Assembly (NCBI GenBank): GCA_013002165.1
Contig: JABDKO010000165.1
Span: 1 to 59,681 of the forward strand
DNA from: Rhodothermales bacterium
Lineage (GTDB): Bacteria; Bacteroidota; Rhodothermia; Rhodothermales; JABDKH01
Length of the DNA stretch: 59,681 nt
Direction of reading: 5' to 3'
The notes beneath the pieces were generated by a model. That model was not told where the DNA came from. It saw nothing but the letters and a program-made list of their open reading frames with translations, and ran no database searches. Numbering within the stretch: the stretch's first letter is position 1; each line of letters starts with the position of its first letter. Both the position numbers and the translations under genes were made by a program. Positions 1 to 59,681 of this stretch are shown here, in pieces.

Positions 1-1
1 C

Positions 2-472
2 GCCAAAACAAGCGGACGGGATGACATGGTAATCTGGGACGGTGTCTGCATCGTACACGAGACATTCAGTGAAAAGAAACTCGTGCAGTTGCGCGCTCGC
101 CACCCGGAAGTGAAAGTACTTGCCCACCCGGAATGCGAGGAGGGTGTGCTGCGCCACGCAGATTTTATTGGCTCGACCTCAGAGATTCGGCGTTTTGCGC
201 GAGAGTCCAGTGACATGCAGTTCATTGTAGCAACTGAAGAAGGCATACTGCACCAGATGCGCAAGGACAATCCCGGGAAAAACTTTATTCCAGCCCCTCC
301 CGAGAGCGGATGCCAGTGTAATCAGTGTCCGCACATGCGTCTCAATACGATTGAGAAACTTTACCTGTGTCTGAAGCACGAGCAACCGGAGATATTGATG
401 CGGGAGGACGTTCGCATACGTGCGCTCAAACCGATCGAGCGGATGCTTGAAATGTCAAAAGCGGTCCGTTAG
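2..472 (+). CDS. nadA: quinolinate synthase NadA, C-terminal part (5' end outside window)
   Basis: This is the 3' end of quinolinate synthase, the [4Fe-4S] enzyme that condenses iminoaspartate with dihydroxyacetone phosphate in de novo NAD synthesis. The frame is open from base 2, so the gene enters from outside the window. The visible part has the family's VIWDGVCIVHE segment with a likely cluster Cys, then AHPEC, GSTSEI, and a Cys-rich CQCNQCPHM stretch near the end. The matching internal ATG at base 26 is not the start. It shows that NAD is made from aspartate, so the kynurenine genes further on need not serve NAD synthesis. The family assignment is firm. Confidence 0.93.
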   Translation, partial: AKTSGRDDMVIWDGVCIVHETFSEKKLVQLRARHPEVKVLAHPECEEGVLRHADFIGSTSEIRRFARESSDMQFIVATEEGILHQMRKDNPGKNFIPAPPESGCQCNQCPHMRLNTIEKLYLCLKHEQPEILMREDVRIRALKPIERMLEMSKAVR

Positions 473-474
473 TC

Positions 475-1851
475 CTAGAATGTTACGCGGACGCCAACGA
501 GCGGCTCGAATCGGCGTTCGACTATAAACGTCTTTGTCTCCGCAGCTTCAGGGGTAATATCTTCGTAGGAGTATCTGGAACTGACGAATACCCAGAAGAG
601 ATTGCTGATTTCGTAATCGGTACGGAACGTCAGCGACGTCTGGTCTCCAAGATCGTTAAACAGCGAGAAGAATCCCCTGAGCCCACCTCGATCCTGGCTG
701 AGAGATACTCGAAAACGCTCAATTGAAAGGAACAATCTCAGGTGATATTCGCTCAGAGCCTGATCCCCGAAGTTGCGTTTAAAGTAGTACCAGAATTCAA
801 AGTCTCCGAAAAACATCACGCGGATTTCAGTGACGAAATCTGAGCTGGCCTCGACGCGCGAAAGTCGCGTACCCGCAAGTGCGCCGGGCGGATCATCTGG
901 ACTCAGGTCTTCTGCTTTCTGGATCCGGGCCGCCATATTGGAGACGGGATAAAATGCGCCAAAGTAATCCGCCTGAAATTGACTTCCATTCCTCTGGAAT
1001 CCCATTCGCAGATCGAGACGTGCCAGATCAATGAAATTGTCTGACCCAAGATGTGCCCCGAATGCAATTCCTCCACCAAAGTCCTGGATCCAGGCCGCGC
1101 TGGCATACGGAGACAAAAGAAATTCGCCGACGTTCGCGGCAATGAAGTTCATGTCGGCGTTGAATCCGGTGAGTCGCTTGTTGTCCACATAGGGGAGTCC
1201 AAGGTCTCGAACGGCCGAGAAGCCCAGCCTTAGTGACTGGAGACCTGCATCGTTTGACCAGAAGAACGGAGCCAGAGCGATCCGGCCGCCCCCGATAGTA
1301 TCAAGGAGGAGATCTCCCGTAAAGCCATGGATACTGAGGGCTTTTCCTTCAAACCCGAGTTCAGCGCCCACGGTCCGCTCGTCCCAGGCGGTCTGCGAAC
1401 TGTAAAAGTTTACAAGATGTCCTGTACCGATTCGCATGCGATCTGTGGGGCCGATCCTCATGTGCAGTCCCGATGCACGACGCGGCCTGTATTTGACGAA
1501 TTCGATTGAGCGAAGTGCATCGTATGCCTCATCTGCATCAGAATCGCGGAAGCCAAAAACTCCGGCACGGGCCGTCGCAGACAATCGTGCCGCAAGATCG
1601 CGAGAGATTAACGACGCCGACAGTCTTGTCGCGCCACGCCACTGAGCACCGATCAGTGACACGCCGCCCATAACGTCTACAGTCGATCTGCGAAGCCACC
1701 ACTGACGGGGGATGTCTTCGAACGGGTCATCAGCAGATCCAAAGGCAATTGGTTGGGCTACGGCTACAGGCATCGTTTGCAAGCAGCACATAACAAGTAC
1801 TGATACAAACCCTGCAATTCCGGTATGCCCGAAGCGAAAATTTCGTCGCAT
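475..1851 (-). CDS. predicted outer-membrane beta-barrel protein of unknown function
   Basis: The 458-residue product begins with a basic N-terminus and a hydrophobic stretch ending near VAVAQP, which looks like a signal peptide. The rest is rich in alternating hydrophobic/polar segments with aromatic residues and Gly turns, and the last residue is Phe (GVRVTF), as expected for a Bam-inserted outer-membrane barrel. I see no T9SS C-terminal domain, plug or enzymatic motif. An AGG placed about 5 bases before the ATG supports the start. It is convergent with nadA, with 2 bases between the stops, and divergent from the Lon-domain gene. I do not recognise the family; porin-like or capsule-associated barrels are possible. 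Confidence 0.7.
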   Translation of the reverse strand: MRRNFRFGHTGIAGFVSVLVMCCLQTMPVAVAQPIAFGSADDPFEDIPRQWWLRRSTVDVMGGVSLIGAQWRGATRLSASLISRDLAARLSATARAGVFGFRDSDADEAYDALRSIEFVKYRPRRASGLHMRIGPTDRMRIGTGHLVNFYSSQTAWDERTVGAELGFEGKALSIHGFTGDLLLDTIGGGRIALAPFFWSNDAGLQSLRLGFSAVRDLGLPYVDNKRLTGFNADMNFIAANVGEFLLSPYASAAWIQDFGGGIAFGAHLGSDNFIDLARLDLRMGFQRNGSQFQADYFGAFYPVSNMAARIQKAEDLSPDDPPGALAGTRLSRVEASSDFVTEIRVMFFGDFEFWYYFKRNFGDQALSEYHLRLFLSIERFRVSLSQDRGGLRGFFSLFNDLGDQTSLTFRTDYEISNLFWVFVSSRYSYEDITPEAAETKTFIVERRFEPLVGVRVTF

Positions 1852-1939
1852 ATTACCTGATAATGACCGATTCCATGGGTAAGTTAGGAAAGTTCACGCA
1901 AGCTCCAACGCTGAGTTATCGAATCATAGTGAATCTCGA

Positions 1940-2575
1940 ATGGAGTCTGATAGTCCGCTAATACCGCTTTTCCCGCTTTCGCTGGTCCTGTTTCCCGAAG
2001 AGTCGTTGCCGCTGCACATCTTTGAGCCGCGGTACAAGGCCATGGTAGCCGATGTGCTGGAGGCCGATTCAGAATTTGGCGTCGTTCTGTCACACGAGGG
2101 AAATATTGCCTCGGTGGGTTGCAGCGCCCGTATCACGAAACGGCTATCTGAATCCGACAATGGCGAAATGGATATCATTGTCGTGGGGGACGCAAGGTTT
2201 CAGCTCAACGATCTGGTCGACGGTAGAGCATATATGCAATGTCATCCGACCTGGCTGGATGAAGACTCGAGCGAACGGGACACGCTCATGATCGAGCGCG
2301 TTATTACTCAACACATGCGGCTGCTGGAACTGGCCGGGCGAACGGTTCGACCGTCTCTGTATCAGGATGTAGAGTATGTATCGTATGTAATTGCCCGCAA
2401 TGCTGGTCTCGACCTTGCGCAGAAGCAACTCGTTCTGGAGATGCTGTCTGAAAACGATCGGATCTCATACCTTGTCGACCATATGGAAAAGTTTATTCCC
2501 GAGGTCGAGCAGATCGAGTCGGTCAGAAAAAAGGTGCAGTCGAATGGACATTTTCAAGACTTTCCTCCCGAGTAA
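1940..2575 (+). CDS. LON peptidase substrate-binding (LAN) domain protein
   Basis: A 211-residue soluble protein made almost entirely of the N-terminal domain of Lon protease, without AAA+ or protease domains. The hallmark is near residues 6-30: PLFPLSLVLFPEESLPLHIF followed by EPRYKAM. Such stand-alone proteins are widespread and are thought to bind substrates or partners, but their role is not established. It is first in a tight run with the MBL hydrolase (12-base gap) and the H-box protein (11-base gap). The start follows from the conserved N-terminus; no strong Shine-Dalgarno is present. Confidence 0.88.
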   Translation: MESDSPLIPLFPLSLVLFPEESLPLHIFEPRYKAMVADVLEADSEFGVVLSHEGNIASVGCSARITKRLSESDNGEMDIIVVGDARFQLNDLVDGRAYMQCHPTWLDEDSSERDTLMIERVITQHMRLLELAGRTVRPSLYQDVEYVSYVIARNAGLDLAQKQLVLEMLSENDRISYLVDHMEKFIPEVEQIESVRKKVQSNGHFQDFPPE

Positions 2576-2587
2576 AAGAATACCCAG

Positions 2588-3457
2588 ATGGCAAAGATAG
2601 GCGATTACACACTTCACCCAATTGAGACGGGAACGTTTGGCCTTGACGGAGGCGCCATGTTTGGCGTGGTTCCGAAACCGTTGTGGGAGCGAAGAATGGT
2701 CCCGGATGAGCGAAACCGAATCAAGCTTTCGATGCGGTGTCTGCTGATAGAAGGCGGTGGCAAACTGATTCTTGTTGATAATGGCCTGGGGAATAAATAC
2801 GACCCCAAGTTTGCCGGTTTGTACAATGTTGATCACTCATCTGACACATTGGACGCATCGCTAGCGTCGGCGGGCTTTTCTCGAACCGACATCACAGACG
2901 TCATTTTGACACACCTGCATTTCGATCACGCGGGCGGCAGCACGGAAGAGGTCGATGGGAAGCTTCATGTTGCTTTTGAAAATGCTCGATTTCACGTTCA
3001 GCGAGACCACTGGGTGGCAGCAAACGCGCCGAATGCGCGCGAGCGAGCGTCTTTCTTCCGCGAAAATCTTGAGCCGCTTGCCGCTTCCGGTCAACTGAAC
3101 TTGCTTCACGGCCAACAGGATATTTTTAAGGGTATATCCGTTGATACATTCTTCGGTCACACGGAGTCAATGCAGACAGTGTCGATTTCGGATCCTGATT
3201 CAGAAGACGAAAAGACACTTGTATTCGTGGCCGACCTGCTGCCGACAAGCCATCATCTGGCGCCGGCGTGGACGATGGGATATGACATACGCCCGCTGAA
3301 AACGATGGACGAGAAGGACGCGTTTTTGAAACGTGCGATCGAGGCCGACTGGGATCTGTTTTTCGAGCACGATCCGGACGTTGAAATTGCCCGGGTTATC
3401 CTGGACGAGAGAGGCCGGCCGGTGGTCGCTCAAGCTCGACCTCTCAAGGAACTATAG
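2588..3457 (+). CDS. MBL-fold metallo-hydrolase
   Basis: A 289-residue metallo-beta-lactamase-fold hydrolase. The zinc-binding HxHxDH motif is clear in THLHFDHAGG (about residue 107), with a later FGHTES and a C-terminal DP/H-containing stretch for the remaining ligands. The N-terminus (IETGTFGLDGG) resembles the lactonase/arylesterase-like MBL branch (quorum-quenching lactonases, methyl parathion hydrolases). No signal peptide is visible, so it is probably cytosolic. Substrate cannot be told from the sequence. It follows the Lon-domain gene by 12 bases and is probably co-transcribed. Confidence 0.88.
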   Translation: MAKIGDYTLHPIETGTFGLDGGAMFGVVPKPLWERRMVPDERNRIKLSMRCLLIEGGGKLILVDNGLGNKYDPKFAGLYNVDHSSDTLDASLASAGFSRTDITDVILTHLHFDHAGGSTEEVDGKLHVAFENARFHVQRDHWVAANAPNARERASFFRENLEPLAASGQLNLLHGQQDIFKGISVDTFFGHTESMQTVSISDPDSEDEKTLVFVADLLPTSHHLAPAWTMGYDIRPLKTMDEKDAFLKRAIEADWDLFFEHDPDVEIARVILDERGRPVVAQARPLKEL

Positions 3458-3468
3458 ACAAAAGAGGG

Positions 3469-3753
3469 ATGACTGACAGTTCACTATACAGGGCCATACT
3501 TTCTCGTGTACGAAGCGACATTCGCCAGACGTATCACGATATTAATAACCCGCTGGCCGTATTGTCGGGTAACATTCAACTTCTCGAGCAGTTGTTGGTA
3601 ATGCACGACACGGATGCCGGAGTAATGGAGGTTGTTGACGACATACGCGTTGCCTGTGACCGGATGGCCGAATCGTCGGCATCACTGGACCAGCTAAGTC
3701 TCGAACTCTCAGCAATTCTTGATGACTCACCGCCGGACCCCGCCGGTGAGTAG
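3469..3753 (+). CDS. stand-alone histidine-kinase dimerisation/H-box-like protein
   Basis: A 94-residue protein whose N-terminal half looks like the HisKA dimerisation/phosphoacceptor helix of a sensor kinase: YHDINNPLAVLSGNIQLLEQ, with the candidate phospho-His at residue 23. A second, heptad-like helix follows (about 45-85), so a two-helix hairpin is likely. There is no HATPase domain, receiver or sensor, and the following 270 bases do not restore one. It could be a phosphotransfer or scaffold protein, or a kinase remnant. The ATG is 11 bases after the MBL gene. The family call is by motif only. Confidence 0.6.
   Translation: MTDSSLYRAILSRVRSDIRQTYHDINNPLAVLSGNIQLLEQLLVMHDTDAGVMEVVDDIRVACDRMAESSASLDQLSLELSAILDDSPPDPAGE
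3726..3750 (+). terminator. possible hairpin terminator at the end of the H-box gene
   Basis: CTCACCG (3726-3732) can pair with CGGTGAG (3744-3750) over an 11-base GC-rich loop, just before the stop codon. No U-tract follows, so this is only a weak candidate for ending the 1940-3753 operon. Confidence 0.25.
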
Positions 3754-3922
3754 TCGCTGGTAATTCGAAATACCATAGGAACCTCATAACGGTGACGTAT
3801 TTTAAGGGCACAATCGAGTCCAGCACTTAATAATTCGTGCCTGAGGGCCGATCAATGGGATTCTGGGTCACCTTGATGCCAGACTCATCATTGAGTAACT
3901 TCCCGTACTCCCTAACCTTCTG

Positions 3923-3951
3923 TTGAAGCGTATCCGCGACACCGCTACGAT
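3923..3951 (+). promoter_or_regulatory. candidate promoter of the porU operon
   Basis: TTGAAG (3923-3928) and TACGAT (3946-3951) are separated by exactly 17 bases, a sigma70-like arrangement with 4 of 6 matches in each hexamer. The predicted transcription start (about 3958-3960) lies 65-70 bases before the porU ATG. No convincing Bacteroidota-type TTTG/TAnnTTTG pair was found in this gap (3754-4025). The gap also holds an imperfect dyad at 3759-3774. Confidence 0.4.
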
Positions 3952-3968
3952 TTAATTCGAATTAATCG
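3948..3968. promoter_or_regulatory. palindrome over the predicted porU start of transcription
   Basis: TAATTCGAATTA (3953-3964) is a perfect 12-base palindrome, extended by CGAT on the left and ATCG on the right with one extra T. It directly follows the candidate -10 box and would straddle +1, where an operator would block transcription. Confidence 0.35.
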
Positions 3969-4025
3969 AACCACCCCTGATCATTCGTAGCATTTAGCCC
4001 TTTTTCTCGGGTCAATATTTATAGG

Positions 4026-7000
4026 ATGTCATTGCGGACTTCAATAGTAATTCTAGTACTTGTATTTCTTTGCCCTCCGGGCACTGTCGATGCACAGGTA
4101 CGTGACGTCGATTCACAGGTGTTGTCTTCGAATCGTGAGCTGATATCCTTTCAAGCGACGTGGAATGCGTCACTTCAGGCTTCCCTGGACTCAATCGATA
4201 GCCACATCCTTTCAGGTGGAGATATTCTTCGCCTCGCAGGGGGAGAGTTGGACATCTCTCACCGGGTTGTTCTCGCGTCGAATACTAGTCCATTCGTTCG
4301 TCAGTCCAGTGCGACATACGATGAAGTTGCATTGCCCGCAAACCGGATTAGCGACGATGCGCTTCAATTGCTGGAGCAGGTCAGTAACCGAATCGTCAGC
4401 GTCGGAGTAGTCAGGAAAAGGCCGGTAGCCGTAGTCGCTACTCCCGTTCTGGAATATGATGCGCAGCGGCAGATTCTTCGGCGGTACTCGACTGTTCAGC
4501 TTGAGGTTTCCAAACCAGCGTCGTTCACAACCAGTGCGAAAGCCCTCGGCGTGTCGTCAAATCCTCATCTCGCCGTCGAGCGAAGCGTATTAGCGGACGG
4601 TACAATTTTCAAGATCCCCGTGACCGGTGAGGGTATCTACAGGGTCGATAGGCAGCTGTTGACAGAGCTGGGTATTAATCCGGATGCCGTTGAGCCAAAC
4701 CGGGTACAGATTTTTTCAAATCAGGGTTCGCCGTTACCAGATGCAAACGCGCGACCGCGGATTCCTGATCTGGCGGAGGTTGCCTCACGTATCGTAGGGG
4801 GAGGCGACGGGTCATTTGGTTCCTCTGATGCTGTTGTCTTCTATCTGAACGGTACAACATCCTGGACCTATGACTCTACAGGTGCAACGTGGGACCACAC
4901 AGTGAATCCATTTGATGTGGCCAACTATGTGTTCATCAAGATTGGTACGATTAACGCCCGCCAGGTATCTCTTGCCGCTCCAGAGGGCGTCGTATCTCCT
5001 CAGTCTATCACGACTGTCACAGGGCGATACGTAAACGATTTTGATGTTTTCATGTGGAGTCGTGAGCATGGGTCCGGTCATACATGGGTTAGCAATCCGA
5101 TTCGAGAGAATGGAAGGCTTGATGTAATAAACGAACCTGGGTTGCCGCAGCTTGGAACGGGAACCGCGACATTCGAGGTTCGCACGGCGATAAGTTCGAA
5201 TCCCCGAGCGACAGTAACGTTCGAGAGTGGCTCGACCGTTCTCGCATCTGTTCGAGCTCCATTCTCAATTCTCCCGAATTCACAACAACCAACCGCTGCC
5301 GGGTCGACGTCGCGATTCGATGGTTCTGTGACCCAGGGCGGCAGTGTGACGTTATCGATGGCTCTGGCCGACCAGGCCAATGACCCGCAGGCCTCAATCG
5401 ACTGGGTTAGAATGTTCTATCCACAAAGGCTTGTGGCAGTTGACGAACAGGTCCGGTTTCACACCGCGGATGCCTCATCGGATTCGGAGTTTCTGCTTTC
5501 AGGATTTTCTGCATCACCGATAGTTCTTGACATCACTCGTCCCGACTCGATATTCGGTGTCGCAGTTCGTACTTCCGGCAGCAATTATGCCGTCGATATA
5601 GCTGTTGGCGCGGAGCCTGTTATTCGCGAACTGGTTGCGTACGGTCCCGGTGCGATTCAACGTTTACAATCCGAAGGGGCCATAGCAGTATCCAACCAGA
5701 ACCTGCACGGTCTGGAAGGGCATCCAAGATTCGTAATCGTGACACCCGCCGAATTTCTGGAGAGCGCAAATCGGCTTGCGAATCGAAGGAGAGCCGAAGG
5801 ACTCGATGTTCAGGTCGTGGACATAGAGCATGTCTATAACGAGTTCTCAGGCGGACTAGTTGACATGCGCGCCGTACGAGATTATGTACGTTTCTTGTAC
5901 GACCGTGCTGAAACTGAATTCGAGCTTCCCCGCTATCTGCTACTGTTTGGAGACGGTCACTTCGATTTCCGCAACCTCAGGCAGCTTCCAGAACCTGAAA
6001 ACAACTGGATCCCTCCCTACGAGACGGTAGAGTCTTTTCACCCTGACCGGTCGTACACAAGCGATGATTATTTCGGCTTGCTCGATGAGAATGAGGGCGT
6101 GTGGGTGTACCGCGGCTTTAACGTGGGGAGTACCGAAATGGTCGACATAGGCATCGGACGCATACCCGCTCAGACTGTAGCAGAAGCTGCCAGTATGGTC
6201 AAGAAGATTGAGGACTACGAGAGCCCGGAGTCTTACGGCCCGTGGCGTACAAAATACACGCTGGTTGCAGACGATGCATTTACAGGAGCTACCGGGGCGA
6301 TCGCGGAATCTGATCTTCACATGCAGAATGTCGATTCTGTTGCAGAGCTTGTGGAGAATGAGCTGGCACCGCAAATCAATCAAAAGAAGATTTACGCAGA
6401 ATCGTTTAACCGCGTCTTCCTGAATGAATTCCGAATTCCGGACGCAAAGGCAGAGATCCTCAAATCACTTATCGATGGTACGCTGATATTCAATTACAGC
6501 GGTCACGGTGGTCCAGTCGGTCTTGCACAGGAAGATCTTTTCACCAAGCAAGATGCAGAAGAGCTCACAAACGGAGATAAACTTGCGATCTTTGTAACAG
6601 CAACCTGTTCGTTCGGCTGGTGGGACATAGATGACGCAACCAGCGCTGCTGAAGCACTACTAAAGAATCCCGACGGTGGTGCTGTCGCAATGCTGACTAC
6701 GGTTCGACAGGTGTATACAGCGGGAGATACTACCACGCTTAATCCGGGATTAAACAGGGCTCTGAACAGGGAGTTGTTTCGTCGCGACGAAAACGGGCTT
6801 CCGGTTCGTCTGGGAGATGCCATGCTCGCAACAAAAGGCACACCGGTCGGGCTGATTGGCAATAGCAGAAAATTCAGCCTGCTTGGTGATCCAACAATGC
6901 GCCTGGGCCTCCCTCGCGGTGGTGCAAGTGTTGAGGCCCTGAACGGCACCCCGATCGACACACTTGCCGGCCAATTGAAGGCACTTGATCGCGTTGTGTT

Positions 7001-8018
7001 AAGCGGAGCCATCAGAGATGTACAGGGTAATGTAGATGCCGGTTTTTCGGGGACGGCAACAGTAACCGTTTTCGATGCAGAAAGGCGAATCCTTGTCAAG
7101 TATCCACGCTATATGCCCACACCAGACTACGGCGTTCGGGAAGATCTGATCTGGAGGGGAGATGTGGGTGTTAATGCAGGCCGGTTCGAGGCAACGTTTG
7201 TCGTCCCTAAAGATATCTCGTACAGCAATCTCTCCGGGCGAATTTCTGTATATGCTTCTGGCCCACAGGACGCGGCCGGGTATAGCGAAAATATATTCGT
7301 CGGTGGGACGTCCGATAATCCTCCGAATGATATCGCCGGACCTGAAGTGCGACTGTTTCTTAACGATACCACATTCGTATCGGGCGGGCTTACGAATCCT
7401 GATCCTCAGCTTATTGTCAAGGTTTTCGATGAGAGCGGGATTAATACCGTCGGTGCAGGTGTCGGGCACGAGTTGTTACTCACCGTCAATGGTGACGAGA
7501 TTAACTCGACAGACATCAGCAGTGGCTTTCAGAGTGAGCCCAATTCGTACCAGAAAGGGACGGTTACCTGGGCTCTTTCGGACCTGCCGGATGGACCGGG
7601 CGATCTTGGTGTGCGGATCTGGGACGTCCTGAATAATTCGACAGAGGCAGTGCTCGACTATACGGTGACGGCATCTGAAAGGCTAGCAATAAGAAACGTT
7701 TACAACTACCCGAATCCGATGTCTTCGCGGACACGCTTCGTCTTCGAGCATAATCAGGTACCAGGCACCCAGGCGGACGTGTTGATCCGTGTGTATACGA
7801 TCGATGGACGTCCCGTCCGGACGATTGAGAGTGCTGATGCGCTGCCGGAAGGCGTGCTTACCGGAGGTCCCGTCAGTGTACCCTGGGACGGACTTGATGA
7901 AGATCTTGACCGGCTGGCTACGGGAATTTATCTGTACAAAGTACGCGTAGAGGTCGATTCGCCCGAAGGAGGGCGTCAGGTGGCCGAGCAGATTGAGAAA
8001 ATTGCGCTTATTCGGTGA
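4026..8018 (+). CDS. porU: type IX secretion system sortase PorU (C25 gingipain-like)
   Basis: PorU is the surface cysteine protease/sortase of the T9SS: it removes the C-terminal signal domain of cargo and joins cargo to the cell-surface anchor. The 1330-residue product has a signal peptide (residues 1-24, ending DAQ), a long beta-rich N-terminal region, then the C25 catalytic region. The catalytic His lies in NYSGHGGPVG (His827) and the catalytic Cys in FVTATCSFGWWD (Cys861). A late KFSLLGDPTMRLGLP block is typical of the family. The C-terminal 100 residues form a T9SS-type CTD (YPNPMSSRTRF to EKIALIR), as PorU proteins often carry. porV follows after 51 bases. PorU is the usual name in this genomic context. 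Confidence 0.93.
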   Translation: MSLRTSIVILVLVFLCPPGTVDAQVRDVDSQVLSSNRELISFQATWNASLQASLDSIDSHILSGGDILRLAGGELDISHRVVLASNTSPFVRQSSATYDEVALPANRISDDALQLLEQVSNRIVSVGVVRKRPVAVVATPVLEYDAQRQILRRYSTVQLEVSKPASFTTSAKALGVSSNPHLAVERSVLADGTIFKIPVTGEGIYRVDRQLLTELGINPDAVEPNRVQIFSNQGSPLPDANARPRIPDLAEVASRIVGGGDGSFGSSDAVVFYLNGTTSWTYDSTGATWDHTVNPFDVANYVFIKIGTINARQVSLAAPEGVVSPQSITTVTGRYVNDFDVFMWSREHGSGHTWVSNPIRENGRLDVINEPGLPQLGTGTATFEVRTAISSNPRATVTFESGSTVLASVRAPFSILPNSQQPTAAGSTSRFDGSVTQGGSVTLSMALADQANDPQASIDWVRMFYPQRLVAVDEQVRFHTADASSDSEFLLSGFSASPIVLDITRPDSIFGVAVRTSGSNYAVDIAVGAEPVIRELVAYGPGAIQRLQSEGAIAVSNQNLHGLEGHPRFVIVTPAEFLESANRLANRRRAEGLDVQVVDIEHVYNEFSGGLVDMRAVRDYVRFLYDRAETEFELPRYLLLFGDGHFDFRNLRQLPEPENNWIPPYETVESFHPDRSYTSDDYFGLLDENEGVWVYRGFNVGSTEMVDIGIGRIPAQTVAEAASMVKKIEDYESPESYGPWRTKYTLVADDAFTGATGAIAESDLHMQNVDSVAELVENELAPQINQKKIYAESFNRVFLNEFRIPDAKAEILKSLIDGTLIFNYSGHGGPVGLAQEDLFTKQDAEELTNGDKLAIFVTATCSFGWWDIDDATSAAEALLKNPDGGAVAMLTTVRQVYTAGDTTTLNPGLNRALNRELFRRDENGLPVRLGDAMLATKGTPVGLIGNSRKFSLLGDPTMRLGLPRGGASVEALNGTPIDTLAGQLKALDRVVLSGAIRDVQGNVDAGFSGTATVTVFDAERRILVKYPRYMPTPDYGVREDLIWRGDVGVNAGRFEATFVVPKDISYSNLSGRISVYASGPQDAAGYSENIFVGGTSDNPPNDIAGPEVRLFLNDTTFVSGGLTNPDPQLIVKVFDESGINTVGAGVGHELLLTVNGDEINSTDISSGFQSEPNSYQKGTVTWALSDLPDGPGDLGVRIWDVLNNSTEAVLDYTVTASERLAIRNVYNYPNPMSSRTRFVFEHNQVPGTQADVLIRVYTIDGRPVRTIESADALPEGVLTGGPVSVPWDGLDEDLDRLATGIYLYKVRVEVDSPEGGRQVAEQIEKIALIR

Positions 8019-8069
8019 TACGCGCAACCGATACCTAAATAACGAGTGAAAACATAACTTATCTTAAAA

Positions 8070-9215
8070 ATGAACCGTTTCACAATCATTCCGACCAACA
8101 TGATCAGAAGGATAATTCTACCTTCGATTCTGGCCATGACATTCATGGCTCAGTCAGCCACCGCGCAGGTAGGCGGAGCAGGAGTCGTCTTTCTGAAGAT
8201 TGAACCTGACAGCCGCGCCGCAGGCATGGGCAACTCGGGAGTCGCACTTGCAGATAATGCCAGCGCTATCTTCTGGAATCCGGCAGGCCTGGCTTTCCAA
8301 ACCGGTTCCGAAGCTGGAATCACTCACTCAAACTGGCTCCCTGAATTCAACGCAGGTCTGTTCTACGAATACCTGGTTGGAAAACGCAACGTACCCGGTT
8401 GGGGTACCTTCGGGGCTCACGTTACCTACTTGAACCTGGGCGAACATGAAGGTCGCGACGAACAGAACATTCCTACGGGAACGTTCCGTGCGTATGACCT
8501 GGCCCTGGGTGCATCGTATGGTGCCAAGATTTCAAACCGGTTTGCGCTGGGCACAAGTCTTCGGTTCATCTATTCGAACCTTGCTCCCGGTCAGACAGTT
8601 TCCGCTCAGGAAACGCGGGCTGGCGTGTCAACCGCAGTTGACTTTGCCGGATTGTACCGTACGCCCAAATTCAACCTTGGCAATGTGCCTACAACATTCT
8701 CGTTTGGCTTCAACCTTGCCAACATGGGGCCGAAAATTCAGTACTCAGACTCTGATCAGGCTGACCCGATTCCAACCAACTTACGGTTTGGAACCGCCTT
8801 TGCATTTGATTTCGACGAGTACAATGCTTTGAACTTCACGCTTGATTTCAATAAGGATCTAATCGACGTGGATTCAACAGGAGCAGAGCCTTTCTATAAG
8901 GCGATTTTCTCCTCATGGAAAGGACTGGACATTAATCTTAACCCGAGTGATCCGACGGAACTGGAAAGAGTTGGTGTCGCACGACAGATTACCGTTGGCG
9001 GTGGTCTCGAGTACTGGTATGATCAGCTTCTTGCACTTCGGGGAGGATACTTTTACGAGGATCCGTACAACGGCAACCGTCAGTTCCTTACTCTCGGAGC
9101 GGGAATCCGGTATAACATAATTGGAGTCGATTTCTCGTACATCTACGGGATTACAGAAGACTCTCCTCTGGACAACACGATGCGATTCTCATTGCTGCTC
9201 GAGTTCGCCGGATAA
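8070..9215 (+). CDS. porV: type IX secretion system outer-membrane protein PorV (LptO)
   Basis: PorV is the FadL/OmpP1-type 14-strand barrel that shuttles T9SS cargo from the translocon to the PorU attachment complex. The 381-residue product carries a signal peptide ending ATAQ and the family's diagnostic opening after it: FLKIEPDSRAAGMGNSGVAL, then ASAIFWNPAGLA. Repeated amphipathic strands run to the end. Neighbouring porU confirms the identity. Two starts are possible: ATG 8070, or ATG 8100, which gives a more usual signal peptide beginning MIRRIILPS. Neither has a good Shine-Dalgarno. Confidence 0.93.
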   Translation: MNRFTIIPTNMIRRIILPSILAMTFMAQSATAQVGGAGVVFLKIEPDSRAAGMGNSGVALADNASAIFWNPAGLAFQTGSEAGITHSNWLPEFNAGLFYEYLVGKRNVPGWGTFGAHVTYLNLGEHEGRDEQNIPTGTFRAYDLALGASYGAKISNRFALGTSLRFIYSNLAPGQTVSAQETRAGVSTAVDFAGLYRTPKFNLGNVPTTFSFGFNLANMGPKIQYSDSDQADPIPTNLRFGTAFAFDFDEYNALNFTLDFNKDLIDVDSTGAEPFYKAIFSSWKGLDINLNPSDPTELERVGVARQITVGGGLEYWYDQLLALRGGYFYEDPYNGNRQFLTLGAGIRYNIIGVDFSYIYGITEDSPLDNTMRFSLLLEFAG

Positions 9216-9234
9216 TAAATCCAGATCAATACCC

Positions 9235-9325
9235 AAAGCCGCAGCAGATGCATTGGTGGGGAAAAGTTCGAACGGTTCATCTTTCCACCAGCGGTAGAAT
9301 TATCTGCTGCGGCTTTCTTTTTTTT
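9235..9325 (+). terminator. 15-bp perfect inverted repeat plus T8 tract: terminator or attenuator
   Basis: AAAGCCGCAGCAGAT (9235-9249) is exactly complementary to ATCTGCTGCGGCTTT (9302-9316), and a run of eight T (9318-9325) follows after one C. The enclosed 52 bases have a further short stem (TGGTGG with CCACCA). This has the form of an intrinsic terminator after porV, except that the left arm contains the ATG (9248) of the next gene and the right arm and T-run encode its signal peptide. It may therefore work as an attenuator or a translation-controlled switch. Confidence 0.55.
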
Positions 9326-12300
9326 GTCGCCAGCTACAGCTACGCACAGTCGCCTCAGATGGTGCCTCGCCTGACATTAGATCGAGCCGAGGCCTCCGCT
9401 CCGACTCTGGGCGACTTCGACCTTGTCGTTGCTCTCGTAGAATTTCAATCTGACTCCAACAGATTTACAACGGGCAGCGGCACATTTGCCGGACCTCTGT
9501 TCGACGATGGCCTGGCCCCGCGCCTGGATCCACTTCCGCACGATTCTTCGTACTTCGACGCACATCTTCAATTTCTCAAGCACTATGTGTCGCGAGTGTC
9601 AGATGGTGCAGCATCTGTCAATACACATATTCTTCCGGGCATTGTAACCGTTTCACAAGCGATGGATAGTTATAGTCCCATCGGTCTCGAATCAGATTCG
9701 GATGAACAGCTCGGGAAACTGGCTGCTCTTGTCAGTGAGGTCTGGCAACTTGCCGATGAAAACATTCAGTATGATGTCAGTAGCTTTGATCCACAGAGGA
9801 CCGCCTTCGCGTTCTTTCACGCTGGAGTTGGTCGGGACATCGAGTTGATTGGCACGACGCTGGACAAGACACCGCTGGATCTTCCGTCCCTGTACTTTGG
9901 TCCGACAGCCTTGAGCAGACTTCTTCCAGATGGACTGCCCACCTTCAAGGGCCTCACCGTGTCTTCTACGATCGTTCTGCCGCGGACTGAGACACGCGTC
10001 GGTACCAACTTTATTACCGACAGTAGATTTCTGGCCGAGTTTTCGATCAACGGGTTGATCGCTGCCAGTTTTTTCAACTACCTCGGTGTACCCGATCTCT
10101 TCAATACAAAAGACGGTACCAGTGCTATAGGTCCCTTTGGACTTATGGACCCGTTGGGCATCTTTGCCTTCAACGGCCTTTTCCCGCCAGAGCCGTCTGC
10201 ATGGACAAAATCTTTCCTTGGTTGGTCGACGGAGGTTGACCCTGTGGACGGTATGACCAGCCTTACTGCTGTTTCCGATGTATCTGGATCTGACGTCAGG
10301 AAGGTTGCCATATCCGAAAGCGAATATTTCCTGATTGAAAATCGTAATCGTGACCCCGAGGGAGATGGCCTGATCCTGGACGTGTACACTTCCGATGGTA
10401 TTGTTCAGCAGCGGTTCTCGTTTGATGATGAGTCGTTCAACTCCCGGACAATAGAAGGCTTTGAAGGTGGCGTTGTAGTCGGTGTTGACAACTATGATTG
10501 GGCTCTTCCCGGCGGCGCTGACACGGAAGGAATTGAATACAGGGGTGGAGCACTCGTCTGGCATATCGATGAGCGTATAATCCGGTCGTCCCTTGCGACA
10601 AACTCAGTAAATGCTGACCCCGAAGCGCGAGGTATTGATCTGGAAGAAGCAGATAGTGCAGTAGACCTCGGTTTCCCACCATTGAATCCCTTTGCACCTC
10701 CTTTCGACCTGGGCACACCGTTCGATTATTTTTACGAGGGGAATCCGGTCACGGTGGTTACGGCTACGGGAACGGAGATCGTCCTGTACGAAAATCGGTT
10801 TGGCGGAGATACCTTTCCAAACAGCAATAACAATGGTGGTGGACCATCGTTTATCGAACTGGGCGACTTTAGTCCTCCCGGGATGACCATGACGTTCGAA
10901 GAGCGCCAGAATCGCAATTCGGTTCTCATTCCCGAGGAAGGTTTTGTTTCGAGGTCCATTGGATCGACGCAACGCGACGGGCTGATACTTCCCTTCGGAA
11001 GTGGGCAGCAGTTTGTTGCCGTTCAGTCGTCGCAGGATGACTCCGTTCACGTCTATTCCGTGGAAGAAGGACTTCAGACCAGCGTCGGTCCGGGCCTGAT
11101 TGCGGGTACGTCAACCGGGCAGTTACTTGTATTGCAGGCAACTGGCACAGATGGTGTGACATTGTCCTTGCTTCCGGACGACAGTGTTCCTTTGACGATC
11201 GCCATGCCTGCCGGACTGAACACCACTTTCCTTAAGGGACCTCTTGTTACGATCAATGACAGTACATTTGCCGCCGCCTATACAAGCGATGCAGAGCGAG
11301 GGCTGGTAACTTTTGAACCGGGTGGCTCTACGTTCACGCCGGTTGACCAGGCAGCAGGAGGTCTCGTAAGTGTCGCATTGACAGATTCAGATCTTATCGT
11401 TTTCGGAACGGACGGTTTGTACTCTACAACTCAGGCCGTGACGACCCTGTACGGTCAGATTTCTGATCAGAGTTCCACTCTTGCAGCCAGAGATGACGAC
11501 GGTACCATTGCGGCTGCCTTTTCGCCGGACAACCGAAGTCTCACCCTGGTGCAAAATGGTAGCGTTACGCAGGTTGACCTGAGTCAACGTTTCAGTGGCA
11601 ACTCGCTTTCGCAAGTCGCCACACTTGTCCCGGTCGATTTCGACAGCAACGGTATTGTGGAATTTCTGGTGACATACGGCAGGGAAGCGATCGGGATTTC
11701 AAAAAACGGAACTGTTGTTGACGGTTTTCCAGTTGAGTTTTCGGCTGACATTGTAGCCAGTCCGATGGTCTATACGTCCGATGGTCGGATGACGCTCGTG
11801 GTTTCCACGAGCAGTGGCTACCTGTACGAGTACGCGAACGTGTCTGGCAGTCGATGGGAGGTGCTCCCGGGATTTCCGCTGTCCGCGGGCGATGCTATCA
11901 GCGTCACACCCGCAATGACGGAGGACAGGATTGTGACGGTATCCGCTGAAGGTGAAGTAATGTCTTACGAGCGACAGAGTCCGGTGGAAGTTATTGTGGG
12001 TCAGAGATGGTTGAGCTCAGGCAATACATCATTTGTAGATGTTGCCCGGGGAGGACAGATTGATCCGACCGGCGAAGGAATTATCGACAACACAGAAACG
12101 TACGTGTGGCCTAATCCTGTTCGCGAAGGTGTAGGAAATCTTCGGGTAGGTGCATCCCGAGATTGCACCGTCACCGTTACTATCATTGATCGGGCCGGTC
12201 GGCAGATCGACGAAATCGAAATTGGTGAGGTCAGAGCGGGAATTCCATCAGAAAGAATCTGGACGACTGATGCCGGATCAGGAATCTACTATGGTCGCAT

Positions 12301-12364
12301 AACAGCAAGGTTTGCTTCCGGATCAGAGGAGCATCAAATCATCAAGATTGCGGTGATCCGATGA
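9248..12364 (+). CDS. secreted M6-like (immune-inhibitor-A-type) pseudopeptidase with T9SS C-terminal domain
   Basis: A 1038-residue secreted protein. Order: signal peptide (core IICCGFLFFVASYSYAQ, about 18-34), M6-type region (about 50-560), beta-propeller-like repeats with DGFPVEF/GFPLSAGD-type turns (about 580-940), and a C-terminal sorting domain (WPNPVREGV to IIKIAVIR). The M6 identity rests on GVPDLFNT, SAIGPFGLMDP, AWTKSFLGW and the later GGALVWHIDE. At the site of the zinc motif HExxH the sequence is AASFFNYLGVPD: both His and the Glu are replaced (Ala273, Ser274, Asn277), and only Asp283 remains. A catalytic role is therefore unlikely; it may be a structural or binding protein. The stop overlaps the next start by four bases (ATGA), so the two are translationally coupled. 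Confidence 0.8.
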   Translation: MHWWGKVRTVHLSTSGRIICCGFLFFVASYSYAQSPQMVPRLTLDRAEASAPTLGDFDLVVALVEFQSDSNRFTTGSGTFAGPLFDDGLAPRLDPLPHDSSYFDAHLQFLKHYVSRVSDGAASVNTHILPGIVTVSQAMDSYSPIGLESDSDEQLGKLAALVSEVWQLADENIQYDVSSFDPQRTAFAFFHAGVGRDIELIGTTLDKTPLDLPSLYFGPTALSRLLPDGLPTFKGLTVSSTIVLPRTETRVGTNFITDSRFLAEFSINGLIAASFFNYLGVPDLFNTKDGTSAIGPFGLMDPLGIFAFNGLFPPEPSAWTKSFLGWSTEVDPVDGMTSLTAVSDVSGSDVRKVAISESEYFLIENRNRDPEGDGLILDVYTSDGIVQQRFSFDDESFNSRTIEGFEGGVVVGVDNYDWALPGGADTEGIEYRGGALVWHIDERIIRSSLATNSVNADPEARGIDLEEADSAVDLGFPPLNPFAPPFDLGTPFDYFYEGNPVTVVTATGTEIVLYENRFGGDTFPNSNNNGGGPSFIELGDFSPPGMTMTFEERQNRNSVLIPEEGFVSRSIGSTQRDGLILPFGSGQQFVAVQSSQDDSVHVYSVEEGLQTSVGPGLIAGTSTGQLLVLQATGTDGVTLSLLPDDSVPLTIAMPAGLNTTFLKGPLVTINDSTFAAAYTSDAERGLVTFEPGGSTFTPVDQAAGGLVSVALTDSDLIVFGTDGLYSTTQAVTTLYGQISDQSSTLAARDDDGTIAAAFSPDNRSLTLVQNGSVTQVDLSQRFSGNSLSQVATLVPVDFDSNGIVEFLVTYGREAIGISKNGTVVDGFPVEFSADIVASPMVYTSDGRMTLVVSTSSGYLYEYANVSGSRWEVLPGFPLSAGDAISVTPAMTEDRIVTVSAEGEVMSYERQSPVEVIVGQRWLSSGNTSFVDVARGGQIDPTGEGIIDNTETYVWPNPVREGVGNLRVGASRDCTVTVTIIDRAGRQIDEIEIGEVRAGIPSERIWTTDAGSGIYYGRITARFASGSEEHQIIKIAVIR

Positions 12365-15300
12365 TGCGATGTCTTTTCAGAATCCTGATCGCGACTTTTA
12401 TTTTTGCAACAGGGGCTACGCTTGCATCTGCACAAGTACCTGTGTCTTTTTATGACTATGTCAGGGCAGATCTTGACTGGTATACGATCGAAACCGAACA
12501 CTTCCAGGTTCACTACCATTCGCATTCAGCGGAAGTCATTCCATGGACCGCATCGGAAGTTGCACGCACGGCAGAATCAATCTACAAACCGATCACGGAC
12601 CTGTATGAGTATGAGCCCTCGGGTCGGACGTCCATCATTATTCGCGACTTCGAAGACTACTCGAATGGAGCCGCCTATTTTTTCGACAACATGATCGTCC
12701 TCTGGGCACCCGCGTTGAATTCTCCTCTACGCGGCTTCCACAAGTGGATCCAGAATGTGGTCACCCATGAGTTTACGCACATTGTCCAGGTTCAAAAGAC
12801 GCTCAAGTCTGGTCGAACAAGACCGTTCGTTTACTTTCAGGCACTGGGCTATGAAGACGTGCGCCGACCAGATGTGTTGTATGGGTATCCTAACGTAATC
12901 GTCACATACCCGATTCCGGCAATTAGTAATCCGGCGTGGCTTGCTGAGGGTACTGCGCAGTATCAACGGGCAAATTTCGATCTGGACACGTGGGATTCGC
13001 ATCGTGACATGTTGCTACGCACGCGTGTGCTGGCCGGCAGGGAGCTGACACTGGCAGAGATGGGTGGCTTCTACTCGCATTCGAGTCTTGAACGGGAAAC
13101 AGTCTACAATCAGGGCTTTGCATTTACACTGTATCTGGCTAATCGTTTTGGCGAAGACGTCGTCAGGAAAATATCAGATGAGTTGGCCAGTTGGAAGACG
13201 TTCAATGTTGAGCGCGCAATCAAGGCGGCAACCGGGATCGAGGCGAGCATTGTATACCAGGACTGGATAGAAAGCCTAACGGAGCATTATCTACAGGTTC
13301 AAGCTCAGGTTGGGGATTCTACAGATCATGCGAGAATAACGTCAGATGGTTTTTTCAACTTCCACCCGAAATTATCGCCCGATGGAAAAAGGATTGCGTA
13401 TCTGACAAACAGCACATCAAGTGAATCAGCTACTCATTTAGTAGTCGAATCCCTTGGTGACGACGAACATGGCAATATCTTGACCTCCGTTTCTGTTGAC
13501 CCTGGAGGCTCAGCGGTTTATCGCTGCGCTCTTGGCCATCGACTGGCTACCGCCGTGTCGGGTAGCATAGACTGGAGCTGGGACGGATCCAGCATTGTCT
13601 TTTCAAAAAGGATGGAGACCGCGGAAGGGTATCTGTTTGCAGACCTTCACGTAGTCGATATCGAGACCGAGGACGTTTCACGCCTTACAACCAACGCTCG
13701 AGCGTTCGATCCCGCATACAGTCCCGATGATTCGCGCATCGTATTTGTTCACCAGAGTGATGGTACGACCAACCTTCGAATTCTAGATGTTAAAACGTCA
13801 GAAGTGTCCGAACTGACATCTTTTAGTCCGGGTACCCAGGTATATGAACCGTCGTGGTCCAGCGCTGATGGTGGCTGGATATTTTTCGCCCGCGCTGACT
13901 CGATATCCTCAGACATCTACAGGATTCGTCCCACCGGTGCAGAGTTGCAGAGGGTCGTATCGGGACCATCCGAAGATCGATCTCCGGCAGTCTCGGACGA
14001 CGGTAGAACTGTGTATTATGCTTCGGATGAGACTGGTGTTTTCAACATCTATTCCAGGGACCTGGAGACAGGGCGGGTCAATAGGGTAACGAATACTGTC
14101 GGAGGTGCATTCATGCCCGATGCTCGAGGCAGCCAGCTGGTCTATGCGGATTATGACTGGGATGGATATGACATTGCAATGACGTCAGCCGCGCCCATCG
14201 TATCCGAGAATCCAGCATTGCATATTGCCACACCTCGAGCGATGGAGAAAACGGGCTTGGGTGCGAGATCGGGTTCTGCGGAGTCCATTGACATTACTTC
14301 AAACGACTATCGGCCGAACTTCACGTCATTCAGCTTTTACCCGGTCATCCGGTTGGATCAGTACGTGACGAGAGAACGCAGCCGAACTGTCGGTAGAGTT
14401 GACAGGCGGGGAAGGTTGGAGACACTCGCAAGAAATACAAAGGTTGGACTCTATGTGAACTCCCGTGAGATCCTTGACGAACTCTCGTTTCTTGGCGGCC
14501 TGTTAGTAGGTCCGGCATCGCGTCCTGCGGAATCTTTTGGAGACTATGTTGCTCCGGCGAGCCTCCTCAAACTGGAGAGGGATCTGTTTGTCCAGTTTGA
14601 ATACAGAAAGGGAATCGGATTCAAGCGCAAGCGCTGGGCACCTCAGCTGTCGTTGGAGTTGTTCAACATCAGGCGAAACGTAGAGAACGGTTTGTCGATC
14701 GAGGAGTTTTCGTGCACAGCATGTTTTCCGCCTGACACGTCGTTTGCAGACATATCCTACAATTTGTGGGAGCTGAATTTGTCCGCCCGAAGTAAGCTTA
14801 ACCGTTATACGCTTGCGGAAGCATCATATCGTTACAGTCCGTATCGCGTTACTACCGAGCGATTCTTTTCCACCGAGTTCCAGCAGACCATACCCGAGTC
14901 ATCGTCCCGATATTTCATTGGAAAGGCTCTGGCATTCGGCATTCGTACAGAGGTGCTTCAACGGCATTCGGACGATGATGTGCTGCAGTCCGGTCTGAAG
15001 ATCAACGCCCGGTACGAATATGAGATCGGCAGCCTTCTGGATCAATTCGATATCGAGGACGGCGCACTTGTACCGGTCTATGAGCGAGACAAGGTTCATC
15101 GTCTGACACTGGACTCATTCTACGGGCAACGGTTGCCGGGCACCCCGCGTGGTGCTACTCACGGAATCGGAATCCGGGCTCGTCTTTCATCTGTGATTGG
15201 CCCTACGGTCGATTCCTTCTACAACGATTACGTCGGCGGGCTGGTGGGAGCGAGGGGATATCCTTTTTATGCCCTCGGTGGGAATGAAACTGCGTGGGGA

Positions 15301-15645
15301 CAAATATCATACACGTTCCCGCTTCTGCCGGATGTTGCCAGACAGTTGGGATTCCTCTACATCGACAAGTTGTTTTTGAAGGCATACGCCGATGCAGCAC
15401 TTGCCTGGTCAGGAAAAATCCCCGCTTTGAATACGGTGCGGAAAGACGTCGGAGCAGAGCTGAGAATCGTCACCGGATCGTTTTATCTGCTTCCATCTGC
15501 AATATTTGTAAGCGGGACCTACGGAATCGATGAATTTGAGTTCGAAATAGACGATACCTTTGTGACACCCGGTGGAGATGAAACCGTTACCTATGGTGGA
15601 TCATTTCAGGTTCACGCAGGACTTCTTTTTTCTTTTGATCTTTAG
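12361..15645 (+). CDS. MA-clan zinc metalloprotease fused to PD40 propeller and Omp85-like barrel
   Basis: The 1094-residue product has a signal peptide (ending SAQ, about residue 24) and three parts. Residues about 40-315 are a peptidase-MA-like domain with HEFTH (His136, Glu137, His140) and a third ligand Glu196 in PAWLAEGTAQY. Residues about 320-620 carry TolB/PD40 repeats (SPDGKRIAYLT, WSWDGSSIVFS, YSPDDSRIVFV, VSDDGRTVYYA). The C-terminal 450 residues form a barrel with the Omp85/surface-antigen hallmark GARGYPFYALGG and a following SYTFPL strand, ending in LLFSFDL. The protease would face the periplasm if the barrel inserts as Omp85 proteins do. It overlaps the M6-like gene by 4 bases. 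Function is unknown; an envelope protease or assembly factor is likely. Confidence 0.78.
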   Translation: MMRCLFRILIATFIFATGATLASAQVPVSFYDYVRADLDWYTIETEHFQVHYHSHSAEVIPWTASEVARTAESIYKPITDLYEYEPSGRTSIIIRDFEDYSNGAAYFFDNMIVLWAPALNSPLRGFHKWIQNVVTHEFTHIVQVQKTLKSGRTRPFVYFQALGYEDVRRPDVLYGYPNVIVTYPIPAISNPAWLAEGTAQYQRANFDLDTWDSHRDMLLRTRVLAGRELTLAEMGGFYSHSSLERETVYNQGFAFTLYLANRFGEDVVRKISDELASWKTFNVERAIKAATGIEASIVYQDWIESLTEHYLQVQAQVGDSTDHARITSDGFFNFHPKLSPDGKRIAYLTNSTSSESATHLVVESLGDDEHGNILTSVSVDPGGSAVYRCALGHRLATAVSGSIDWSWDGSSIVFSKRMETAEGYLFADLHVVDIETEDVSRLTTNARAFDPAYSPDDSRIVFVHQSDGTTNLRILDVKTSEVSELTSFSPGTQVYEPSWSSADGGWIFFARADSISSDIYRIRPTGAELQRVVSGPSEDRSPAVSDDGRTVYYASDETGVFNIYSRDLETGRVNRVTNTVGGAFMPDARGSQLVYADYDWDGYDIAMTSAAPIVSENPALHIATPRAMEKTGLGARSGSAESIDITSNDYRPNFTSFSFYPVIRLDQYVTRERSRTVGRVDRRGRLETLARNTKVGLYVNSREILDELSFLGGLLVGPASRPAESFGDYVAPASLLKLERDLFVQFEYRKGIGFKRKRWAPQLSLELFNIRRNVENGLSIEEFSCTACFPPDTSFADISYNLWELNLSARSKLNRYTLAEASYRYSPYRVTTERFFSTEFQQTIPESSSRYFIGKALAFGIRTEVLQRHSDDDVLQSGLKINARYEYEIGSLLDQFDIEDGALVPVYERDKVHRLTLDSFYGQRLPGTPRGATHGIGIRARLSSVIGPTVDSFYNDYVGGLVGARGYPFYALGGNETAWGQISYTFPLLPDVARQLGFLYIDKLFLKAYADAALAWSGKIPALNTVRKDVGAELRIVTGSFYLLPSAIFVSGTYGIDEFEFEIDDTFVTPGGDETVTYGGSFQVHAGLLFSFDL

Positions 15646-15661
15646 GTAAATCCTGAGCACA

Positions 15662-16324
15662 ATGAACGTTCAAATTCTATACGCAGGGGCGCTGGTACTG
15701 ATCGCCGTCACGTTGGCACTACTATATGTTCTCAGAGTGCGGGCTGGTTCCTGGAAACCGACGGACGCAGTGCACCGCGTCGGATACGGCCTGGCATTCG
15801 GAGTAATTGCCTGCAGCATTGGTGTGATCGTTCTCGGTTCGCGAGCTAACTTCGAAATCAGTCAGCATGCAATTGCGGGTCCCGATGAGATCCTTGAAAT
15901 GGATCTTCGACAGTCCGTCGAGAACTTCGAATTCAAGCTTGTCGATGACAACCGGCCCTCGACATTCGAATCGTACAAGGGCAAAGTCGTCATCTTGAAC
16001 CTCTGGGCAACCTGGTGTGCGCCGTGTCTGATGGAGATTCCTGATCTTAATCAGATACAACGCGAGTACGAAGACCAGGGTGTGGTCGTCATTTCGATCT
16101 CAGATGAGGATCGAGCTACACTTACGGAGTTTGAACGGAGCCTGAATCTGGAAACGGTGTCGGGATATTTCGAAATCACAGGGAAAATTCCCGCTCTTCT
16201 TGAGGCTGGATTCGACATCCGTCCGACGTCGTATATAGTTGACAGAGATGGCGTAGCTCGCAAATACATCCTCGGGGCACGCGACTATAACTATTTCAAG
16301 CGTGCTATTGAACCATACCTTTAA
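15662..16324 (+). CDS. TlpA/ResA-family thioredoxin-like protein, membrane-anchored
   Basis: A 220-residue envelope thiol-disulfide oxidoreductase. Two N-terminal transmembrane helices (about 5-24 and 41-59) hold a thioredoxin domain outside the cytoplasm. The active site is WATWCAPC (Cys119, Cys122), followed by the cis-Pro region DIRPTSYIVD. Proteins of this group reduce or isomerise disulfides, for example in cytochrome c maturation. Here it lies 16 bases after the protease-barrel gene and 10 bases before the DUF5683-like gene, so a role in folding envelope or T9SS proteins is a reasonable inference. Confidence 0.87.
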   Translation: MNVQILYAGALVLIAVTLALLYVLRVRAGSWKPTDAVHRVGYGLAFGVIACSIGVIVLGSRANFEISQHAIAGPDEILEMDLRQSVENFEFKLVDDNRPSTFESYKGKVVILNLWATWCAPCLMEIPDLNQIQREYEDQGVVVISISDEDRATLTEFERSLNLETVSGYFEITGKIPALLEAGFDIRPTSYIVDRDGVARKYILGARDYNYFKRAIEPYL

Positions 16325-16334
16325 TAGTGCCAGC

Positions 16335-17327
16335 ATGGACCGGGTATGTATCGCCTTGATTTTGCTATTCGCGCTCGCTGATGTGAGCGTTGCACAGGTG
16401 GTTTCATTTTCAACCGTTGCGTCTGATGCGCTGCCGACTGATGAGTCCAGCGCACGTCAGTGGCTGTTGAACACTAACACCGGCACCGGCGATGAACTGC
16501 CGTTATCGTTTACAGGCGGTACTCGAAGCGTCCCTCTTGCGCTGGGTTTGTCTATCGTAGTCCCCGGTGCGGGGCAGGCATATAACCGGCAATGGATAAA
16601 AGGCGCTCTGATGCTTGCAACAGATGTCGCGTTGATTTCCGGATACTCGGTGTGGCGCACGCGGGGTCGGAATGGGGAAGATGCTTTCCGTGCGGTTGCA
16701 CACGCAGACTGGAAACCGGACCAGTATGCCATGTGGCTAAATGACTACGCCGACTTTCTTGTGGCCGATCACGGAGCAGTAGTTACCGCGCCCGATGCGG
16801 TCATCCCTTCGGGAGTGGACTTTTCGAATCCTGAAAATTGGAACGTCGAAACGACTGTTGTTGTCACCGAGTTTTTTGAGCAGATTCGTGCCATAGAAAG
16901 CCAGATGTTTCACCCCGAAACTGGTGCTTCTTTTTCCCACCGACTTCCGTTCTTCGGTGAGCAACAATACTATGAGCTTATTGGCAAGTACTTTCAGTTT
17001 GCACCGGGGTGGAGTGACTATGCTTCGTGGAAAGACTCAAACGGTTTCACCATATCTATTGACCCTGAAAGGTCAGATGGCAATGGAGAGAAAATAAACG
17101 TCACAGACAGTTTCTATGACTATGCGTCGGATCATGCGCATAGCCAGACATTACTACGCAGAGCATCGCGGGTCAGCGCATTCCTTTTCGTGAACCACGT
17201 GCTTGCCGCTGCAGATGCTGCGGTCTTTTCAAAGTTACACAACGATCGGATTGCCGCACGCCTGACAGTCGTGCCTGTAGAGGATGGAAAAATCTCTGCA
17301 GCCGCGACATTGAGAATCAGGTTTTGA
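16335..17327 (+). CDS. DUF5683-like envelope protein
   Basis: A 330-residue protein with a signal peptide (MDRVCIALILLFALADVSVA, then Q) and, at about 65-110, the segment LALGLSIVVPGAGQAYNRQW followed by a helix, typical of DUF5683 proteins of Bacteroidota. The end is hydrophobic with a terminal Phe (LRIRF). Function is not known. An upstream in-frame ATG at 16302 would add eleven residues before the signal peptide and overlap the TlpA gene by 23 bases, so I prefer 16335. It is the last gene of the T9SS block. Confidence 0.65.
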   Translation: MDRVCIALILLFALADVSVAQVVSFSTVASDALPTDESSARQWLLNTNTGTGDELPLSFTGGTRSVPLALGLSIVVPGAGQAYNRQWIKGALMLATDVALISGYSVWRTRGRNGEDAFRAVAHADWKPDQYAMWLNDYADFLVADHGAVVTAPDAVIPSGVDFSNPENWNVETTVVVTEFFEQIRAIESQMFHPETGASFSHRLPFFGEQQYYELIGKYFQFAPGWSDYASWKDSNGFTISIDPERSDGNGEKINVTDSFYDYASDHAHSQTLLRRASRVSAFLFVNHVLAAADAAVFSKLHNDRIAARLTVVPVEDGKISAAATLRIRF

Positions 17328-17351
17328 TCTCCTGACGCAAAGCTTACGCGT

Positions 17352-17380
17352 TTGCCCATCTAGGGGCATAGTCATATACT
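17352..17380 (+). promoter_or_regulatory. candidate sigma70-type promoter of the dicarboxylate symporter gene
   Basis: TTGCCC (17352-17357), a 17-base spacer and TATACT (17375-17380, 5 of 6 matches) form a good promoter match, about 49 bases before the ATG. A dyad, TGCCC/GGGCA (17353-17368, 6-base loop), covers the -35 box and part of the spacer and could be a regulator site. Confidence 0.5.
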
Positions 17381-17428
17381 AGAACCTGACATTGAAAACT
17401 GCACTATTTCAACGGATTGGAGAGAAAT

Positions 17429-18745
17429 ATGCCGTGGTACAGGAAGCTTCACTGGCAAATTATCATCGGTTTGGTACTTGGTCTCATCTATGGCGTTATC
17501 GCTGCAGCCAATGGATGGGTAGAGTTTACAGACAACTGGATCACGCCATTCGGTACAGTTTTCATTAATCTGCTGAAGCTTATTGCTATCCCGCTGATTA
17601 TCGCTTCCCTGATCACGGGAGTCGCTTCACTGTCTGATCTGAAGAAACTATCAAGGATTGGTGGTAAGACGATTGGTCTATACCTCTGCACAACGCTTGT
17701 AGCGCTCATAATCGGTCTGGTCGTCGTAAATGTGTTAAAACCGGGAAATGCCGTTCCACCTGAAATGCGCCAGGAGCTTGAGCAGACGTACCAGGGAGAC
17801 ATGGAGTCGAGAATAGGAATAGCTGACGAAGCACGGGATCGTGTGGCACTTCAGCCGTTGATAGACATCGTTCCAGACAACCTGTTTTCCTCGATCTCCG
17901 ACAACAGGAATATGCTGCAGGTCGTATTCTTCTCGATTTTCGTTGGAATCGGTTTGATACTAATGCCTCGTGAGAAGGCTCAGCCGCTGATCACTTTTTT
18001 TGACAGCGCCAATGATCTTGTTATCCGGCTCGTCGAAATAATCATGTTCATGGCGCCCATCGGAGTCTTCGGGCTTCTAGCAGGGACTATCTCGTCAATA
18101 GCCGGAGACGATCCATCGCAGATCGTCGAACTCATCGGTGCGCTGGGCTACTATTGTCTTGCTGTTATCATAGGGTTGTTCTTGCACGCGGCAATTACGT
18201 ACCCGACGCTTCTCAAGACGCTCACGCCTGTGAAATTATCCACATTCATGAAAGGAATGAGTGCCGCGCAGCTTGTTGCCTTCAGTACTTCATCCAGCGG
18301 CGCAACGCTGCCCGTGACAATGGAGTCGGTGGAGAAGAATATTGGCGTTTCGGAAGAGGTGTCATCTTTCGTGCTGCCATTAGGTGCTACCATCAACATG
18401 GATGGAACAGGTCTATATCAAGCGATTGCTGCCGTGTTCATAGCGCAGGCGCTCGGGATGGATCTTTCACTCACTGCTCAGGTAGTGATTGTACTGACAG
18501 CGATGCTCGCGTCTATCGGGACGGCGGCTGTGCCGAGTGCAGGTATCGTGATGTTGGTGATCATCCTCGAAGCCATAAATGTGCCTAGCGAGGGTATCGC
18601 TCTCATACTTGGAGTTGATCGAATCCTGGACATGCTTCGAACCGTAGTGAATGTAACCGGTGATGCGACTGTGGCAACTGTGGTTGCGGCCTCTGAAGGC
18701 CAGTTGGACATTCCAGAACTTGCAGCAGTCCCCCAAACGGCATAG
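17429..18745 (+). CDS. dicarboxylate/amino acid:cation symporter (DAACS, GltP/DctA type)
   Basis: A 438-residue secondary transporter of the DAACS family, which imports C4-dicarboxylates, glutamate or aspartate with protons or sodium. About eight transmembrane helices are visible, plus the re-entrant-loop motifs: a Ser-rich FSTSSSGATLPVT for HP1, GATINMDGTGLYQA for TM7, and GIGTAAVPSAG-like ASIGTAAVPSAGIVM for HP2. TM8 has GVDRILDMLRTVVNVTGD, with the conserved Asp and Asn. The start is ATG 17429, preceded by GGAGAG at 17419-17424; the TTG 12 bases upstream overlaps that Shine-Dalgarno and is rejected. The exact substrate cannot be told. Confidence 0.9.
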   Translation: MPWYRKLHWQIIIGLVLGLIYGVIAAANGWVEFTDNWITPFGTVFINLLKLIAIPLIIASLITGVASLSDLKKLSRIGGKTIGLYLCTTLVALIIGLVVVNVLKPGNAVPPEMRQELEQTYQGDMESRIGIADEARDRVALQPLIDIVPDNLFSSISDNRNMLQVVFFSIFVGIGLILMPREKAQPLITFFDSANDLVIRLVEIIMFMAPIGVFGLLAGTISSIAGDDPSQIVELIGALGYYCLAVIIGLFLHAAITYPTLLKTLTPVKLSTFMKGMSAAQLVAFSTSSSGATLPVTMESVEKNIGVSEEVSSFVLPLGATINMDGTGLYQAIAAVFIAQALGMDLSLTAQVVIVLTAMLASIGTAAVPSAGIVMLVIILEAINVPSEGIALILGVDRILDMLRTVVNVTGDATVATVVAASEGQLDIPELAAVPQTA

Positions 18746-18820
18746 GTAAAGAAAACTCGAGCAATAGCCGACCCCTTCAGTAGTTCCCAGCTCAAATCCC
18801 GTTGAAAGGCCTCCTGGCGT

Positions 18821-20386
18821 ATGCCTATCCTTAAAGCCATCGTTTTTGTATCGATGATATCGCTGCTATGCGGCGATGCGTCTGCGAAAATACAGGGTCC
18901 CCATTCTGGCGATGACCTGGAAATGCTGCTTCCGTCGGAGTCTCTACGCGCCGCATTTGTATCCGCTCGTGAAGCGTATCTGTCATTCAAGCTTGACGAT
19001 GCCGAGCATCAGTTGTACCACCTTTCAACTTCCGAAGGGGGAGAGGCAGCCGCATATTTGTACCTGTCGTCGATCTCCATGTACCGGTTTTTAATGACCG
19101 ACCGAGACGAGTACGAAGAGGAATTTCTTCTGCGGTCGGATTCCCTGAAAACACTGCTCGACGATATTGACGATTCACCATGGCGCATCTTCATCGGGGC
19201 AGAGGCGAATCTGCAGCGCGCAGTTGTACGGGTTAAACGAGGACGTTACATACGGGCAGCGCTGGCTGCGCGAACGGCATACAAGGAGTACAATCGTGTA
19301 ATTAGCGACGACCCTCACTTCTACGATGCATATAAAGGGCTGGGCCTGCTACACCTGACCTTTGAGTATGCACCAGGCTTTTATAAACGATTCCTGAATA
19401 TCCTCGGCTATTCCAGTATGCCTGGTCAGGGAGTTGCAGAGTTGACAAAAGCGTCCGAGGCATCACTGTATAACTGGGAAGAATCGCGCGTGATGCTTGG
19501 TGTGCTAGATGTCGTCCTTTTTGGATCCCAGCGCAATGGTGAAGCAATGCTCCGGTCGCTGTACAACCAGTATCCCGAGAACCCGATATTTTCACATGTT
19601 CTCGGCTTCTACCTCTACTCAAACCGGAGAGTCGACGAAGCGATTGTACTTTTTCGGGAGTCGGCAGATCGCTACGATGATCCGACGTACTTCTTTATCG
19701 ACTATACGGATCAATTCCTTGCCACCTGCTATTTCTATCGAGGTGATTTCGAGGAAAGTATCTTTTATAACAAGCGGTACATCAACAACCATCCGGGCCC
19801 TGCAGTCAAAGCACCTGCCAACCTGAATGTCGGACTCGCCCTTGAGTTACTGGGCCGAAGAGGTGAGGCAATACCTTACTACGAGAATGTGGTATCCAGG
19901 CGAGAATTCGATCTGGATGATGTTGCAGAGAAAAAAGCGCGATCGCTCATCGAAGCGCCGATGTCCGCAGTTGAAAGGACAATGTTGCTGGCTCAGAATG
20001 CACTTGCCGCCGGAAAATATGAGCATGCCGCATTGTTGCTGACGGAGTTCATGAACTCCGGTCATCGGGAGCCCAACGAGATAGCTGAAGCGACTTACGT
20101 CCTTGCCCGGGTTAATCATGCTGCAGGCAATCGAGCAAGGGCATTCGACCTGTACCAGCAAGTGATTGATGTTCCGCGAGATCCGGATACGCGGTGGGCG
20201 CCGTGGGCCGAATACTACCGCGGGTTCATGTTCGAAGAGGACGGGCGCATCGAACTTGCACGACACTCCTATTCGGAAGCACTTCGCTATGAGGGAGACT
20301 ACGAATACAAGCGATCAGTGGAGGACCTGGCGACGCTTGCGCTGAAGCGCCTGGAACTTCCCCCCGTACCCGGTACAGCCGAGTAG
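18821..20386 (+). CDS. TPR-repeat protein, exported
   Basis: A 521-residue protein with an N-terminal hydrophobic segment (AIVFVSMISLLCGDASA) that looks like a signal peptide, and then helical repeats throughout. TPR-like units are visible in AYLYLSSISMYRFL, FYDAYKGLGLLHLTFEYAPG, FSHVLGFYLYSNRRVDEAI, ANLNVGLALELLGRRGEAI and ATYVLARVNHAAGNRARAF. It is probably a periplasmic scaffold. No enzyme motif is present. GAAAGG lies 11 bases before the ATG. It stands between the symporter and the tRNA gene as an apparent single transcription unit. Confidence 0.75.
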   Translation: MPILKAIVFVSMISLLCGDASAKIQGPHSGDDLEMLLPSESLRAAFVSAREAYLSFKLDDAEHQLYHLSTSEGGEAAAYLYLSSISMYRFLMTDRDEYEEEFLLRSDSLKTLLDDIDDSPWRIFIGAEANLQRAVVRVKRGRYIRAALAARTAYKEYNRVISDDPHFYDAYKGLGLLHLTFEYAPGFYKRFLNILGYSSMPGQGVAELTKASEASLYNWEESRVMLGVLDVVLFGSQRNGEAMLRSLYNQYPENPIFSHVLGFYLYSNRRVDEAIVLFRESADRYDDPTYFFIDYTDQFLATCYFYRGDFEESIFYNKRYINNHPGPAVKAPANLNVGLALELLGRRGEAIPYYENVVSRREFDLDDVAEKKARSLIEAPMSAVERTMLLAQNALAAGKYEHAALLLTEFMNSGHREPNEIAEATYVLARVNHAAGNRARAFDLYQQVIDVPRDPDTRWAPWAEYYRGFMFEEDGRIELARHSYSEALRYEGDYEYKRSVEDLATLALKRLELPPVPGTAE

Positions 20387-20463
20387 TCGTCTCAAAACAA
20401 GATTGCGGCGCGTCAATTTGCGGTCAATCTTCATCAAATCGTCGCTGATCTGACGACGAAACC

Positions 20464-20496
20464 CTCGAAATAGACTTTCCTGCCGAAAATTTCGAG
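20464..20496. repeat. 8-bp inverted repeat in the TPR-tRNA gap
   Basis: CTCGAAAT (20464-20471) is complementary to ATTTCGAG (20489-20496). No T-run follows on either strand, so it is only a weak candidate terminator for the TPR gene or for the tRNA transcript. A second dyad, TCCTGT/ACAGGA, lies near 20518-20536. The rest of 20387-20602 shows nothing recognisable. Confidence 0.25.
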
Positions 20497-20602
20497 ACTG
20501 GCACATTCTTCGAGTACTCCTGTGACAACAACAGGAATACTAACCTAACGGAAGTCAACTCTACGCTGTCAGACCTTTATTAGTCCGATTGAAATGGATT
20601 AG

Positions 20603-20676
20603 CGCGCTTGGGAGGATTCGAACCCCCGACCTTTGGAACCGGAATCCAACGCTCTATCCGACTGAGCTACAAGCGC
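20603..20676 (-). tRNA. tRNA-Arg (anticodon CCG)
   Basis: The minus strand folds into a complete cloverleaf of 74 bases: acceptor GCGCUUG/CAAGCGC, D-arm GCUC...GAGC, anticodon stem UUGGA/UCCAA with loop UUCCGGU, and T-arm with UUCGAAU. The anticodon is CCG (codon CGG, Arg). The discriminator is G and the CCA end is not encoded (CUA follows). A TATATT-type -10 element on the minus strand (about 20683-20691) sits 6 bases upstream, so transcription probably starts almost at the mature 5' end. Confidence 0.95.
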
Positions 20677-20778
20677 ATCGCGCAAAATATAGCCAATCAA
20701 ACAGATCAACGCACGGACTATCAGTGGATGTCGTCAGCGGATGGACAGTCTGTCCAGTCTCTTCCCAGAACGGAACAA

Positions 20779-21615
20779 ATGGCGCAAGATACTAGGGTAC
20801 GTTTACGGTACGAGACCGCAAGAATGAACGATGCTGAGCTCATCGGTCATTTCAATAAAAACCCCGAAGAGGCATACGCCGAACTTCTCAAGCGATTCTC
20901 ACCGGTTATCATTCGCATGATCAGGCGGTTCATGAATGATCAGGATGAAGTGATGGAGGTTTACACAGCCGTCGCAGAGAGGCTTCGTGCAAAGCGATTC
21001 AAAGCGCTTCGCGAGTTTCGCATATCAAAAGAGATCACACCATGGCTGAGCGTTGTAGTTGCAAATGCCTGTCGCGATCGATTCCGAAAGAACAAGTATG
21101 TCTCCATGCCCCAGTCGGTTATCGATCAGTTGACCGACCATGAAAAACTCGTATTCAAATATTACTATCAGGATCAGATGATCCACTCCGAGATCGTCGA
21201 GATGCTTAGCGCAACCGAAGGTCAACGGTACACTTCATTGGACGTAGCCCAGGCACTCGATAAGATCAATGACTTGCTGAGTGTCAACAAGCGATGGCAC
21301 CTGTTGATGGCGCTCCATCAGAACAAGGCGATGCTTTCAATCGAGGACCTACAGAATCTCGGATTCGAGGCACCTTCAGGCAGCAAACCCGATCGAGGCC
21401 TCGAGCCGACACTTGAAAAAGAACGCATTGATGCAATCAATGCGGCTATGGCGGAACTAGATCCTGAAGATCAACTACTTCTGCTGCTTCGATTCGAGCA
21501 CGGCATGCGTGCCTCGGAAATCGCTGAAGCTATGTCATTCGAAAACCACAAATACGTCTATACTCGCTTGAGAACTATTGTTAATCGGCTAAAGCGAATG
21601 ATAGAAGAGTCGTAG
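20779..21615 (+). CDS. sigma-70-family RNA polymerase sigma factor (ECF-like) with extra central domain
   Basis: A 278-residue sigma factor. Region 2 lies at about 22-100 (PWLSVVVANACRDRFRK near its end) and a C-terminal region 4 helix-turn-helix at about 222-275 (ELDPEDQLLLLLRFEHGM, then ASEIAEAM). It is longer than ordinary ECF factors because about 110 residues lie between. Part of that insert (about 112-165: LTDHEKLVFKYYYQDQM, HSEIVEML) itself resembles a region 4. No anti-sigma gene is adjacent. The open frame runs back into the antisense of the tRNA, which cannot be coding; ATG 20779 is chosen, and ATG 20824 (MNDAELIGHF) is an equally fair start. Confidence 0.75.
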   Translation: MAQDTRVRLRYETARMNDAELIGHFNKNPEEAYAELLKRFSPVIIRMIRRFMNDQDEVMEVYTAVAERLRAKRFKALREFRISKEITPWLSVVVANACRDRFRKNKYVSMPQSVIDQLTDHEKLVFKYYYQDQMIHSEIVEMLSATEGQRYTSLDVAQALDKINDLLSVNKRWHLLMALHQNKAMLSIEDLQNLGFEAPSGSKPDRGLEPTLEKERIDAINAAMAELDPEDQLLLLLRFEHGMRASEIAEAMSFENHKYVYTRLRTIVNRLKRMIEES

Positions 21616-21696
21616 AGTTGGTACTACGCGTGCATCATCCCTATTTTTGAAGCGTATGCGTTTCCGATAGCAGAGAATCACCACACAAGCGATAGT

Positions 21697-22680
21697 TTGA
21701 AGTATTTGAAAGATCCCTGGCAGAGGCAGTCGATCGCGCTTGTCGGGTTTGCGGAACGCCACGAGTTTGCGCCGTGGCTTATGGCCCTTCTCATGCTTCT
21801 TGTCGCCCTCGTCTCGTTTCAACTGATAATCGCACCACTGACGATCATTGCGCTGCTGCTTATGCGTGGAGTCGGTGCGCAGGGCCTTGTCGATGCTCTG
21901 ATCTCGGTCATGGAAGGCGACGCCGAGTTGATGCTTATCGCCAATACAGTCGGCCAGTTCCTCGGACTTGCACTGCCCGTGTTAGTATTCGCCCGACTGA
22001 GTTCTCCAAGCATTTTCAGGTTTCTACGGGTTACACGGGTCTCACCGCTAATCCTGATATTTTCAGTAGTCGGCCTCGCAGCGCTGATCCCGATCGTCGA
22101 TGTTGCCGCCCAGCTGAATCGTGCTCTTCCCTGGCCCGAGTCCATCCGTGAGTTTGAGACGCTCATGCAGGAGCCGCTTCGCAAGTATCTGTCAGACCGC
22201 GTCAACCTGATTCCAGGCATCCTGATGATAGCTGCGACGCCGGCAATCTGCGAGGAGGTGCTATTCAGAGGTTATGTTTTGCGACAAGCTGAACGAAGTA
22301 TGGGGTCCAGATGGGGAATTGTATTCGCCGGCGTAATCTTCGGTGTTTTTCACTTGTTGCCGACTCAAGTCCTTCCACTCTCGCTTCTGGGTCTGTTTAT
22401 GGCATATCTGACATGGCGCACTGGAAGCGTCTGGCCGGCAGTTCTGGTTCACTTTGCGAACAACACATTTGCAGTCGTGATGACGATTCTGTTTTCTGAA
22501 GAAAACAGGACGCCTGATGAACTTGAGCAGCTGGACTTGCCGATTTACTTTGTCATTGCCGGTATTATTGTTTTTGCGTGCAGCATATATTTAATTGAAA
22601 GCCTGGCTCGTGCAAAACTGGCAGAGCGCCAGCAATACGAAGGCCCGGTACACGAAGGTGAGGTGAGCAATGAAGACTGA
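21697..22680 (+). CDS. CPBP-family intramembrane glutamic/metallo-protease
   Basis: A 327-residue polytopic membrane protein of the CAAX-protease/bacteriocin-processing (ABI) family. The catalytic motifs are EEVLFRGYVLR (EExxxR, about residues 187-197), FGVFHLL with the conserved His, and a final His/Asn pair in VLVHFANNT. About eight membrane helices surround them. Some relatives cleave prenylated or membrane substrates, but the substrate here is unknown. The only plausible start in the frame after the preceding stop is TTG 21697. It overlaps the DUF2007 gene by 11 bases. Confidence 0.88.
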   Translation: MKYLKDPWQRQSIALVGFAERHEFAPWLMALLMLLVALVSFQLIIAPLTIIALLLMRGVGAQGLVDALISVMEGDAELMLIANTVGQFLGLALPVLVFARLSSPSIFRFLRVTRVSPLILIFSVVGLAALIPIVDVAAQLNRALPWPESIREFETLMQEPLRKYLSDRVNLIPGILMIAATPAICEEVLFRGYVLRQAERSMGSRWGIVFAGVIFGVFHLLPTQVLPLSLLGLFMAYLTWRTGSVWPAVLVHFANNTFAVVMTILFSEENRTPDELEQLDLPIYFVIAGIIVFACSIYLIESLARAKLAERQQYEGPVHEGEVSNED

Positions 22681-23041
22681 AGAATGGGTATCCGTTTTTA
22701 GCTCGGGTACGGACTATGAAGCCGATCTGGTTCGCAGCCGATTGGACGATTCCGGCATACCCGCAGTGGTGCTGACTCAACGCGACCACGCGCTTAATCT
22801 TACCGTCGGCGACCTGGCACGCGTACACGTTCGTGTGCCACCGGAGAAGGAGGCAGAAGCACGTGCCCTGCTTCTCGAGGCACCGCTGACCGGGCGCGAG
22901 CTCGATGAGGCCGCACTCGCTGCTGATCCCCGTGCTCCAGATGCGCATACTCCTGCTCAGCAAGCCCGTCTCGATAGCGGGATCGACAGGATTGAAATGA
23001 CGTCGGACGACTCGCAGGATGACAACTCTCCAGACGACTAG
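22670..23041 (+). CDS. DUF2007-domain protein
   Basis: A 123-residue soluble protein. Residues about 3-70 form the DUF2007 domain (VFSSGTDYEADLVRSRLDDS, then GIPAVV and a V.VHVRVPPEKEAEARALL end), a ferredoxin-like fold sometimes called a putative signal-transducing domain. The C-terminal third is acidic and low in complexity. It overlaps the CPBP gene by 11 bases and is followed by cdsA after 2 bases, so all three are very probably co-transcribed. Function is not established. Confidence 0.82.
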   Translation: MKTEEWVSVFSSGTDYEADLVRSRLDDSGIPAVVLTQRDHALNLTVGDLARVHVRVPPEKEAEARALLLEAPLTGRELDEAALAADPRAPDAHTPAQQARLDSGIDRIEMTSDDSQDDNSPDD

Positions 23042-23043
23042 CC

Positions 23044-23856
23044 TTGAGATCGTCTGCAGCCCGGATCGTAACAGCCCTGATAGCCGCTCCAATCGCGGTC
23101 TATCTGGTATACCTTGGAGGGTGGCCATTCCTGATCGGGCTTGCCCTGATTGGAGCCGTTGCGCAGAATGAAGTCTACCATCTCCTTCATCCTAAAATGG
23201 ATGTGGTCATCCGATGCCTTGGCCTTTCTGCCGGGATTGCGATCATAGCAAGCGTGTACGTCAACAACTTGCTGTGGATAGCGGCAGCACTGGTTATCCT
23301 GATCGTGTGTATCCTGCCAGTCCGGAAATCTCCTGAATCAGGTAAAACAATCGCGGCGGCTCTTGCAGGAATAATCTATCCGGCCTCGCTCATCGCCCTA
23401 GTGGCTATGCTCAGGTTTGGTATCGGACTAACACTGGACCAATCCGAATTGTTCATCCTCACTACGGGTATCCTCGTAATTCTCTGGGCAACTGACTCCG
23501 CTGCGTATTTTGTCGGACGTGCGATTGGAAAACGTCCGCTTGCGCCCTCGATATCGCCCGGAAAAACTATAGAGGGGGCAGTCGGAGGACTTGCCGGTGC
23601 GGCCATCGTGGCGATTGGCTTCAAGGCGCTTTTTGCTGGCTTTATAACGTGGATAGACGTGGGCGCATTCGTGATAATTTGTGGATTACTTAGTCCACTT
23701 GGCGACCTGGCGGAGAGTATGTTAAAAAGGTCTGCAGGAGCGAAAGATTCCGGAAATATCTTGCCAGGCCATGGCGGCGCGCTGGACAGAATCGATGCTC
23801 TCGTGGTCGCTCTGCCGTTGTGCTACCTCTATCTGCGTTTCGCCTCTTCACTTTGA
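23044..23856 (+). CDS. cdsA: phosphatidate cytidylyltransferase CdsA
   Basis: CdsA makes CDP-diacylglycerol from phosphatidic acid and CTP at the inner membrane, the entry to phospholipid head-group synthesis. The 270-residue polytopic product has the family's motifs: SISPGKTIEGAVGG and, near the end, the signature MLKRSAGAKDSGNILPGHGG followed by LDRIDAL. The start is TTG 23044, two bases after the DUF2007 stop; there is no ATG that would keep the first membrane helix. Confidence 0.94.
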   Translation: MRSSAARIVTALIAAPIAVYLVYLGGWPFLIGLALIGAVAQNEVYHLLHPKMDVVIRCLGLSAGIAIIASVYVNNLLWIAAALVILIVCILPVRKSPESGKTIAAALAGIIYPASLIALVAMLRFGIGLTLDQSELFILTTGILVILWATDSAAYFVGRAIGKRPLAPSISPGKTIEGAVGGLAGAAIVAIGFKALFAGFITWIDVGAFVIICGLLSPLGDLAESMLKRSAGAKDSGNILPGHGGALDRIDALVVALPLCYLYLRFASSL

Positions 23857-23935
23857 AGTCGCGTGCCCGTAATAAGCTGGAACGGCACCTGCGGCAGCCC
23901 GTAAAAACCTGCTCTGAATATGCAGATAGTTGATT

Positions 23936-24133
23936 ATGGGACTGATTTCCAATAGAAGAACGAGACACAAGCGATTCGATTACGAGCCGAGGTATTACAA
24001 TCCCAAGAAGGATGATGAGATAAAACGTCGGATGCGAATAAAGAGCAAGGCACAGCGACGTTCCTCTCCCGCCAAAGCCGTTTGGATAGCCGTCTTGTTG
24101 CTTTTTGCCCTTTTTATATACACCCGTTTTTAG
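23936..24133 (+). CDS. small basic membrane protein of the mutL neighbourhood
   Basis: A 65-residue protein with a very basic N-terminal part (RRTRHKRFDYEPRYYNP and KRRMRIKSKAQRR) and one C-terminal membrane helix (VWIAVLLLFALFIY). Proteins of this form, with the RFDYEPRYY stretch, recur beside mutL in Bacteroidota, where they are sometimes mislabelled. I recall this from general knowledge and could not check it. A TTG two codons upstream is the alternative start; ATG 23936 is preferred. Confidence 0.72.
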   Translation: MGLISNRRTRHKRFDYEPRYYNPKKDDEIKRRMRIKSKAQRRSSPAKAVWIAVLLLFALFIYTRF

Positions 24134-24140
24134 GCCAGCC

Positions 24141-24168
24141 CCGGGTCGATGCGGTTCGGCCCGGTTTT
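24141..24168 (+). terminator. intrinsic terminator before mutL
   Basis: CCGGGTCGA (24141-24149) pairs with TCGGCCCGG (24156-24164): 9 base pairs including one G-U, a 6-base loop, then TTTT and a pyrimidine-rich stretch. It would end the sigma factor-cdsA-small protein transcript and separate it from mutL. Confidence 0.6.
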
Positions 24169-24198
24169 CATTCTTATATCTTGCAGGAGCAGTAAATA

Positions 24199-26028
24199 GT
24201 GTCAGAGGTCGTCGCAAGTAAATCTCGCCTTATCCGTCGCATGCCGGAGGTTCTCGCCAACAAGATTGCCGCTGGCGAAGTCGTTCAACGTCCGTCGTCT
24301 GTTGTAAAGGAACTCGTTGAAAACAGTCTGGACTCAGGCGCTACACGCATAGACGTGGTCGTCAAATCGGCCGGATCCGAACTTATACAGGTCACCGACA
24401 ATGGTTGTGGGATGGGTAGTGACGACGCCATCGCATGTTTTGAACGTCATGCAACGAGTAAGATTACTGAAATCACTGATCTCGAGCGTATTCGAACTCT
24501 CGGTTTTCGTGGAGAAGCTTTAGCGTCCATTGCGGCTGTGTCTCGAACGGTTCTAAAAACAGGTTCCGGAGATGGCGAACCAGGCACACTGGTTCAGATT
24601 GACGGAGGGTCGCTCATCAAAACCGAGCCGACTGCCATTGAGCAAGGAACCTCAATCAGTGTCAAGTCGCTCTTTTTCAATGTGCCCGCCCGTAGAAATT
24701 TCCTGAAGACTGATGCAACTGAGTATCGTCACATTGTAGATACGTTTCTGATGCTGGCCGTGTCGAATCCAGCAGTCGGCTTTTCGTTATCTCACAACGG
24801 CGCGTCGATTTTCAAACTTGACGCGTACACCGATGATGATTTTGATAACGCTCTCAAACAGCGACTTGCAAACATATACGATACAAGCTACACAAACGAC
24901 CTTATTTGGATTGACGAGAGCACGGGTTACCTCAGTGTGTCGGGTTGCATAGCCGTCCCTGAACGTCACAAACGCTCTCGTGGAGATCAGTATTTGTTTG
25001 TAAACGGAAGGTCAATACGAAGTCGATATCTTGAGCATGCGATACGCGGTGCATACGAAGATTATCTGCCCGAAGGTGCATATCCTATGTTTGCCCTCTT
25101 CCTGCGCATGGATCCCGCGCACGTCGACGTTAACGTTCATCCTACCAAGGCAGAAGTCAAGTTTGACGACGAACGCGGTGTCTACGCAATGATTCGAGCG
25201 ATTGCCGGCAGAGCGCTGGCGTCAGCGTTTTCGATTCCAGAATTTCGTTCGGAGGACTCAACCCTAAATAGTTCGTCCGGCGTCGACCTCAGCGGCCCTC
25301 GATTTACAGGGCATAAGCCGTTCGGCATTAGAACGGGTCCATTTGATCGATCAGCGCTATCAGAACATCTGTACCGCGAAATTCAAACAGGTGATACGGA
25401 CGAGCCAGGGCTGCTGGCCAATGCAGCTACGCTAAGCCGCGACGAGGCCGGCCGTGATCTTGTCCATCAGCTAGCTCTGCGATACATCGTGGTGCACATG
25501 CGTTCCGGGCTGATGCTTGTCGATCAAAACAGAGCTCATGAACGTGTCATCTTCGAGCGGGCGCTTTCGAATTTGAATGGCACTGTCGCAATGTCGCAGC
25601 AGTTGTTGTTCCCGGTAACAATCGATCTGGATCCACGAGAGTTCGAGCGAGTGTCCTCAATCTTCAGTGAATTGAAGTTGCTGGGTTTCGATATCCAGAA
25701 GTTCGGTGGCACATCAGTCATGGTAAGAGGTGTACCTGTCGAAGTTCGTGAAGGAGAGATCGAGGGAATACTGCATGATGCAGCTCATGATCGCCCTGGA
25801 GTTTCATCATCTGCTACAACGTATCGCGAACAGCTCGCACGGTCGCTAGCCCGGAGAACATCGGTCAAGACCGGGGTTCGAATGACGGATTCAGAGATGC
25901 GCAGCCTGATTGATCAGCTGTTTGTCTGCGAGTCGCCGTATGTGTCGCCCGACGGCAAGCCCGTGGTTGTCTGGGTTTCTACCGATGAGATTGACCGACG
26001 ATTTGAGCAAATGGCCCGCCCGTCATGA
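24199..26028 (+). CDS. mutL: DNA mismatch repair protein MutL
   Basis: MutL couples MutS mismatch recognition to strand incision. The 609-residue product has the N-terminal GHKL ATPase: IAAGEVVQRPSSVVKELVEN, DNGCGM and TLGFRGEALASI. The C-terminal dimerisation domain is present. The site of the endonuclease motif DQHA(x)2E(x)4E reads DQNRAHERVIFE, with Asn444 in place of the metal-site His, and the usual C-terminal CPHGRP motif is CESPYVSPDGKP, so metal binding may differ. The GTG start has AGGAG about 9 bases upstream. It overlaps tilS by 4 bases (ATGA). Confidence 0.95.
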   Translation: MSEVVASKSRLIRRMPEVLANKIAAGEVVQRPSSVVKELVENSLDSGATRIDVVVKSAGSELIQVTDNGCGMGSDDAIACFERHATSKITEITDLERIRTLGFRGEALASIAAVSRTVLKTGSGDGEPGTLVQIDGGSLIKTEPTAIEQGTSISVKSLFFNVPARRNFLKTDATEYRHIVDTFLMLAVSNPAVGFSLSHNGASIFKLDAYTDDDFDNALKQRLANIYDTSYTNDLIWIDESTGYLSVSGCIAVPERHKRSRGDQYLFVNGRSIRSRYLEHAIRGAYEDYLPEGAYPMFALFLRMDPAHVDVNVHPTKAEVKFDDERGVYAMIRAIAGRALASAFSIPEFRSEDSTLNSSSGVDLSGPRFTGHKPFGIRTGPFDRSALSEHLYREIQTGDTDEPGLLANAATLSRDEAGRDLVHQLALRYIVVHMRSGLMLVDQNRAHERVIFERALSNLNGTVAMSQQLLFPVTIDLDPREFERVSSIFSELKLLGFDIQKFGGTSVMVRGVPVEVREGEIEGILHDAAHDRPGVSSSATTYREQLARSLARRTSVKTGVRMTDSEMRSLIDQLFVCESPYVSPDGKPVVVWVSTDEIDRRFEQMARPS

Positions 26029-27425
26029 CCTCGATGAGCCTCGTCGACCGGGTAGCTGAATGCCTCGCGGATCGCGACGCTCCAGTCACGGCCCCGATCG
26101 TACTCGGGCTCAGTGGGGGAGTAGATTCGACGACGCTGCTTCATGTACTGTCTACGCTTGAGTACAAGCCCGTCGCAGTACATGTGAATTACGGACTTCG
26201 CGGCCATGAATCTACTGCCGATGAGGCGTTCTGCGCAGAACTGTGCACGCGACTCGAATTGACCCTAAGGGTGTTTCATCCCGACGAGTCCGAGGTACAT
26301 GTTTCGGGAAAGTCGTTGCAGGAATCAGCACGCGATTATCGGTATGACGCTTTCCATGTAACTGCACAGGAAGTAGGCGCGAAACATGTCCTGCTTGCGC
26401 ATCATGCAGATGATAGTGCCGAAACTCTTCTGCTAAACCTTTTCCGGGGCGCTGGACTTGAAGGGCTGACGGGAATTCCGGCAAGCCGTCCAATCAGTCC
26501 GGAGTCTGATGTAAGAGTAGTCAGACCGATGCTGGGTTTGAGGCGATCAGAAATTGAGGCGTACGCTCGGAGGGAAGGACTTGGCTGGAGAGAAGATGCT
26601 TCGAACCTCGACCCGACATACGGACGCGGTATCATACGGACAAAAATAGCTCCGATCATTAAGGACGAATTTGGAGATGCTGCGCTCGCCAACGTTGCCA
26701 GAAGCGCGGCACTCGTTCGCGGGTACGTACAGGCCGAACATTCGTCGCTCGTAAACGCCGTGTTCAGGGGGAGTGTCTCGGGCAGGAAATCACTTTCAGT
26801 GCGAGTGCTGACAGAGCTGGAATCTGTCTGGCGGGATCGTATCATCGCCGAAGCATTACGGCAGTGGGTACCTGAAGCATCCGTTGATCGATATGCTATC
26901 GATTCGATTGCCAGTCTACTCGAGGGTCAAACAGGTCGGAAAACCGAAGTCGGTACCTGTCTGATAATCAGAGACCGCGAGAGGCTGGTATTCCTGGATT
27001 CGGAGACGAAGAATGATTCGAAGTCCGAAAGCAAGTACCTGGATGCGAATGGCCATGTGAGAATCGGTCCTTTCCACATTCTTTCTCATGTACTGCATGA
27101 CGCGCCCAATTCATTGGATACACCGGGCAACTTGTTTGCCTACCTTGATCGTCGGGCATTCCCCGTCACGGTTCGCCGATGGAAAGCAGGGGATAAAATG
27201 GTACTTGCCGGATCAAAGAAAACCAAGAAGGTCAGCGACATTCTGACTGATGCGAGGACTCCTAATGTCGGGAGGGGTGATCGACTGATCGTTGAAACCG
27301 CTGCCGGCATTGTCTGGATACCGGGAGCCGCTCGATCGGATATCCACAAAATAGGTCCCGAGACTTCGGAAGTCGTATTATTAACATATATTGAAGAAAC
27401 CCCGTATCAGGAAAGCAGCGCGTAA
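26025..27425 (+). CDS. tilS: tRNA(Ile)-lysidine synthase TilS
   Basis: TilS modifies C34 of the CAU-anticodon tRNA-Ile to lysidine with ATP, so that it reads AUA. The 466-residue product has the N-type PP-loop LGLSGGVDSTTLL (about residues 28-40), then LLAHHADDSAETLLLNLFRG, which is diagnostic of TilS. The C-terminal substrate-binding region ends with VRRWKAGDKM and VSDILTDARTPN. The start overlaps the mutL stop (ATGA). hpt follows after 8 bases; the tilS-hpt pairing is common in bacteria. Confidence 0.95.
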   Translation: MTSMSLVDRVAECLADRDAPVTAPIVLGLSGGVDSTTLLHVLSTLEYKPVAVHVNYGLRGHESTADEAFCAELCTRLELTLRVFHPDESEVHVSGKSLQESARDYRYDAFHVTAQEVGAKHVLLAHHADDSAETLLLNLFRGAGLEGLTGIPASRPISPESDVRVVRPMLGLRRSEIEAYARREGLGWREDASNLDPTYGRGIIRTKIAPIIKDEFGDAALANVARSAALVRGYVQAEHSSLVNAVFRGSVSGRKSLSVRVLTELESVWRDRIIAEALRQWVPEASVDRYAIDSIASLLEGQTGRKTEVGTCLIIRDRERLVFLDSETKNDSKSESKYLDANGHVRIGPFHILSHVLHDAPNSLDTPGNLFAYLDRRAFPVTVRRWKAGDKMVLAGSKKTKKVSDILTDARTPNVGRGDRLIVETAAGIVWIPGAARSDIHKIGPETSEVVLLTYIEETPYQESSA

Positions 27426-27433
27426 CTGAGCCA

Positions 27434-28012
27434 ATGTCAGAAACCGAAGTTGTGGGCGATAAACAAACAATCACGTGTCTTGGAGAGCAGTTCCGTGTGT
27501 ATATCGACCGCGATCGTATACAGGAACGAGTGACTGAACTCGGGCGGCAGATCTCCGAGGACTATGCCGGTAAGAAGCCAGTACTGATCGGTGTGCTGAA
27601 CGGCGCATTCATGTTTCTCGCCGATCTGATGCGAAGTATTTCTATTGATTGCGAGGTCGACTTTATTAAGCTATCGAGTTACGGCGCACAGAAAATTACA
27701 AGCGGTGTTGTGCACGAACTGAAGAAGATCGATGCTGAGATCACAGGTCGCCACGTAATTGTCGTAGAAGACATCGTCGACACTGGTCTCTCGATGTCGT
27801 ATCTCATGGAAAAAATGAGTTCGCATCGTCCGGCATCAGTTACGGCAGCCACCCTGCTTCACAAGCACGAGGCAACGAAGGTCGATATCAACTTGAAATA
27901 CGTGGGCTTCAAGATCAAGAATCTTTTTGTAATCGGATACGGACTCGATTACGGGCAGCTTGCACGCAACTATCCGGATATTTACATCCTCGATGAGGAA
28001 GTTGACGCGTAA
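27434..28012 (+). CDS. hpt: hypoxanthine phosphoribosyltransferase
   Basis: This 192-residue purine-salvage enzyme converts hypoxanthine (and guanine) with PRPP to IMP or GMP. The PRPP-binding loop is HVIVVEDIVDTGLSMSYL, and the N-terminal PVLIGVLNGAFMFLADL and VDFIKLSSYG stretches match the family. The last A of its TAA stop is the first base of the next ATG, so translation of the tryptophan dioxygenase gene is directly coupled to it. Confidence 0.95.
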   Translation: MSETEVVGDKQTITCLGEQFRVYIDRDRIQERVTELGRQISEDYAGKKPVLIGVLNGAFMFLADLMRSISIDCEVDFIKLSSYGAQKITSGVVHELKKIDAEITGRHVIVVEDIVDTGLSMSYLMEKMSSHRPASVTAATLLHKHEATKVDINLKYVGFKIKNLFVIGYGLDYGQLARNYPDIYILDEEVDA

Positions 28013-29103
28013 TGTCCGACGGCTCTGACAAGCAGATTTATTACTCCGACTACCTGAAGCTTGACGAGCTGCTCCAGTGTCAGGAGCTTGAAAGCGCGAG
28101 GCGTGGCAAGGTCGCTCACGATGAAATGCTTTTCATCGTAATTCATCAAGCATACGAGCTCTGGTTCAAGCAGATTATCTGGGAACTATCTGCTGTCCAT
28201 CGACTCTTCGACTCCTCCACGGTGAGTGAACCCAGCGTCGGAGAGGCCGTGCACCACCTGGAGCGGATCACCGAAATACAAAAGGTGCTGGTTCAGCAAA
28301 TTGATGTACTTGAAACGATGACTCCGCTGGATTTCCTTGACTTCCGAGATGCGCTGATACCAGCCTCGGGATTCCAGAGTGTTCAGTTCAGACTCGTAGA
28401 AAACATGCTCGGTCTGCGTCCTCAGGACCGACTCACATATGGTAGCGGATCTTACCTGTCCAGATTGCAGGAGAAGCACAGAAAACTGCTGCATGAATCC
28501 GAATCTCGACCATCGCTGTTTGATCTTGTAGATGAATGGCTCAGCCGTACTCCGTTTCTCGACTTTGGCGAATTCAATTTCTGGTCCGCCTATCGCCAGG
28601 CGGTTGACAAAATGCTTACGCAAGACAAGGATTCAATCGAATCGAACCCCTTGTTGTCGGACGAGAACAAAGAGGTGCAGTTAAAGGCCTTACGCGGTAC
28701 ACGCACCGAATTCGATTCTCTTTTTGACCGCGAGCTATACGATCGACTTGTAGCTGACGGGAAGCGCCGACTATCGTACAACGCGTTCACAGCTGCTTTG
28801 CTAATCAACCTGTACCGCAATCAGCCCATACTGCATTTGCCTTTTCGAATGTTAACGCTCCTGATGGATATCGATGAGCTATTTGCGCGCTGGCGTCACA
28901 GACATGCGCTCATGGTATCCCGCATGATTGGAAGTAAGATCGGGACGGGCGGATCTTCCGGTCACAACTATTTGAGTAAGGTTGCCGAACACAATCGGGT
29001 ATTTACCGACCTGTTCAACCTGTCGACTCTATACATCCCTCGATCTGAGCTACCTGAGCTTCCGAAAGCAGTGGTAGAGAAGATGGGCTTCAGTCTCGGT
29101 TAG
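28012..29103 (+). CDS. kynA: tryptophan 2,3-dioxygenase
   Basis: This haem enzyme opens the indole ring of L-tryptophan to N-formylkynurenine, the first step of the kynurenine pathway. At 363 residues it is of the long type, close in size to animal enzymes rather than the roughly 280-residue form of many proteobacteria. Recognisable blocks are YYSDYLKLDELLQCQ, HDEMLFIVIHQAYELWFKQI, and GSKIGTGGSSGHNYL; the proximal haem ligand is probably His298 in WRHRHALMV. It is coupled to hpt and converges on the kynurenine operon, with one base between the two stop codons. Confidence 0.95.
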   Translation: MSDGSDKQIYYSDYLKLDELLQCQELESARRGKVAHDEMLFIVIHQAYELWFKQIIWELSAVHRLFDSSTVSEPSVGEAVHHLERITEIQKVLVQQIDVLETMTPLDFLDFRDALIPASGFQSVQFRLVENMLGLRPQDRLTYGSGSYLSRLQEKHRKLLHESESRPSLFDLVDEWLSRTPFLDFGEFNFWSAYRQAVDKMLTQDKDSIESNPLLSDENKEVQLKALRGTRTEFDSLFDRELYDRLVADGKRRLSYNAFTAALLINLYRNQPILHLPFRMLTLLMDIDELFARWRHRHALMVSRMIGSKIGTGGSSGHNYLSKVAEHNRVFTDLFNLSTLYIPRSELPELPKAVVEKMGFSLG

Positions 29104-29104
29104 C

Positions 29105-30475
29105 TCAGCTCACAAGACCATCGTTGATGGTCAACGCAGGTAGCTGATTGACAAGGTCTCCGGCCATCTTCCAGTCGACATCTTCAATAGTTGATATACT
29201 CTGTATCAGAGTATTGAGAATATCGGCCTGTCGTTTCCCCCTTTCCAATGCGACTGAGTAGCGAAGCCGGTTGAACGTGACCATCGAATAGCGCGGTATG
29301 AACTTCGAAGGATATCGCAGCTCCAGTTCCAGTGCAATTTTACGTTTCAAGACGTACTGCGGGTCGGAAACGCTATCGCGCATTTCTACATAATTCTGAA
29401 GCGCCATCGTAGCGATCGCATCAGTGTCCGGCTTCCGTTCTGTCTCATAACGTGTAGATAGTTCTGGCCACTGACCAGTTGCGCCCTCATCGATCATACT
29501 TATCAATCGTGCGCAGTCTTCGAAAGAGCAGTTCATTCCTTGTCCGAAGAATGGTACGATCGCATGAGCTGCGTCGCCGAGCAGCAGGGCGTAACCGTCA
29601 TCGGACCATGGTTGACAGCGCACAGTGCCAAGCATCCCAACAGGGTTATGATCGTAGTCCATCTCGAAATCAGGCATAAGACTCAACGCATCGGCAAAAT
29701 CGGCCTCGAAAAATTTCTTCGCAGAACGTGCATCCGCGTACCTTGCGAAACTGATGTCACCCTCGTTTGGCATGAAGAGTGTCAACGTAAACGTGCCGTC
29801 GAGGTTAGGAAGCGCGATAAGCATGTATGACTTCCTCGGCCAGATATGCAAGGCGTTGTTGTCAAGCAAGTGGCTACCGTCTGGACCCGCGGGAATGGTT
29901 AGCTCTTTGTAACCGTGCGGAAGTATGTCCGAAGTAGATTGAATGTTGCGAGCTTTCTCGAGTGATTGTCGAACGACCGAGCCCGCCCCGTCGCACCCGA
30001 AAAGGTAACTCGTAGAGGTTTCCGTAATCCCGTGAGGACCGGAGAACCGGGCGATTCTACTATCAAAGTCTATGCTCTCGCAGCCGGTGTCAAAATGACA
30101 AGAAACATTCCCGGTGGCTTCGGCTGAGTCAAGGAGCAAATTGTTAAGTCCTCCGCGTGAGACGGATCGAATAACTTCGGTATCATCTTTACCGTATGGC
30201 TGAAGATGTGTCTCTCCGTCCAGGTCGTGAATCATCCGCCCGGCCATCGGAATGGTCAGTTTTAGAACGTTGTCGGCTACACCTGCCAGACCCAGAGCAT
30301 GAATGCCGCGTGTCGACAGCGCCAGGTTGATAGATCGACCGCCGTTTGCGGCAGACAGGCGGGGGTCGCTTCGTTTTTCGTAGACGTCTACGACCCAGCC
30401 CCGCTGCCCGAGAAGGGTTGCCAGAAGCGATCCAGCGAGGCCCGCTCCTACGATGACAGCTTTTTGTGGATCCAT
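29105..30475 (-). CDS. kmo: kynurenine 3-monooxygenase
   Basis: An FAD-dependent NADPH monooxygenase that converts L-kynurenine to 3-hydroxykynurenine. The 456-residue product starts with the Rossmann motif VIVGAGLAGSLLATLLGQRG, has the NGGRSINLALSTRG block that is characteristic of KMO, and the second FAD motif in GYALLLGDAAHAIVPFFGQG followed by MNCSFEDC. The C-terminal region lacks the strong membrane anchor of the eukaryotic enzyme. It is the last gene of the operon; its ATG overlaps the kynU stop by one base (TGATG). Confidence 0.95.
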   Translation of the reverse strand: MDPQKAVIVGAGLAGSLLATLLGQRGWVVDVYEKRSDPRLSAANGGRSINLALSTRGIHALGLAGVADNVLKLTIPMAGRMIHDLDGETHLQPYGKDDTEVIRSVSRGGLNNLLLDSAEATGNVSCHFDTGCESIDFDSRIARFSGPHGITETSTSYLFGCDGAGSVVRQSLEKARNIQSTSDILPHGYKELTIPAGPDGSHLLDNNALHIWPRKSYMLIALPNLDGTFTLTLFMPNEGDISFARYADARSAKKFFEADFADALSLMPDFEMDYDHNPVGMLGTVRCQPWSDDGYALLLGDAAHAIVPFFGQGMNCSFEDCARLISMIDEGATGQWPELSTRYETERKPDTDAIATMALQNYVEMRDSVSDPQYVLKRKIALELELRYPSKFIPRYSMVTFNRLRYSVALERGKRQADILNTLIQSISTIEDVDWKMAGDLVNQLPALTINDGLVS

Positions 30476-31746
30476 CAGACTGCTTCCATCATACTTCGTT
30501 TCAACTCCGTCGCAAAACGGTAGACATCCTCGAATGAATTGTATAGCGGAACCGGAGCAACCCGGATTACATCCGGTTCTCTCCAGTCACAAATAACACC
30601 ACTACCGGTCAGGCGGGAAAACACATCTCTTCCATCCCCGTCGACACGCAGCGAGAGCTGGCATCCTCGATCGGCCGGACTCCCGGGCGTGATACTTTCG
30701 ACACCCTCGATCTGCTTGACAAGCCATTCAAGATACCCGGTAAGTTTCCTGGACTTATCGATCAATCTTCCAAAGCCAGCTTCTTCAAACATGTCCAGTG
30801 ACGCTCTAAGAGATGCCAGCTGGAGAATCGGGGGGTTGCTCAGCTGCCATGCCTCAGCCGTGCCGACAGGCTTGAAGGTGTCTGGCATTGCAAACCGTGT
30901 CTCTTTGTCGTGCCCCCACCAACCGTTGAAGCGCGGAAGTGACGAATCGTTGGAATGCCGCTCATTGACAAACACTCCGGCAATACCCCCGGGCCCCGAG
31001 TTGAGGTATTTGTATGAGCACCACGCCGCGAAATCTACATCCCAGTCATGTAACTGTATCTCGACGTTGCCGATGGCGTGCGCGAGATCAAAGCCGACAA
31101 CACACCCGGCGTTGTGGCCCTCCGCTGTAATCGCCTGCAGATCAAAATACTGCCCGGTATAGTAGTTGACGCCGCCGACAAGGATCGTGGCAATTTCATT
31201 TCCGTGACTGCGAATGGTCTCGAGAATATCCTCAGTTCGAAGTGAGGCTTCCCCCGGTCTTGCCTGTAGTTCTATGATCGACTCAGCCGGATCATAACCG
31301 TGGAACCGGGCCTGCGAGGCGACAGCATACTTGTCTGAAGGGAATGCGTCGGCTTCTATGAGAATCTTGTGCCGTGAATTCGTTGGTCGGTAGAACGAGA
31401 CCATGAGCAAGTGAAGATTCACCGTGAGTGAGTTCATCACAACAACCTCGTGCGGCAGCCCACCCACAAGTTCTGCTGACTGTCCCGCCACGAGTTCATG
31501 GTAACGCATCCACGGGTGGCGCGCATGGACATGACCTTCGACTCCAAGCTTGCGCCAGTCTTCAAGCTCGATCAGGACGTACTCGGCTGCAGTTTTTGGT
31601 TGTAGGCCGAGGGAATTCCCCGCGAAGTAGACTGCAGGCTGCCCATTTGCATCGAGCGGCAAATGGAAACGATTGCGGAAGGAAGAAAGCGGGTCCTCCT
31701 GGTCACACATTCGTGCATAATCCCGTGTATTCTGGTATTCCATCAT
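30475..31746 (-). CDS. kynU: kynureninase
   Basis: A PLP enzyme that splits 3-hydroxykynurenine (or kynurenine) to 3-hydroxyanthranilate (or anthranilate) and alanine. The 423-residue product has the early YFAGNSLGLQPK, the GFDLAHAIGNVEIQLHDWDV block and the cofactor Lys in WCSYKYLNSGPGGIAG. Its length is normal for the family. Two ATG codons are adjacent at the start; the first overlaps the formamidase stop by one base. Confidence 0.95.
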   Translation of the reverse strand: MMEYQNTRDYARMCDQEDPLSSFRNRFHLPLDANGQPAVYFAGNSLGLQPKTAAEYVLIELEDWRKLGVEGHVHARHPWMRYHELVAGQSAELVGGLPHEVVVMNSLTVNLHLLMVSFYRPTNSRHKILIEADAFPSDKYAVASQARFHGYDPAESIIELQARPGEASLRTEDILETIRSHGNEIATILVGGVNYYTGQYFDLQAITAEGHNAGCVVGFDLAHAIGNVEIQLHDWDVDFAAWCSYKYLNSGPGGIAGVFVNERHSNDSSLPRFNGWWGHDKETRFAMPDTFKPVGTAEAWQLSNPPILQLASLRASLDMFEEAGFGRLIDKSRKLTGYLEWLVKQIEGVESITPGSPADRGCQLSLRVDGDGRDVFSRLTGSGVICDWREPDVIRVAPVPLYNSFEDVYRFATELKRSMMEAV

Positions 31747-32489
31747 TAGTCGCGGTAACGAAAGAGGACTGGACGGCTTGGTGAGGCATCCGTCTCAAGG
31801 AGGGGCCACGAGTTGCAGAATGCATAGCGGCCATCTAAAATGGAGTCCGGAACGAAGACCATCTCTGTGATTGTGCGCGACCTGCCCGCTTCGTTGACAA
31901 CCGACCCATCGCGTACACTCCAGAATTCGTGATGTGCCGGAAGGTCAGTGGAATCTGCTGGATCAATAGAGGGAAGGTCAACGACAAGATGGCGAAGTCC
32001 CTGCGCAACGATTAACGAAATCGCATCAGGATGAAACCACGTGGCAGGTTCGCGGTCGTAATTCCGGTGGCGCTTTGAATTCTCGTTCGGTGTAGTGCGA
32101 ATGACAAGAGTTTCTATGACGTCATTGTATCTGTCAAGAAAAGATTCGAGGTGACTCGCTTCGATCGGCGAATCGCCATTTACCGTAACGAGTAACGCCG
32201 GCGAAAACACGATTGCGGGAATTTCTGACACATAGATCGGGTCGAGCGTAATATGGCCGGCGCACTCGGTATGGGTGCCGTTACAATGCGGAGTTACCGT
32301 CACAACTGCGACGTTGCACGACGCGCCAAGCTGCGTGCTACCCGTGAAATTTCCTGTCTGGTAATTAGACTGGATCGCGGGGTTTGCCCCGAAGAAGGCT
32401 GGCTGCGCCCCGCCGAACTCCAGCGGTATCGCTATATCGATTCCGGATTGAAGGTCTATTGAGTCGATACCGTCCCGCTTAGTACTCAT
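31746..32489 (-). CDS. kynB: kynurenine formamidase (cyclase-family, KynB type)
   Basis: A metal-dependent hydrolase that removes formate from N-formylkynurenine. It belongs to the cyclase family, seen in the metal-binding HCNGTHTECAGH motif (family HxGTHxDxxxH) and a later DLPSIDPADST. I place the start at ATG 32489 (MSTKRDGIDS), which overlaps the decarboxylase stop as ATGA; an in-frame ATG at 32525 would overlap that gene by 40 bases. The resulting 247 residues are somewhat longer than the usual KynB of about 210. Position between the decarboxylase and kynureninase genes supports the role. Confidence 0.88.
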   Translation of the reverse strand: MSTKRDGIDSIDLQSGIDIAIPLEFGGAQPAFFGANPAIQSNYQTGNFTGSTQLGASCNVAVVTVTPHCNGTHTECAGHITLDPIYVSEIPAIVFSPALLVTVNGDSPIEASHLESFLDRYNDVIETLVIRTTPNENSKRHRNYDREPATWFHPDAISLIVAQGLRHLVVDLPSIDPADSTDLPAHHEFWSVRDGSVVNEAGRSRTITEMVFVPDSILDGRYAFCNSWPLLETDASPSRPVLFRYRD

Positions 32490-33526
32490 GCTGTCACGAA
32501 TTGCGACCGGGTCAATCCGAGCCATTCAAGAGCATTCAAACCCAGGACGCGGGCCCGGTCATCATCCGTCCAATGCGTCATGGACTCCACAAGTTTACCT
32601 GGCTCATGCTCGCCGAGGGGGAAGGGGTAATCGGAGCCGAGCAGAATATTATTGACGCCCAGAAGCCCTACAAGCATTTCAAGCGTCTCCGGATCATGAA
32701 CCAGCGAGTCCACAAGAATGCGATCAAGGTATTTGCGCGGGTGATACGGGTTGTCTACTGCGCAGAGGTCCGGACGAACGTCATAACCGTGGCTGATGCG
32801 GCCGATAGTGGAGGGGAACGACCCTCCGCCGTGGGCAAAAGCTACCTTAAGATCCGGAAGGCGTTCGAGTACGCCTCCAAAAATGAGCGAGCAGATCGCT
32901 CGCGACGTTTCAGCAGGCATTCCGACCAGCCACGGAAGCCAGTAGTCCGGCATCTGAGACTGACCCATCATGTCCCACGGATGGACAAAAACGGAGGCAC
33001 CGAGTTCAGATGCAGCGGCAAAAAAATCGAAGAGCTGCGGTTCGTTCAGATTCCATTCGTTGATATGGGTGCCAATCTGCACACCCGACAAACCCAGTTC
33101 GTTAACACATCGTTCCAGTTCTTTGATCGCGAGATCGGGACTTTGCAATGGTACCGTGCCGAGTCCGGCAAATCGGCGAGGGAAGTCCTCGATGACAGAC
33201 GCAATGTGATCATTCAGAATTATTGAAAGATCGTACGCGTGTTCAGGTTGCGCCCAGTAGCTAAACATCACCGGTACCGTGGACAGTACCTGGACGTGAA
33301 CACCGCATGCGTCGGATTCACCAATTCGCACCGATGGATCCCAGCAATTCGATTCAATTTCCCGGAAGAAGACATCATCCTTGATCATCCGCGCGCAGCA
33401 CGGTTTATGATGTTCAAGGCGAATGAAACCACCGTATCCATACCGTTCACGCAGGTCCGGCCACGTTTCCGGCAGGATGTGCGTGTGAATATCGACTTTA
33501 AAGAAAGGCGGGGTATTAATAGACAA
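32486..33526 (-). CDS. 2-amino-3-carboxymuconate-6-semialdehyde decarboxylase (ACMSD)
   Basis: A zinc amidohydrolase-fold enzyme that decarboxylates ACMS to 2-aminomuconate semialdehyde and so diverts flux away from quinolinate. The 346-residue product has the metal-binding DIHTHILPE (His14, His16), GVQIGTHINEWNL, FVHPWDMMG, VAFAHGGGSFP and the terminal metal Asp in LLGSDYPFPLGE. The start is TTG 33526, since no ATG or GTG lies between the preceding in-frame stop and the metal motif. It shares ATGA with the formamidase gene. It follows the dioxygenase gene by 15 bases. Confidence 0.93.
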   Translation of the reverse strand: MSINTPPFFKVDIHTHILPETWPDLRERYGYGGFIRLEHHKPCCARMIKDDVFFREIESNCWDPSVRIGESDACGVHVQVLSTVPVMFSYWAQPEHAYDLSIILNDHIASVIEDFPRRFAGLGTVPLQSPDLAIKELERCVNELGLSGVQIGTHINEWNLNEPQLFDFFAAASELGASVFVHPWDMMGQSQMPDYWLPWLVGMPAETSRAICSLIFGGVLERLPDLKVAFAHGGGSFPSTIGRISHGYDVRPDLCAVDNPYHPRKYLDRILVDSLVHDPETLEMLVGLLGVNNILLGSDYPFPLGEHEPGKLVESMTHWTDDDRARVLGLNALEWLGLTRSQFVTA

Positions 33527-33541
33527 AATGGATTGTCAAGC

Positions 33542-34060
33542 TTATTGTGGACGTTCCATAACAGTACCGCATTCGTCACATTTCCGATTCTCATCCGAGC
33601 TGAAGAAGCGTTCCATTACGGGCGGGAGCTGCTTGACGATGTCAGTCAACTTGAAGTACTCATCGTACAACTTGTTGCCACAATTCTCGCAAAACCACAT
33701 CATTCCATCGGTCTCGTTGTCGGTCCTTTTTTTCTCGATAACCAGTCCGATCGATCCAGCGGTTCGCTGCGGTGAATGCGGGACCTTCGGCGGCAGGAGA
33801 AACATCTCGCCCTCGTTAATATGGATGTCCTTCTGCTCACCATCATCAATAATCTTGACTACAATGTTGCCTTCAACCTGATAAAACAGCTCTTCGCTTT
33901 CGTTGTAGTGATAGTCTTTGCGAGCATTCGGACCTCCGACAACCATAACAATGAAGTTGTCCGCGAGATCGTAGACACATTTGTTGCCAACCGGGGGTTT
34001 CAAAAGATGTCGGTTTTCATCGATCCAGCTGGTGAAATTGATAGGAGGAATAACTGCCAT
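33542..34060 (-). CDS. 3-hydroxyanthranilate 3,4-dioxygenase
   Basis: A non-haem Fe(II) cupin that cleaves 3-hydroxyanthranilate to ACMS. In the 172-residue product the iron ligands are in KDYHYNESEELFYQ (His and Glu) and PPKVPHSPQR (His). A second, rubredoxin-like metal site typical of bacterial enzymes is made by CENC and CDEC near the C-terminus. Length matches the bacterial form. The upstream gap (34061-34116) is 56 bases, the longest inside the operon, so an internal promoter is possible. Confidence 0.95.
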   Translation of the reverse strand: MAVIPPINFTSWIDENRHLLKPPVGNKCVYDLADNFIVMVVGGPNARKDYHYNESEELFYQVEGNIVVKIIDDGEQKDIHINEGEMFLLPPKVPHSPQRTAGSIGLVIEKKRTDNETDGMMWFCENCGNKLYDEYFKLTDIVKQLPPVMERFFSSDENRKCDECGTVMERPQ

Positions 34061-34116
34061 CGTCTTCGACTGTATAACGTTAATAAAGATGATTATACCG
34101 GATAGGTGCCGCTACG

Positions 34117-34539
34117 TCAAATGGTTGCGATACATTTTAGTTCAATTGCTATCGGTGTAGGAAGGCTGTTGACTTCTACCGTTGTCCGGGCAGGTTGGAT
34201 GTCGCCAAAATACTCGGCATAGATCCTGTTGTACGTCTGGAAATCGTCTTTCATGTTTGTTAGAAATACGGTGACGTCGAAAAGTTGATTCCATGATGAG
34301 CCGGCCTCCTCGACTATATTTCTGACATTGTCGAATACTGACCTGCACTGGGCTTCGATGTCGTAGTCCACGATTTCGCCGTTTTCATTCAGAGTCACAC
34401 CGGGGATGTCCACTTGCCCCGGTTTTCTGGGTCCGACACCCGAGAGGAAAAGCAGGTTGCCGACTTTCCGTGCATGTGGATAGGCTCCCACCGGTTCCGG
34501 GGCATTTTTCAGTCGAAAAATTGAATCATTCATCATCAT
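34117..34539 (-). CDS. RidA-family deaminase, probable 2-aminomuconate deaminase
   Basis: A 140-residue YjgF/YER057c/UK114 (RidA) protein. Family features are APEPVGAYPHARKVGNLLFL near the start, NVRNIVEEAGSSWNQLFDVT and the late PARTTVEV. Within tryptophan and aminophenol pathways, members of this branch deaminate 2-aminomuconate. The position directly after the semialdehyde dehydrogenase supports that activity. Three consecutive ATG codons (34539, 34536, 34533) open the gene, with GAAG a few bases upstream. It overlaps the dehydrogenase gene by up to 14 bases. Confidence 0.88.
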   Translation of the reverse strand: MMMNDSIFRLKNAPEPVGAYPHARKVGNLLFLSGVGPRKPGQVDIPGVTLNENGEIVDYDIEAQCRSVFDNVRNIVEEAGSSWNQLFDVTVFLTNMKDDFQTYNRIYAEYFGDIQPARTTVEVNSLPTPIAIELKCIATI

Positions 34540-35974
34540 AGATCTTCAGACAGACATTCTTTGGTTCGGTAAAAAAGCGCATAGCATGGTATCCACCTTC
34601 ACGGCCGAGGCCGGATTCCCGGACACCGCCGAATGGTGTTCGGAGGTCCCGCACCATCCAGCAGTTTATCCAGACGATTCCTGAATTGATCCGGCTAGCA
34701 AGGCGATGAGCGCGAGACACATCATTGGTCCAGATCACGGACGCCAGCCCATACGCGGATTCATTGGCCATCGCCAGGGCTTCAGATTCAGTGTCGAACG
34801 GTGCAATCGTGACGACTGGTCCAAAGATTTCTTCCTGATTCGTGCGACAGTCATTCGGCAGTCCTTCAATTATCGTCGGTCCGAAGAACCAGCCTCCAGA
34901 ACAGCGACCCTCCGGCAGGATTCGCGAGCCACCGGTCAAAACTGCTCCACCTTCAGTTTTCGCCAGTTCGACATACCTTTGCACCTTGTCCAGATGATCT
35001 GCCGAAACGATTGCGCCCAGGTCAGAGGTGTCGTCCCGGGGATCACCAACCGTTAGGCGACGAGTCCTCTTTACGAATTCGGTTTTGAACTTCTCGTAAA
35101 TCGGCCTCTGTATATAGATGCGCGATCCGCAAAGGCATATCTCACCCTGATTTGAAAACGACGATCGGATAGTCGTTTCGATCATCCTGTCAAAATCACA
35201 GTCGTCGAAGATCAGGACTGGATTCTTACCTCCCATTTCGAGAGAGACCTTCTTGAAAGCGGCCGCGGCTTTGGCCGCAATCAATCGACCTGTCGCCGTT
35301 GAACCTGTGAACGAAATGGCCTTTACATCCGGATGTCCCGTAATTGCATCGCCAACCGTGTGCCCGTATCCGTGCACAATGTTCAGACAACCTGCAGGAA
35401 GGCCAGCTTCTGAACAGATTTCAGCCAGTACCGAAGCTGTGGCGGGCGTGATTTCGGATGGTTTTGCTACGACTGAATTACCTGCAGCAAGGGCAGGCGC
35501 AATCTTCCATGTAAAAAGGTACAGGGGAAGATTCCAGGGTGAGATACACCCTACAACGCCGAGTGGATGATTGATCGAATAATTGACCGTATCGCCGTTG
35601 GCGTATGCATCACTTCCAAACTGCACCGCGGCAGACGCAAAGAAACGGAAGTTGCGCGCCGATCTTGGAATATCCACTGATCGCGCGACGTGTACAGGTT
35701 TGCCGTTGTCACATGACTCCAGTAAAGCAAGCTCCTCGAGTCTTGCCTCAATACCCTCGGCTATCCGGTTGAGAACTCTGCTGCGAGCTTCGCCGCCAAT
35801 ACTGGACCACTCTTTCTGTTCGCTGGCAGCACTGACTGCGGAAGCAACATCTTCAGGAGTAGAGTCAGGGATTGTAGAGAACTCTTGTCCCGTTGCGGGT
35901 TCGATTACCGGAATGCGTCCACCAGATTCTGACTCGCGAAACTCTCCTCCGATATAATTCCGATAGCGCTGCAT
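34526..35974 (-). CDS. aldehyde dehydrogenase, probable 2-aminomuconate-6-semialdehyde dehydrogenase
   Basis: A 482-residue NAD-dependent aldehyde dehydrogenase. Motifs: FTGSTATGRLIAAKA for NAD binding, the general-base Glu in SLEMGGKNPVL, and the catalytic Cys in SNQGEICLCGSR. The type and the operon context point to oxidation of 2-aminomuconate semialdehyde to 2-aminomuconate (ALDH8/AmnC group). A wider hydroxymuconate-semialdehyde specificity cannot be excluded. It begins one base after the SDR stop. Confidence 0.9.
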   Translation of the reverse strand: MQRYRNYIGGEFRESESGGRIPVIEPATGQEFSTIPDSTPEDVASAVSAASEQKEWSSIGGEARSRVLNRIAEGIEARLEELALLESCDNGKPVHVARSVDIPRSARNFRFFASAAVQFGSDAYANGDTVNYSINHPLGVVGCISPWNLPLYLFTWKIAPALAAGNSVVAKPSEITPATASVLAEICSEAGLPAGCLNIVHGYGHTVGDAITGHPDVKAISFTGSTATGRLIAAKAAAAFKKVSLEMGGKNPVLIFDDCDFDRMIETTIRSSFSNQGEICLCGSRIYIQRPIYEKFKTEFVKRTRRLTVGDPRDDTSDLGAIVSADHLDKVQRYVELAKTEGGAVLTGGSRILPEGRCSGGWFFGPTIIEGLPNDCRTNQEEIFGPVVTIAPFDTESEALAMANESAYGLASVIWTNDVSRAHRLASRINSGIVWINCWMVRDLRTPFGGVRESGLGREGGYHAMRFFTEPKNVCLKIYDDE

Positions 35975-35975
35975 G

Positions 35976-36764
35976 TTATATGGAGTTCAAACGGCCCCCA
36001 TCAACAGGGAGGCTGACGCCGGTAATGTATGCTGCGTGATCTGATGAAAGAAACACAACTGCGGCGGCTATCTCGAAGGGCCCGGCAAATCGGCCAACGG
36101 GTATTGCTGACACAAGGTCCTGTTCTACCTGGTCCTCCGATTTGCCCGACTTGGCGGCTTTCGATTTAATCAGAGCGTCGATACGTCCCGTCTGGGTTGC
36201 GCCGGGAAGCACATTATTTACGGTGATGCCAAATGGCGCCACCTCTTTTGAAAGAGTCTTTGCCCAGCTGGCAACGGCGCCTCTGGTCGTATTCGATACT
36301 CCGATTCCGGGGATGGGCTCGCGCACCGAAGTCGAGACAATGTTTACGATGCGACCGAAGGAACGCTCCTTCATACCCGGCAGGGTAGCCTGCACCAGTA
36401 TATGATTGTTGATGAGATGCGAATTAAATGCTTTTAGAAAGTCATCTACAGATGCAGACGCGATCGGCCCTGCCGGGGGGCCCCCCGTGTTGTTCACGAG
36501 GATATCGAATCCGGCGTGCGAACTTGTGTACGTGTCGATACGCTCGGCGACCTGGCTCGGATCAGAAAAATCGGCAACCACAACATCACACGAAACGCCG
36601 AACCCGGATACTTCATGTCGTACCGTCTCAAGGCTTTCCGGATTACGAGCCATCAAGACGATGTCCGCACCACACTCGGCCATCATGAGTGCCGAGGCAC
36701 GTCCGATTCCCTGCGTACTTCCGCACACGAGTGCCCGGCGGTTATGTAACGAGAGGTCAATCAT
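35976..36764 (-). CDS. SDR-family oxidoreductase with atypical active site
   Basis: A 262-residue short-chain dehydrogenase/reductase fold. The cofactor motif is CGSTQGIGRASALMM, the NNAG motif appears as VNNTGGPP, and the C-terminus VFLSSDHAAYITGVSLPVDG is canonical. At the catalytic site, however, Ser144 is kept but the YxxxK pair is replaced by Ser157 and Arg161 (GVSNTTRGAV). I recall an SDR branch with this SN..R pattern, so it is likely a functional family, not a decayed gene. The gene lies between the HD gene (2-base gap) and the semialdehyde dehydrogenase (1-base gap). A role as the reductase after 2-aminomuconate is my inference. Confidence 0.85.
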   Translation of the reverse strand: MIDLSLHNRRALVCGSTQGIGRASALMMAECGADIVLMARNPESLETVRHEVSGFGVSCDVVVADFSDPSQVAERIDTYTSSHAGFDILVNNTGGPPAGPIASASVDDFLKAFNSHLINNHILVQATLPGMKERSFGRIVNIVSTSVREPIPGIGVSNTTRGAVASWAKTLSKEVAPFGITVNNVLPGATQTGRIDALIKSKAAKSGKSEDQVEQDLVSAIPVGRFAGPFEIAAAVVFLSSDHAAYITGVSLPVDGGRLNSI

Positions 36765-36766
36765 AT

Positions 36767-38035
36767 CTATTCAACGGGTTCGATTTCCGGCGGGTAGGCA
36801 ATATAGTGGCGCTCCTCGTTTTGTGTAAGTGCCATTACCGCAGTTGCAGCATCCAATTCAGATAATTCAACCAGACGATCCCCTGCTACAAGCTGAATTC
36901 CACCGGTAGCCCGCTTGTATGCGGTGTGGGTAACTGATCCAGAATGTAGATAATACGTCAGGGTATCTTCGATCCCATCTGATTCGCTTGCTCGACTGTC
37001 CTGTATCCATCTGACCACACGTGACTTCGCCCGGGCCAGGCGCTCCGCGGATGAACTCACAGACTGAAATCTAACCTTGAACAAACGCCGGTTGATAAAT
37101 CTGTCGGAAAGGTCCGAGAGTACAAAGTCTTTGGACGAGCGCCACTGCTTGATCGAATAAAGAATGTCTGAATCGTCGAGTGCGCTGTACGATCTCCAAA
37201 CAATGTCACTTGAGATCGTTGACGAGTCCACGCTGTTTGTCACAAAGTATGACAGTGCCGGTGAAGCAGGAACGTCCAGACGTCCGTTCGCATGAAGAAA
37301 TCTTGCCCGACGGAGGATTGACTTTAGTACATGATCACCAGCGATGACGCCACGATGAAGGTACACTTGCCAGTACATGAATCGACGCGCCTGCAGGAAA
37401 TTCTCGATGGTATATGTTGCCTTCTGGTCAAAAGCCAGCGTTCCTGATCCATCATTGTTGACAAACAGACGCATCATTTTGATTATCCGATCCACACCGA
37501 CTACGCCCTCCATTACACCGGTGTAGTACGAGTCTCTTCGCAGATAGTCGAGTCTGTCCATATCCAGTTGCGATGATACCAACTGATGGAAGACAGGTGA
37601 CGGGTACGAACCGTCAAATATCTCGATAGCCAGGTCCAGCGCGCCGTCGAATCGATTGTTTATCTCAACGAGCAACACCCGGCTCATGTCCTCGTGTTGA
37701 AATTCGGAGATCAGGTCGTTTTCAAGTGTGTGCGAAAAAGGGCCGTGGCCGATATCGTGCATCAATGCGGCGATGCGGGCAGCCTCGTGTTCTTCATCGG
37801 TGATACTGACTCCCTGCTTGCGGAGTGACTGCAGGGCGTCATCCATAAGGGCCATTGCGCCGAGTGCATGCCCGAAGCGCGAATGCTCTGCCCCGGGAAA
37901 AACTAGATATCCAACACCCAGTTGACGTATTCGCCGAAGTCGCTGGACTTCAGGCTGTTGGATCAAGGACAACAATAGCGATCCATCCACGGAGATAAAA
38001 CCGTGGACCGGATCAGAAAAAATCCGACTCTGCAT
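36767..38035 (-). CDS. HD-superfamily phosphohydrolase
   Basis: A 422-residue HD-domain hydrolase of the dGTPase-like group. It begins with the family's FSDPVHGFI, followed by HSRFGHALGA (His51) and the metal motif ALMHDIGHGPFSH (His93, Asp94), and later SSQLDMDRLDYLRRDSYYTG. The natural substrate is not known for most of this group. ATG 38035 puts the conserved motif at the N-terminus; a TTG three codons upstream is less likely. The stop is 2 bases from the SDR start, so it is probably the first gene of the kynurenine operon transcript. Confidence 0.87.
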   Translation of the reverse strand: MQSRIFSDPVHGFISVDGSLLLSLIQQPEVQRLRRIRQLGVGYLVFPGAEHSRFGHALGAMALMDDALQSLRKQGVSITDEEHEAARIAALMHDIGHGPFSHTLENDLISEFQHEDMSRVLLVEINNRFDGALDLAIEIFDGSYPSPVFHQLVSSQLDMDRLDYLRRDSYYTGVMEGVVGVDRIIKMMRLFVNNDGSGTLAFDQKATYTIENFLQARRFMYWQVYLHRGVIAGDHVLKSILRRARFLHANGRLDVPASPALSYFVTNSVDSSTISSDIVWRSYSALDDSDILYSIKQWRSSKDFVLSDLSDRFINRRLFKVRFQSVSSSAERLARAKSRVVRWIQDSRASESDGIEDTLTYYLHSGSVTHTAYKRATGGIQLVAGDRLVELSELDAATAVMALTQNEERHYIAYPPEIEPVE

Positions 38036-38122
38036 GGCTGGCAAAATGCTCTACCGGATCTGAAAGAAATTCGACCTGAACTTCGTAGTTTATCCAGCCA
38101 ATTCCAATTGAAATTGCCGGTA

Positions 38123-39511
38123 ATGGAGAGCACAGGTGCAACACTACGAATTTCTCTCGGGTTGCCCGAACCCTCCGGTGACTTTCCACGAGCTGCGATC
38201 GAATGGACCCTGCAAAACATCTTGAAGCCAGCTGGCATCGAGGCAGTCGTTTTGCCGGTTGCCTCGGATGATGTGGATATTTCCATACAATCGGGTACAA
38301 ATGAAACGGAGCAGATATCGTTTCCCTCCGGGCTCGATCTGTGGACGCGCTTTGCGCGGGGAGAGCCTGTTAGAAAAGTAAACTTTGTTGCGACCGTGTG
38401 CGCGGGGCAAGACGTTCCTGCGCTTGTGACAGCAAACGGAAAGATAGATCTGGTCGCCACAGCCTTTTTCTTTCTGTCGGGATACGATGAAAGGCAGACA
38501 ACACGACGGGACCGACACGGCCGATTTGTATTTGAAGGCTCAATCGCCGATCAACTCGACTGCTCAAAAGTGCCCGTTGTTGATTATATCCGCAACCATG
38601 TTTTGAATCTTCTTGTCGAGAAGGGGCTCGCACCGGTTCGCAAGCATAGCTGGTGTATCTGTCCAACCGTCGATATTGATTACACGAAAAAATGGCGCCC
38701 TGGAATTGTGTATCGTGAGGTCGTTCAATCGCCCTTGTTCAACATCAGGGCTGAATCTTTCAGGGAGCGGACATCACGTCTGGCCCGATCAGCCGGACAG
38801 TTTGTTACCAACAACAGGGTGTACGAAGACTCGCTCAAGTTCATTCGAGAGAACATCGAATCGCACGGTGGTCGTGGCACATTTTTTTTCAAGGGAGGCG
38901 GGGCGGATCCGTACGACGTGCGCTACAGGTTGAGCGGCCAGGTTAAAAAGTTCATTCGCAGTGCGAAAAAATCGGGCCATGAGATTGGCCTTCATCCATC
39001 GTACTGGGCGGCTGTAGATCGAGAACGACTCCATGCAGAAAAGAAAACGTTGGAGTCTGTAACCGGTGAACCGATTAACGTAGTCCGCTCACATTATCTT
39101 CGATGGAGTGAGCAAACGGCATCGATGTATGTAGCAGCAGGATTTACGGTCGACTCGACACTGGGTTACTCAGAGACAGTCGGGTTCCGACGCGGTACGT
39201 GTGTGCCTTTTGTAACGTTTGATTTCGAATCCGGGCGGTCGTCGAGACTCACGGAACATCCTCTGATTGTGATGGAGTCGGCGCTTTTCAACAGGATGTA
39301 CCTTGGTGTGGAAGATGCCATCAAACACACGTGTGAGCTTCTTGATCATGCAAGAAAGGTAGACGGGTCACCGGTTGTTCTGTGGCACAATATTATTCGC
39401 GATCGAGTCGACTGTCCGGGTTGGGATAGACATTTTGTAGAAGTGATGCACTACGCGGTCGAATCGGGCGCCAAAGTAACTGCAGTTTCGGACAATTTCT
39501 GCTCGGAGTAG
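38123..39511 (+). CDS. polysaccharide-deacetylase-like protein with DUF7033-like N-terminal region
   Basis: A 462-residue protein with an N-terminal alpha/beta region (about 1-150) and a C-terminal NodB/polysaccharide-deacetylase fold. The latter shows CPTVDIDYTKKW, GRGTFFFKGGG, SGHEIGLHPSYWAA and VLWHNII, in the order of the metal and catalytic motifs of the family. No signal peptide is seen. Such proteins occur in cell-surface polysaccharide loci of Bacteroidota; the substrate is unknown. A GTG at 38003 would make the gene overlap the divergent HD gene head to head, so ATG 38123 is chosen, leaving 87 bases for both promoters. Confidence 0.75.
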   Translation: MESTGATLRISLGLPEPSGDFPRAAIEWTLQNILKPAGIEAVVLPVASDDVDISIQSGTNETEQISFPSGLDLWTRFARGEPVRKVNFVATVCAGQDVPALVTANGKIDLVATAFFFLSGYDERQTTRRDRHGRFVFEGSIADQLDCSKVPVVDYIRNHVLNLLVEKGLAPVRKHSWCICPTVDIDYTKKWRPGIVYREVVQSPLFNIRAESFRERTSRLARSAGQFVTNNRVYEDSLKFIRENIESHGGRGTFFFKGGGADPYDVRYRLSGQVKKFIRSAKKSGHEIGLHPSYWAAVDRERLHAEKKTLESVTGEPINVVRSHYLRWSEQTASMYVAAGFTVDSTLGYSETVGFRRGTCVPFVTFDFESGRSSRLTEHPLIVMESALFNRMYLGVEDAIKHTCELLDHARKVDGSPVVLWHNIIRDRVDCPGWDRHFVEVMHYAVESGAKVTAVSDNFCSE

Positions 39512-39521
39512 AAAAGACCGT

Positions 39522-40376
39522 CTAGAAATCGTACTCGACCAGCAGCGCGGCTATTCTGGAAAAAATGTCGTTTGCCGAAAACTTTCCTGCCATAAAGGAC
39601 AGGCCTACCTGCTGCATGTGGTCAGCTTCGACCGTGCCCAGAAACTCACCCCATTTTGCACTCTCGACGGAAACCATACCGTCATTATTGCCCTCCATCT
39701 CATACAAAACAGAATTGAATACGCGCAGAACCGGATTGATGGGTGTCGCGGGCCCTTTTCCAGCCTGACCTGCCAACGACCAGTACTTAACCGAAGGATG
39801 ATCAAGCACGGCCGGATTAAACTGGTGGATTACAAAGTCGGGCGTCAATTGTCGCACGGCTGTCTCAAAATCTGAGTTTCCCTCGACAAGTGCGTTCGAC
39901 CCCAGCCAATTTGCAAATTCAGTGACAATAGTCGTCAATCTTTCAGGCTGAGACTGCAAATAGGTTGCGAGGTAAGATCCTCGATGTGGCGACGACAGTG
40001 TAACGAGGGAATTGACGACCGTGTGTAGTCCCATGACACTTATCAGATATCTAGCATCAAGTCCTCCCATGCTGTGCGCAATAAGGTTAACACGGTCTGT
40101 CTTGCACTCCTCCAGAACATGTTCAATCCGGGCTTTCCACATAGTAGAGCGTGCTTCAACCGTATGATATGGCGTCACATTCGGCGAATATGCCCGGACA
40201 CCACGCTGCCTTAGAAATGCAGCCGCGGTGGATAAATGCCCGCCCCTGCGAATGCCCGCCAGCATCCCGAATCCGTGCATGAGTACAACAGGATATCGAG
40301 TCGCCCATATCGGAGGGAGAGGAAATTCCGGCAAGGATGTGATCCGCCGAATAGCGTTCTCAGTAATTTTTGCCAT
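39522..40376 (-). CDS. alpha/beta-fold lipase/esterase
   Basis: A 284-residue hydrolase of the triacylglycerol-lipase type. It has the oxyanion-hole HGFG in VVLMHGFGML, the nucleophile elbow AHSMGGLDARYL, and a following SLVTLSSPHRGSYLA typical of bacterial lipases. Acid and His residues are likely in GNNDGMVS and EADHMQQVG. No signal peptide is apparent, so it may act inside the cell on lipids or esters. It abuts the kinase-like gene without a gap and is convergent with the deacetylase-like gene. Confidence 0.88.
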   Translation of the reverse strand: MAKITENAIRRITSLPEFPLPPIWATRYPVVLMHGFGMLAGIRRGGHLSTAAAFLRQRGVRAYSPNVTPYHTVEARSTMWKARIEHVLEECKTDRVNLIAHSMGGLDARYLISVMGLHTVVNSLVTLSSPHRGSYLATYLQSQPERLTTIVTEFANWLGSNALVEGNSDFETAVRQLTPDFVIHQFNPAVLDHPSVKYWSLAGQAGKGPATPINPVLRVFNSVLYEMEGNNDGMVSVESAKWGEFLGTVEADHMQQVGLSFMAGKFSANDIFSRIAALLVEYDF

Positions 40377-40997
40377 TTATAGATACTGCGACGCAGTCCA
40401 CAAAAAGACCGCGATCGAAAGTGGTGCCGAAACATTGTCATTTGGCCATGGAAAGACGGCCTCAACAACAGTACCCGCAGCGGCTCCAAGGGTTGCCACA
40501 ACGGGGTCATAGTTGAAAACTGGAATCAGAATTGATACGCCGACGATGAAAAATGCAGCCGACCCGGCATAGGTAGAGTCGGAGTTAGGCCACGTTCGTT
40601 TTCCAATTGTCATCCCGATCGCTGCAGCGGCGGCATCGGCTACAACAAATATCGAGAATGAAACCAGGGCCAATTTGAAAGGAAAGATCGATACCAGGAT
40701 AAGCAACGAAACCAGGATCCAGGTCGCACCATTGATAACGACCCGCCCGCCGGGTTCCGTTTGTTCGGACTTGCGCATCATGAAGCCGAAAAACCTGTCG
40801 ATCAATCCGTTGAACGCGGCAGATCTAGCTCTCCACACGTCGCACCCGATGGCGACGAGCGAAAACCCCGCTAAAACGACGAGAGATACATCTCGGCCGA
40901 GATAGAACAATACAGCGGGGCAAACGAGCACAAGGAGATGGATTGCTTTTCGCCAAACCTCTCCGCCCGCAAAATTCGTGTCTTCGTCTGTCGTCAA
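40377..40997 (-). CDS. diacylglycerol/polyprenol kinase-like membrane protein (dolichol-kinase family)
   Basis: A 206-residue polytopic protein with about six membrane helices. It opens with EVWRKAIHLLVLVCPAVLFY, the E..RK..H motif of the dolichol kinase/CTP:lipid kinase-cytidylyltransferase superfamily, and has VVADAAAAAIGMTIGKRTWP, like the family's D-A-A-A-x-x-G-x-x-x-G-K pattern. It may phosphorylate a lipid alcohol with CTP. The only start in the open frame is TTG 40997. It is directly followed by the lipase gene, which supports a lipid-related role. Confidence 0.8.
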   Translation of the reverse strand: MTTDEDTNFAGGEVWRKAIHLLVLVCPAVLFYLGRDVSLVVLAGFSLVAIGCDVWRARSAAFNGLIDRFFGFMMRKSEQTEPGGRVVINGATWILVSLLILVSIFPFKLALVSFSIFVVADAAAAAIGMTIGKRTWPNSDSTYAGSAAFFIVGVSILIPVFNYDPVVATLGAAAGTVVEAVFPWPNDNVSAPLSIAVFLWTASQYL

Positions 40998-41118
40998 ATC
41001 AAAGGATGGTTATCCGTGGACCAAAAATAGGACACTAATCACTAAGTTGTAGACCCTCGCAACAAATCAGGCTCCCCACAGATCTAACGTAAGATTCGAG
41101 CTCTTCTGCACCGGTTGA

Positions 41119-41871
41119 TTGAATCATTCACGTATTCGCCAGGTAATTCGAAAGTTGAAATCGCACAAACCAAAGCTTGAAGTACTAGCCGTCGACAACC
41201 ACATTCTTGTTGTTAACAAGCCGGCAGGTCTGCCCGTGCAGCAAGATGAATCGGGAGACGAGGATATGCTTACGATTGCGAAGAGCTACATCAAGGATAA
41301 GTACGATAAGCCCGGCAACGTATTCCTCGGGCTGGTTCATCGAATCGATCGGCCGGCATCCGGTGTCGTTGTGTTCGCCCGGACATCAAAGTCGGCAGGC
41401 AGGCTTGGCGAGCAGTTTCGTGCCAGACAGGTCCGGAAGAAATACGTGGCGCTGGTTGAAGGGCGGTGTACGGGTGAAGGACAGCTGGACCACTATCTGG
41501 TAACCAAGGGACGCACTACAGTCCTGGCCGGGAAAGGCTCGCGCGGCGCCAAAAGAGCCCGACTCAACTGGCGCAGCAAGGCAATTATCGGGAAGTGGTC
41601 GCTCTTGGAGGTTGAACTTCTGACAGGACGAAAGCATCAGATCCGATGTCAACTTTCATCGATGGGATTTCCGATAGCCGGTGACCTGAGATACAATGCG
41701 AAACAATCATTCGACGGACAGAACATTGCACTACACTGCTGTACGCTCGGTTTCAAACACCCGGTGAAAAGGACTGATGAGTTTTATTCCGCGATGCCTC
41801 GCTGGAACGTCGACTCCAGTATTCATGCTCACATAAGGGAGATCATAAAACAGACTCGCGTAGCGTCGTAA
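41119..41871 (+). CDS. RluA-family RNA pseudouridine synthase
   Basis: A 250-residue enzyme that isomerises uridine to pseudouridine in rRNA or tRNA. The catalytic Asp is in LVHRIDRPASGVVVFA; other motifs are HILVVNKPAGLPVQ at the start and TGRKHQIRCQLSSMGFPIAG near the end. There is no S4 domain. No ATG is available upstream of the first motif; TTG 41119 is taken, and a TTG about 12 codons later is also possible. The target site cannot be assigned. Confidence 0.92.
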   Translation: MNHSRIRQVIRKLKSHKPKLEVLAVDNHILVVNKPAGLPVQQDESGDEDMLTIAKSYIKDKYDKPGNVFLGLVHRIDRPASGVVVFARTSKSAGRLGEQFRARQVRKKYVALVEGRCTGEGQLDHYLVTKGRTTVLAGKGSRGAKRARLNWRSKAIIGKWSLLEVELLTGRKHQIRCQLSSMGFPIAGDLRYNAKQSFDGQNIALHCCTLGFKHPVKRTDEFYSAMPRWNVDSSIHAHIREIIKQTRVAS

Positions 41872-41888
41872 ACCGTCTGTAAAAATGG

Positions 41889-42176
41889 CTATACGCGTAC
41901 AGTCTCGACACCTCCAAGGATGTCATGAGGTGACGGGACAACACAAATCTCATTGGTACGAAAAGGGTCGATCAAAACAGGAATATGATTGAAGGACTCG
42001 ACGTTCTTACGACCATGCTTCAGTCGTGCTGCGATGGCATCACACAGGAGATTGTACGAACCCATCCCGCAGATTATATAGCTTGGAGACAGGCCTGATT
42101 CCGTGAGACTCCGAATGGCATCTTCAACACAGTCAAGTATGTTGTCGGCGGTCGGAGTATAGCTGACGATAACCAC
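41889..42176 (-). CDS. conserved-looking small protein coupled to the ABC exporter
   Basis: A 95-residue protein I do not recognise. It starts with GTG, which overlaps the TAG stop of the ABC ATPase gene (TAGTG), so it appears translationally coupled. The composition is that of a folded alpha/beta domain: a helix (NILDCVEDAIRSLTESG), a core strand-turn PSYIICGMGSYNLLCDAI and a strand pair IPVLIDPFRTNEICVV. No membrane segment or known motif is visible. It could be a regulatory or substrate-related partner of the exporter. Confidence 0.55.
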   Translation of the reverse strand: MVIVSYTPTADNILDCVEDAIRSLTESGLSPSYIICGMGSYNLLCDAIAARLKHGRKNVESFNHIPVLIDPFRTNEICVVPSPHDILGGVETVRV

Positions 42177-42925
42177 TAGTCTCCTTCGTTCCGGAGTTGC
42201 GTCGCGACGAATTCCGACAGTTCTGAGGTAGTAAAGTATCGTTGAAGGTCACGAAGGGTTGCCTCAGAGGTAGGCATGTCCCGAATTATTTTTCCGTTCT
42301 CGAGAATGGCAATACGCTTGCAGATGTCGGTCACGTGTAGCAAGTCATGCGACGATATGATAATCGTTGTGCCTTTCTCCTCATTTAGCCGACGGATCAT
42401 TGATTTCAGACGGATCTGCGAACCCGGATCGAGGTTGGCAAACGGTTCATCCAGAATCACGAGCCCCGGATTGAATGCGAGCGCCCCAATCAATCCGATT
42501 TTCTTAGCGTAACCCTTCGAGAGCTCTCGCAGAAACTTTGTGGAAGCCTGAAGTGATTCAGCCGGGACAAATGGTTGAAACGGAGCGACCAGTTCCTCGA
42601 TTTCGCGATCAGACAAGCCCTGGGTCCGGCCGATAAATTTGAGGTATTCGCCGGGTGTAAGAAAATCGAGGATAAAAGACTCGTCCAGATAAGCACCAGT
42701 GTACTCTTTCCAGGCGGTAGAAGATCGCACATTGATTCCACCCAGGACAGCTGAGCCAAGGTCGGGCAACAACAGATCCAGAACGAGCCTCAGGAAAGTT
42801 GTTTTTCCGGCTCCATTGGATCCAACAAGACCAAACGTTTCTCCGCGAACAATTTTAAGACGGGGAATATCGATGGCGGTCTTGTCACCGTACCTCTTAA
42901 TAAGATCTGTGATCTCAAGTGTCAT
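42176..42925 (-). CDS. ABC transporter ATP-binding protein
   Basis: A 249-residue nucleotide-binding subunit. Walker A is GSNGAGKTTFLRL, the signature is the variant ELSKGYAKKIGL, Walker B is GLVILDEPFANLD, and the switch His is in IIISSHDLLH. This is the type paired with DUF5687 permeases in Bacteroidota. It shares ATGA with the permease gene upstream and TAGTG with the small gene downstream, so the three form one operon. The exported substrate is unknown. Confidence 0.93.
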   Translation of the reverse strand: MTLEITDLIKRYGDKTAIDIPRLKIVRGETFGLVGSNGAGKTTFLRLVLDLLLPDLGSAVLGGINVRSSTAWKEYTGAYLDESFILDFLTPGEYLKFIGRTQGLSDREIEELVAPFQPFVPAESLQASTKFLRELSKGYAKKIGLIGALAFNPGLVILDEPFANLDPGSQIRLKSMIRRLNEEKGTTIIISSHDLLHVTDICKRIAILENGKIIRDMPTSEATLRDLQRYFTTSELSEFVATQLRNEGD

Positions 42926-44424
42926 GCTATGCGAAAGCCCTCTGCCATTCTATGACGATTCCGATGGTATTCAGTAGATAAGCCACGAACCCAGAAGGAC
43001 CAGAACGCCAGGCCCATGAGTCCCATTCCCATTACGATTAAAGTACCAACCGTGGGGTTTGCTCTAAAAGCGACGAGTGCAAGTATTGGCGGTAACGCAG
43101 TTGGGAAAATCCATACCCAGTGCATCGCGCTGAATCCTTCATAGTTGAAGAAATTACCGGTCTTTCCAATCGTAACCCGACGACGATTCCTGAGTGCCAG
43201 CATCATAATAAGTGTACACGTGACGCCGGCATTGTAAAGCAGAAATGCCAGATGAATAGCAAGCAGGTCAGGTCGAAGCACTAAAAAGAGAGGGAGGGAC
43301 GCGACGAAAAGGATCGCGCATGATCCCTGGAGCATCAGGTACTTGGATTTTACAATTGTATGCACCGAAATATTCCGGGATAGAATGCCATCGTAGTAAG
43401 CGCTCTCCCAGGCAAACATCAGTTGCCCGTAGTTTAGTGCAAAACCGCCCGACGCAAACAGACCTATTACTCCTCCGAAAATAATTCCACCGTATGCGTT
43501 CTGATTTGCAAGGAGGAACAGGAGGTAGGCCGTTGAAAACAGGATCGACATTACAAGGTAGTGCCTGGGACGTCGGTTGCGCCACATGAGACGAAGTTCT
43601 GTCACGATCAGTTCGGTCAATACGCCGTTGTTTCTCAACAGCGGCGACTGGCTGATCAATTTCCGGTCGAGAACACGCTCTGCTCCGGTATGCCTCATGC
43701 TGAGCATGAGACTTCGCGACGACAGGACAAACACAAATAGCGTTGTCAGGGGTATCAACGAAAACACGATTCCATTTCCCATAACAACTTCGTCAAACAA
43801 CCAACGAGAGATATCGTTCATCCAAAAGGCCGTCGACAGCTGATCAAGAACGACAAACATTACGAGCAGCATAAAGAATGCTGTGACAGCCCGGCGTTGG
43901 TGAGAGAGAGTTGCGCGGAGCCAGTTGTTCATGAATGTCGACATCCCAAGCAACAACACGATGGACAGGAGCCACAGCATAGCTCCCAATGTTGTTGAAA
44001 CCGGCAGGATGCTCATGTACCAGAATGGGACAAGAAACAAAAGCGGAAAAACGTTGTGCAGCGTTACGGTACTCGTGAACTGAAAAAAATGAACCAAAGT
44101 TAGCTTGCTGATTGGCAGGTGCAGGTATGGTTCGAAATTGAAACGTGGTGTTCGCTGAAAAAGAAAGCGGATAGTGAACAGCGAAACAAACACTGCGAGC
44201 AGATAATCGTTGACGAAGGCTACGGCGTTGGGTATGCCGACAAGAATGTAGAGGGCGCTGCCGAAACGAAGACCTGACAGAAAAAGAAGTGTGGCTACTG
44301 AGAGCATCACAAGAGTCAGGCACGTCAGAAGAACAGGATGAGATTGCATCAACGGCGTTCGAAACACCGAACGAACGTAGTTCCGGGAAAGGAGCCAGAC
44401 GGTATGCAAGTTAGATGCCTTCAC
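42922..44424 (-). CDS. DUF5687-family ABC transporter permease
   Basis: A 500-residue integral membrane protein with about twelve hydrophobic segments. The N-terminal half has the RFLFQRTPRFNFEPYLHLPI stretch typical of DUF5687 proteins, which serve as permeases for the linked ABC ATPase. The start is GTG 44424, since no ATG precedes the first membrane helix. The 207 bases upstream (44425-44631) contain a minus-strand TATATTTCG that could be a -10/-7 element near 44505-44515, and otherwise nothing clear. Confidence 0.82.
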   Translation of the reverse strand: MKASNLHTVWLLSRNYVRSVFRTPLMQSHPVLLTCLTLVMLSVATLLFLSGLRFGSALYILVGIPNAVAFVNDYLLAVFVSLFTIRFLFQRTPRFNFEPYLHLPISKLTLVHFFQFTSTVTLHNVFPLLFLVPFWYMSILPVSTTLGAMLWLLSIVLLLGMSTFMNNWLRATLSHQRRAVTAFFMLLVMFVVLDQLSTAFWMNDISRWLFDEVVMGNGIVFSLIPLTTLFVFVLSSRSLMLSMRHTGAERVLDRKLISQSPLLRNNGVLTELIVTELRLMWRNRRPRHYLVMSILFSTAYLLFLLANQNAYGGIIFGGVIGLFASGGFALNYGQLMFAWESAYYDGILSRNISVHTIVKSKYLMLQGSCAILFVASLPLFLVLRPDLLAIHLAFLLYNAGVTCTLIMMLALRNRRRVTIGKTGNFFNYEGFSAMHWVWIFPTALPPILALVAFRANPTVGTLIVMGMGLMGLAFWSFWVRGLSTEYHRNRHRMAEGFRIA

Positions 44425-44631
44425 AAGTCCATAATCGGCGATTATTTGAAATAGATACGGCTATTTTTACGAAAGTGAGGGGAATTCTACCTATCGGCGA
44501 TCGAAATATAGCCTGTATACATAATTGTGCGGATTCGTCGTGACACGCTCTATCCGGTTGACCGCTCTGATATTTGGTCTTTCTGGCTGTGACTGGCGGA
44601 GTTCATCTGCCCCAAAATAGCGAGCCGTGTG

Positions 44632-46755
44632 TTACGTTTTCTTGTTCGGCGGATCTGTGAAATAGAGGTCGACCTCCCGCGTCTCGGCATTCGTTGAGAC
44701 AACAACGACATGTACTCGGTCGCCCGGTTTGAATGTTTTTCCTCGCTGAGTTCCGCGTAGAGTGTACGTGGCCTCATCATACTCATAGAAGTCGCCATCC
44801 ATATCCCGAACATGGACCATTCCCTCGACGAATACATCATCGAGTCTTACAAAAACCCCGAAGTTTGTCACCCCCGATACGACACCGGAAAATTCGTCGC
44901 CAAGATGTCTCTCAAGGTACTGAACCTGCTTCAGCCGAATAGATTCCCGCTCGGCATTTGTGGCAACTTTCTCTCGTTCCGAACAGTGTCGACAGATAGG
45001 TCCAAGGTCTTCTGCTTCTCCATCCAGATATCCATGGACCCGTTTCAGGACCCTATGTGCGAGCAGATCCGGGTAGCGCCGAATAGGAGACGTAAAATGG
45101 GTATACGATTCTTCCGCAAGGCCGAAGTGCCCGATATTGTCGGGTGAGTAGATCGCCTTGGACATCGCTCGCAACGTTGCATCTTCAATGATAGCTGCTT
45201 CCGGACGGTCCTTGAACTCATCCAGCAGGTTTTGAAGATCTGTTGGCGATACGGCACCCTGTCGATGCTCGAGCTTCACCCCAAAAGCTTTTACATAGTC
45301 CGCTAGTTTGATTATCTGATCTCTGTTCGGGATGTCGTGGATCCGAAAAACGAATTCCGTGTTTTCAAATTTGTCGATCATCAGTGTTGCAACGGCCTTA
45401 TTGGCCAGGAGCATGAACTCTTCAATCAGTCTGTTCGACATTTTGCGTTCGCGAAGAACAATCGCGTCAGGCGTGCCGTCCGGGTTAAGCTTCACTTTCA
45501 CATCGGGCATGTCAAAGTCTATTGCCCCTATCCGCACCCGATTTGCATTAAGTGTTCTCGCAAGTGAGGCAGCCAGAAGTAGATCAGTTTCAAGTTCATC
45601 GGCCGGTGCATCGTTGTCGAGGACTTCCTGGGCCTGCTCATAGGACATCCGCCGTCGCGAATGAATGATGCTTGGAACGACTTCTGTCGATTGCACGTCA
45701 CCTGAAGCATCTATTCTTAGGATGCACGAAAATGCAAATCGATCTTCGTTCGGGACCAGCGAACAAGCATTATTTGATAGCACTTCGGGTAACATGGGAA
45801 TTACCCTGTCAACAAGGTATACGCTGGTCCCGCGTTTGCGGGCCTCTGCATCGACAAGAGTTCCCGGTCGCACATAATGGCTCACGTCCGCGATGTGAAC
45901 ACCTACCTCGAATGTACCATCTTTCAGGGTCCTGATGTGGAGGGCATCGTCGAAGTCCTTGGCATCTTCCGGGTCAATGGTAAACACTCTGAGATGGCGC
46001 AGGTCTTTTCGGAATCCGGTATCGTCTTCCATCCGGGCTGCCGTCTCCTCAGCCTCTCTGTCAATCTCTTCCGGAAAACCTTCCCGGACGCCAATATCTA
46101 CGGCAATGGACAACACCTGAACGGCGGGATCGTCCGCGGATCCCAGGATTGACAGTATGCGCCCTTCGGGAGCACCATGAGGACTCTCAAATCGATCGAT
46201 TGATACGACAACTTTCTGGCCTTTTGTCGCTCCGTTGAAGTCAGCAGCGTCGACAAAAATATCGTGAACGAGTTTTTGATTGTCAGGCTTTACAAATGCA
46301 TGTTGCCCGTTTCGGTAGAAGGACCCTACAGCCGTTGTCCGACCTCGTTCGAGTATCTCAAGGACTTCACCCTCACGACGCGAATCGTTCCGGCGGGGTG
46401 CAGCCAGCCCGATAAGCACTTTGTCGCCGTCCAGTGCGGTTCCCATATTGCCCGGCGAGATGAAAGCGTCAGGGCCGCCATCATCGATCGAAACGAACCC
46501 GAATCCCTTCGGATGAACCGTCAGCCAGCCCTCCTTGCGACCCGATTTTTTTCTGTGGCCTAGTCGGCCGCCTTTGTGCACTGCGACGAGGCGGGCATCT
46601 TTCAGGTCTTCGATAACCGCTCTAGCGATCCTGTATTCCTCATTGCTGAGCGAACCGATTCGCTTTGTAATTTCTTTGGGTCGGAAAAAACGCGTGCCAT
46701 TATTGGCAAGGAGTTTCAGGATCCGCTTGCGGATTTCCTCGCGGGATAAGCTCAA
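44632..46755 (-). CDS. rnr: ribonuclease R (RNB-family 3'-5' exoribonuclease)
   Basis: RNase R degrades structured RNA from the 3' end. The 707-residue product has an N-terminal winged-helix region (about 1-70), cold-shock domains, the RNB domain with the metal-binding FTIDPEDAKDFDDALHI, and a C-terminal S1 domain (GVVSGVTNFGVFVRLDDVFV). Length fits RNase R rather than the shorter RNase II. The start is TTG 46755; no ATG or GTG occurs after the upstream in-frame stop, which is the tamB stop itself. The gap to tamB is 9 bases. Confidence 0.94.
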   Translation of the reverse strand: MSLSREEIRKRILKLLANNGTRFFRPKEITKRIGSLSNEEYRIARAVIEDLKDARLVAVHKGGRLGHRKKSGRKEGWLTVHPKGFGFVSIDDGGPDAFISPGNMGTALDGDKVLIGLAAPRRNDSRREGEVLEILERGRTTAVGSFYRNGQHAFVKPDNQKLVHDIFVDAADFNGATKGQKVVVSIDRFESPHGAPEGRILSILGSADDPAVQVLSIAVDIGVREGFPEEIDREAEETAARMEDDTGFRKDLRHLRVFTIDPEDAKDFDDALHIRTLKDGTFEVGVHIADVSHYVRPGTLVDAEARKRGTSVYLVDRVIPMLPEVLSNNACSLVPNEDRFAFSCILRIDASGDVQSTEVVPSIIHSRRRMSYEQAQEVLDNDAPADELETDLLLAASLARTLNANRVRIGAIDFDMPDVKVKLNPDGTPDAIVLRERKMSNRLIEEFMLLANKAVATLMIDKFENTEFVFRIHDIPNRDQIIKLADYVKAFGVKLEHRQGAVSPTDLQNLLDEFKDRPEAAIIEDATLRAMSKAIYSPDNIGHFGLAEESYTHFTSPIRRYPDLLAHRVLKRVHGYLDGEAEDLGPICRHCSEREKVATNAERESIRLKQVQYLERHLGDEFSGVVSGVTNFGVFVRLDDVFVEGMVHVRDMDGDFYEYDEATYTLRGTQRGKTFKPGDRVHVVVVSTNAETREVDLYFTDPPNKKT

Positions 46756-46764
46756 ACTAATTGT

Positions 46765-49700
46765 CTAGTTGGTGGGAGGGCTGCTTCCGGCAGTCGTCGG
46801 TTGCGGAGCGTCGGGCGGATCAGTGGCATCGTCGCTTCGCCCGAACAGTTTACGGAAAAAGCGTTTCCATGTTGAGAATTCTGTCTGATAGGATAATCCT
46901 GCACCTGTCGTATTCGTCAGAAACGACTCTTCAGCGAGCACATCTCCCTCACGCCGGTAGAATACCTCTACGGAGACACTCGGGTTAAGCCGGACCTCGA
47001 CAACAAATTCACCCTGAAGGCTTTGCTGGTTGGCAGTCACGTCTGAGCGCGCTCCCTGATAGACGCCCTGACCGCGAATGACCAATCGTTCGTCGAGGAG
47101 TCTCAAGGCAATCCCGTACGTGACATCGAGCTCCTGAGCATTGTCCCCCTGAATTCCGAAACTGAAATCGATGTTGGGTAGCGCCTCATTGATATACCTG
47201 TTAAGCTGGCTTGCCACGAGTTGGGACAAGCTGTTGAAGGCGGACGTCGTCAGAGCTTCAGTATTGGTGCCCTGGGTCGTAAGCAGGAAAGAATTGGTTA
47301 GCAACACACTGGTCGCGTATTCCGTTGCCCGTTCCGGCTGATTGAGTATCGCTTCAATACTATCATAGGAGGTCGAAATGTTACGATCTGAACGGTCTAC
47401 CTCAAGTGAAAGATTTACCGCCGGTGTAGCGACACGTCCGGTAATATTCAGGCGTACTACAAGCGGAATAAGAGACTGGTTTGCATCCTGATTTGCTGAC
47501 GGTAAGCCTGCTCTCGATGCCCGCGTTCGGTAGGAAGCCGGGATATTCAGTTGGGCATTCGTCGGATCGCCATCCCATGTTATTACTCCGCCATCGTCGA
47601 GATCAAATCGTCTGACAAATACTTCTCCAGCGGTAAATAAGTAATCGCCTCCTGTGGCAAGGAAGGTGCCATATGTTGCAAATTCTCCGCCGGTTCGCTG
47701 GATTTGTACACGAGCGTTTCCTACTGCATTTATAACATCGCCTACCAACGGGTCGATTACCAGATGCACGGTCGATCCCTGGGGCGCCTGTATGTTCAAA
47801 TCCATGTCGAGGCCATCCAGAAATGACCGCTCACCAACGGGCCGGCGCGCCAGGACATTCTTTCGTTGATTGCGGCGCGTCAGATCCGGCACGACGCCTG
47901 TCGAGTCTGTAAACACGATGAAGCTGGCATCAGAAATGGACGTTGCTTCGACCAGGGGAATAAACAATTCTGATTCCGGCGTTGTAACTGCGTTGTCTGA
48001 TGAAAGCAGTGCACCGGAGATCGGTCCCGTTAAAGTCGCATCGCCGCTAACCCGAATGTTTCCATAGAACGGCAGGTCGTCGCTGTCCATGACATTCATG
48101 ATTTCAAGGTCCGCCAGCGAGCCGTTCAGTCCAAGCGAGAAGAAACTGTAGTCGTTAAACAACACTGATCCTTCAAGTAGTGCAGTACCGCCTGCGTCGT
48201 CAACGATCTCCGAGGCAATAATGTATATGCCTCTGTCATCGACTTCAACTTCGCCATCGATTGCGTAGTGCAGGTTGAACCTGGGGACGCGAAAGTCGCC
48301 ATCGATCACTTCCAAACGAGCGTCAAAAACCGGACTAGTTACTGCCCCGGTAATAGAGCCAGTGCCGGTAAGGTACCCGGTGACATCATCTATCGTAGAT
48401 GAAAAGATGTATTCGAAAAAGAAAAGATCCGCACGGTCAATGTTAATATCCAGGTCAAGTATTCGCGACGTTTGTTGAGGGTCCCTTTTAATAACACCGG
48501 TCAGTGACAGAGAGTTATTGGTAAGTAAGAGGGCTGACTCGGCGGTCGGCGTCGAAGGCCTGATTGATGCATTCAGCGCAATCTGGTTTTCAAGGGCACT
48601 GAATGATGATGCTGCCTCAACGTCTCCGAGGATCCGGTTGTCAAGAGCAAGGCTGGCAACACGCATATCACCAAGTACGACCGGCGTATCCTCACCATTC
48701 GTCAAACTAAGATTGGCATCCAGACGACCACCGATGGGTTTACGCAGGCTGAATACCTGGGATAGGTCATCAAGAGAAAGATTCGACGATTGCAGGCGCA
48801 GTGTGTCTGCCGGGAGTCTTGAAAAAGTCCCGTCGAGCCTGACAAATTCAGTTGCAGCTGCAAATTCCTGTTGACGAACAACCTCGATACTATCGGCTAC
48901 GATTGCATCGCGAAAAATGCTGATATTACGCTCTCCGTTAAGCGCAAGGCGATATGTCGATGATTCAATTGACAATCTGTCCAGCAGGAGGAAAGTGCCC
49001 GCTGCTGAGTTCTCTATACGACCGGAAATATCCAGAGGGCTAATTCCATCCGCATTTGTACTGCTCAACGTCACGGAACCAATGCGGTCGGTCATTGCCA
49101 CTGCGAGTCTGGGAGCGGCGAGCCTCTGGAGTTTGTACGCGCCGTAAGAACCAGATACCGTTGCTACAAAATCGACAACGCTAGTCGAATCGCTGGTGAC
49201 TGCAGCAGAGATGTTGAGCGACGTTTGCATGCTATCCATGCTCGCACCACTTACATGGAGGGTGTCCGCCATGGTGTCTATCGAACCAACGAAGGTATCG
49301 CTCGTGATGTCGGCTCTCATCGTAATCGCCAGCTTGACCCCTTCGATGCTGACTCCTGGTATTGCGACTTGAATGGGGACCAGGTCGTCCATTGCAAGAG
49401 ACCCCTCGAGACGAACAGGTTTGACCGTCGTGCTCGTGTAGGATCGGATGTCATTTCCGGCTTCCTGAACAGTGCTGCGTGGCTTTACCAGTTCTCCTGC
49501 ACGATCAGCAAATACCGACCCCCAGTGTTTTCGCTGGTCGAGAAGAGAGGCAAAGTCCTGATCCGCGGTAATCGTACCATTGATTATATCGCCTGTCAGG
49601 ACCAGACTGGTCTTACCAGCTTCGCTGACAAAATTGATCGATGTGCGTCGTGTATCCAGATAGCTTGCGTCTACTCCGGGCGAGGCGATTCTTGACGAGT

Positions 49701-51300
49701 CCGACTCGATCTCAAAGGTTGCCCTTAGATCTTCCAGTGATATCCCGCTTCCCTCAAGGCGCACTTGTGTGTTCAGATTCTCGAAGCGGCCAAGGCTCTC
49801 ATTCATTGAGCCAGCATTCAACTCGCGTGACACAAAATTCGCCTCGAAGGTCGGTCTGTCCGGAGCCAGATCCACCGACATGCCACCAACCAGGGTGCCG
49901 TTTCCCTGGCGGACCCGGACATCTCCTGTAAAAAGTTGGTTCGAATACGAACCATTGACAACGGTGCTGTCGAGATATAGGCCGGCGATCTCAGAGGATT
50001 CAAGGTCCGCGACAAGTTCAATGCCTCTACCGTCCACACTTTTCTGTGAACGGAATTCAATCTGACCGGTGATGTCAGAATCGAATGCGTCGTTTGCCAG
50101 CAATACACCCGGATTCAAATCAGCGACACTGAGCGCACCACTCATGCGCTGGTTGTTACCGGAAGAATATCCGAAGGTGCCGGCAGCGTATCCAGCATTC
50201 GATTGCAATAATAGATCGCGAAAAGTGGATCGCAGCTCTCTGGTTTCAAAATCGAACGAGCCGGAAACCGGGGAGCCGAAACTGAGTGAATCGACCTCCG
50301 TTAGCTGACGAATATTTGCGAATGGGATCAGCGCGTCGAGGTCTTTGGAAAAAATTGACTCCGATCGAAGGATGCCCTCGACTGCCAGTGAATCGGGTAA
50401 GCCATTGAGTGAGCCGTCGAACTCGAGAACGCTGCGCCTCGTTGTAAATCGTCCTTCTGCGAGTCGTAAGTCGTTAGATGGTCCGCTGGCTGAAAAGCTG
50501 GCGGTAAACGTGCTGCGGAATTTCCAGAGGGGAAGCACCTCAAGAATTCTTTCGTTGTCAATTTCATCAAGGTCGACATCAAGCGAGACGATTCCGTTGT
50601 CAAAACCAATTGGTTTATCATCTTCAATCGCTTGAATAAAGCCGGCAACCGTGACTGACATAGTACCCGACCGAATGAGAAGATCATTCAGGAAAATCTG
50701 ATCGGGCTCAATGACAACTTGCCCCCGGATATCGTCGACAGTTATTCCGGTACTATCTACATACCCGCCAAAACGGTACAAATCGACGATTCGGGATGAA
50801 CTCGTCCAGTCGATTGCTCCACTGATGCTCGCAAATCGCATTGCGCTATTACCAAAATCATGCAGGCGTCCATCGCTGATGCGCCTGTACATATCCTTTG
50901 GCGAGCTCGTGGTGAGATCGATATTCTCAAGCTCAATGTCAGCTACGCGGAATTCGAACGGGTCCGACTGAGAGTCCGACGTCCGACGGGTTAATGCTGC
51001 AAGTAAATTCCAGTGGCCCGACGAGTCCGCGGTTGCCTTCAAGTGAATCCCGTCAGCGCGAACCGAAGAGAACTGCAGTCTTCGCCTGAACAATTCCGTC
51101 CATGACGGATTTATAACGAGCCGATCCACGGTTGCCACAACTGCTCCAGTCGAATCGTAGACCTGAACATTGTCTGCGAAAAGCCTGTAGACAAGATCGC
51201 CGCGCAATTCGCCGATCTCGAGTGTGCCAACGAACTGCTTTTCAAAGGACCGCTCGATTTGGGCTCTCAGTCCGTCACGCCCGACCTGAGTCCTTGTCAT
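46765..51300 (-). CDS. tamB: translocation/assembly module TamB (AsmA-like, DUF490)
   Basis: TamB-like proteins bridge the periplasm as long beta-taco tubes and move phospholipids or assist outer-membrane assembly. The 1511-residue product has the N-terminal TRTQVGRDGLRAQIE region, long repeated beta structure, and the C-terminal DUF490 domain (NIDFSFGIQGDNAQELDVTY, VIRGQGVYQGARSDV). The first canonical in-frame start is ATG 51300, but it lacks the membrane anchor. The frame stays open back to base 51426 and there encodes a clear membrane helix (VVGYTLLLGTIVFFAM), with no ATG, GTG or TTG in it. The true start is probably a rare codon between 51313 and 51426. Operon: aroB-tamB-rnr. Confidence 0.88.
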   Translation of the reverse strand: MTRTQVGRDGLRAQIERSFEKQFVGTLEIGELRGDLVYRLFADNVQVYDSTGAVVATVDRLVINPSWTELFRRRLQFSSVRADGIHLKATADSSGHWNLLAALTRRTSDSQSDPFEFRVADIELENIDLTTSSPKDMYRRISDGRLHDFGNSAMRFASISGAIDWTSSSRIVDLYRFGGYVDSTGITVDDIRGQVVIEPDQIFLNDLLIRSGTMSVTVAGFIQAIEDDKPIGFDNGIVSLDVDLDEIDNERILEVLPLWKFRSTFTASFSASGPSNDLRLAEGRFTTRRSVLEFDGSLNGLPDSLAVEGILRSESIFSKDLDALIPFANIRQLTEVDSLSFGSPVSGSFDFETRELRSTFRDLLLQSNAGYAAGTFGYSSGNNQRMSGALSVADLNPGVLLANDAFDSDITGQIEFRSQKSVDGRGIELVADLESSEIAGLYLDSTVVNGSYSNQLFTGDVRVRQGNGTLVGGMSVDLAPDRPTFEANFVSRELNAGSMNESLGRFENLNTQVRLEGSGISLEDLRATFEIESDSSRIASPGVDASYLDTRRTSINFVSEAGKTSLVLTGDIINGTITADQDFASLLDQRKHWGSVFADRAGELVKPRSTVQEAGNDIRSYTSTTVKPVRLEGSLAMDDLVPIQVAIPGVSIEGVKLAITMRADITSDTFVGSIDTMADTLHVSGASMDSMQTSLNISAAVTSDSTSVVDFVATVSGSYGAYKLQRLAAPRLAVAMTDRIGSVTLSSTNADGISPLDISGRIENSAAGTFLLLDRLSIESSTYRLALNGERNISIFRDAIVADSIEVVRQQEFAAATEFVRLDGTFSRLPADTLRLQSSNLSLDDLSQVFSLRKPIGGRLDANLSLTNGEDTPVVLGDMRVASLALDNRILGDVEAASSFSALENQIALNASIRPSTPTAESALLLTNNSLSLTGVIKRDPQQTSRILDLDINIDRADLFFFEYIFSSTIDDVTGYLTGTGSITGAVTSPVFDARLEVIDGDFRVPRFNLHYAIDGEVEVDDRGIYIIASEIVDDAGGTALLEGSVLFNDYSFFSLGLNGSLADLEIMNVMDSDDLPFYGNIRVSGDATLTGPISGALLSSDNAVTTPESELFIPLVEATSISDASFIVFTDSTGVVPDLTRRNQRKNVLARRPVGERSFLDGLDMDLNIQAPQGSTVHLVIDPLVGDVINAVGNARVQIQRTGGEFATYGTFLATGGDYLFTAGEVFVRRFDLDDGGVITWDGDPTNAQLNIPASYRTRASRAGLPSANQDANQSLIPLVVRLNITGRVATPAVNLSLEVDRSDRNISTSYDSIEAILNQPERATEYATSVLLTNSFLLTTQGTNTEALTTSAFNSLSQLVASQLNRYINEALPNIDFSFGIQGDNAQELDVTYGIALRLLDERLVIRGQGVYQGARSDVTANQQSLQGEFVVEVRLNPSVSVEVFYRREGDVLAEESFLTNTTGAGLSYQTEFSTWKRFFRKLFGRSDDATDPPDAPQPTTAGSSPPTN

Positions 51301-51481
51301 CGCAAAGAATACGATGGTGCCTAGCAGGAGGGTGTACCCTACTACCTTGATCGTTCCCCGTGGTATGTGGAGGAGGAATCGGATGGCCGCAGAACGAGGG
51401 GTTGGTGGATAAAGTAATTGTACGTTCTATGGCAACGATAGTGCCATAATGCGGCATTGTCGCTTATCGCTGGGATAATAA

Positions 51482-52567
51482 CTACTGGATGTGGTCGAGC
51501 ATTTCGGTCCATGCCAAACGAAAATCAGCTTTCCCGATTTCCGAATCGAGAAACGGTTTCCCAATCTGCTCAAGGAGTACGAATGGGACCGTACCGCCCT
51601 GCCTCTTCTTGTCCGTAACGGTGGCCGAGAAGATTACTTCCGGGTCGAGATCACGTATTCGTTCGTTGATGTTCATGCTTTCAAGAAGTTTGTACACAAG
51701 GGAACGGTCAACCTCGAAAGACCTGAGGCGCGACAATTCGATAGCGACTGCCATGCCGCATGCTACTGCTTCTCCATGCAAAAACTGTCCGTACCCTGTT
51801 GCCCGTTCGATCGCGTGGCCCGTCGTGTGCCCGAGATTAAGCCACATCCGCATGCCGGATTCCTTCTCATCTTCTTCGACTATGCCAGCTTTTACGTGCG
51901 CTGATTGCTCAACCAGCCTGTCGATGTCACTGCTCTGGTTTCTAACAATGTCATTCCACCTGGTGCTAACCCATGAATAATGATCACGGCCGACGAGGCA
52001 AGCGTGCTTGACAACCTCAGCCAGACCCGACATCCACTCGCGTCGGGGAAGAGCCTGTAGCAGCGATGTGTCACACAGAATAGCTCGCGGAGGGTAGAAG
52101 GCGCCAATCAGGTTTTTACCAAGGGAATGATTGATGCCAGTTTTGCCGCCGATTGAACTATCGACTTGCGCCGTCAGCGTAGTCGGTACGTGAATCAGAG
52201 GCAGGCCGCGAAGAGTTGTTGCTGCCGCGTATCCGGCAAGATCACCGACGACACCACCACCGAAAGCGATAATCGGGGTCTTCCGGTCAATCTGCATGCC
52301 CAGGATTTTGTCATACAAATACCCAAGCGTCTCTGGCGATTTTGAAGCTTCTCCAGCCGGGATAGTGATCAAACTGAAAGCACAAACAGGCGCCATGATT
52401 CCTGTGATCCGTTTGCCGTAAATCTCAACAACATTCGAATCGGAAATCGCAATTATTTGCGACGGAGAGTAGCCGATTGCTTCTGGAACGACTCGATCGA
52501 GGGTGTCTATCGGATCGAAGATCATCGGATATGACACACGTTGACCTGTCGCGATCTTGATGCTCAT
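51482..52567 (-). CDS. aroB: 3-dehydroquinate synthase
   Basis: AroB closes DAHP to 3-dehydroquinate, the second step of the shikimate pathway, using NAD and a divalent metal. The 361-residue product shows IIAFGGGVVGDLAGYAAAT, IHVPTTLTAQVDSSIGGKTG, KNLIGAFYPPRAILCD, the EVVKHACL stretch and LNLGHTTGHAIE with metal-binding His. Length is normal. It is divergent from the methyltransferase gene across 99 bases and is the first gene of the aroB-tamB-rnr run. Confidence 0.95.
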   Translation of the reverse strand: MSIKIATGQRVSYPMIFDPIDTLDRVVPEAIGYSPSQIIAISDSNVVEIYGKRITGIMAPVCAFSLITIPAGEASKSPETLGYLYDKILGMQIDRKTPIIAFGGGVVGDLAGYAAATTLRGLPLIHVPTTLTAQVDSSIGGKTGINHSLGKNLIGAFYPPRAILCDTSLLQALPRREWMSGLAEVVKHACLVGRDHYSWVSTRWNDIVRNQSSDIDRLVEQSAHVKAGIVEEDEKESGMRMWLNLGHTTGHAIERATGYGQFLHGEAVACGMAVAIELSRLRSFEVDRSLVYKLLESMNINERIRDLDPEVIFSATVTDKKRQGGTVPFVLLEQIGKPFLDSEIGKADFRLAWTEMLDHIQ

Positions 52568-52666
52568 ATGCTATGTGGAAAGGCTTTACTAAAGGTGGTC
52601 ATGATCTCAGGCGATCGCTCAAAGATAGTTTGTATTATACTCTCGATCGCCAACCAACAGTGAAAT

Positions 52667-53239
52667 ATGCGCATCGAGAAACCAGTTTCAGTGTCTCATC
52701 AGATTCTCGCAGAGTATGTCCGCGAGGGAGATATTGCTGTCGATGCAACTGCCGGTCGGGGTCATGATACCGTTTTTCTGGCCGGCCTTGTCGGCGCCGG
52801 CGGGAGAGTTCATGCGTTCGATGTGCAAGCACATGCACTTCAATCAACAAGATCCAGAATCGAGGATAGCGGATTAAAGGCTGAAGTTGTGCTGCATAAC
52901 GCCAATCATGCCAGGATGATGGACTACGTGCCTGCGCTTGATATCCCTCGAATTTCCGGGATCGTTTTCAATCTTGGTTACCTTCCGGGCTCTGACAAGA
53001 GCATCACAACGGAAGGAGAGACGTCAATCGAAGCATTGGATAGTGCACTACGCATGATCAAGGCGGGGGGAATCATCGTTGTCGTTGCATATGCAGGGCA
53101 CGACGCTGGAGTTAAAGAGGCGCATCGTATTCACGAGTTCGTCCGGCAGATTCCGCAGGAACAGTTTTGCGCCTACGTGTATCAGCCACTGAATCAGATT
53201 AATAATCCACCACATCTTGTTGCAATCAGAAAGCACTAG
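52667..53239 (+). CDS. class I SAM-dependent methyltransferase, YtqB/MnmM family
   Basis: A 190-residue methyltransferase of the group once called putative rRNA methylase. Motif I is DATAGRGHDTVFLAGLVG (about 25-42), followed by VHAFDVQAHAL, and the characteristic FNLGYLPGSDKSITT block, then a terminal region NQINNPPHLVAI. The Bacillus member (YtqB, MnmM) methylates the wobble uridine of tRNA; the same role is plausible here but not proven. It is 9 bases before the NRDE gene. Confidence 0.87.
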   Translation: MRIEKPVSVSHQILAEYVREGDIAVDATAGRGHDTVFLAGLVGAGGRVHAFDVQAHALQSTRSRIEDSGLKAEVVLHNANHARMMDYVPALDIPRISGIVFNLGYLPGSDKSITTEGETSIEALDSALRMIKAGGIIVVVAYAGHDAGVKEAHRIHEFVRQIPQEQFCAYVYQPLNQINNPPHLVAIRKH

Positions 53240-53248
53240 GAGCCTGAT

Positions 53249-54013
53249 ATGTGTGTCGCTGTAATTGCATTTCACGCGGTACCGGGTCATCCCCTTGTTA
53301 TTGTTTCCAACCGGGACGAATTCCACGGGAGGGAATCAGCAAGGGCACATGTTTGGGACGACGACCCAACCGTGATTGCCGGAAGAGATCTTGAGAAAGG
53401 AGGGACCTGGCTTGGTACGACGGTTACCGGCCGCGTCGCGCTGATAACGAACTATCGAGAGTTGGATGACACGGAATACAGGAAGTCCAGAGGACATCTG
53501 GTCTCGGATTTTTTGATGTCGTCGCATTCGGCGTCCGATTACGCCGAGAAATCGTTTGATCACGGAAGCGATTACGCGGGGTACAACCTTCTCTTGTTCG
53601 ATGGCGAGTCTCTGGCCTACGTCTCGAATCGCTCTACTAAAATAGAATATCCTGATCAGGGCGTCTATGGTCTTAGTAACCATCTTCTCGAAACGCCGTG
53701 GCCGAAGGTGCTGCGGTCCAAAACCGCGGTATCGAAGTATCTCGAGGACAATCAGGCACTGCCGGTGGAGGACTTGATCGGTACAATGCGCGACACCACC
53801 ATCGCACCAGACGAAAAGTTGCCAAGTACCGGTGTACCAATTGAGCTCGAGCGGGCTCTTTCGTCTGTCTTCATTTCGGGAGACCGATACGGCACCAGGT
53901 GTACGACTGTGGTCTCTATTGGTAACGAAGGTCAGATTTCTTTAACTGAGCAAACATACCGGCCTAACGGAGTTCTGGACGGACGAAACACTATTATTCA
54001 TCAGGTATCGTAA
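53249..54013 (+). CDS. NRDE (TANGO2-like) family protein
   Basis: A 254-residue protein named for its NRDE motif, seen here in VIVSNRDEFHGRES (about residues 21-34). The N-terminal Met-Cys (MCVAVIAF) is the typical candidate N-terminal nucleophile, and EKGGTWLGTT and ALITNYRE complete the family pattern. The molecular function is not settled; eukaryotic TANGO2 has been linked to lipid and haem handling. It stands between the methyltransferase (9 bases) and the OsmC-fusion gene (3 bases), probably in one transcript. Confidence 0.9.
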   Translation: MCVAVIAFHAVPGHPLVIVSNRDEFHGRESARAHVWDDDPTVIAGRDLEKGGTWLGTTVTGRVALITNYRELDDTEYRKSRGHLVSDFLMSSHSASDYAEKSFDHGSDYAGYNLLLFDGESLAYVSNRSTKIEYPDQGVYGLSNHLLETPWPKVLRSKTAVSKYLEDNQALPVEDLIGTMRDTTIAPDEKLPSTGVPIELERALSSVFISGDRYGTRCTTVVSIGNEGQISLTEQTYRPNGVLDGRNTIIHQVS

Positions 54014-54016
54014 TTC

Positions 54017-55252
54017 ATGACAAAGCGCAGCACCACGTCACTGGAATATTCGTTTCTCAATGAGAACGGGCAATCGCTTGCTGCCCGTCTTGATCTGCCG
54101 CCGGATGGAAATCCTGTTGCCTTCGCAATCTTTGCCCACTGCTTCACGTGCTCCAAAAATCTGCGGGCGGTCGGGCATGTAAGCCGCGCACTGGCAGGTA
54201 AAGGAATTGGAGTTCTCCGTTTCGATTTCACTGGGCTCGGCAGTAGCGAGGGTGACTTCGCCGAGACTACGTTCTCGTCGAACGTTTCGGACCTGCTTTA
54301 TGCGGCAAAACAATTGACGGATGACTACAGGGCACCGACTATTCTCATCGGGCATTCGCTTGGAGGCGCTGCCGTCCTTCAGGCAGCGGGATCATTGGAT
54401 TCTATTGAAGCCGTTGCTACCATCGGGGCGCCGTTTGATCCGGGACATGTTCAACATCTGTTTGAGTCCTCAAAGGAAGAAATTCTTGAGACCGGTAAAG
54501 CCACAGTCAACCTGGCAGGACGAACGTTTACAATCAAGAAGCAATTTCTCGACGATCTTGAGTCCGGCGGATACGAAGAGGGAATCCGAACTCTCGGGAA
54601 AGCCCTTCTGGTTATGCATTCTCCAATTGATCAGACTGTGGGGATTGAAAACGCTGCATCTATCTATCATGCAGCAAAGCATCCCAAAAGTTTTGTCAGC
54701 CTGGACACGGCTGATCATCTTCTCACTGATGAGGCCGACTCCATCTATGCAGGTGAGATTATTGCCACGTGGGCAAGCAAGTACGTTGGCAAGTTGACCG
54801 AGCAGCCGGTTTATTCGGAGCCAGCGCATAATGATGTCGTTGCAGTGCTGGGCAGGAGCGGGTTTACCACTTCGATCCTGGCAAATGGACACGCGATTAC
54901 CGCAGATGAGCCAGTATCTGTAGGAGGCTCGAACCTGGGACCCTCCCCGTATGAACTGGTCGGAGCCGGACTTGCTGCATGCACCGCAATGACACTAAGA
55001 ATGTACGCTGACAGGAAGGAATGGCCTCTTGAAGAAGTGAAGGTGCGTGTTACGCATTCGAAAGTGCACGCAGAGGATTGCGACTGTGAAACGGATCAGA
55101 CGGGCAAAATTGACGTCATGCAGCGTCAAATTGACATTGTCGGGAGCGACTTGACCGGGGAGCAGGAAAACAGACTACTCGAAATTGCCGACAAGTGCCC
55201 TGTGCATCGAACCCTTGAAGGAGAGGTTGTCATCAAAACGGAATCTGCGTGA
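54017..55252 (+). CDS. bifunctional alpha/beta hydrolase-OsmC family protein
   Basis: A 411-residue fusion. Residues about 1-255 are an alpha/beta hydrolase (FAHCFTCSKN for the oxyanion region, IGHSLGGAAVLQAAG with the nucleophile Ser, and ADHLL with the His). Residues about 275-411 are an OsmC/Ohr domain, with CTAMTLRMYADRKEW holding one peroxidatic-type Cys and DKCPVHRTLEG the second. OsmC domains reduce organic peroxides with thiols, so the enzyme may deal with peroxidised esters. The fusion is known in several phyla. It ends 2 bases from the convergent DUF711-like gene. Confidence 0.9.
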   Translation: MTKRSTTSLEYSFLNENGQSLAARLDLPPDGNPVAFAIFAHCFTCSKNLRAVGHVSRALAGKGIGVLRFDFTGLGSSEGDFAETTFSSNVSDLLYAAKQLTDDYRAPTILIGHSLGGAAVLQAAGSLDSIEAVATIGAPFDPGHVQHLFESSKEEILETGKATVNLAGRTFTIKKQFLDDLESGGYEEGIRTLGKALLVMHSPIDQTVGIENAASIYHAAKHPKSFVSLDTADHLLTDEADSIYAGEIIATWASKYVGKLTEQPVYSEPAHNDVVAVLGRSGFTTSILANGHAITADEPVSVGGSNLGPSPYELVGAGLAACTAMTLRMYADRKEWPLEEVKVRVTHSKVHAEDCDCETDQTGKIDVMQRQIDIVGSDLTGEQENRLLEIADKCPVHRTLEGEVVIKTESA

Positions 55253-55254
55253 GA

Positions 55255-56295
55255 CTACTTCAGACAGATCAGTTTGGCCGGGATGTTTGTTTTGTGTGCT
55301 GTCGAAAGATGGCGGCTGATACCGTCTATTAAACTTTCGATCGATCGACCATCACCGTCTAAGACAGATTCTAGGCGTTCCGAATCGGTCCCGCCTGATT
55401 TCGTTCCTCTTAGAATGCGGCCGGTGCTTATCGTGTAGCCAGAGCGTTTCGAAAGAGTATCCGCGATGGATGAAGCGAGAGCTGTCGCGGCTGCATCAGT
55501 CTGCTCTACTGTAAGTTCAGACGCCGGGTCATCAGCCATTTGCAGGTTGATGGTTAATTCAGCATCTCCGAGGCAATGAAACGAGGCATCAAGTCCGGCT
55601 GAGTATCCATCTGTATTGCAGAGTGCGAAGACTCGACCATTGTTTTTCTGCTCTGATTTACGAGACCGCAGGGCTTCTATAGACGCAGCCAGTCCGGCAA
55701 TTGCCTCGAGGTTGACGCTGCCACTTTTTGCGCTAAATAAAACTGATGATGTCAGACGTTCGGTACGTACGATCGAATCGGGCAGCGACTTGATAAGGGT
55801 CGCTGCACCCTGACCGACCCCGTGGTTAACGATTGCCGAGAAGCCGCTGACAAAATCTGCATCGACGTCTACTGCGGCCTGTTCGATGGAGGAAGCGAGT
55901 TGAATAAAATCTGTCACTGTTCCCGAGTCGAGAATTACTGCAACCGGAGATACCGAAAGACCGCAGCGAAAGAACTCGGCACCGGTTCGTTCAGTGATGT
56001 GTTCCAGAACCTGCCGTTGTAATCCTGCAACGCGACGAATTTTGTCGTACGCACGCGCTGAAACAGTTCGGGGCAGTCGACTGCTGCAGTCGAGCAGAGA
56101 GATTCCAATACTCACTGCCGCTACTTTCAGGTGGGACGCTGAAGAATCGTAACGTTCTGGTGAGGTTGCCGGGCCGTTTTGTGATTGTGTGATAAACAGT
56201 CGGGCGACGCGCTCGACTGTTTCAACCGGAGCATCCGGGCCGAGTGCATTTGCAATACTGTCAACAAGAGATCGAATATCTGTCATGGATGCCAT
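55255..56295 (-). CDS. DUF711/UPF0210-like protein
   Basis: A 346-residue protein, probably cytosolic. The central part resembles the DUF711 (UPF0210) family: VSGFSAIVNHG, then LIKSLPDSIVRTERLTSSV, and a SGSVNLEAIAGLAASI stretch matching that family's KAGINMDAV-type block. Proteins of this family adopt a fold related to anaerobic ribonucleotide reductase/PFL and have no settled function. It is shorter than the usual 420-450 residues, so the match is only partial. ATG 56295 or ATG 56286 may be the start. Confidence 0.6.
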   Translation of the reverse strand: MASMTDIRSLVDSIANALGPDAPVETVERVARLFITQSQNGPATSPERYDSSASHLKVAAVSIGISLLDCSSRLPRTVSARAYDKIRRVAGLQRQVLEHITERTGAEFFRCGLSVSPVAVILDSGTVTDFIQLASSIEQAAVDVDADFVSGFSAIVNHGVGQGAATLIKSLPDSIVRTERLTSSVLFSAKSGSVNLEAIAGLAASIEALRSRKSEQKNNGRVFALCNTDGYSAGLDASFHCLGDAELTINLQMADDPASELTVEQTDAAATALASSIADTLSKRSGYTISTGRILRGTKSGGTDSERLESVLDGDGRSIESLIDGISRHLSTAHKTNIPAKLICLK

Positions 56296-56350
56296 GGCGA
56301 CGTGAATGCCGTAAAGTACCGATTAAAGAGATGTCTCTCCACTGGCAGAT

Positions 56351-56392
56351 AAAAAAAGCAAAGCCCCGTCGCGCATGGCGCGGCGGGGCTTT
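56351..56392 (-). terminator. intrinsic terminator of the DegQ/HtrA gene
   Basis: AAAGCCCCGTCGCGC (56360-56374) pairs with GCGCGGCGGGGCTTT (56378-56392) around a 3-base loop, 15 pairs including one wobble. On the minus strand a run of seven T (56351-56357) follows two bases later. This is the clearest terminator in the window. Confidence 0.88.
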
Positions 56393-56422
56393 ACGGGCTA
56401 CAATGACGACGGGGACGTCTCG

Positions 56423-57988
56423 TCAGCTTTTCTCAAGTGCCGTATAAAAGGTACTTATCTGGTCGTTCCGGGCCCTGATCACTTTTACGAGTACAGTTTC
56501 ACCATCCTTGACGCGATCAAAGAGCCTGGCGAAGTCATCGCTACCCTTGACCGGTGAACGATCCAGTTCAACTATGATATCACCGGTACGAAGATCTGCT
56601 TCGCGATATGCAACGCTGGACTCGTCGATCCGAGAAATGAAGGCGCCTTCCAGCTTCTGTGTTACACGCAAGCCGGCCAGGGCTTCAGGTGTGACATCCT
56701 GCAGGCGAAGACCCAATGACTCCATGGATGAAGGCGAATCATCTTGATCCGGCGGGTTCACAGCTGCAAGTGCTGCATCATCACGCCGCCCCAATTTCAC
56801 GGATTTTGTCAGAGGCTTCCCGTCCCGAACAATTTCCAATTTTACAACGTCGCCCGGAAGCTGGTTGGCGACAATGGTTGGCAGCTGGTTGTAATCCATT
56901 AGCTGCATTCCATCAACAGATAGAATGATATCTCCTTCGGCAATCCCTGCCTTTTCTGCCGCGCTGCCGGGAGTGATCCCTACAACCTGTGCTGCGCCGC
57001 GAGGTACGTCAAGTGCGTCTGCCAGCGATTCACTTACGGGACCGAATGCAACGCCAAGGAAGCCTCTTTCGACAACTCCATTGTCAATGAGTTGATCGGC
57101 GACGAGTCGTACTGCGTCTACCGGAATGGCGAATCCAACACCCTGGTTGCCACCGGATCGGCTGTAAATCGCTGAGTTAATGCCGATCAGTTCGCCGTGC
57201 AAATTCACCAGAGGCCCGCCCGAGTTACCGGGATTTATTGCTGCGTCGGTCTGAATGAATGCAGAAAAGAGGTTAAGCCGTGACAGGTTCGCGGACGTTC
57301 TGCCGAGCGCACTGACGATGCCCGAAGTTACAGTGTTGCCGAGGTCCTCAGAAAGGGGTGAGCCGAACGCCAGCACCCACTGTCCTACTCGAACATTCGA
57401 GATTTCGCCATAGCGGATAGAGGGCAGGCTTTCTTCATCAATCCGAATAACCGCAAGATCGCTCTGCGGGTCTGTTCCTACCACGGTAGCGTCATAGAAT
57501 GAACCATCAAATAGCTTGACTTCGAGTTCATCAGCACCATCGATTACGTGATTGTTGGTGACGATGTAGCCGTCTGAACGAACAATAACTCCAGAGCCAA
57601 GTGCCTGTGACCGGTACTCCTGGTTCGGCAGCGTGTCCTCACCCCCATCATCAGGAAACAAACGCTCGAATGGTGTGCCTTCGAAAGGATTGAAACGCTG
57701 TCCCTGCGTGTCGGTCGAGGACACCCGTTCAGAATGAATCTGCACTACCACAGGGTTTATCACGTCCGCAACGCTTACGAATGCATTCTCAAACTCAAGA
57801 ACCGATGGTGGAGGACTAACCAACGTGGATGCTCTGTCCTGGTCATCAATGACCGGAGATGCCGTCGTGTTGGTTGTAATTCTATCGCCGCTGCCAAGCA
57901 GATTTGCACCTGCTGTCGTGAAAAGCACACCTGCAATAAACGCAACCACGACAAACGTCAAAATCGAGAGTTTACGTTGTATACTCAT
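56423..57988 (-). CDS. Do/DegQ (HtrA)-family periplasmic serine protease with two PDZ domains
   Basis: A 521-residue envelope protease/chaperone for misfolded proteins. A basic N-terminus and hydrophobic helix (about 7-26) serve as signal anchor or signal peptide. The trypsin-like triad is His147 (TNNHVIDG), Asp177 (QSDLAVIRI) and Ser256 (PGNSGGPL). Two PDZ domains follow (about 300-385, with GSAAEKAGIAEGDIILSVDG; and about 410-510, with YREADLRTGDIIVELD). ATG 57988 is chosen; an in-frame GTG two codons upstream is possible, with AGG between. It is a single-gene unit with a strong terminator. Confidence 0.93.
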   Translation of the reverse strand: MSIQRKLSILTFVVVAFIAGVLFTTAGANLLGSGDRITTNTTASPVIDDQDRASTLVSPPPSVLEFENAFVSVADVINPVVVQIHSERVSSTDTQGQRFNPFEGTPFERLFPDDGGEDTLPNQEYRSQALGSGVIVRSDGYIVTNNHVIDGADELEVKLFDGSFYDATVVGTDPQSDLAVIRIDEESLPSIRYGEISNVRVGQWVLAFGSPLSEDLGNTVTSGIVSALGRTSANLSRLNLFSAFIQTDAAINPGNSGGPLVNLHGELIGINSAIYSRSGGNQGVGFAIPVDAVRLVADQLIDNGVVERGFLGVAFGPVSESLADALDVPRGAAQVVGITPGSAAEKAGIAEGDIILSVDGMQLMDYNQLPTIVANQLPGDVVKLEIVRDGKPLTKSVKLGRRDDAALAAVNPPDQDDSPSSMESLGLRLQDVTPEALAGLRVTQKLEGAFISRIDESSVAYREADLRTGDIIVELDRSPVKGSDDFARLFDRVKDGETVLVKVIRARNDQISTFYTALEKS

Positions 57989-58090
57989 TCTCACAATACC
58001 TGGATTTATGATTATTCCGGATGCTGTCTATACTGGCAAACCTGTTGGTAGGTTACCGTAAACTGCAAAAAAGTGTGTTTCGACAAAGCT

Positions 58091-58129
58091 GAAAAAGCAG
58101 CACAGAACCGGATAACTCCGGTCCCGTGC
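58091..58129 (-). terminator. probable terminator of fumC
   Basis: GCACAGAACCGGA (58100-58112) and TCCGGTCCCGTGC (58117-58129) form an imperfect stem with two mismatches and a TAAC loop. On the minus strand it is followed by TGCTTTTTC. It lies 80 bases after the fumC stop, in the fumC-degQ gap (57989-58208), which otherwise shows no gene. Confidence 0.5.
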
Positions 58130-58208
58130 GCTTTCTCAGAGGTTAGTGCTTTTTATCGCGTAACCACACACAGCATCATAACGAAGGCACGTGCAGTTTA
58201 TTGTGTGC

Positions 58209-59612
58209 TTACTTGTCTCCCGGAATTCCCGGCTCGGTCATATCTCTGACGTTCAGATAGCGATCCAACTCGTCTTCCGAGAGCATACCAAGGTCGATCG
58301 CAGCCTGCCTGACTGTAATCTTGTTGGCCGCGGAGAATTTGGCGATTTTGGAAGCCTTGTCGTATCCGACCGCCGCGTTCAGCGCGGTAGCTATAGACGG
58401 GTTGAGTTCAAGCAGTTCCTTGCATCGGGCCTCATCCGCCCGGATACCGTCAAGACACCGGGTCCGGAAAGCGTCACATGCACCAGACAGGACTTCGATA
58501 CTCTCAAGCATAGCGTGTGCCATCACCGGCATCATTACGTTTAATTCGAAATTGCCGTGTTGGCCACCGACTGTGATGGTAGTGTGGTTACCAAACACGC
58601 GAGCGCTTGCCATCATCATGGCCTCACTCATTACCGGATTAACCTTACCTGGCATTATCGACGAGCCGGGCTGTATCGCTGGAAGCTGAATCTCGCCCAA
58701 TCCGCTGGTGGGGCCACTGGAGAGGTGCCTGATATCGTTGGCGATCTTGAGAAGAGCAGCAGCGATTGAGTTCAGGACGCCTGCCGCGTACACATATGCA
58801 TCCTTGGCACTCTGTGCCTCGAAGTGGTTCTCGGCTTCTCGAAATGGTAGTCCAGATGCATCACTAATATTTGCTATGGCAAGTTTAGGGAAATCTACAT
58901 GTCTGTTGATGCCGGTTCCTACAGCAGTGCCTCCAAGAGCGAGTGCCGAGAGCTCGGTTGAGGCACGATCGAGCCGCGCCAGACCTTTACGGATCTGGTA
59001 CGCATAACCAAGAAATTCCTGGCCGAGTCGCACCGGAGTGGCATCCATCAAGTGCGTCCTCCCGCTTTTGAGAACGTGGTCAAATTCTAAAGACTTTTCA
59101 TTGAACGAAGCAAGCAGATTTTCAAGCGCTGGCTTAAGATGCTCCTCTATGCCAATCTTGGCAGACACGTGCATGACTGTCGGAATCACATCGTTCGATG
59201 ATTGTGACATGTTAACGTGGTCATTGGGATGAACACTTTTATCACCCAACTGACCTCCCAGCTCGAGTGAGGCGAGATTTCCAATAACCTCGTTCGCATT
59301 CATGTTGGTTGACGTCCCGCTCCCGGTCTGGAAAATATCGAGAACAAAGGCGTCGTCAACGTCACCTGCTTCAACACGCTCAGCAGCCGCCACGATCGCA
59401 TTTGCAATCAGTCCATCGAGCAGTCCGAGCTTCAGGTTGGCGAGTGCAGCAGCACGCTTGACAATTCCCATCGAGCGAATAAACAGCCGCGGAAATCGAA
59501 GACTGCTTATCTGGAAATTCTCTTTCGCGCGCTGCGTTTGAGCGCCGTACAGTGCATCCGTTGGTACATCAACCGGGCCCAGCGAATCATTCTCTGTGCG
59601 AAATTCTGCCAT
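58209..59612 (-). CDS. fumC: class II fumarate hydratase
   Basis: FumC hydrates fumarate to L-malate in the citric acid cycle without an iron-sulfur cluster. The 467-residue product has ALYGAQTQRAKENFQIS near the start, TGSGTSTNMNANEV, the SGRTHLMDATPV block, and the superfamily signature GSSIMPGKVNPVMSE with the catalytic Ser loop. Length is normal. It is clearly FumC rather than aspartase in its opening ENDSLGPVDVP, although the two are close. The promoter region is cut by the window end. Confidence 0.93.
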   Translation of the reverse strand: MAEFRTENDSLGPVDVPTDALYGAQTQRAKENFQISSLRFPRLFIRSMGIVKRAAALANLKLGLLDGLIANAIVAAAERVEAGDVDDAFVLDIFQTGSGTSTNMNANEVIGNLASLELGGQLGDKSVHPNDHVNMSQSSNDVIPTVMHVSAKIGIEEHLKPALENLLASFNEKSLEFDHVLKSGRTHLMDATPVRLGQEFLGYAYQIRKGLARLDRASTELSALALGGTAVGTGINRHVDFPKLAIANISDASGLPFREAENHFEAQSAKDAYVYAAGVLNSIAAALLKIANDIRHLSSGPTSGLGEIQLPAIQPGSSIMPGKVNPVMSEAMMMASARVFGNHTTITVGGQHGNFELNVMMPVMAHAMLESIEVLSGACDAFRTRCLDGIRADEARCKELLELNPSIATALNAAVGYDKASKIAKFSAANKITVRQAAIDLGMLSEDELDRYLNVRDMTEPGIPGDK

Positions 59613-59635
59613 CTTGGAATACCGTTTAGTTGGTC

Positions 59636-59669
59636 TGACTCGATTCGAGTCATATTTTGCACCAATATA
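59636..59669 (-). promoter_or_regulatory. fumC upstream palindrome and -10-like element
   Basis: TGACTCGATTCGAGTCA (59636-59652) is a perfect 17-base palindrome with a single central base, 24 bases before the fumC ATG. On the minus strand TATATT (59664-59669) lies just upstream and could be a -10 box; its -35 partner would fall outside the window. The palindrome would then sit at or just after the start of transcription. Confidence 0.4.
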
Positions 59670-59681
59670 CCACCGATCAAT

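Follow-up and report, generated by a model that had tools for sequence, protein, structure and literature searches.

The SDR gene at 35976..36764 (minus strand) of the window, the whole 59,681-nucleotide stretch analyzed, from a MAG of Rhodothermales, probably encodes a conjugate reductase of the kynurenine catabolic branch that reduces a C=C bond with NADPH, with 2-oxoadipate as its candidate product; we put the probability of this assignment at roughly 0.6. The odds are also slightly in favor of the SDR clade being the first identified 2-aminomuconate / 2-oxo-3-hexenedioate reductase gene, which would define an animal-like oxoadipate branch in several bacterial phyla and replace the decarboxylase-hydratase-aldolase pathway.

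The kynurenine operon of the window

The SDR gene, an ORF of 262 amino acids with an ATG start, was located in a tight minus-strand operon in the order HD, SDR, ALDH, RidA, 3-HAO, ACMSD, KynB-like cyclase, kynureninase, and KMO, and a tryptophan 2,3-dioxygenase gene was found on the plus strand just past the KMO end. The products were assigned as follows.

36767..38044, minus strand: HD-domain phosphohydrolase-like gene, first in the operon
35976..36764, minus strand: SNxxR-type SDR, candidate 2-aminomuconate / 2-oxo-3-hexenedioate C=C reductase (Pfam, alignment, AlphaFold2)
34526..35974, minus strand: AMSDH, 2-aminomuconate semialdehyde dehydrogenase (best NCBIfam match TIGR03216, 564 bits, under the 693-bit cut-off)
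34117..34539, minus strand: RidA-family protein, likely 2-aminomuconate deaminase
33542..34060, minus strand: 3-HAO, 3-hydroxyanthranilate 3,4-dioxygenase (NF009763/TIGR03037, over the cut-off)
32486..33526, minus strand: ACMSD, aminocarboxymuconate semialdehyde decarboxylase (Amidohydro_2)
31746..32525, minus strand: KynB-like cyclase-family protein, likely arylformamidase (TIGR03035, below the cut-off)
30475..31746, minus strand: kynureninase (TIGR01814, over the cut-off)
29105..30475, minus strand: KMO, kynurenine 3-monooxygenase (FAD_binding_3, gene context)
28012..29103, plus strand: tryptophan 2,3-dioxygenase, TDO (PF03301)

The initial annotation had placed the SDR between the HD gene and the semialdehyde dehydrogenase, separated from them by 2 and 1 bases, and the coordinates agreed, being 36767 for the end of the HD gene upstream and 35974 for the start of the downstream ALDH, which was of the 2-hydroxymuconic-semialdehyde-DH type. 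Promoter and terminator patterns in the operon occurred at about chance level and were set aside. An HD-domain gene also headed or adjoined the kynurenine operon in two genomes of the same order without the SDR (L061, 12182-13702, minus strand; L062, 6490-7800, plus strand), and was not seen in the remaining kynurenine clusters examined.

Co-occurrence with AMSDH and with the lower pathway

A search for 3-HAO was conducted in 396 genomes of the same phylum, and the surroundings of 60 matches were inspected; an SDR ortholog (46-57% identical) adjoined 3-HAO in 24 of these regions, in several gene orders. With the ortholog cut-off placed in the score gap between 213 and 198 bits, 64 of the 396 genomes held the SDR, 87 held 3-HAO, and 50 held both (Fisher p 5e-27, shared ancestry ignored). 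In the 49 genomes with both genes in which positions were compared, the distance from the SDR to 3-HAO was below 6 kb in 29, and in 4 more the SDR was next to AMSDH. Within the fetched flank of the best 80 SDR loci in genome_contigs, AMSDH was found at 48, kynureninase (KYNU) at 46, 3-HAO at 45, and ACMSD at 39. The gene order in Microbulbifer was that of the window (SDR-AMSDH-RidA-3HAO-ACMSD-KynB-KynU-KMO), linked SDR loci were also present in Planctomycetota and Phycisphaerales MAGs and in an Alteromonadaceae MAG, and TDO adjoined the SDR on an Ignavibacteria contig. The lack of a kynurenine link in other species had been named beforehand as evidence against the proposal; linkage to 3-HAO, ACMSD, and AMSDH instead recurred across several phyla.

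Clusters of family f29 (L069-L071, L080, L081, L103) kept the same SDR clade together with a divergent ACMSD, about 31-35% identical to that of the window, and a divergent RidA (about 40%). A muconate-cycloisomerase-like ORF beside a Planctomycetota SDR was found to be a cis-3-hydroxyproline dehydratase instead. By Pfam, the extra genes of the clusters were mostly unrelated (OmpA/PD40, glycosyltransferase, DNA polymerase, nucleoside hydrolase), which indicated that there was no conserved downstream enzyme among them, the exception being a ThDP enzyme at two Microbulbifer loci.

Among 66 tested 3-HAO genomes, 46 had both the SDR and AMSDH, 4 had AMSDH only, 3 had the SDR only, and 13 had neither (p 5e-8, genomes treated as independent). 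In family f37, four genomes with only KYNU, KMO, and 3-HAO, a set that on its own is as for NAD synthesis, lacked both AMSDH and the SDR, and four genomes with AMSDH had the SDR. These results supported the conclusion that the SDR goes with the ACMSD/AMSDH branch and not simply with 3-HAO. The SDR tracked AMSDH in presence and absence, which places it at the AMSDH product or below and not in the upper pathway.

The known bacterial route, reported for Burkholderia cepacia, converts 2-aminomuconate to 4-oxalocrotonate, from which pyruvate and acetate arise by the action of a decarboxylase, a hydratase, and an aldolase (PMC8777792). That route and the window operon are alike as far as 2-aminomuconate, with 3-HAO, ACMSD, AMSDH, and a RidA-type deaminase, whereas from there on a single SDR is proposed to replace the decarboxylase and aldolase genes. 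When the XylI/DmpG decarboxylase and aldolase of plasmid pWW0 were used as queries, with pWW0 as the positive control, the control was positive and neither 4-oxalocrotonate decarboxylase (DmpH) nor aldolase (DmpG) was found in the window genome (G000). The initial annotation, which had remarked that these genes were missing, was borne out for the genome as a whole, and a complete oxalocrotonate pathway elsewhere in it, which had been named as another refuting outcome, did not turn up. This search replaced one with PF07836, for which there was no match in the window genome and the control was equally silent. The three FAA hydrolases of the window genome belonged to other families.

DmpH and DmpG were likewise found in 0 of the 46 genomes with SDR and AMSDH, where the single weak FAA-family match was in G030 (55 bits), whereas both were present in 2 of the 4 genomes with AMSDH and without the SDR (G128 and G368; hypergeometric p about 0.005, calculated by hand with genomes taken as independent). 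In G128, a decarboxylase-type gene was directly by 3-HAO (best NCBIfam match TIGR03218, 258 bits, under the cut-off). Six plasmid 3-HAO clusters were read, and the three with ACMSD (Rhodococcus, Caballeronia, Polaromonas) had genes of the DmpH type, with no ortholog of the SDR in the vicinity; an SDR within the Caballeronia cluster was unrelated (27% identity over 70 amino acids). The clusters on Ruegeria, Rhizobium, and Phaeobacter plasmids (L270, L274, L275) had a semialdehyde dehydrogenase and no ACMSD, and two of the three had an aspartate dehydrogenase and a dihydrodipicolinate-synthase-family gene; these clusters possibly represent another way to degrade 3-hydroxyanthranilate. G085 and G294 (L061 and L062), of the same order as the window, had AMSDH, RidA, 3-HAO, and ACMSD without the SDR or the decarboxylase and aldolase, which counts against the assignment.

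The same distribution bears on the possibility that the SDR acts in this branch on another compound, reducing an unstable semialdehyde, imine, or side product as a repair or detoxification enzyme. In favor of such a role, the SDR tracks AMSDH, RidA-family partners are classic repair enzymes, and 2-aminomuconate semialdehyde has been reported to cyclize spontaneously (PMC10143591). However, a repair function leaves unexplained why the decarboxylase and aldolase were missing from all 46 genomes with SDR and AMSDH and present in two of the four that had AMSDH and no SDR, and no other gene in the clusters would then complete the pathway; we regard it as unlikely.

The SDR was not present only where the pathway was present. 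Fourteen genomes held it without 3-HAO, ACMSD, or AMSDH, and three further SDR genomes were without ACMSD and AMSDH. In 4 of the 14, the SDR was next to kynureninase; at loci L124-L127 (family f24), where kynureninase adjoins the SDR and glutaryl-CoA dehydrogenase (GCDH) is near in two, we report an incomplete or different kynurenine route. By names read from sequence, the SDR adjoined an acyl-CoA synthetase in G196 and G390 and a MaoC-like gene in G190, so the SDR may have a second role. These genomes, together with the annotation of the homolog 1o5i as a 3-oxoacyl-ACP reductase, give some room to an acyl-chain function for the SDR, as a 3-hydroxyacyl-CoA dehydrogenase or as a reductase of the 3-oxoacyl or enoyl type, in fatty-acid metabolism or downstream of glutaryl-CoA, with no more than co-regulation connecting it to the kynurenine genes. 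Tyr and Lys are the residues of carbonyl reduction in classical SDRs, however, and the SDR has neither; it came and went together with AMSDH in 3-HAO genomes and was missing from AMSDH-containing genomes with the meta-cleavage pathway, which would not remove the need for a fatty-acid enzyme. An acyl-chain role is therefore rather improbable.

Many of the surveyed genomes are related and in 16 of the 49 compared genomes the SDR was distant from 3-HAO, and from AMSDH too where this was compared, but its several distinct arrangements in several phyla and its switching with AMSDH inside family f37 make it very improbable that the kynurenine association arose by chance or from shared ancestry of a few clades.

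Active site and fold of the SDR clade

The window SDR matched PF13561 (149.5 bits) and PF00106 in Pfam and had the classical SDR Rossmann fold with GxxxGxG (residues 15-21) and NNxG, with G15, G19, G21, and N91-N92 conserved in the alignment. The N-S-Y-K tetrad positions of E. coli FabG corresponded to His116-Ser144-Ser157-Arg161; the catalytic Ser144 was retained, the Asn position was occupied by His116, and the YxxxK pair of classical SDRs was replaced by Ser157 and Arg161, in agreement with what had been described earlier. The residues ARN were found at positions 39-41, just past beta-2. ARN at this place is a usual sign of NADPH preference in SDRs, which suggests NADPH as the cofactor.

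Aligning the window SDR with 46 genome_contigs orthologs showed Ser157 and Arg161 to be invariant, and Ser144, Ser157, Arg161, His116, Arg194, GxxxGxG, and ARN were all invariant or nearly so in these 47 sequences; His116 was frequent in the SDR clade, with Leu instead in some families. The clade-conserved Arg194 could hold a carboxylate. A catalytically dead or structural relic in the operon is hardly credible, for although the SDR has lost the two residues that transfer protons in classical SDRs, the active-site and NADPH-motif residues are conserved in this way and the SDR was retained along with AMSDH in about 17 families with different gene orders.

The Ser/Arg motif was not special to the kynurenine operon, because S(N)xxR was common to a wider SDR subfamily that included same-phylum paralogs and the solved structures 5va8, 5vps, 5idx, 2z1n, and 1o5i. 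The initial annotation had taken Ser157/Arg161 to imply reduction of a C=C or imine bond. The residues do not imply this chemistry by themselves, since they are common to a large subfamily; SNxxR alone marks an atypical SDR subfamily and no particular reaction. The kynurenine-type SDRs had a clade-specific block (STSVK.P...GVSNT.RGA), and in a maximum-likelihood tree they grouped as a single clade (99/95) that excluded nearly all paralogs in the analysis; the long-branch paralog L160 fell within this clade with unsure placement. Searches with the SDR found no relative in viral contigs and only distant homologs (<=42%) in plasmids.

The AlphaFold2 model of the window SDR, built with 47 sequences, had a pLDDT of 93, and its best structural matches were SDR folds, in the order Burkholderia SNxxR SDRs, AerF, and YwfH/BacG. 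The Burkholderia proteins 5va8, 5vps, and 5idx/5idy came closest among solved proteins in both sequence (35-36% identity) and fold (TM 0.91-0.94), and had the same S/N/R motif with NADP(H) bound; they were deposited without function and lie outside the kynurenine clade. AerF of aeruginosin and BacG/YwfH of bacilysin lack YxxxK and have been reported to reduce conjugated C=C bonds with NADPH. Like the window SDR, AerF (PDB 6jh7/6jha/6jhb) and BacG (3u49/3u4c) have an SDR fold (TM 0.83-0.95) without YxxxK and an Arg corresponding to Arg194. However, they are distant (about 30-33% identity), their active-site letters are K-G-S-N (AerF) and K-G-N-N (BacG) as against H-S-S-R, so that the window SDR lacks the BacG/AerF residues Lys 116, Gly 144, and Asn 161, and their role is in antibiotic or peptide biosynthesis, whereas the context of the window SDR is catabolic. 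By analogy, the window SDR clade plausibly works like AerF and BacG even though it is outside their type.

Proposed reaction and proposed fate of 2-oxoadipate

2-Oxo-3-hexenedioate combines a 2-oxo acid group with a conjugated C=C, and reduction of this bond yields 2-oxoadipate. In the proposed mechanism, ACMSD and AMSDH would yield 2-aminomuconate, RidA (or water) would deaminate it to 2-oxo-3-hexenedioate (4-oxalocrotonate), and hydride transfer by the SDR to the C=C in conjugation with the 2-oxo function would produce 2-oxoadipate. The two steps could equally well run the other way round, with the SDR reducing 2-aminomuconate to an enamine that RidA would hydrolyze afterwards. As in animals, 2-oxoadipate would then be converted to glutaryl-CoA by a 2-oxoacid dehydrogenase complex, followed by glutaryl-CoA dehydrogenase. 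The product and its fate would thus be the same as in the mammalian branch from 2-aminomuconate through 2-oxoadipate to glutaryl-CoA.

The animal kynurenine pathway as drawn includes the reduction of 2-aminomuconate to 2-oxoadipate. In the open literature searched, we found no gene for this mammalian step and no mention of an 'aminomuconate reductase'. Because cultured marine Flavobacteriaceae and Microbulbifer carry a conserved, expressible, and apparently co-transcribed candidate, the step can be put to a direct test. If the conjugate-reductase assignment is true, it would also correct annotations across the many kynurenine operons that currently have no clear end product, and the SDR would be a mechanistic case of conjugate reduction without Tyr/Lys.

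With a query verified as GCDH, no match was found in the window MAG (94.5% complete) at E<=1e-100, and its six ACADs were at most about 29% identical to GCDH over long stretches. The window MAG was the sole exception among the SDR- and AMSDH-containing genomes, 45 of 46 of which had GCDH, as did all other genomes of the same order listed; the gene may have been truly lost or may fall in a gap of the assembly. The initial annotation had proposed the SDR as the missing reductive step and had set GCDH against meta-cleavage genes in the genome. The conservation of the SDR in the AMSDH branch and the absence of the lower pathway, with neither decarboxylase nor aldolase, stood, whereas the Ser/Arg argument and the expectation of GCDH in this MAG did not. 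Since GCDH was present in 293 of the 396 genomes of the phylum, its presence is permissive and constitutes weak evidence for the oxoadipate route.

GCDH was located about 5 kb from the SDR in G115, in one 20-kb region with a complete SDR cluster, and close to kynureninase and the SDR in G301 and G254. This proximity was rejected as proof, because the three genomes belong to a single family (f24) and the enzyme is common. At the two Microbulbifer loci (L233, 8129-9988; L269, 8285-9982), the ThDP enzyme directly upstream of the SDR was acetolactate-synthase-like (NF006052). The substrates of ThDP enzymes are 2-oxo acids, so this gene next to the SDR fits a 2-oxo-acid product; the enzyme is perhaps a 2-oxoadipate decarboxylase, which would provide Microbulbifer with an alternative fate for 2-oxoadipate.
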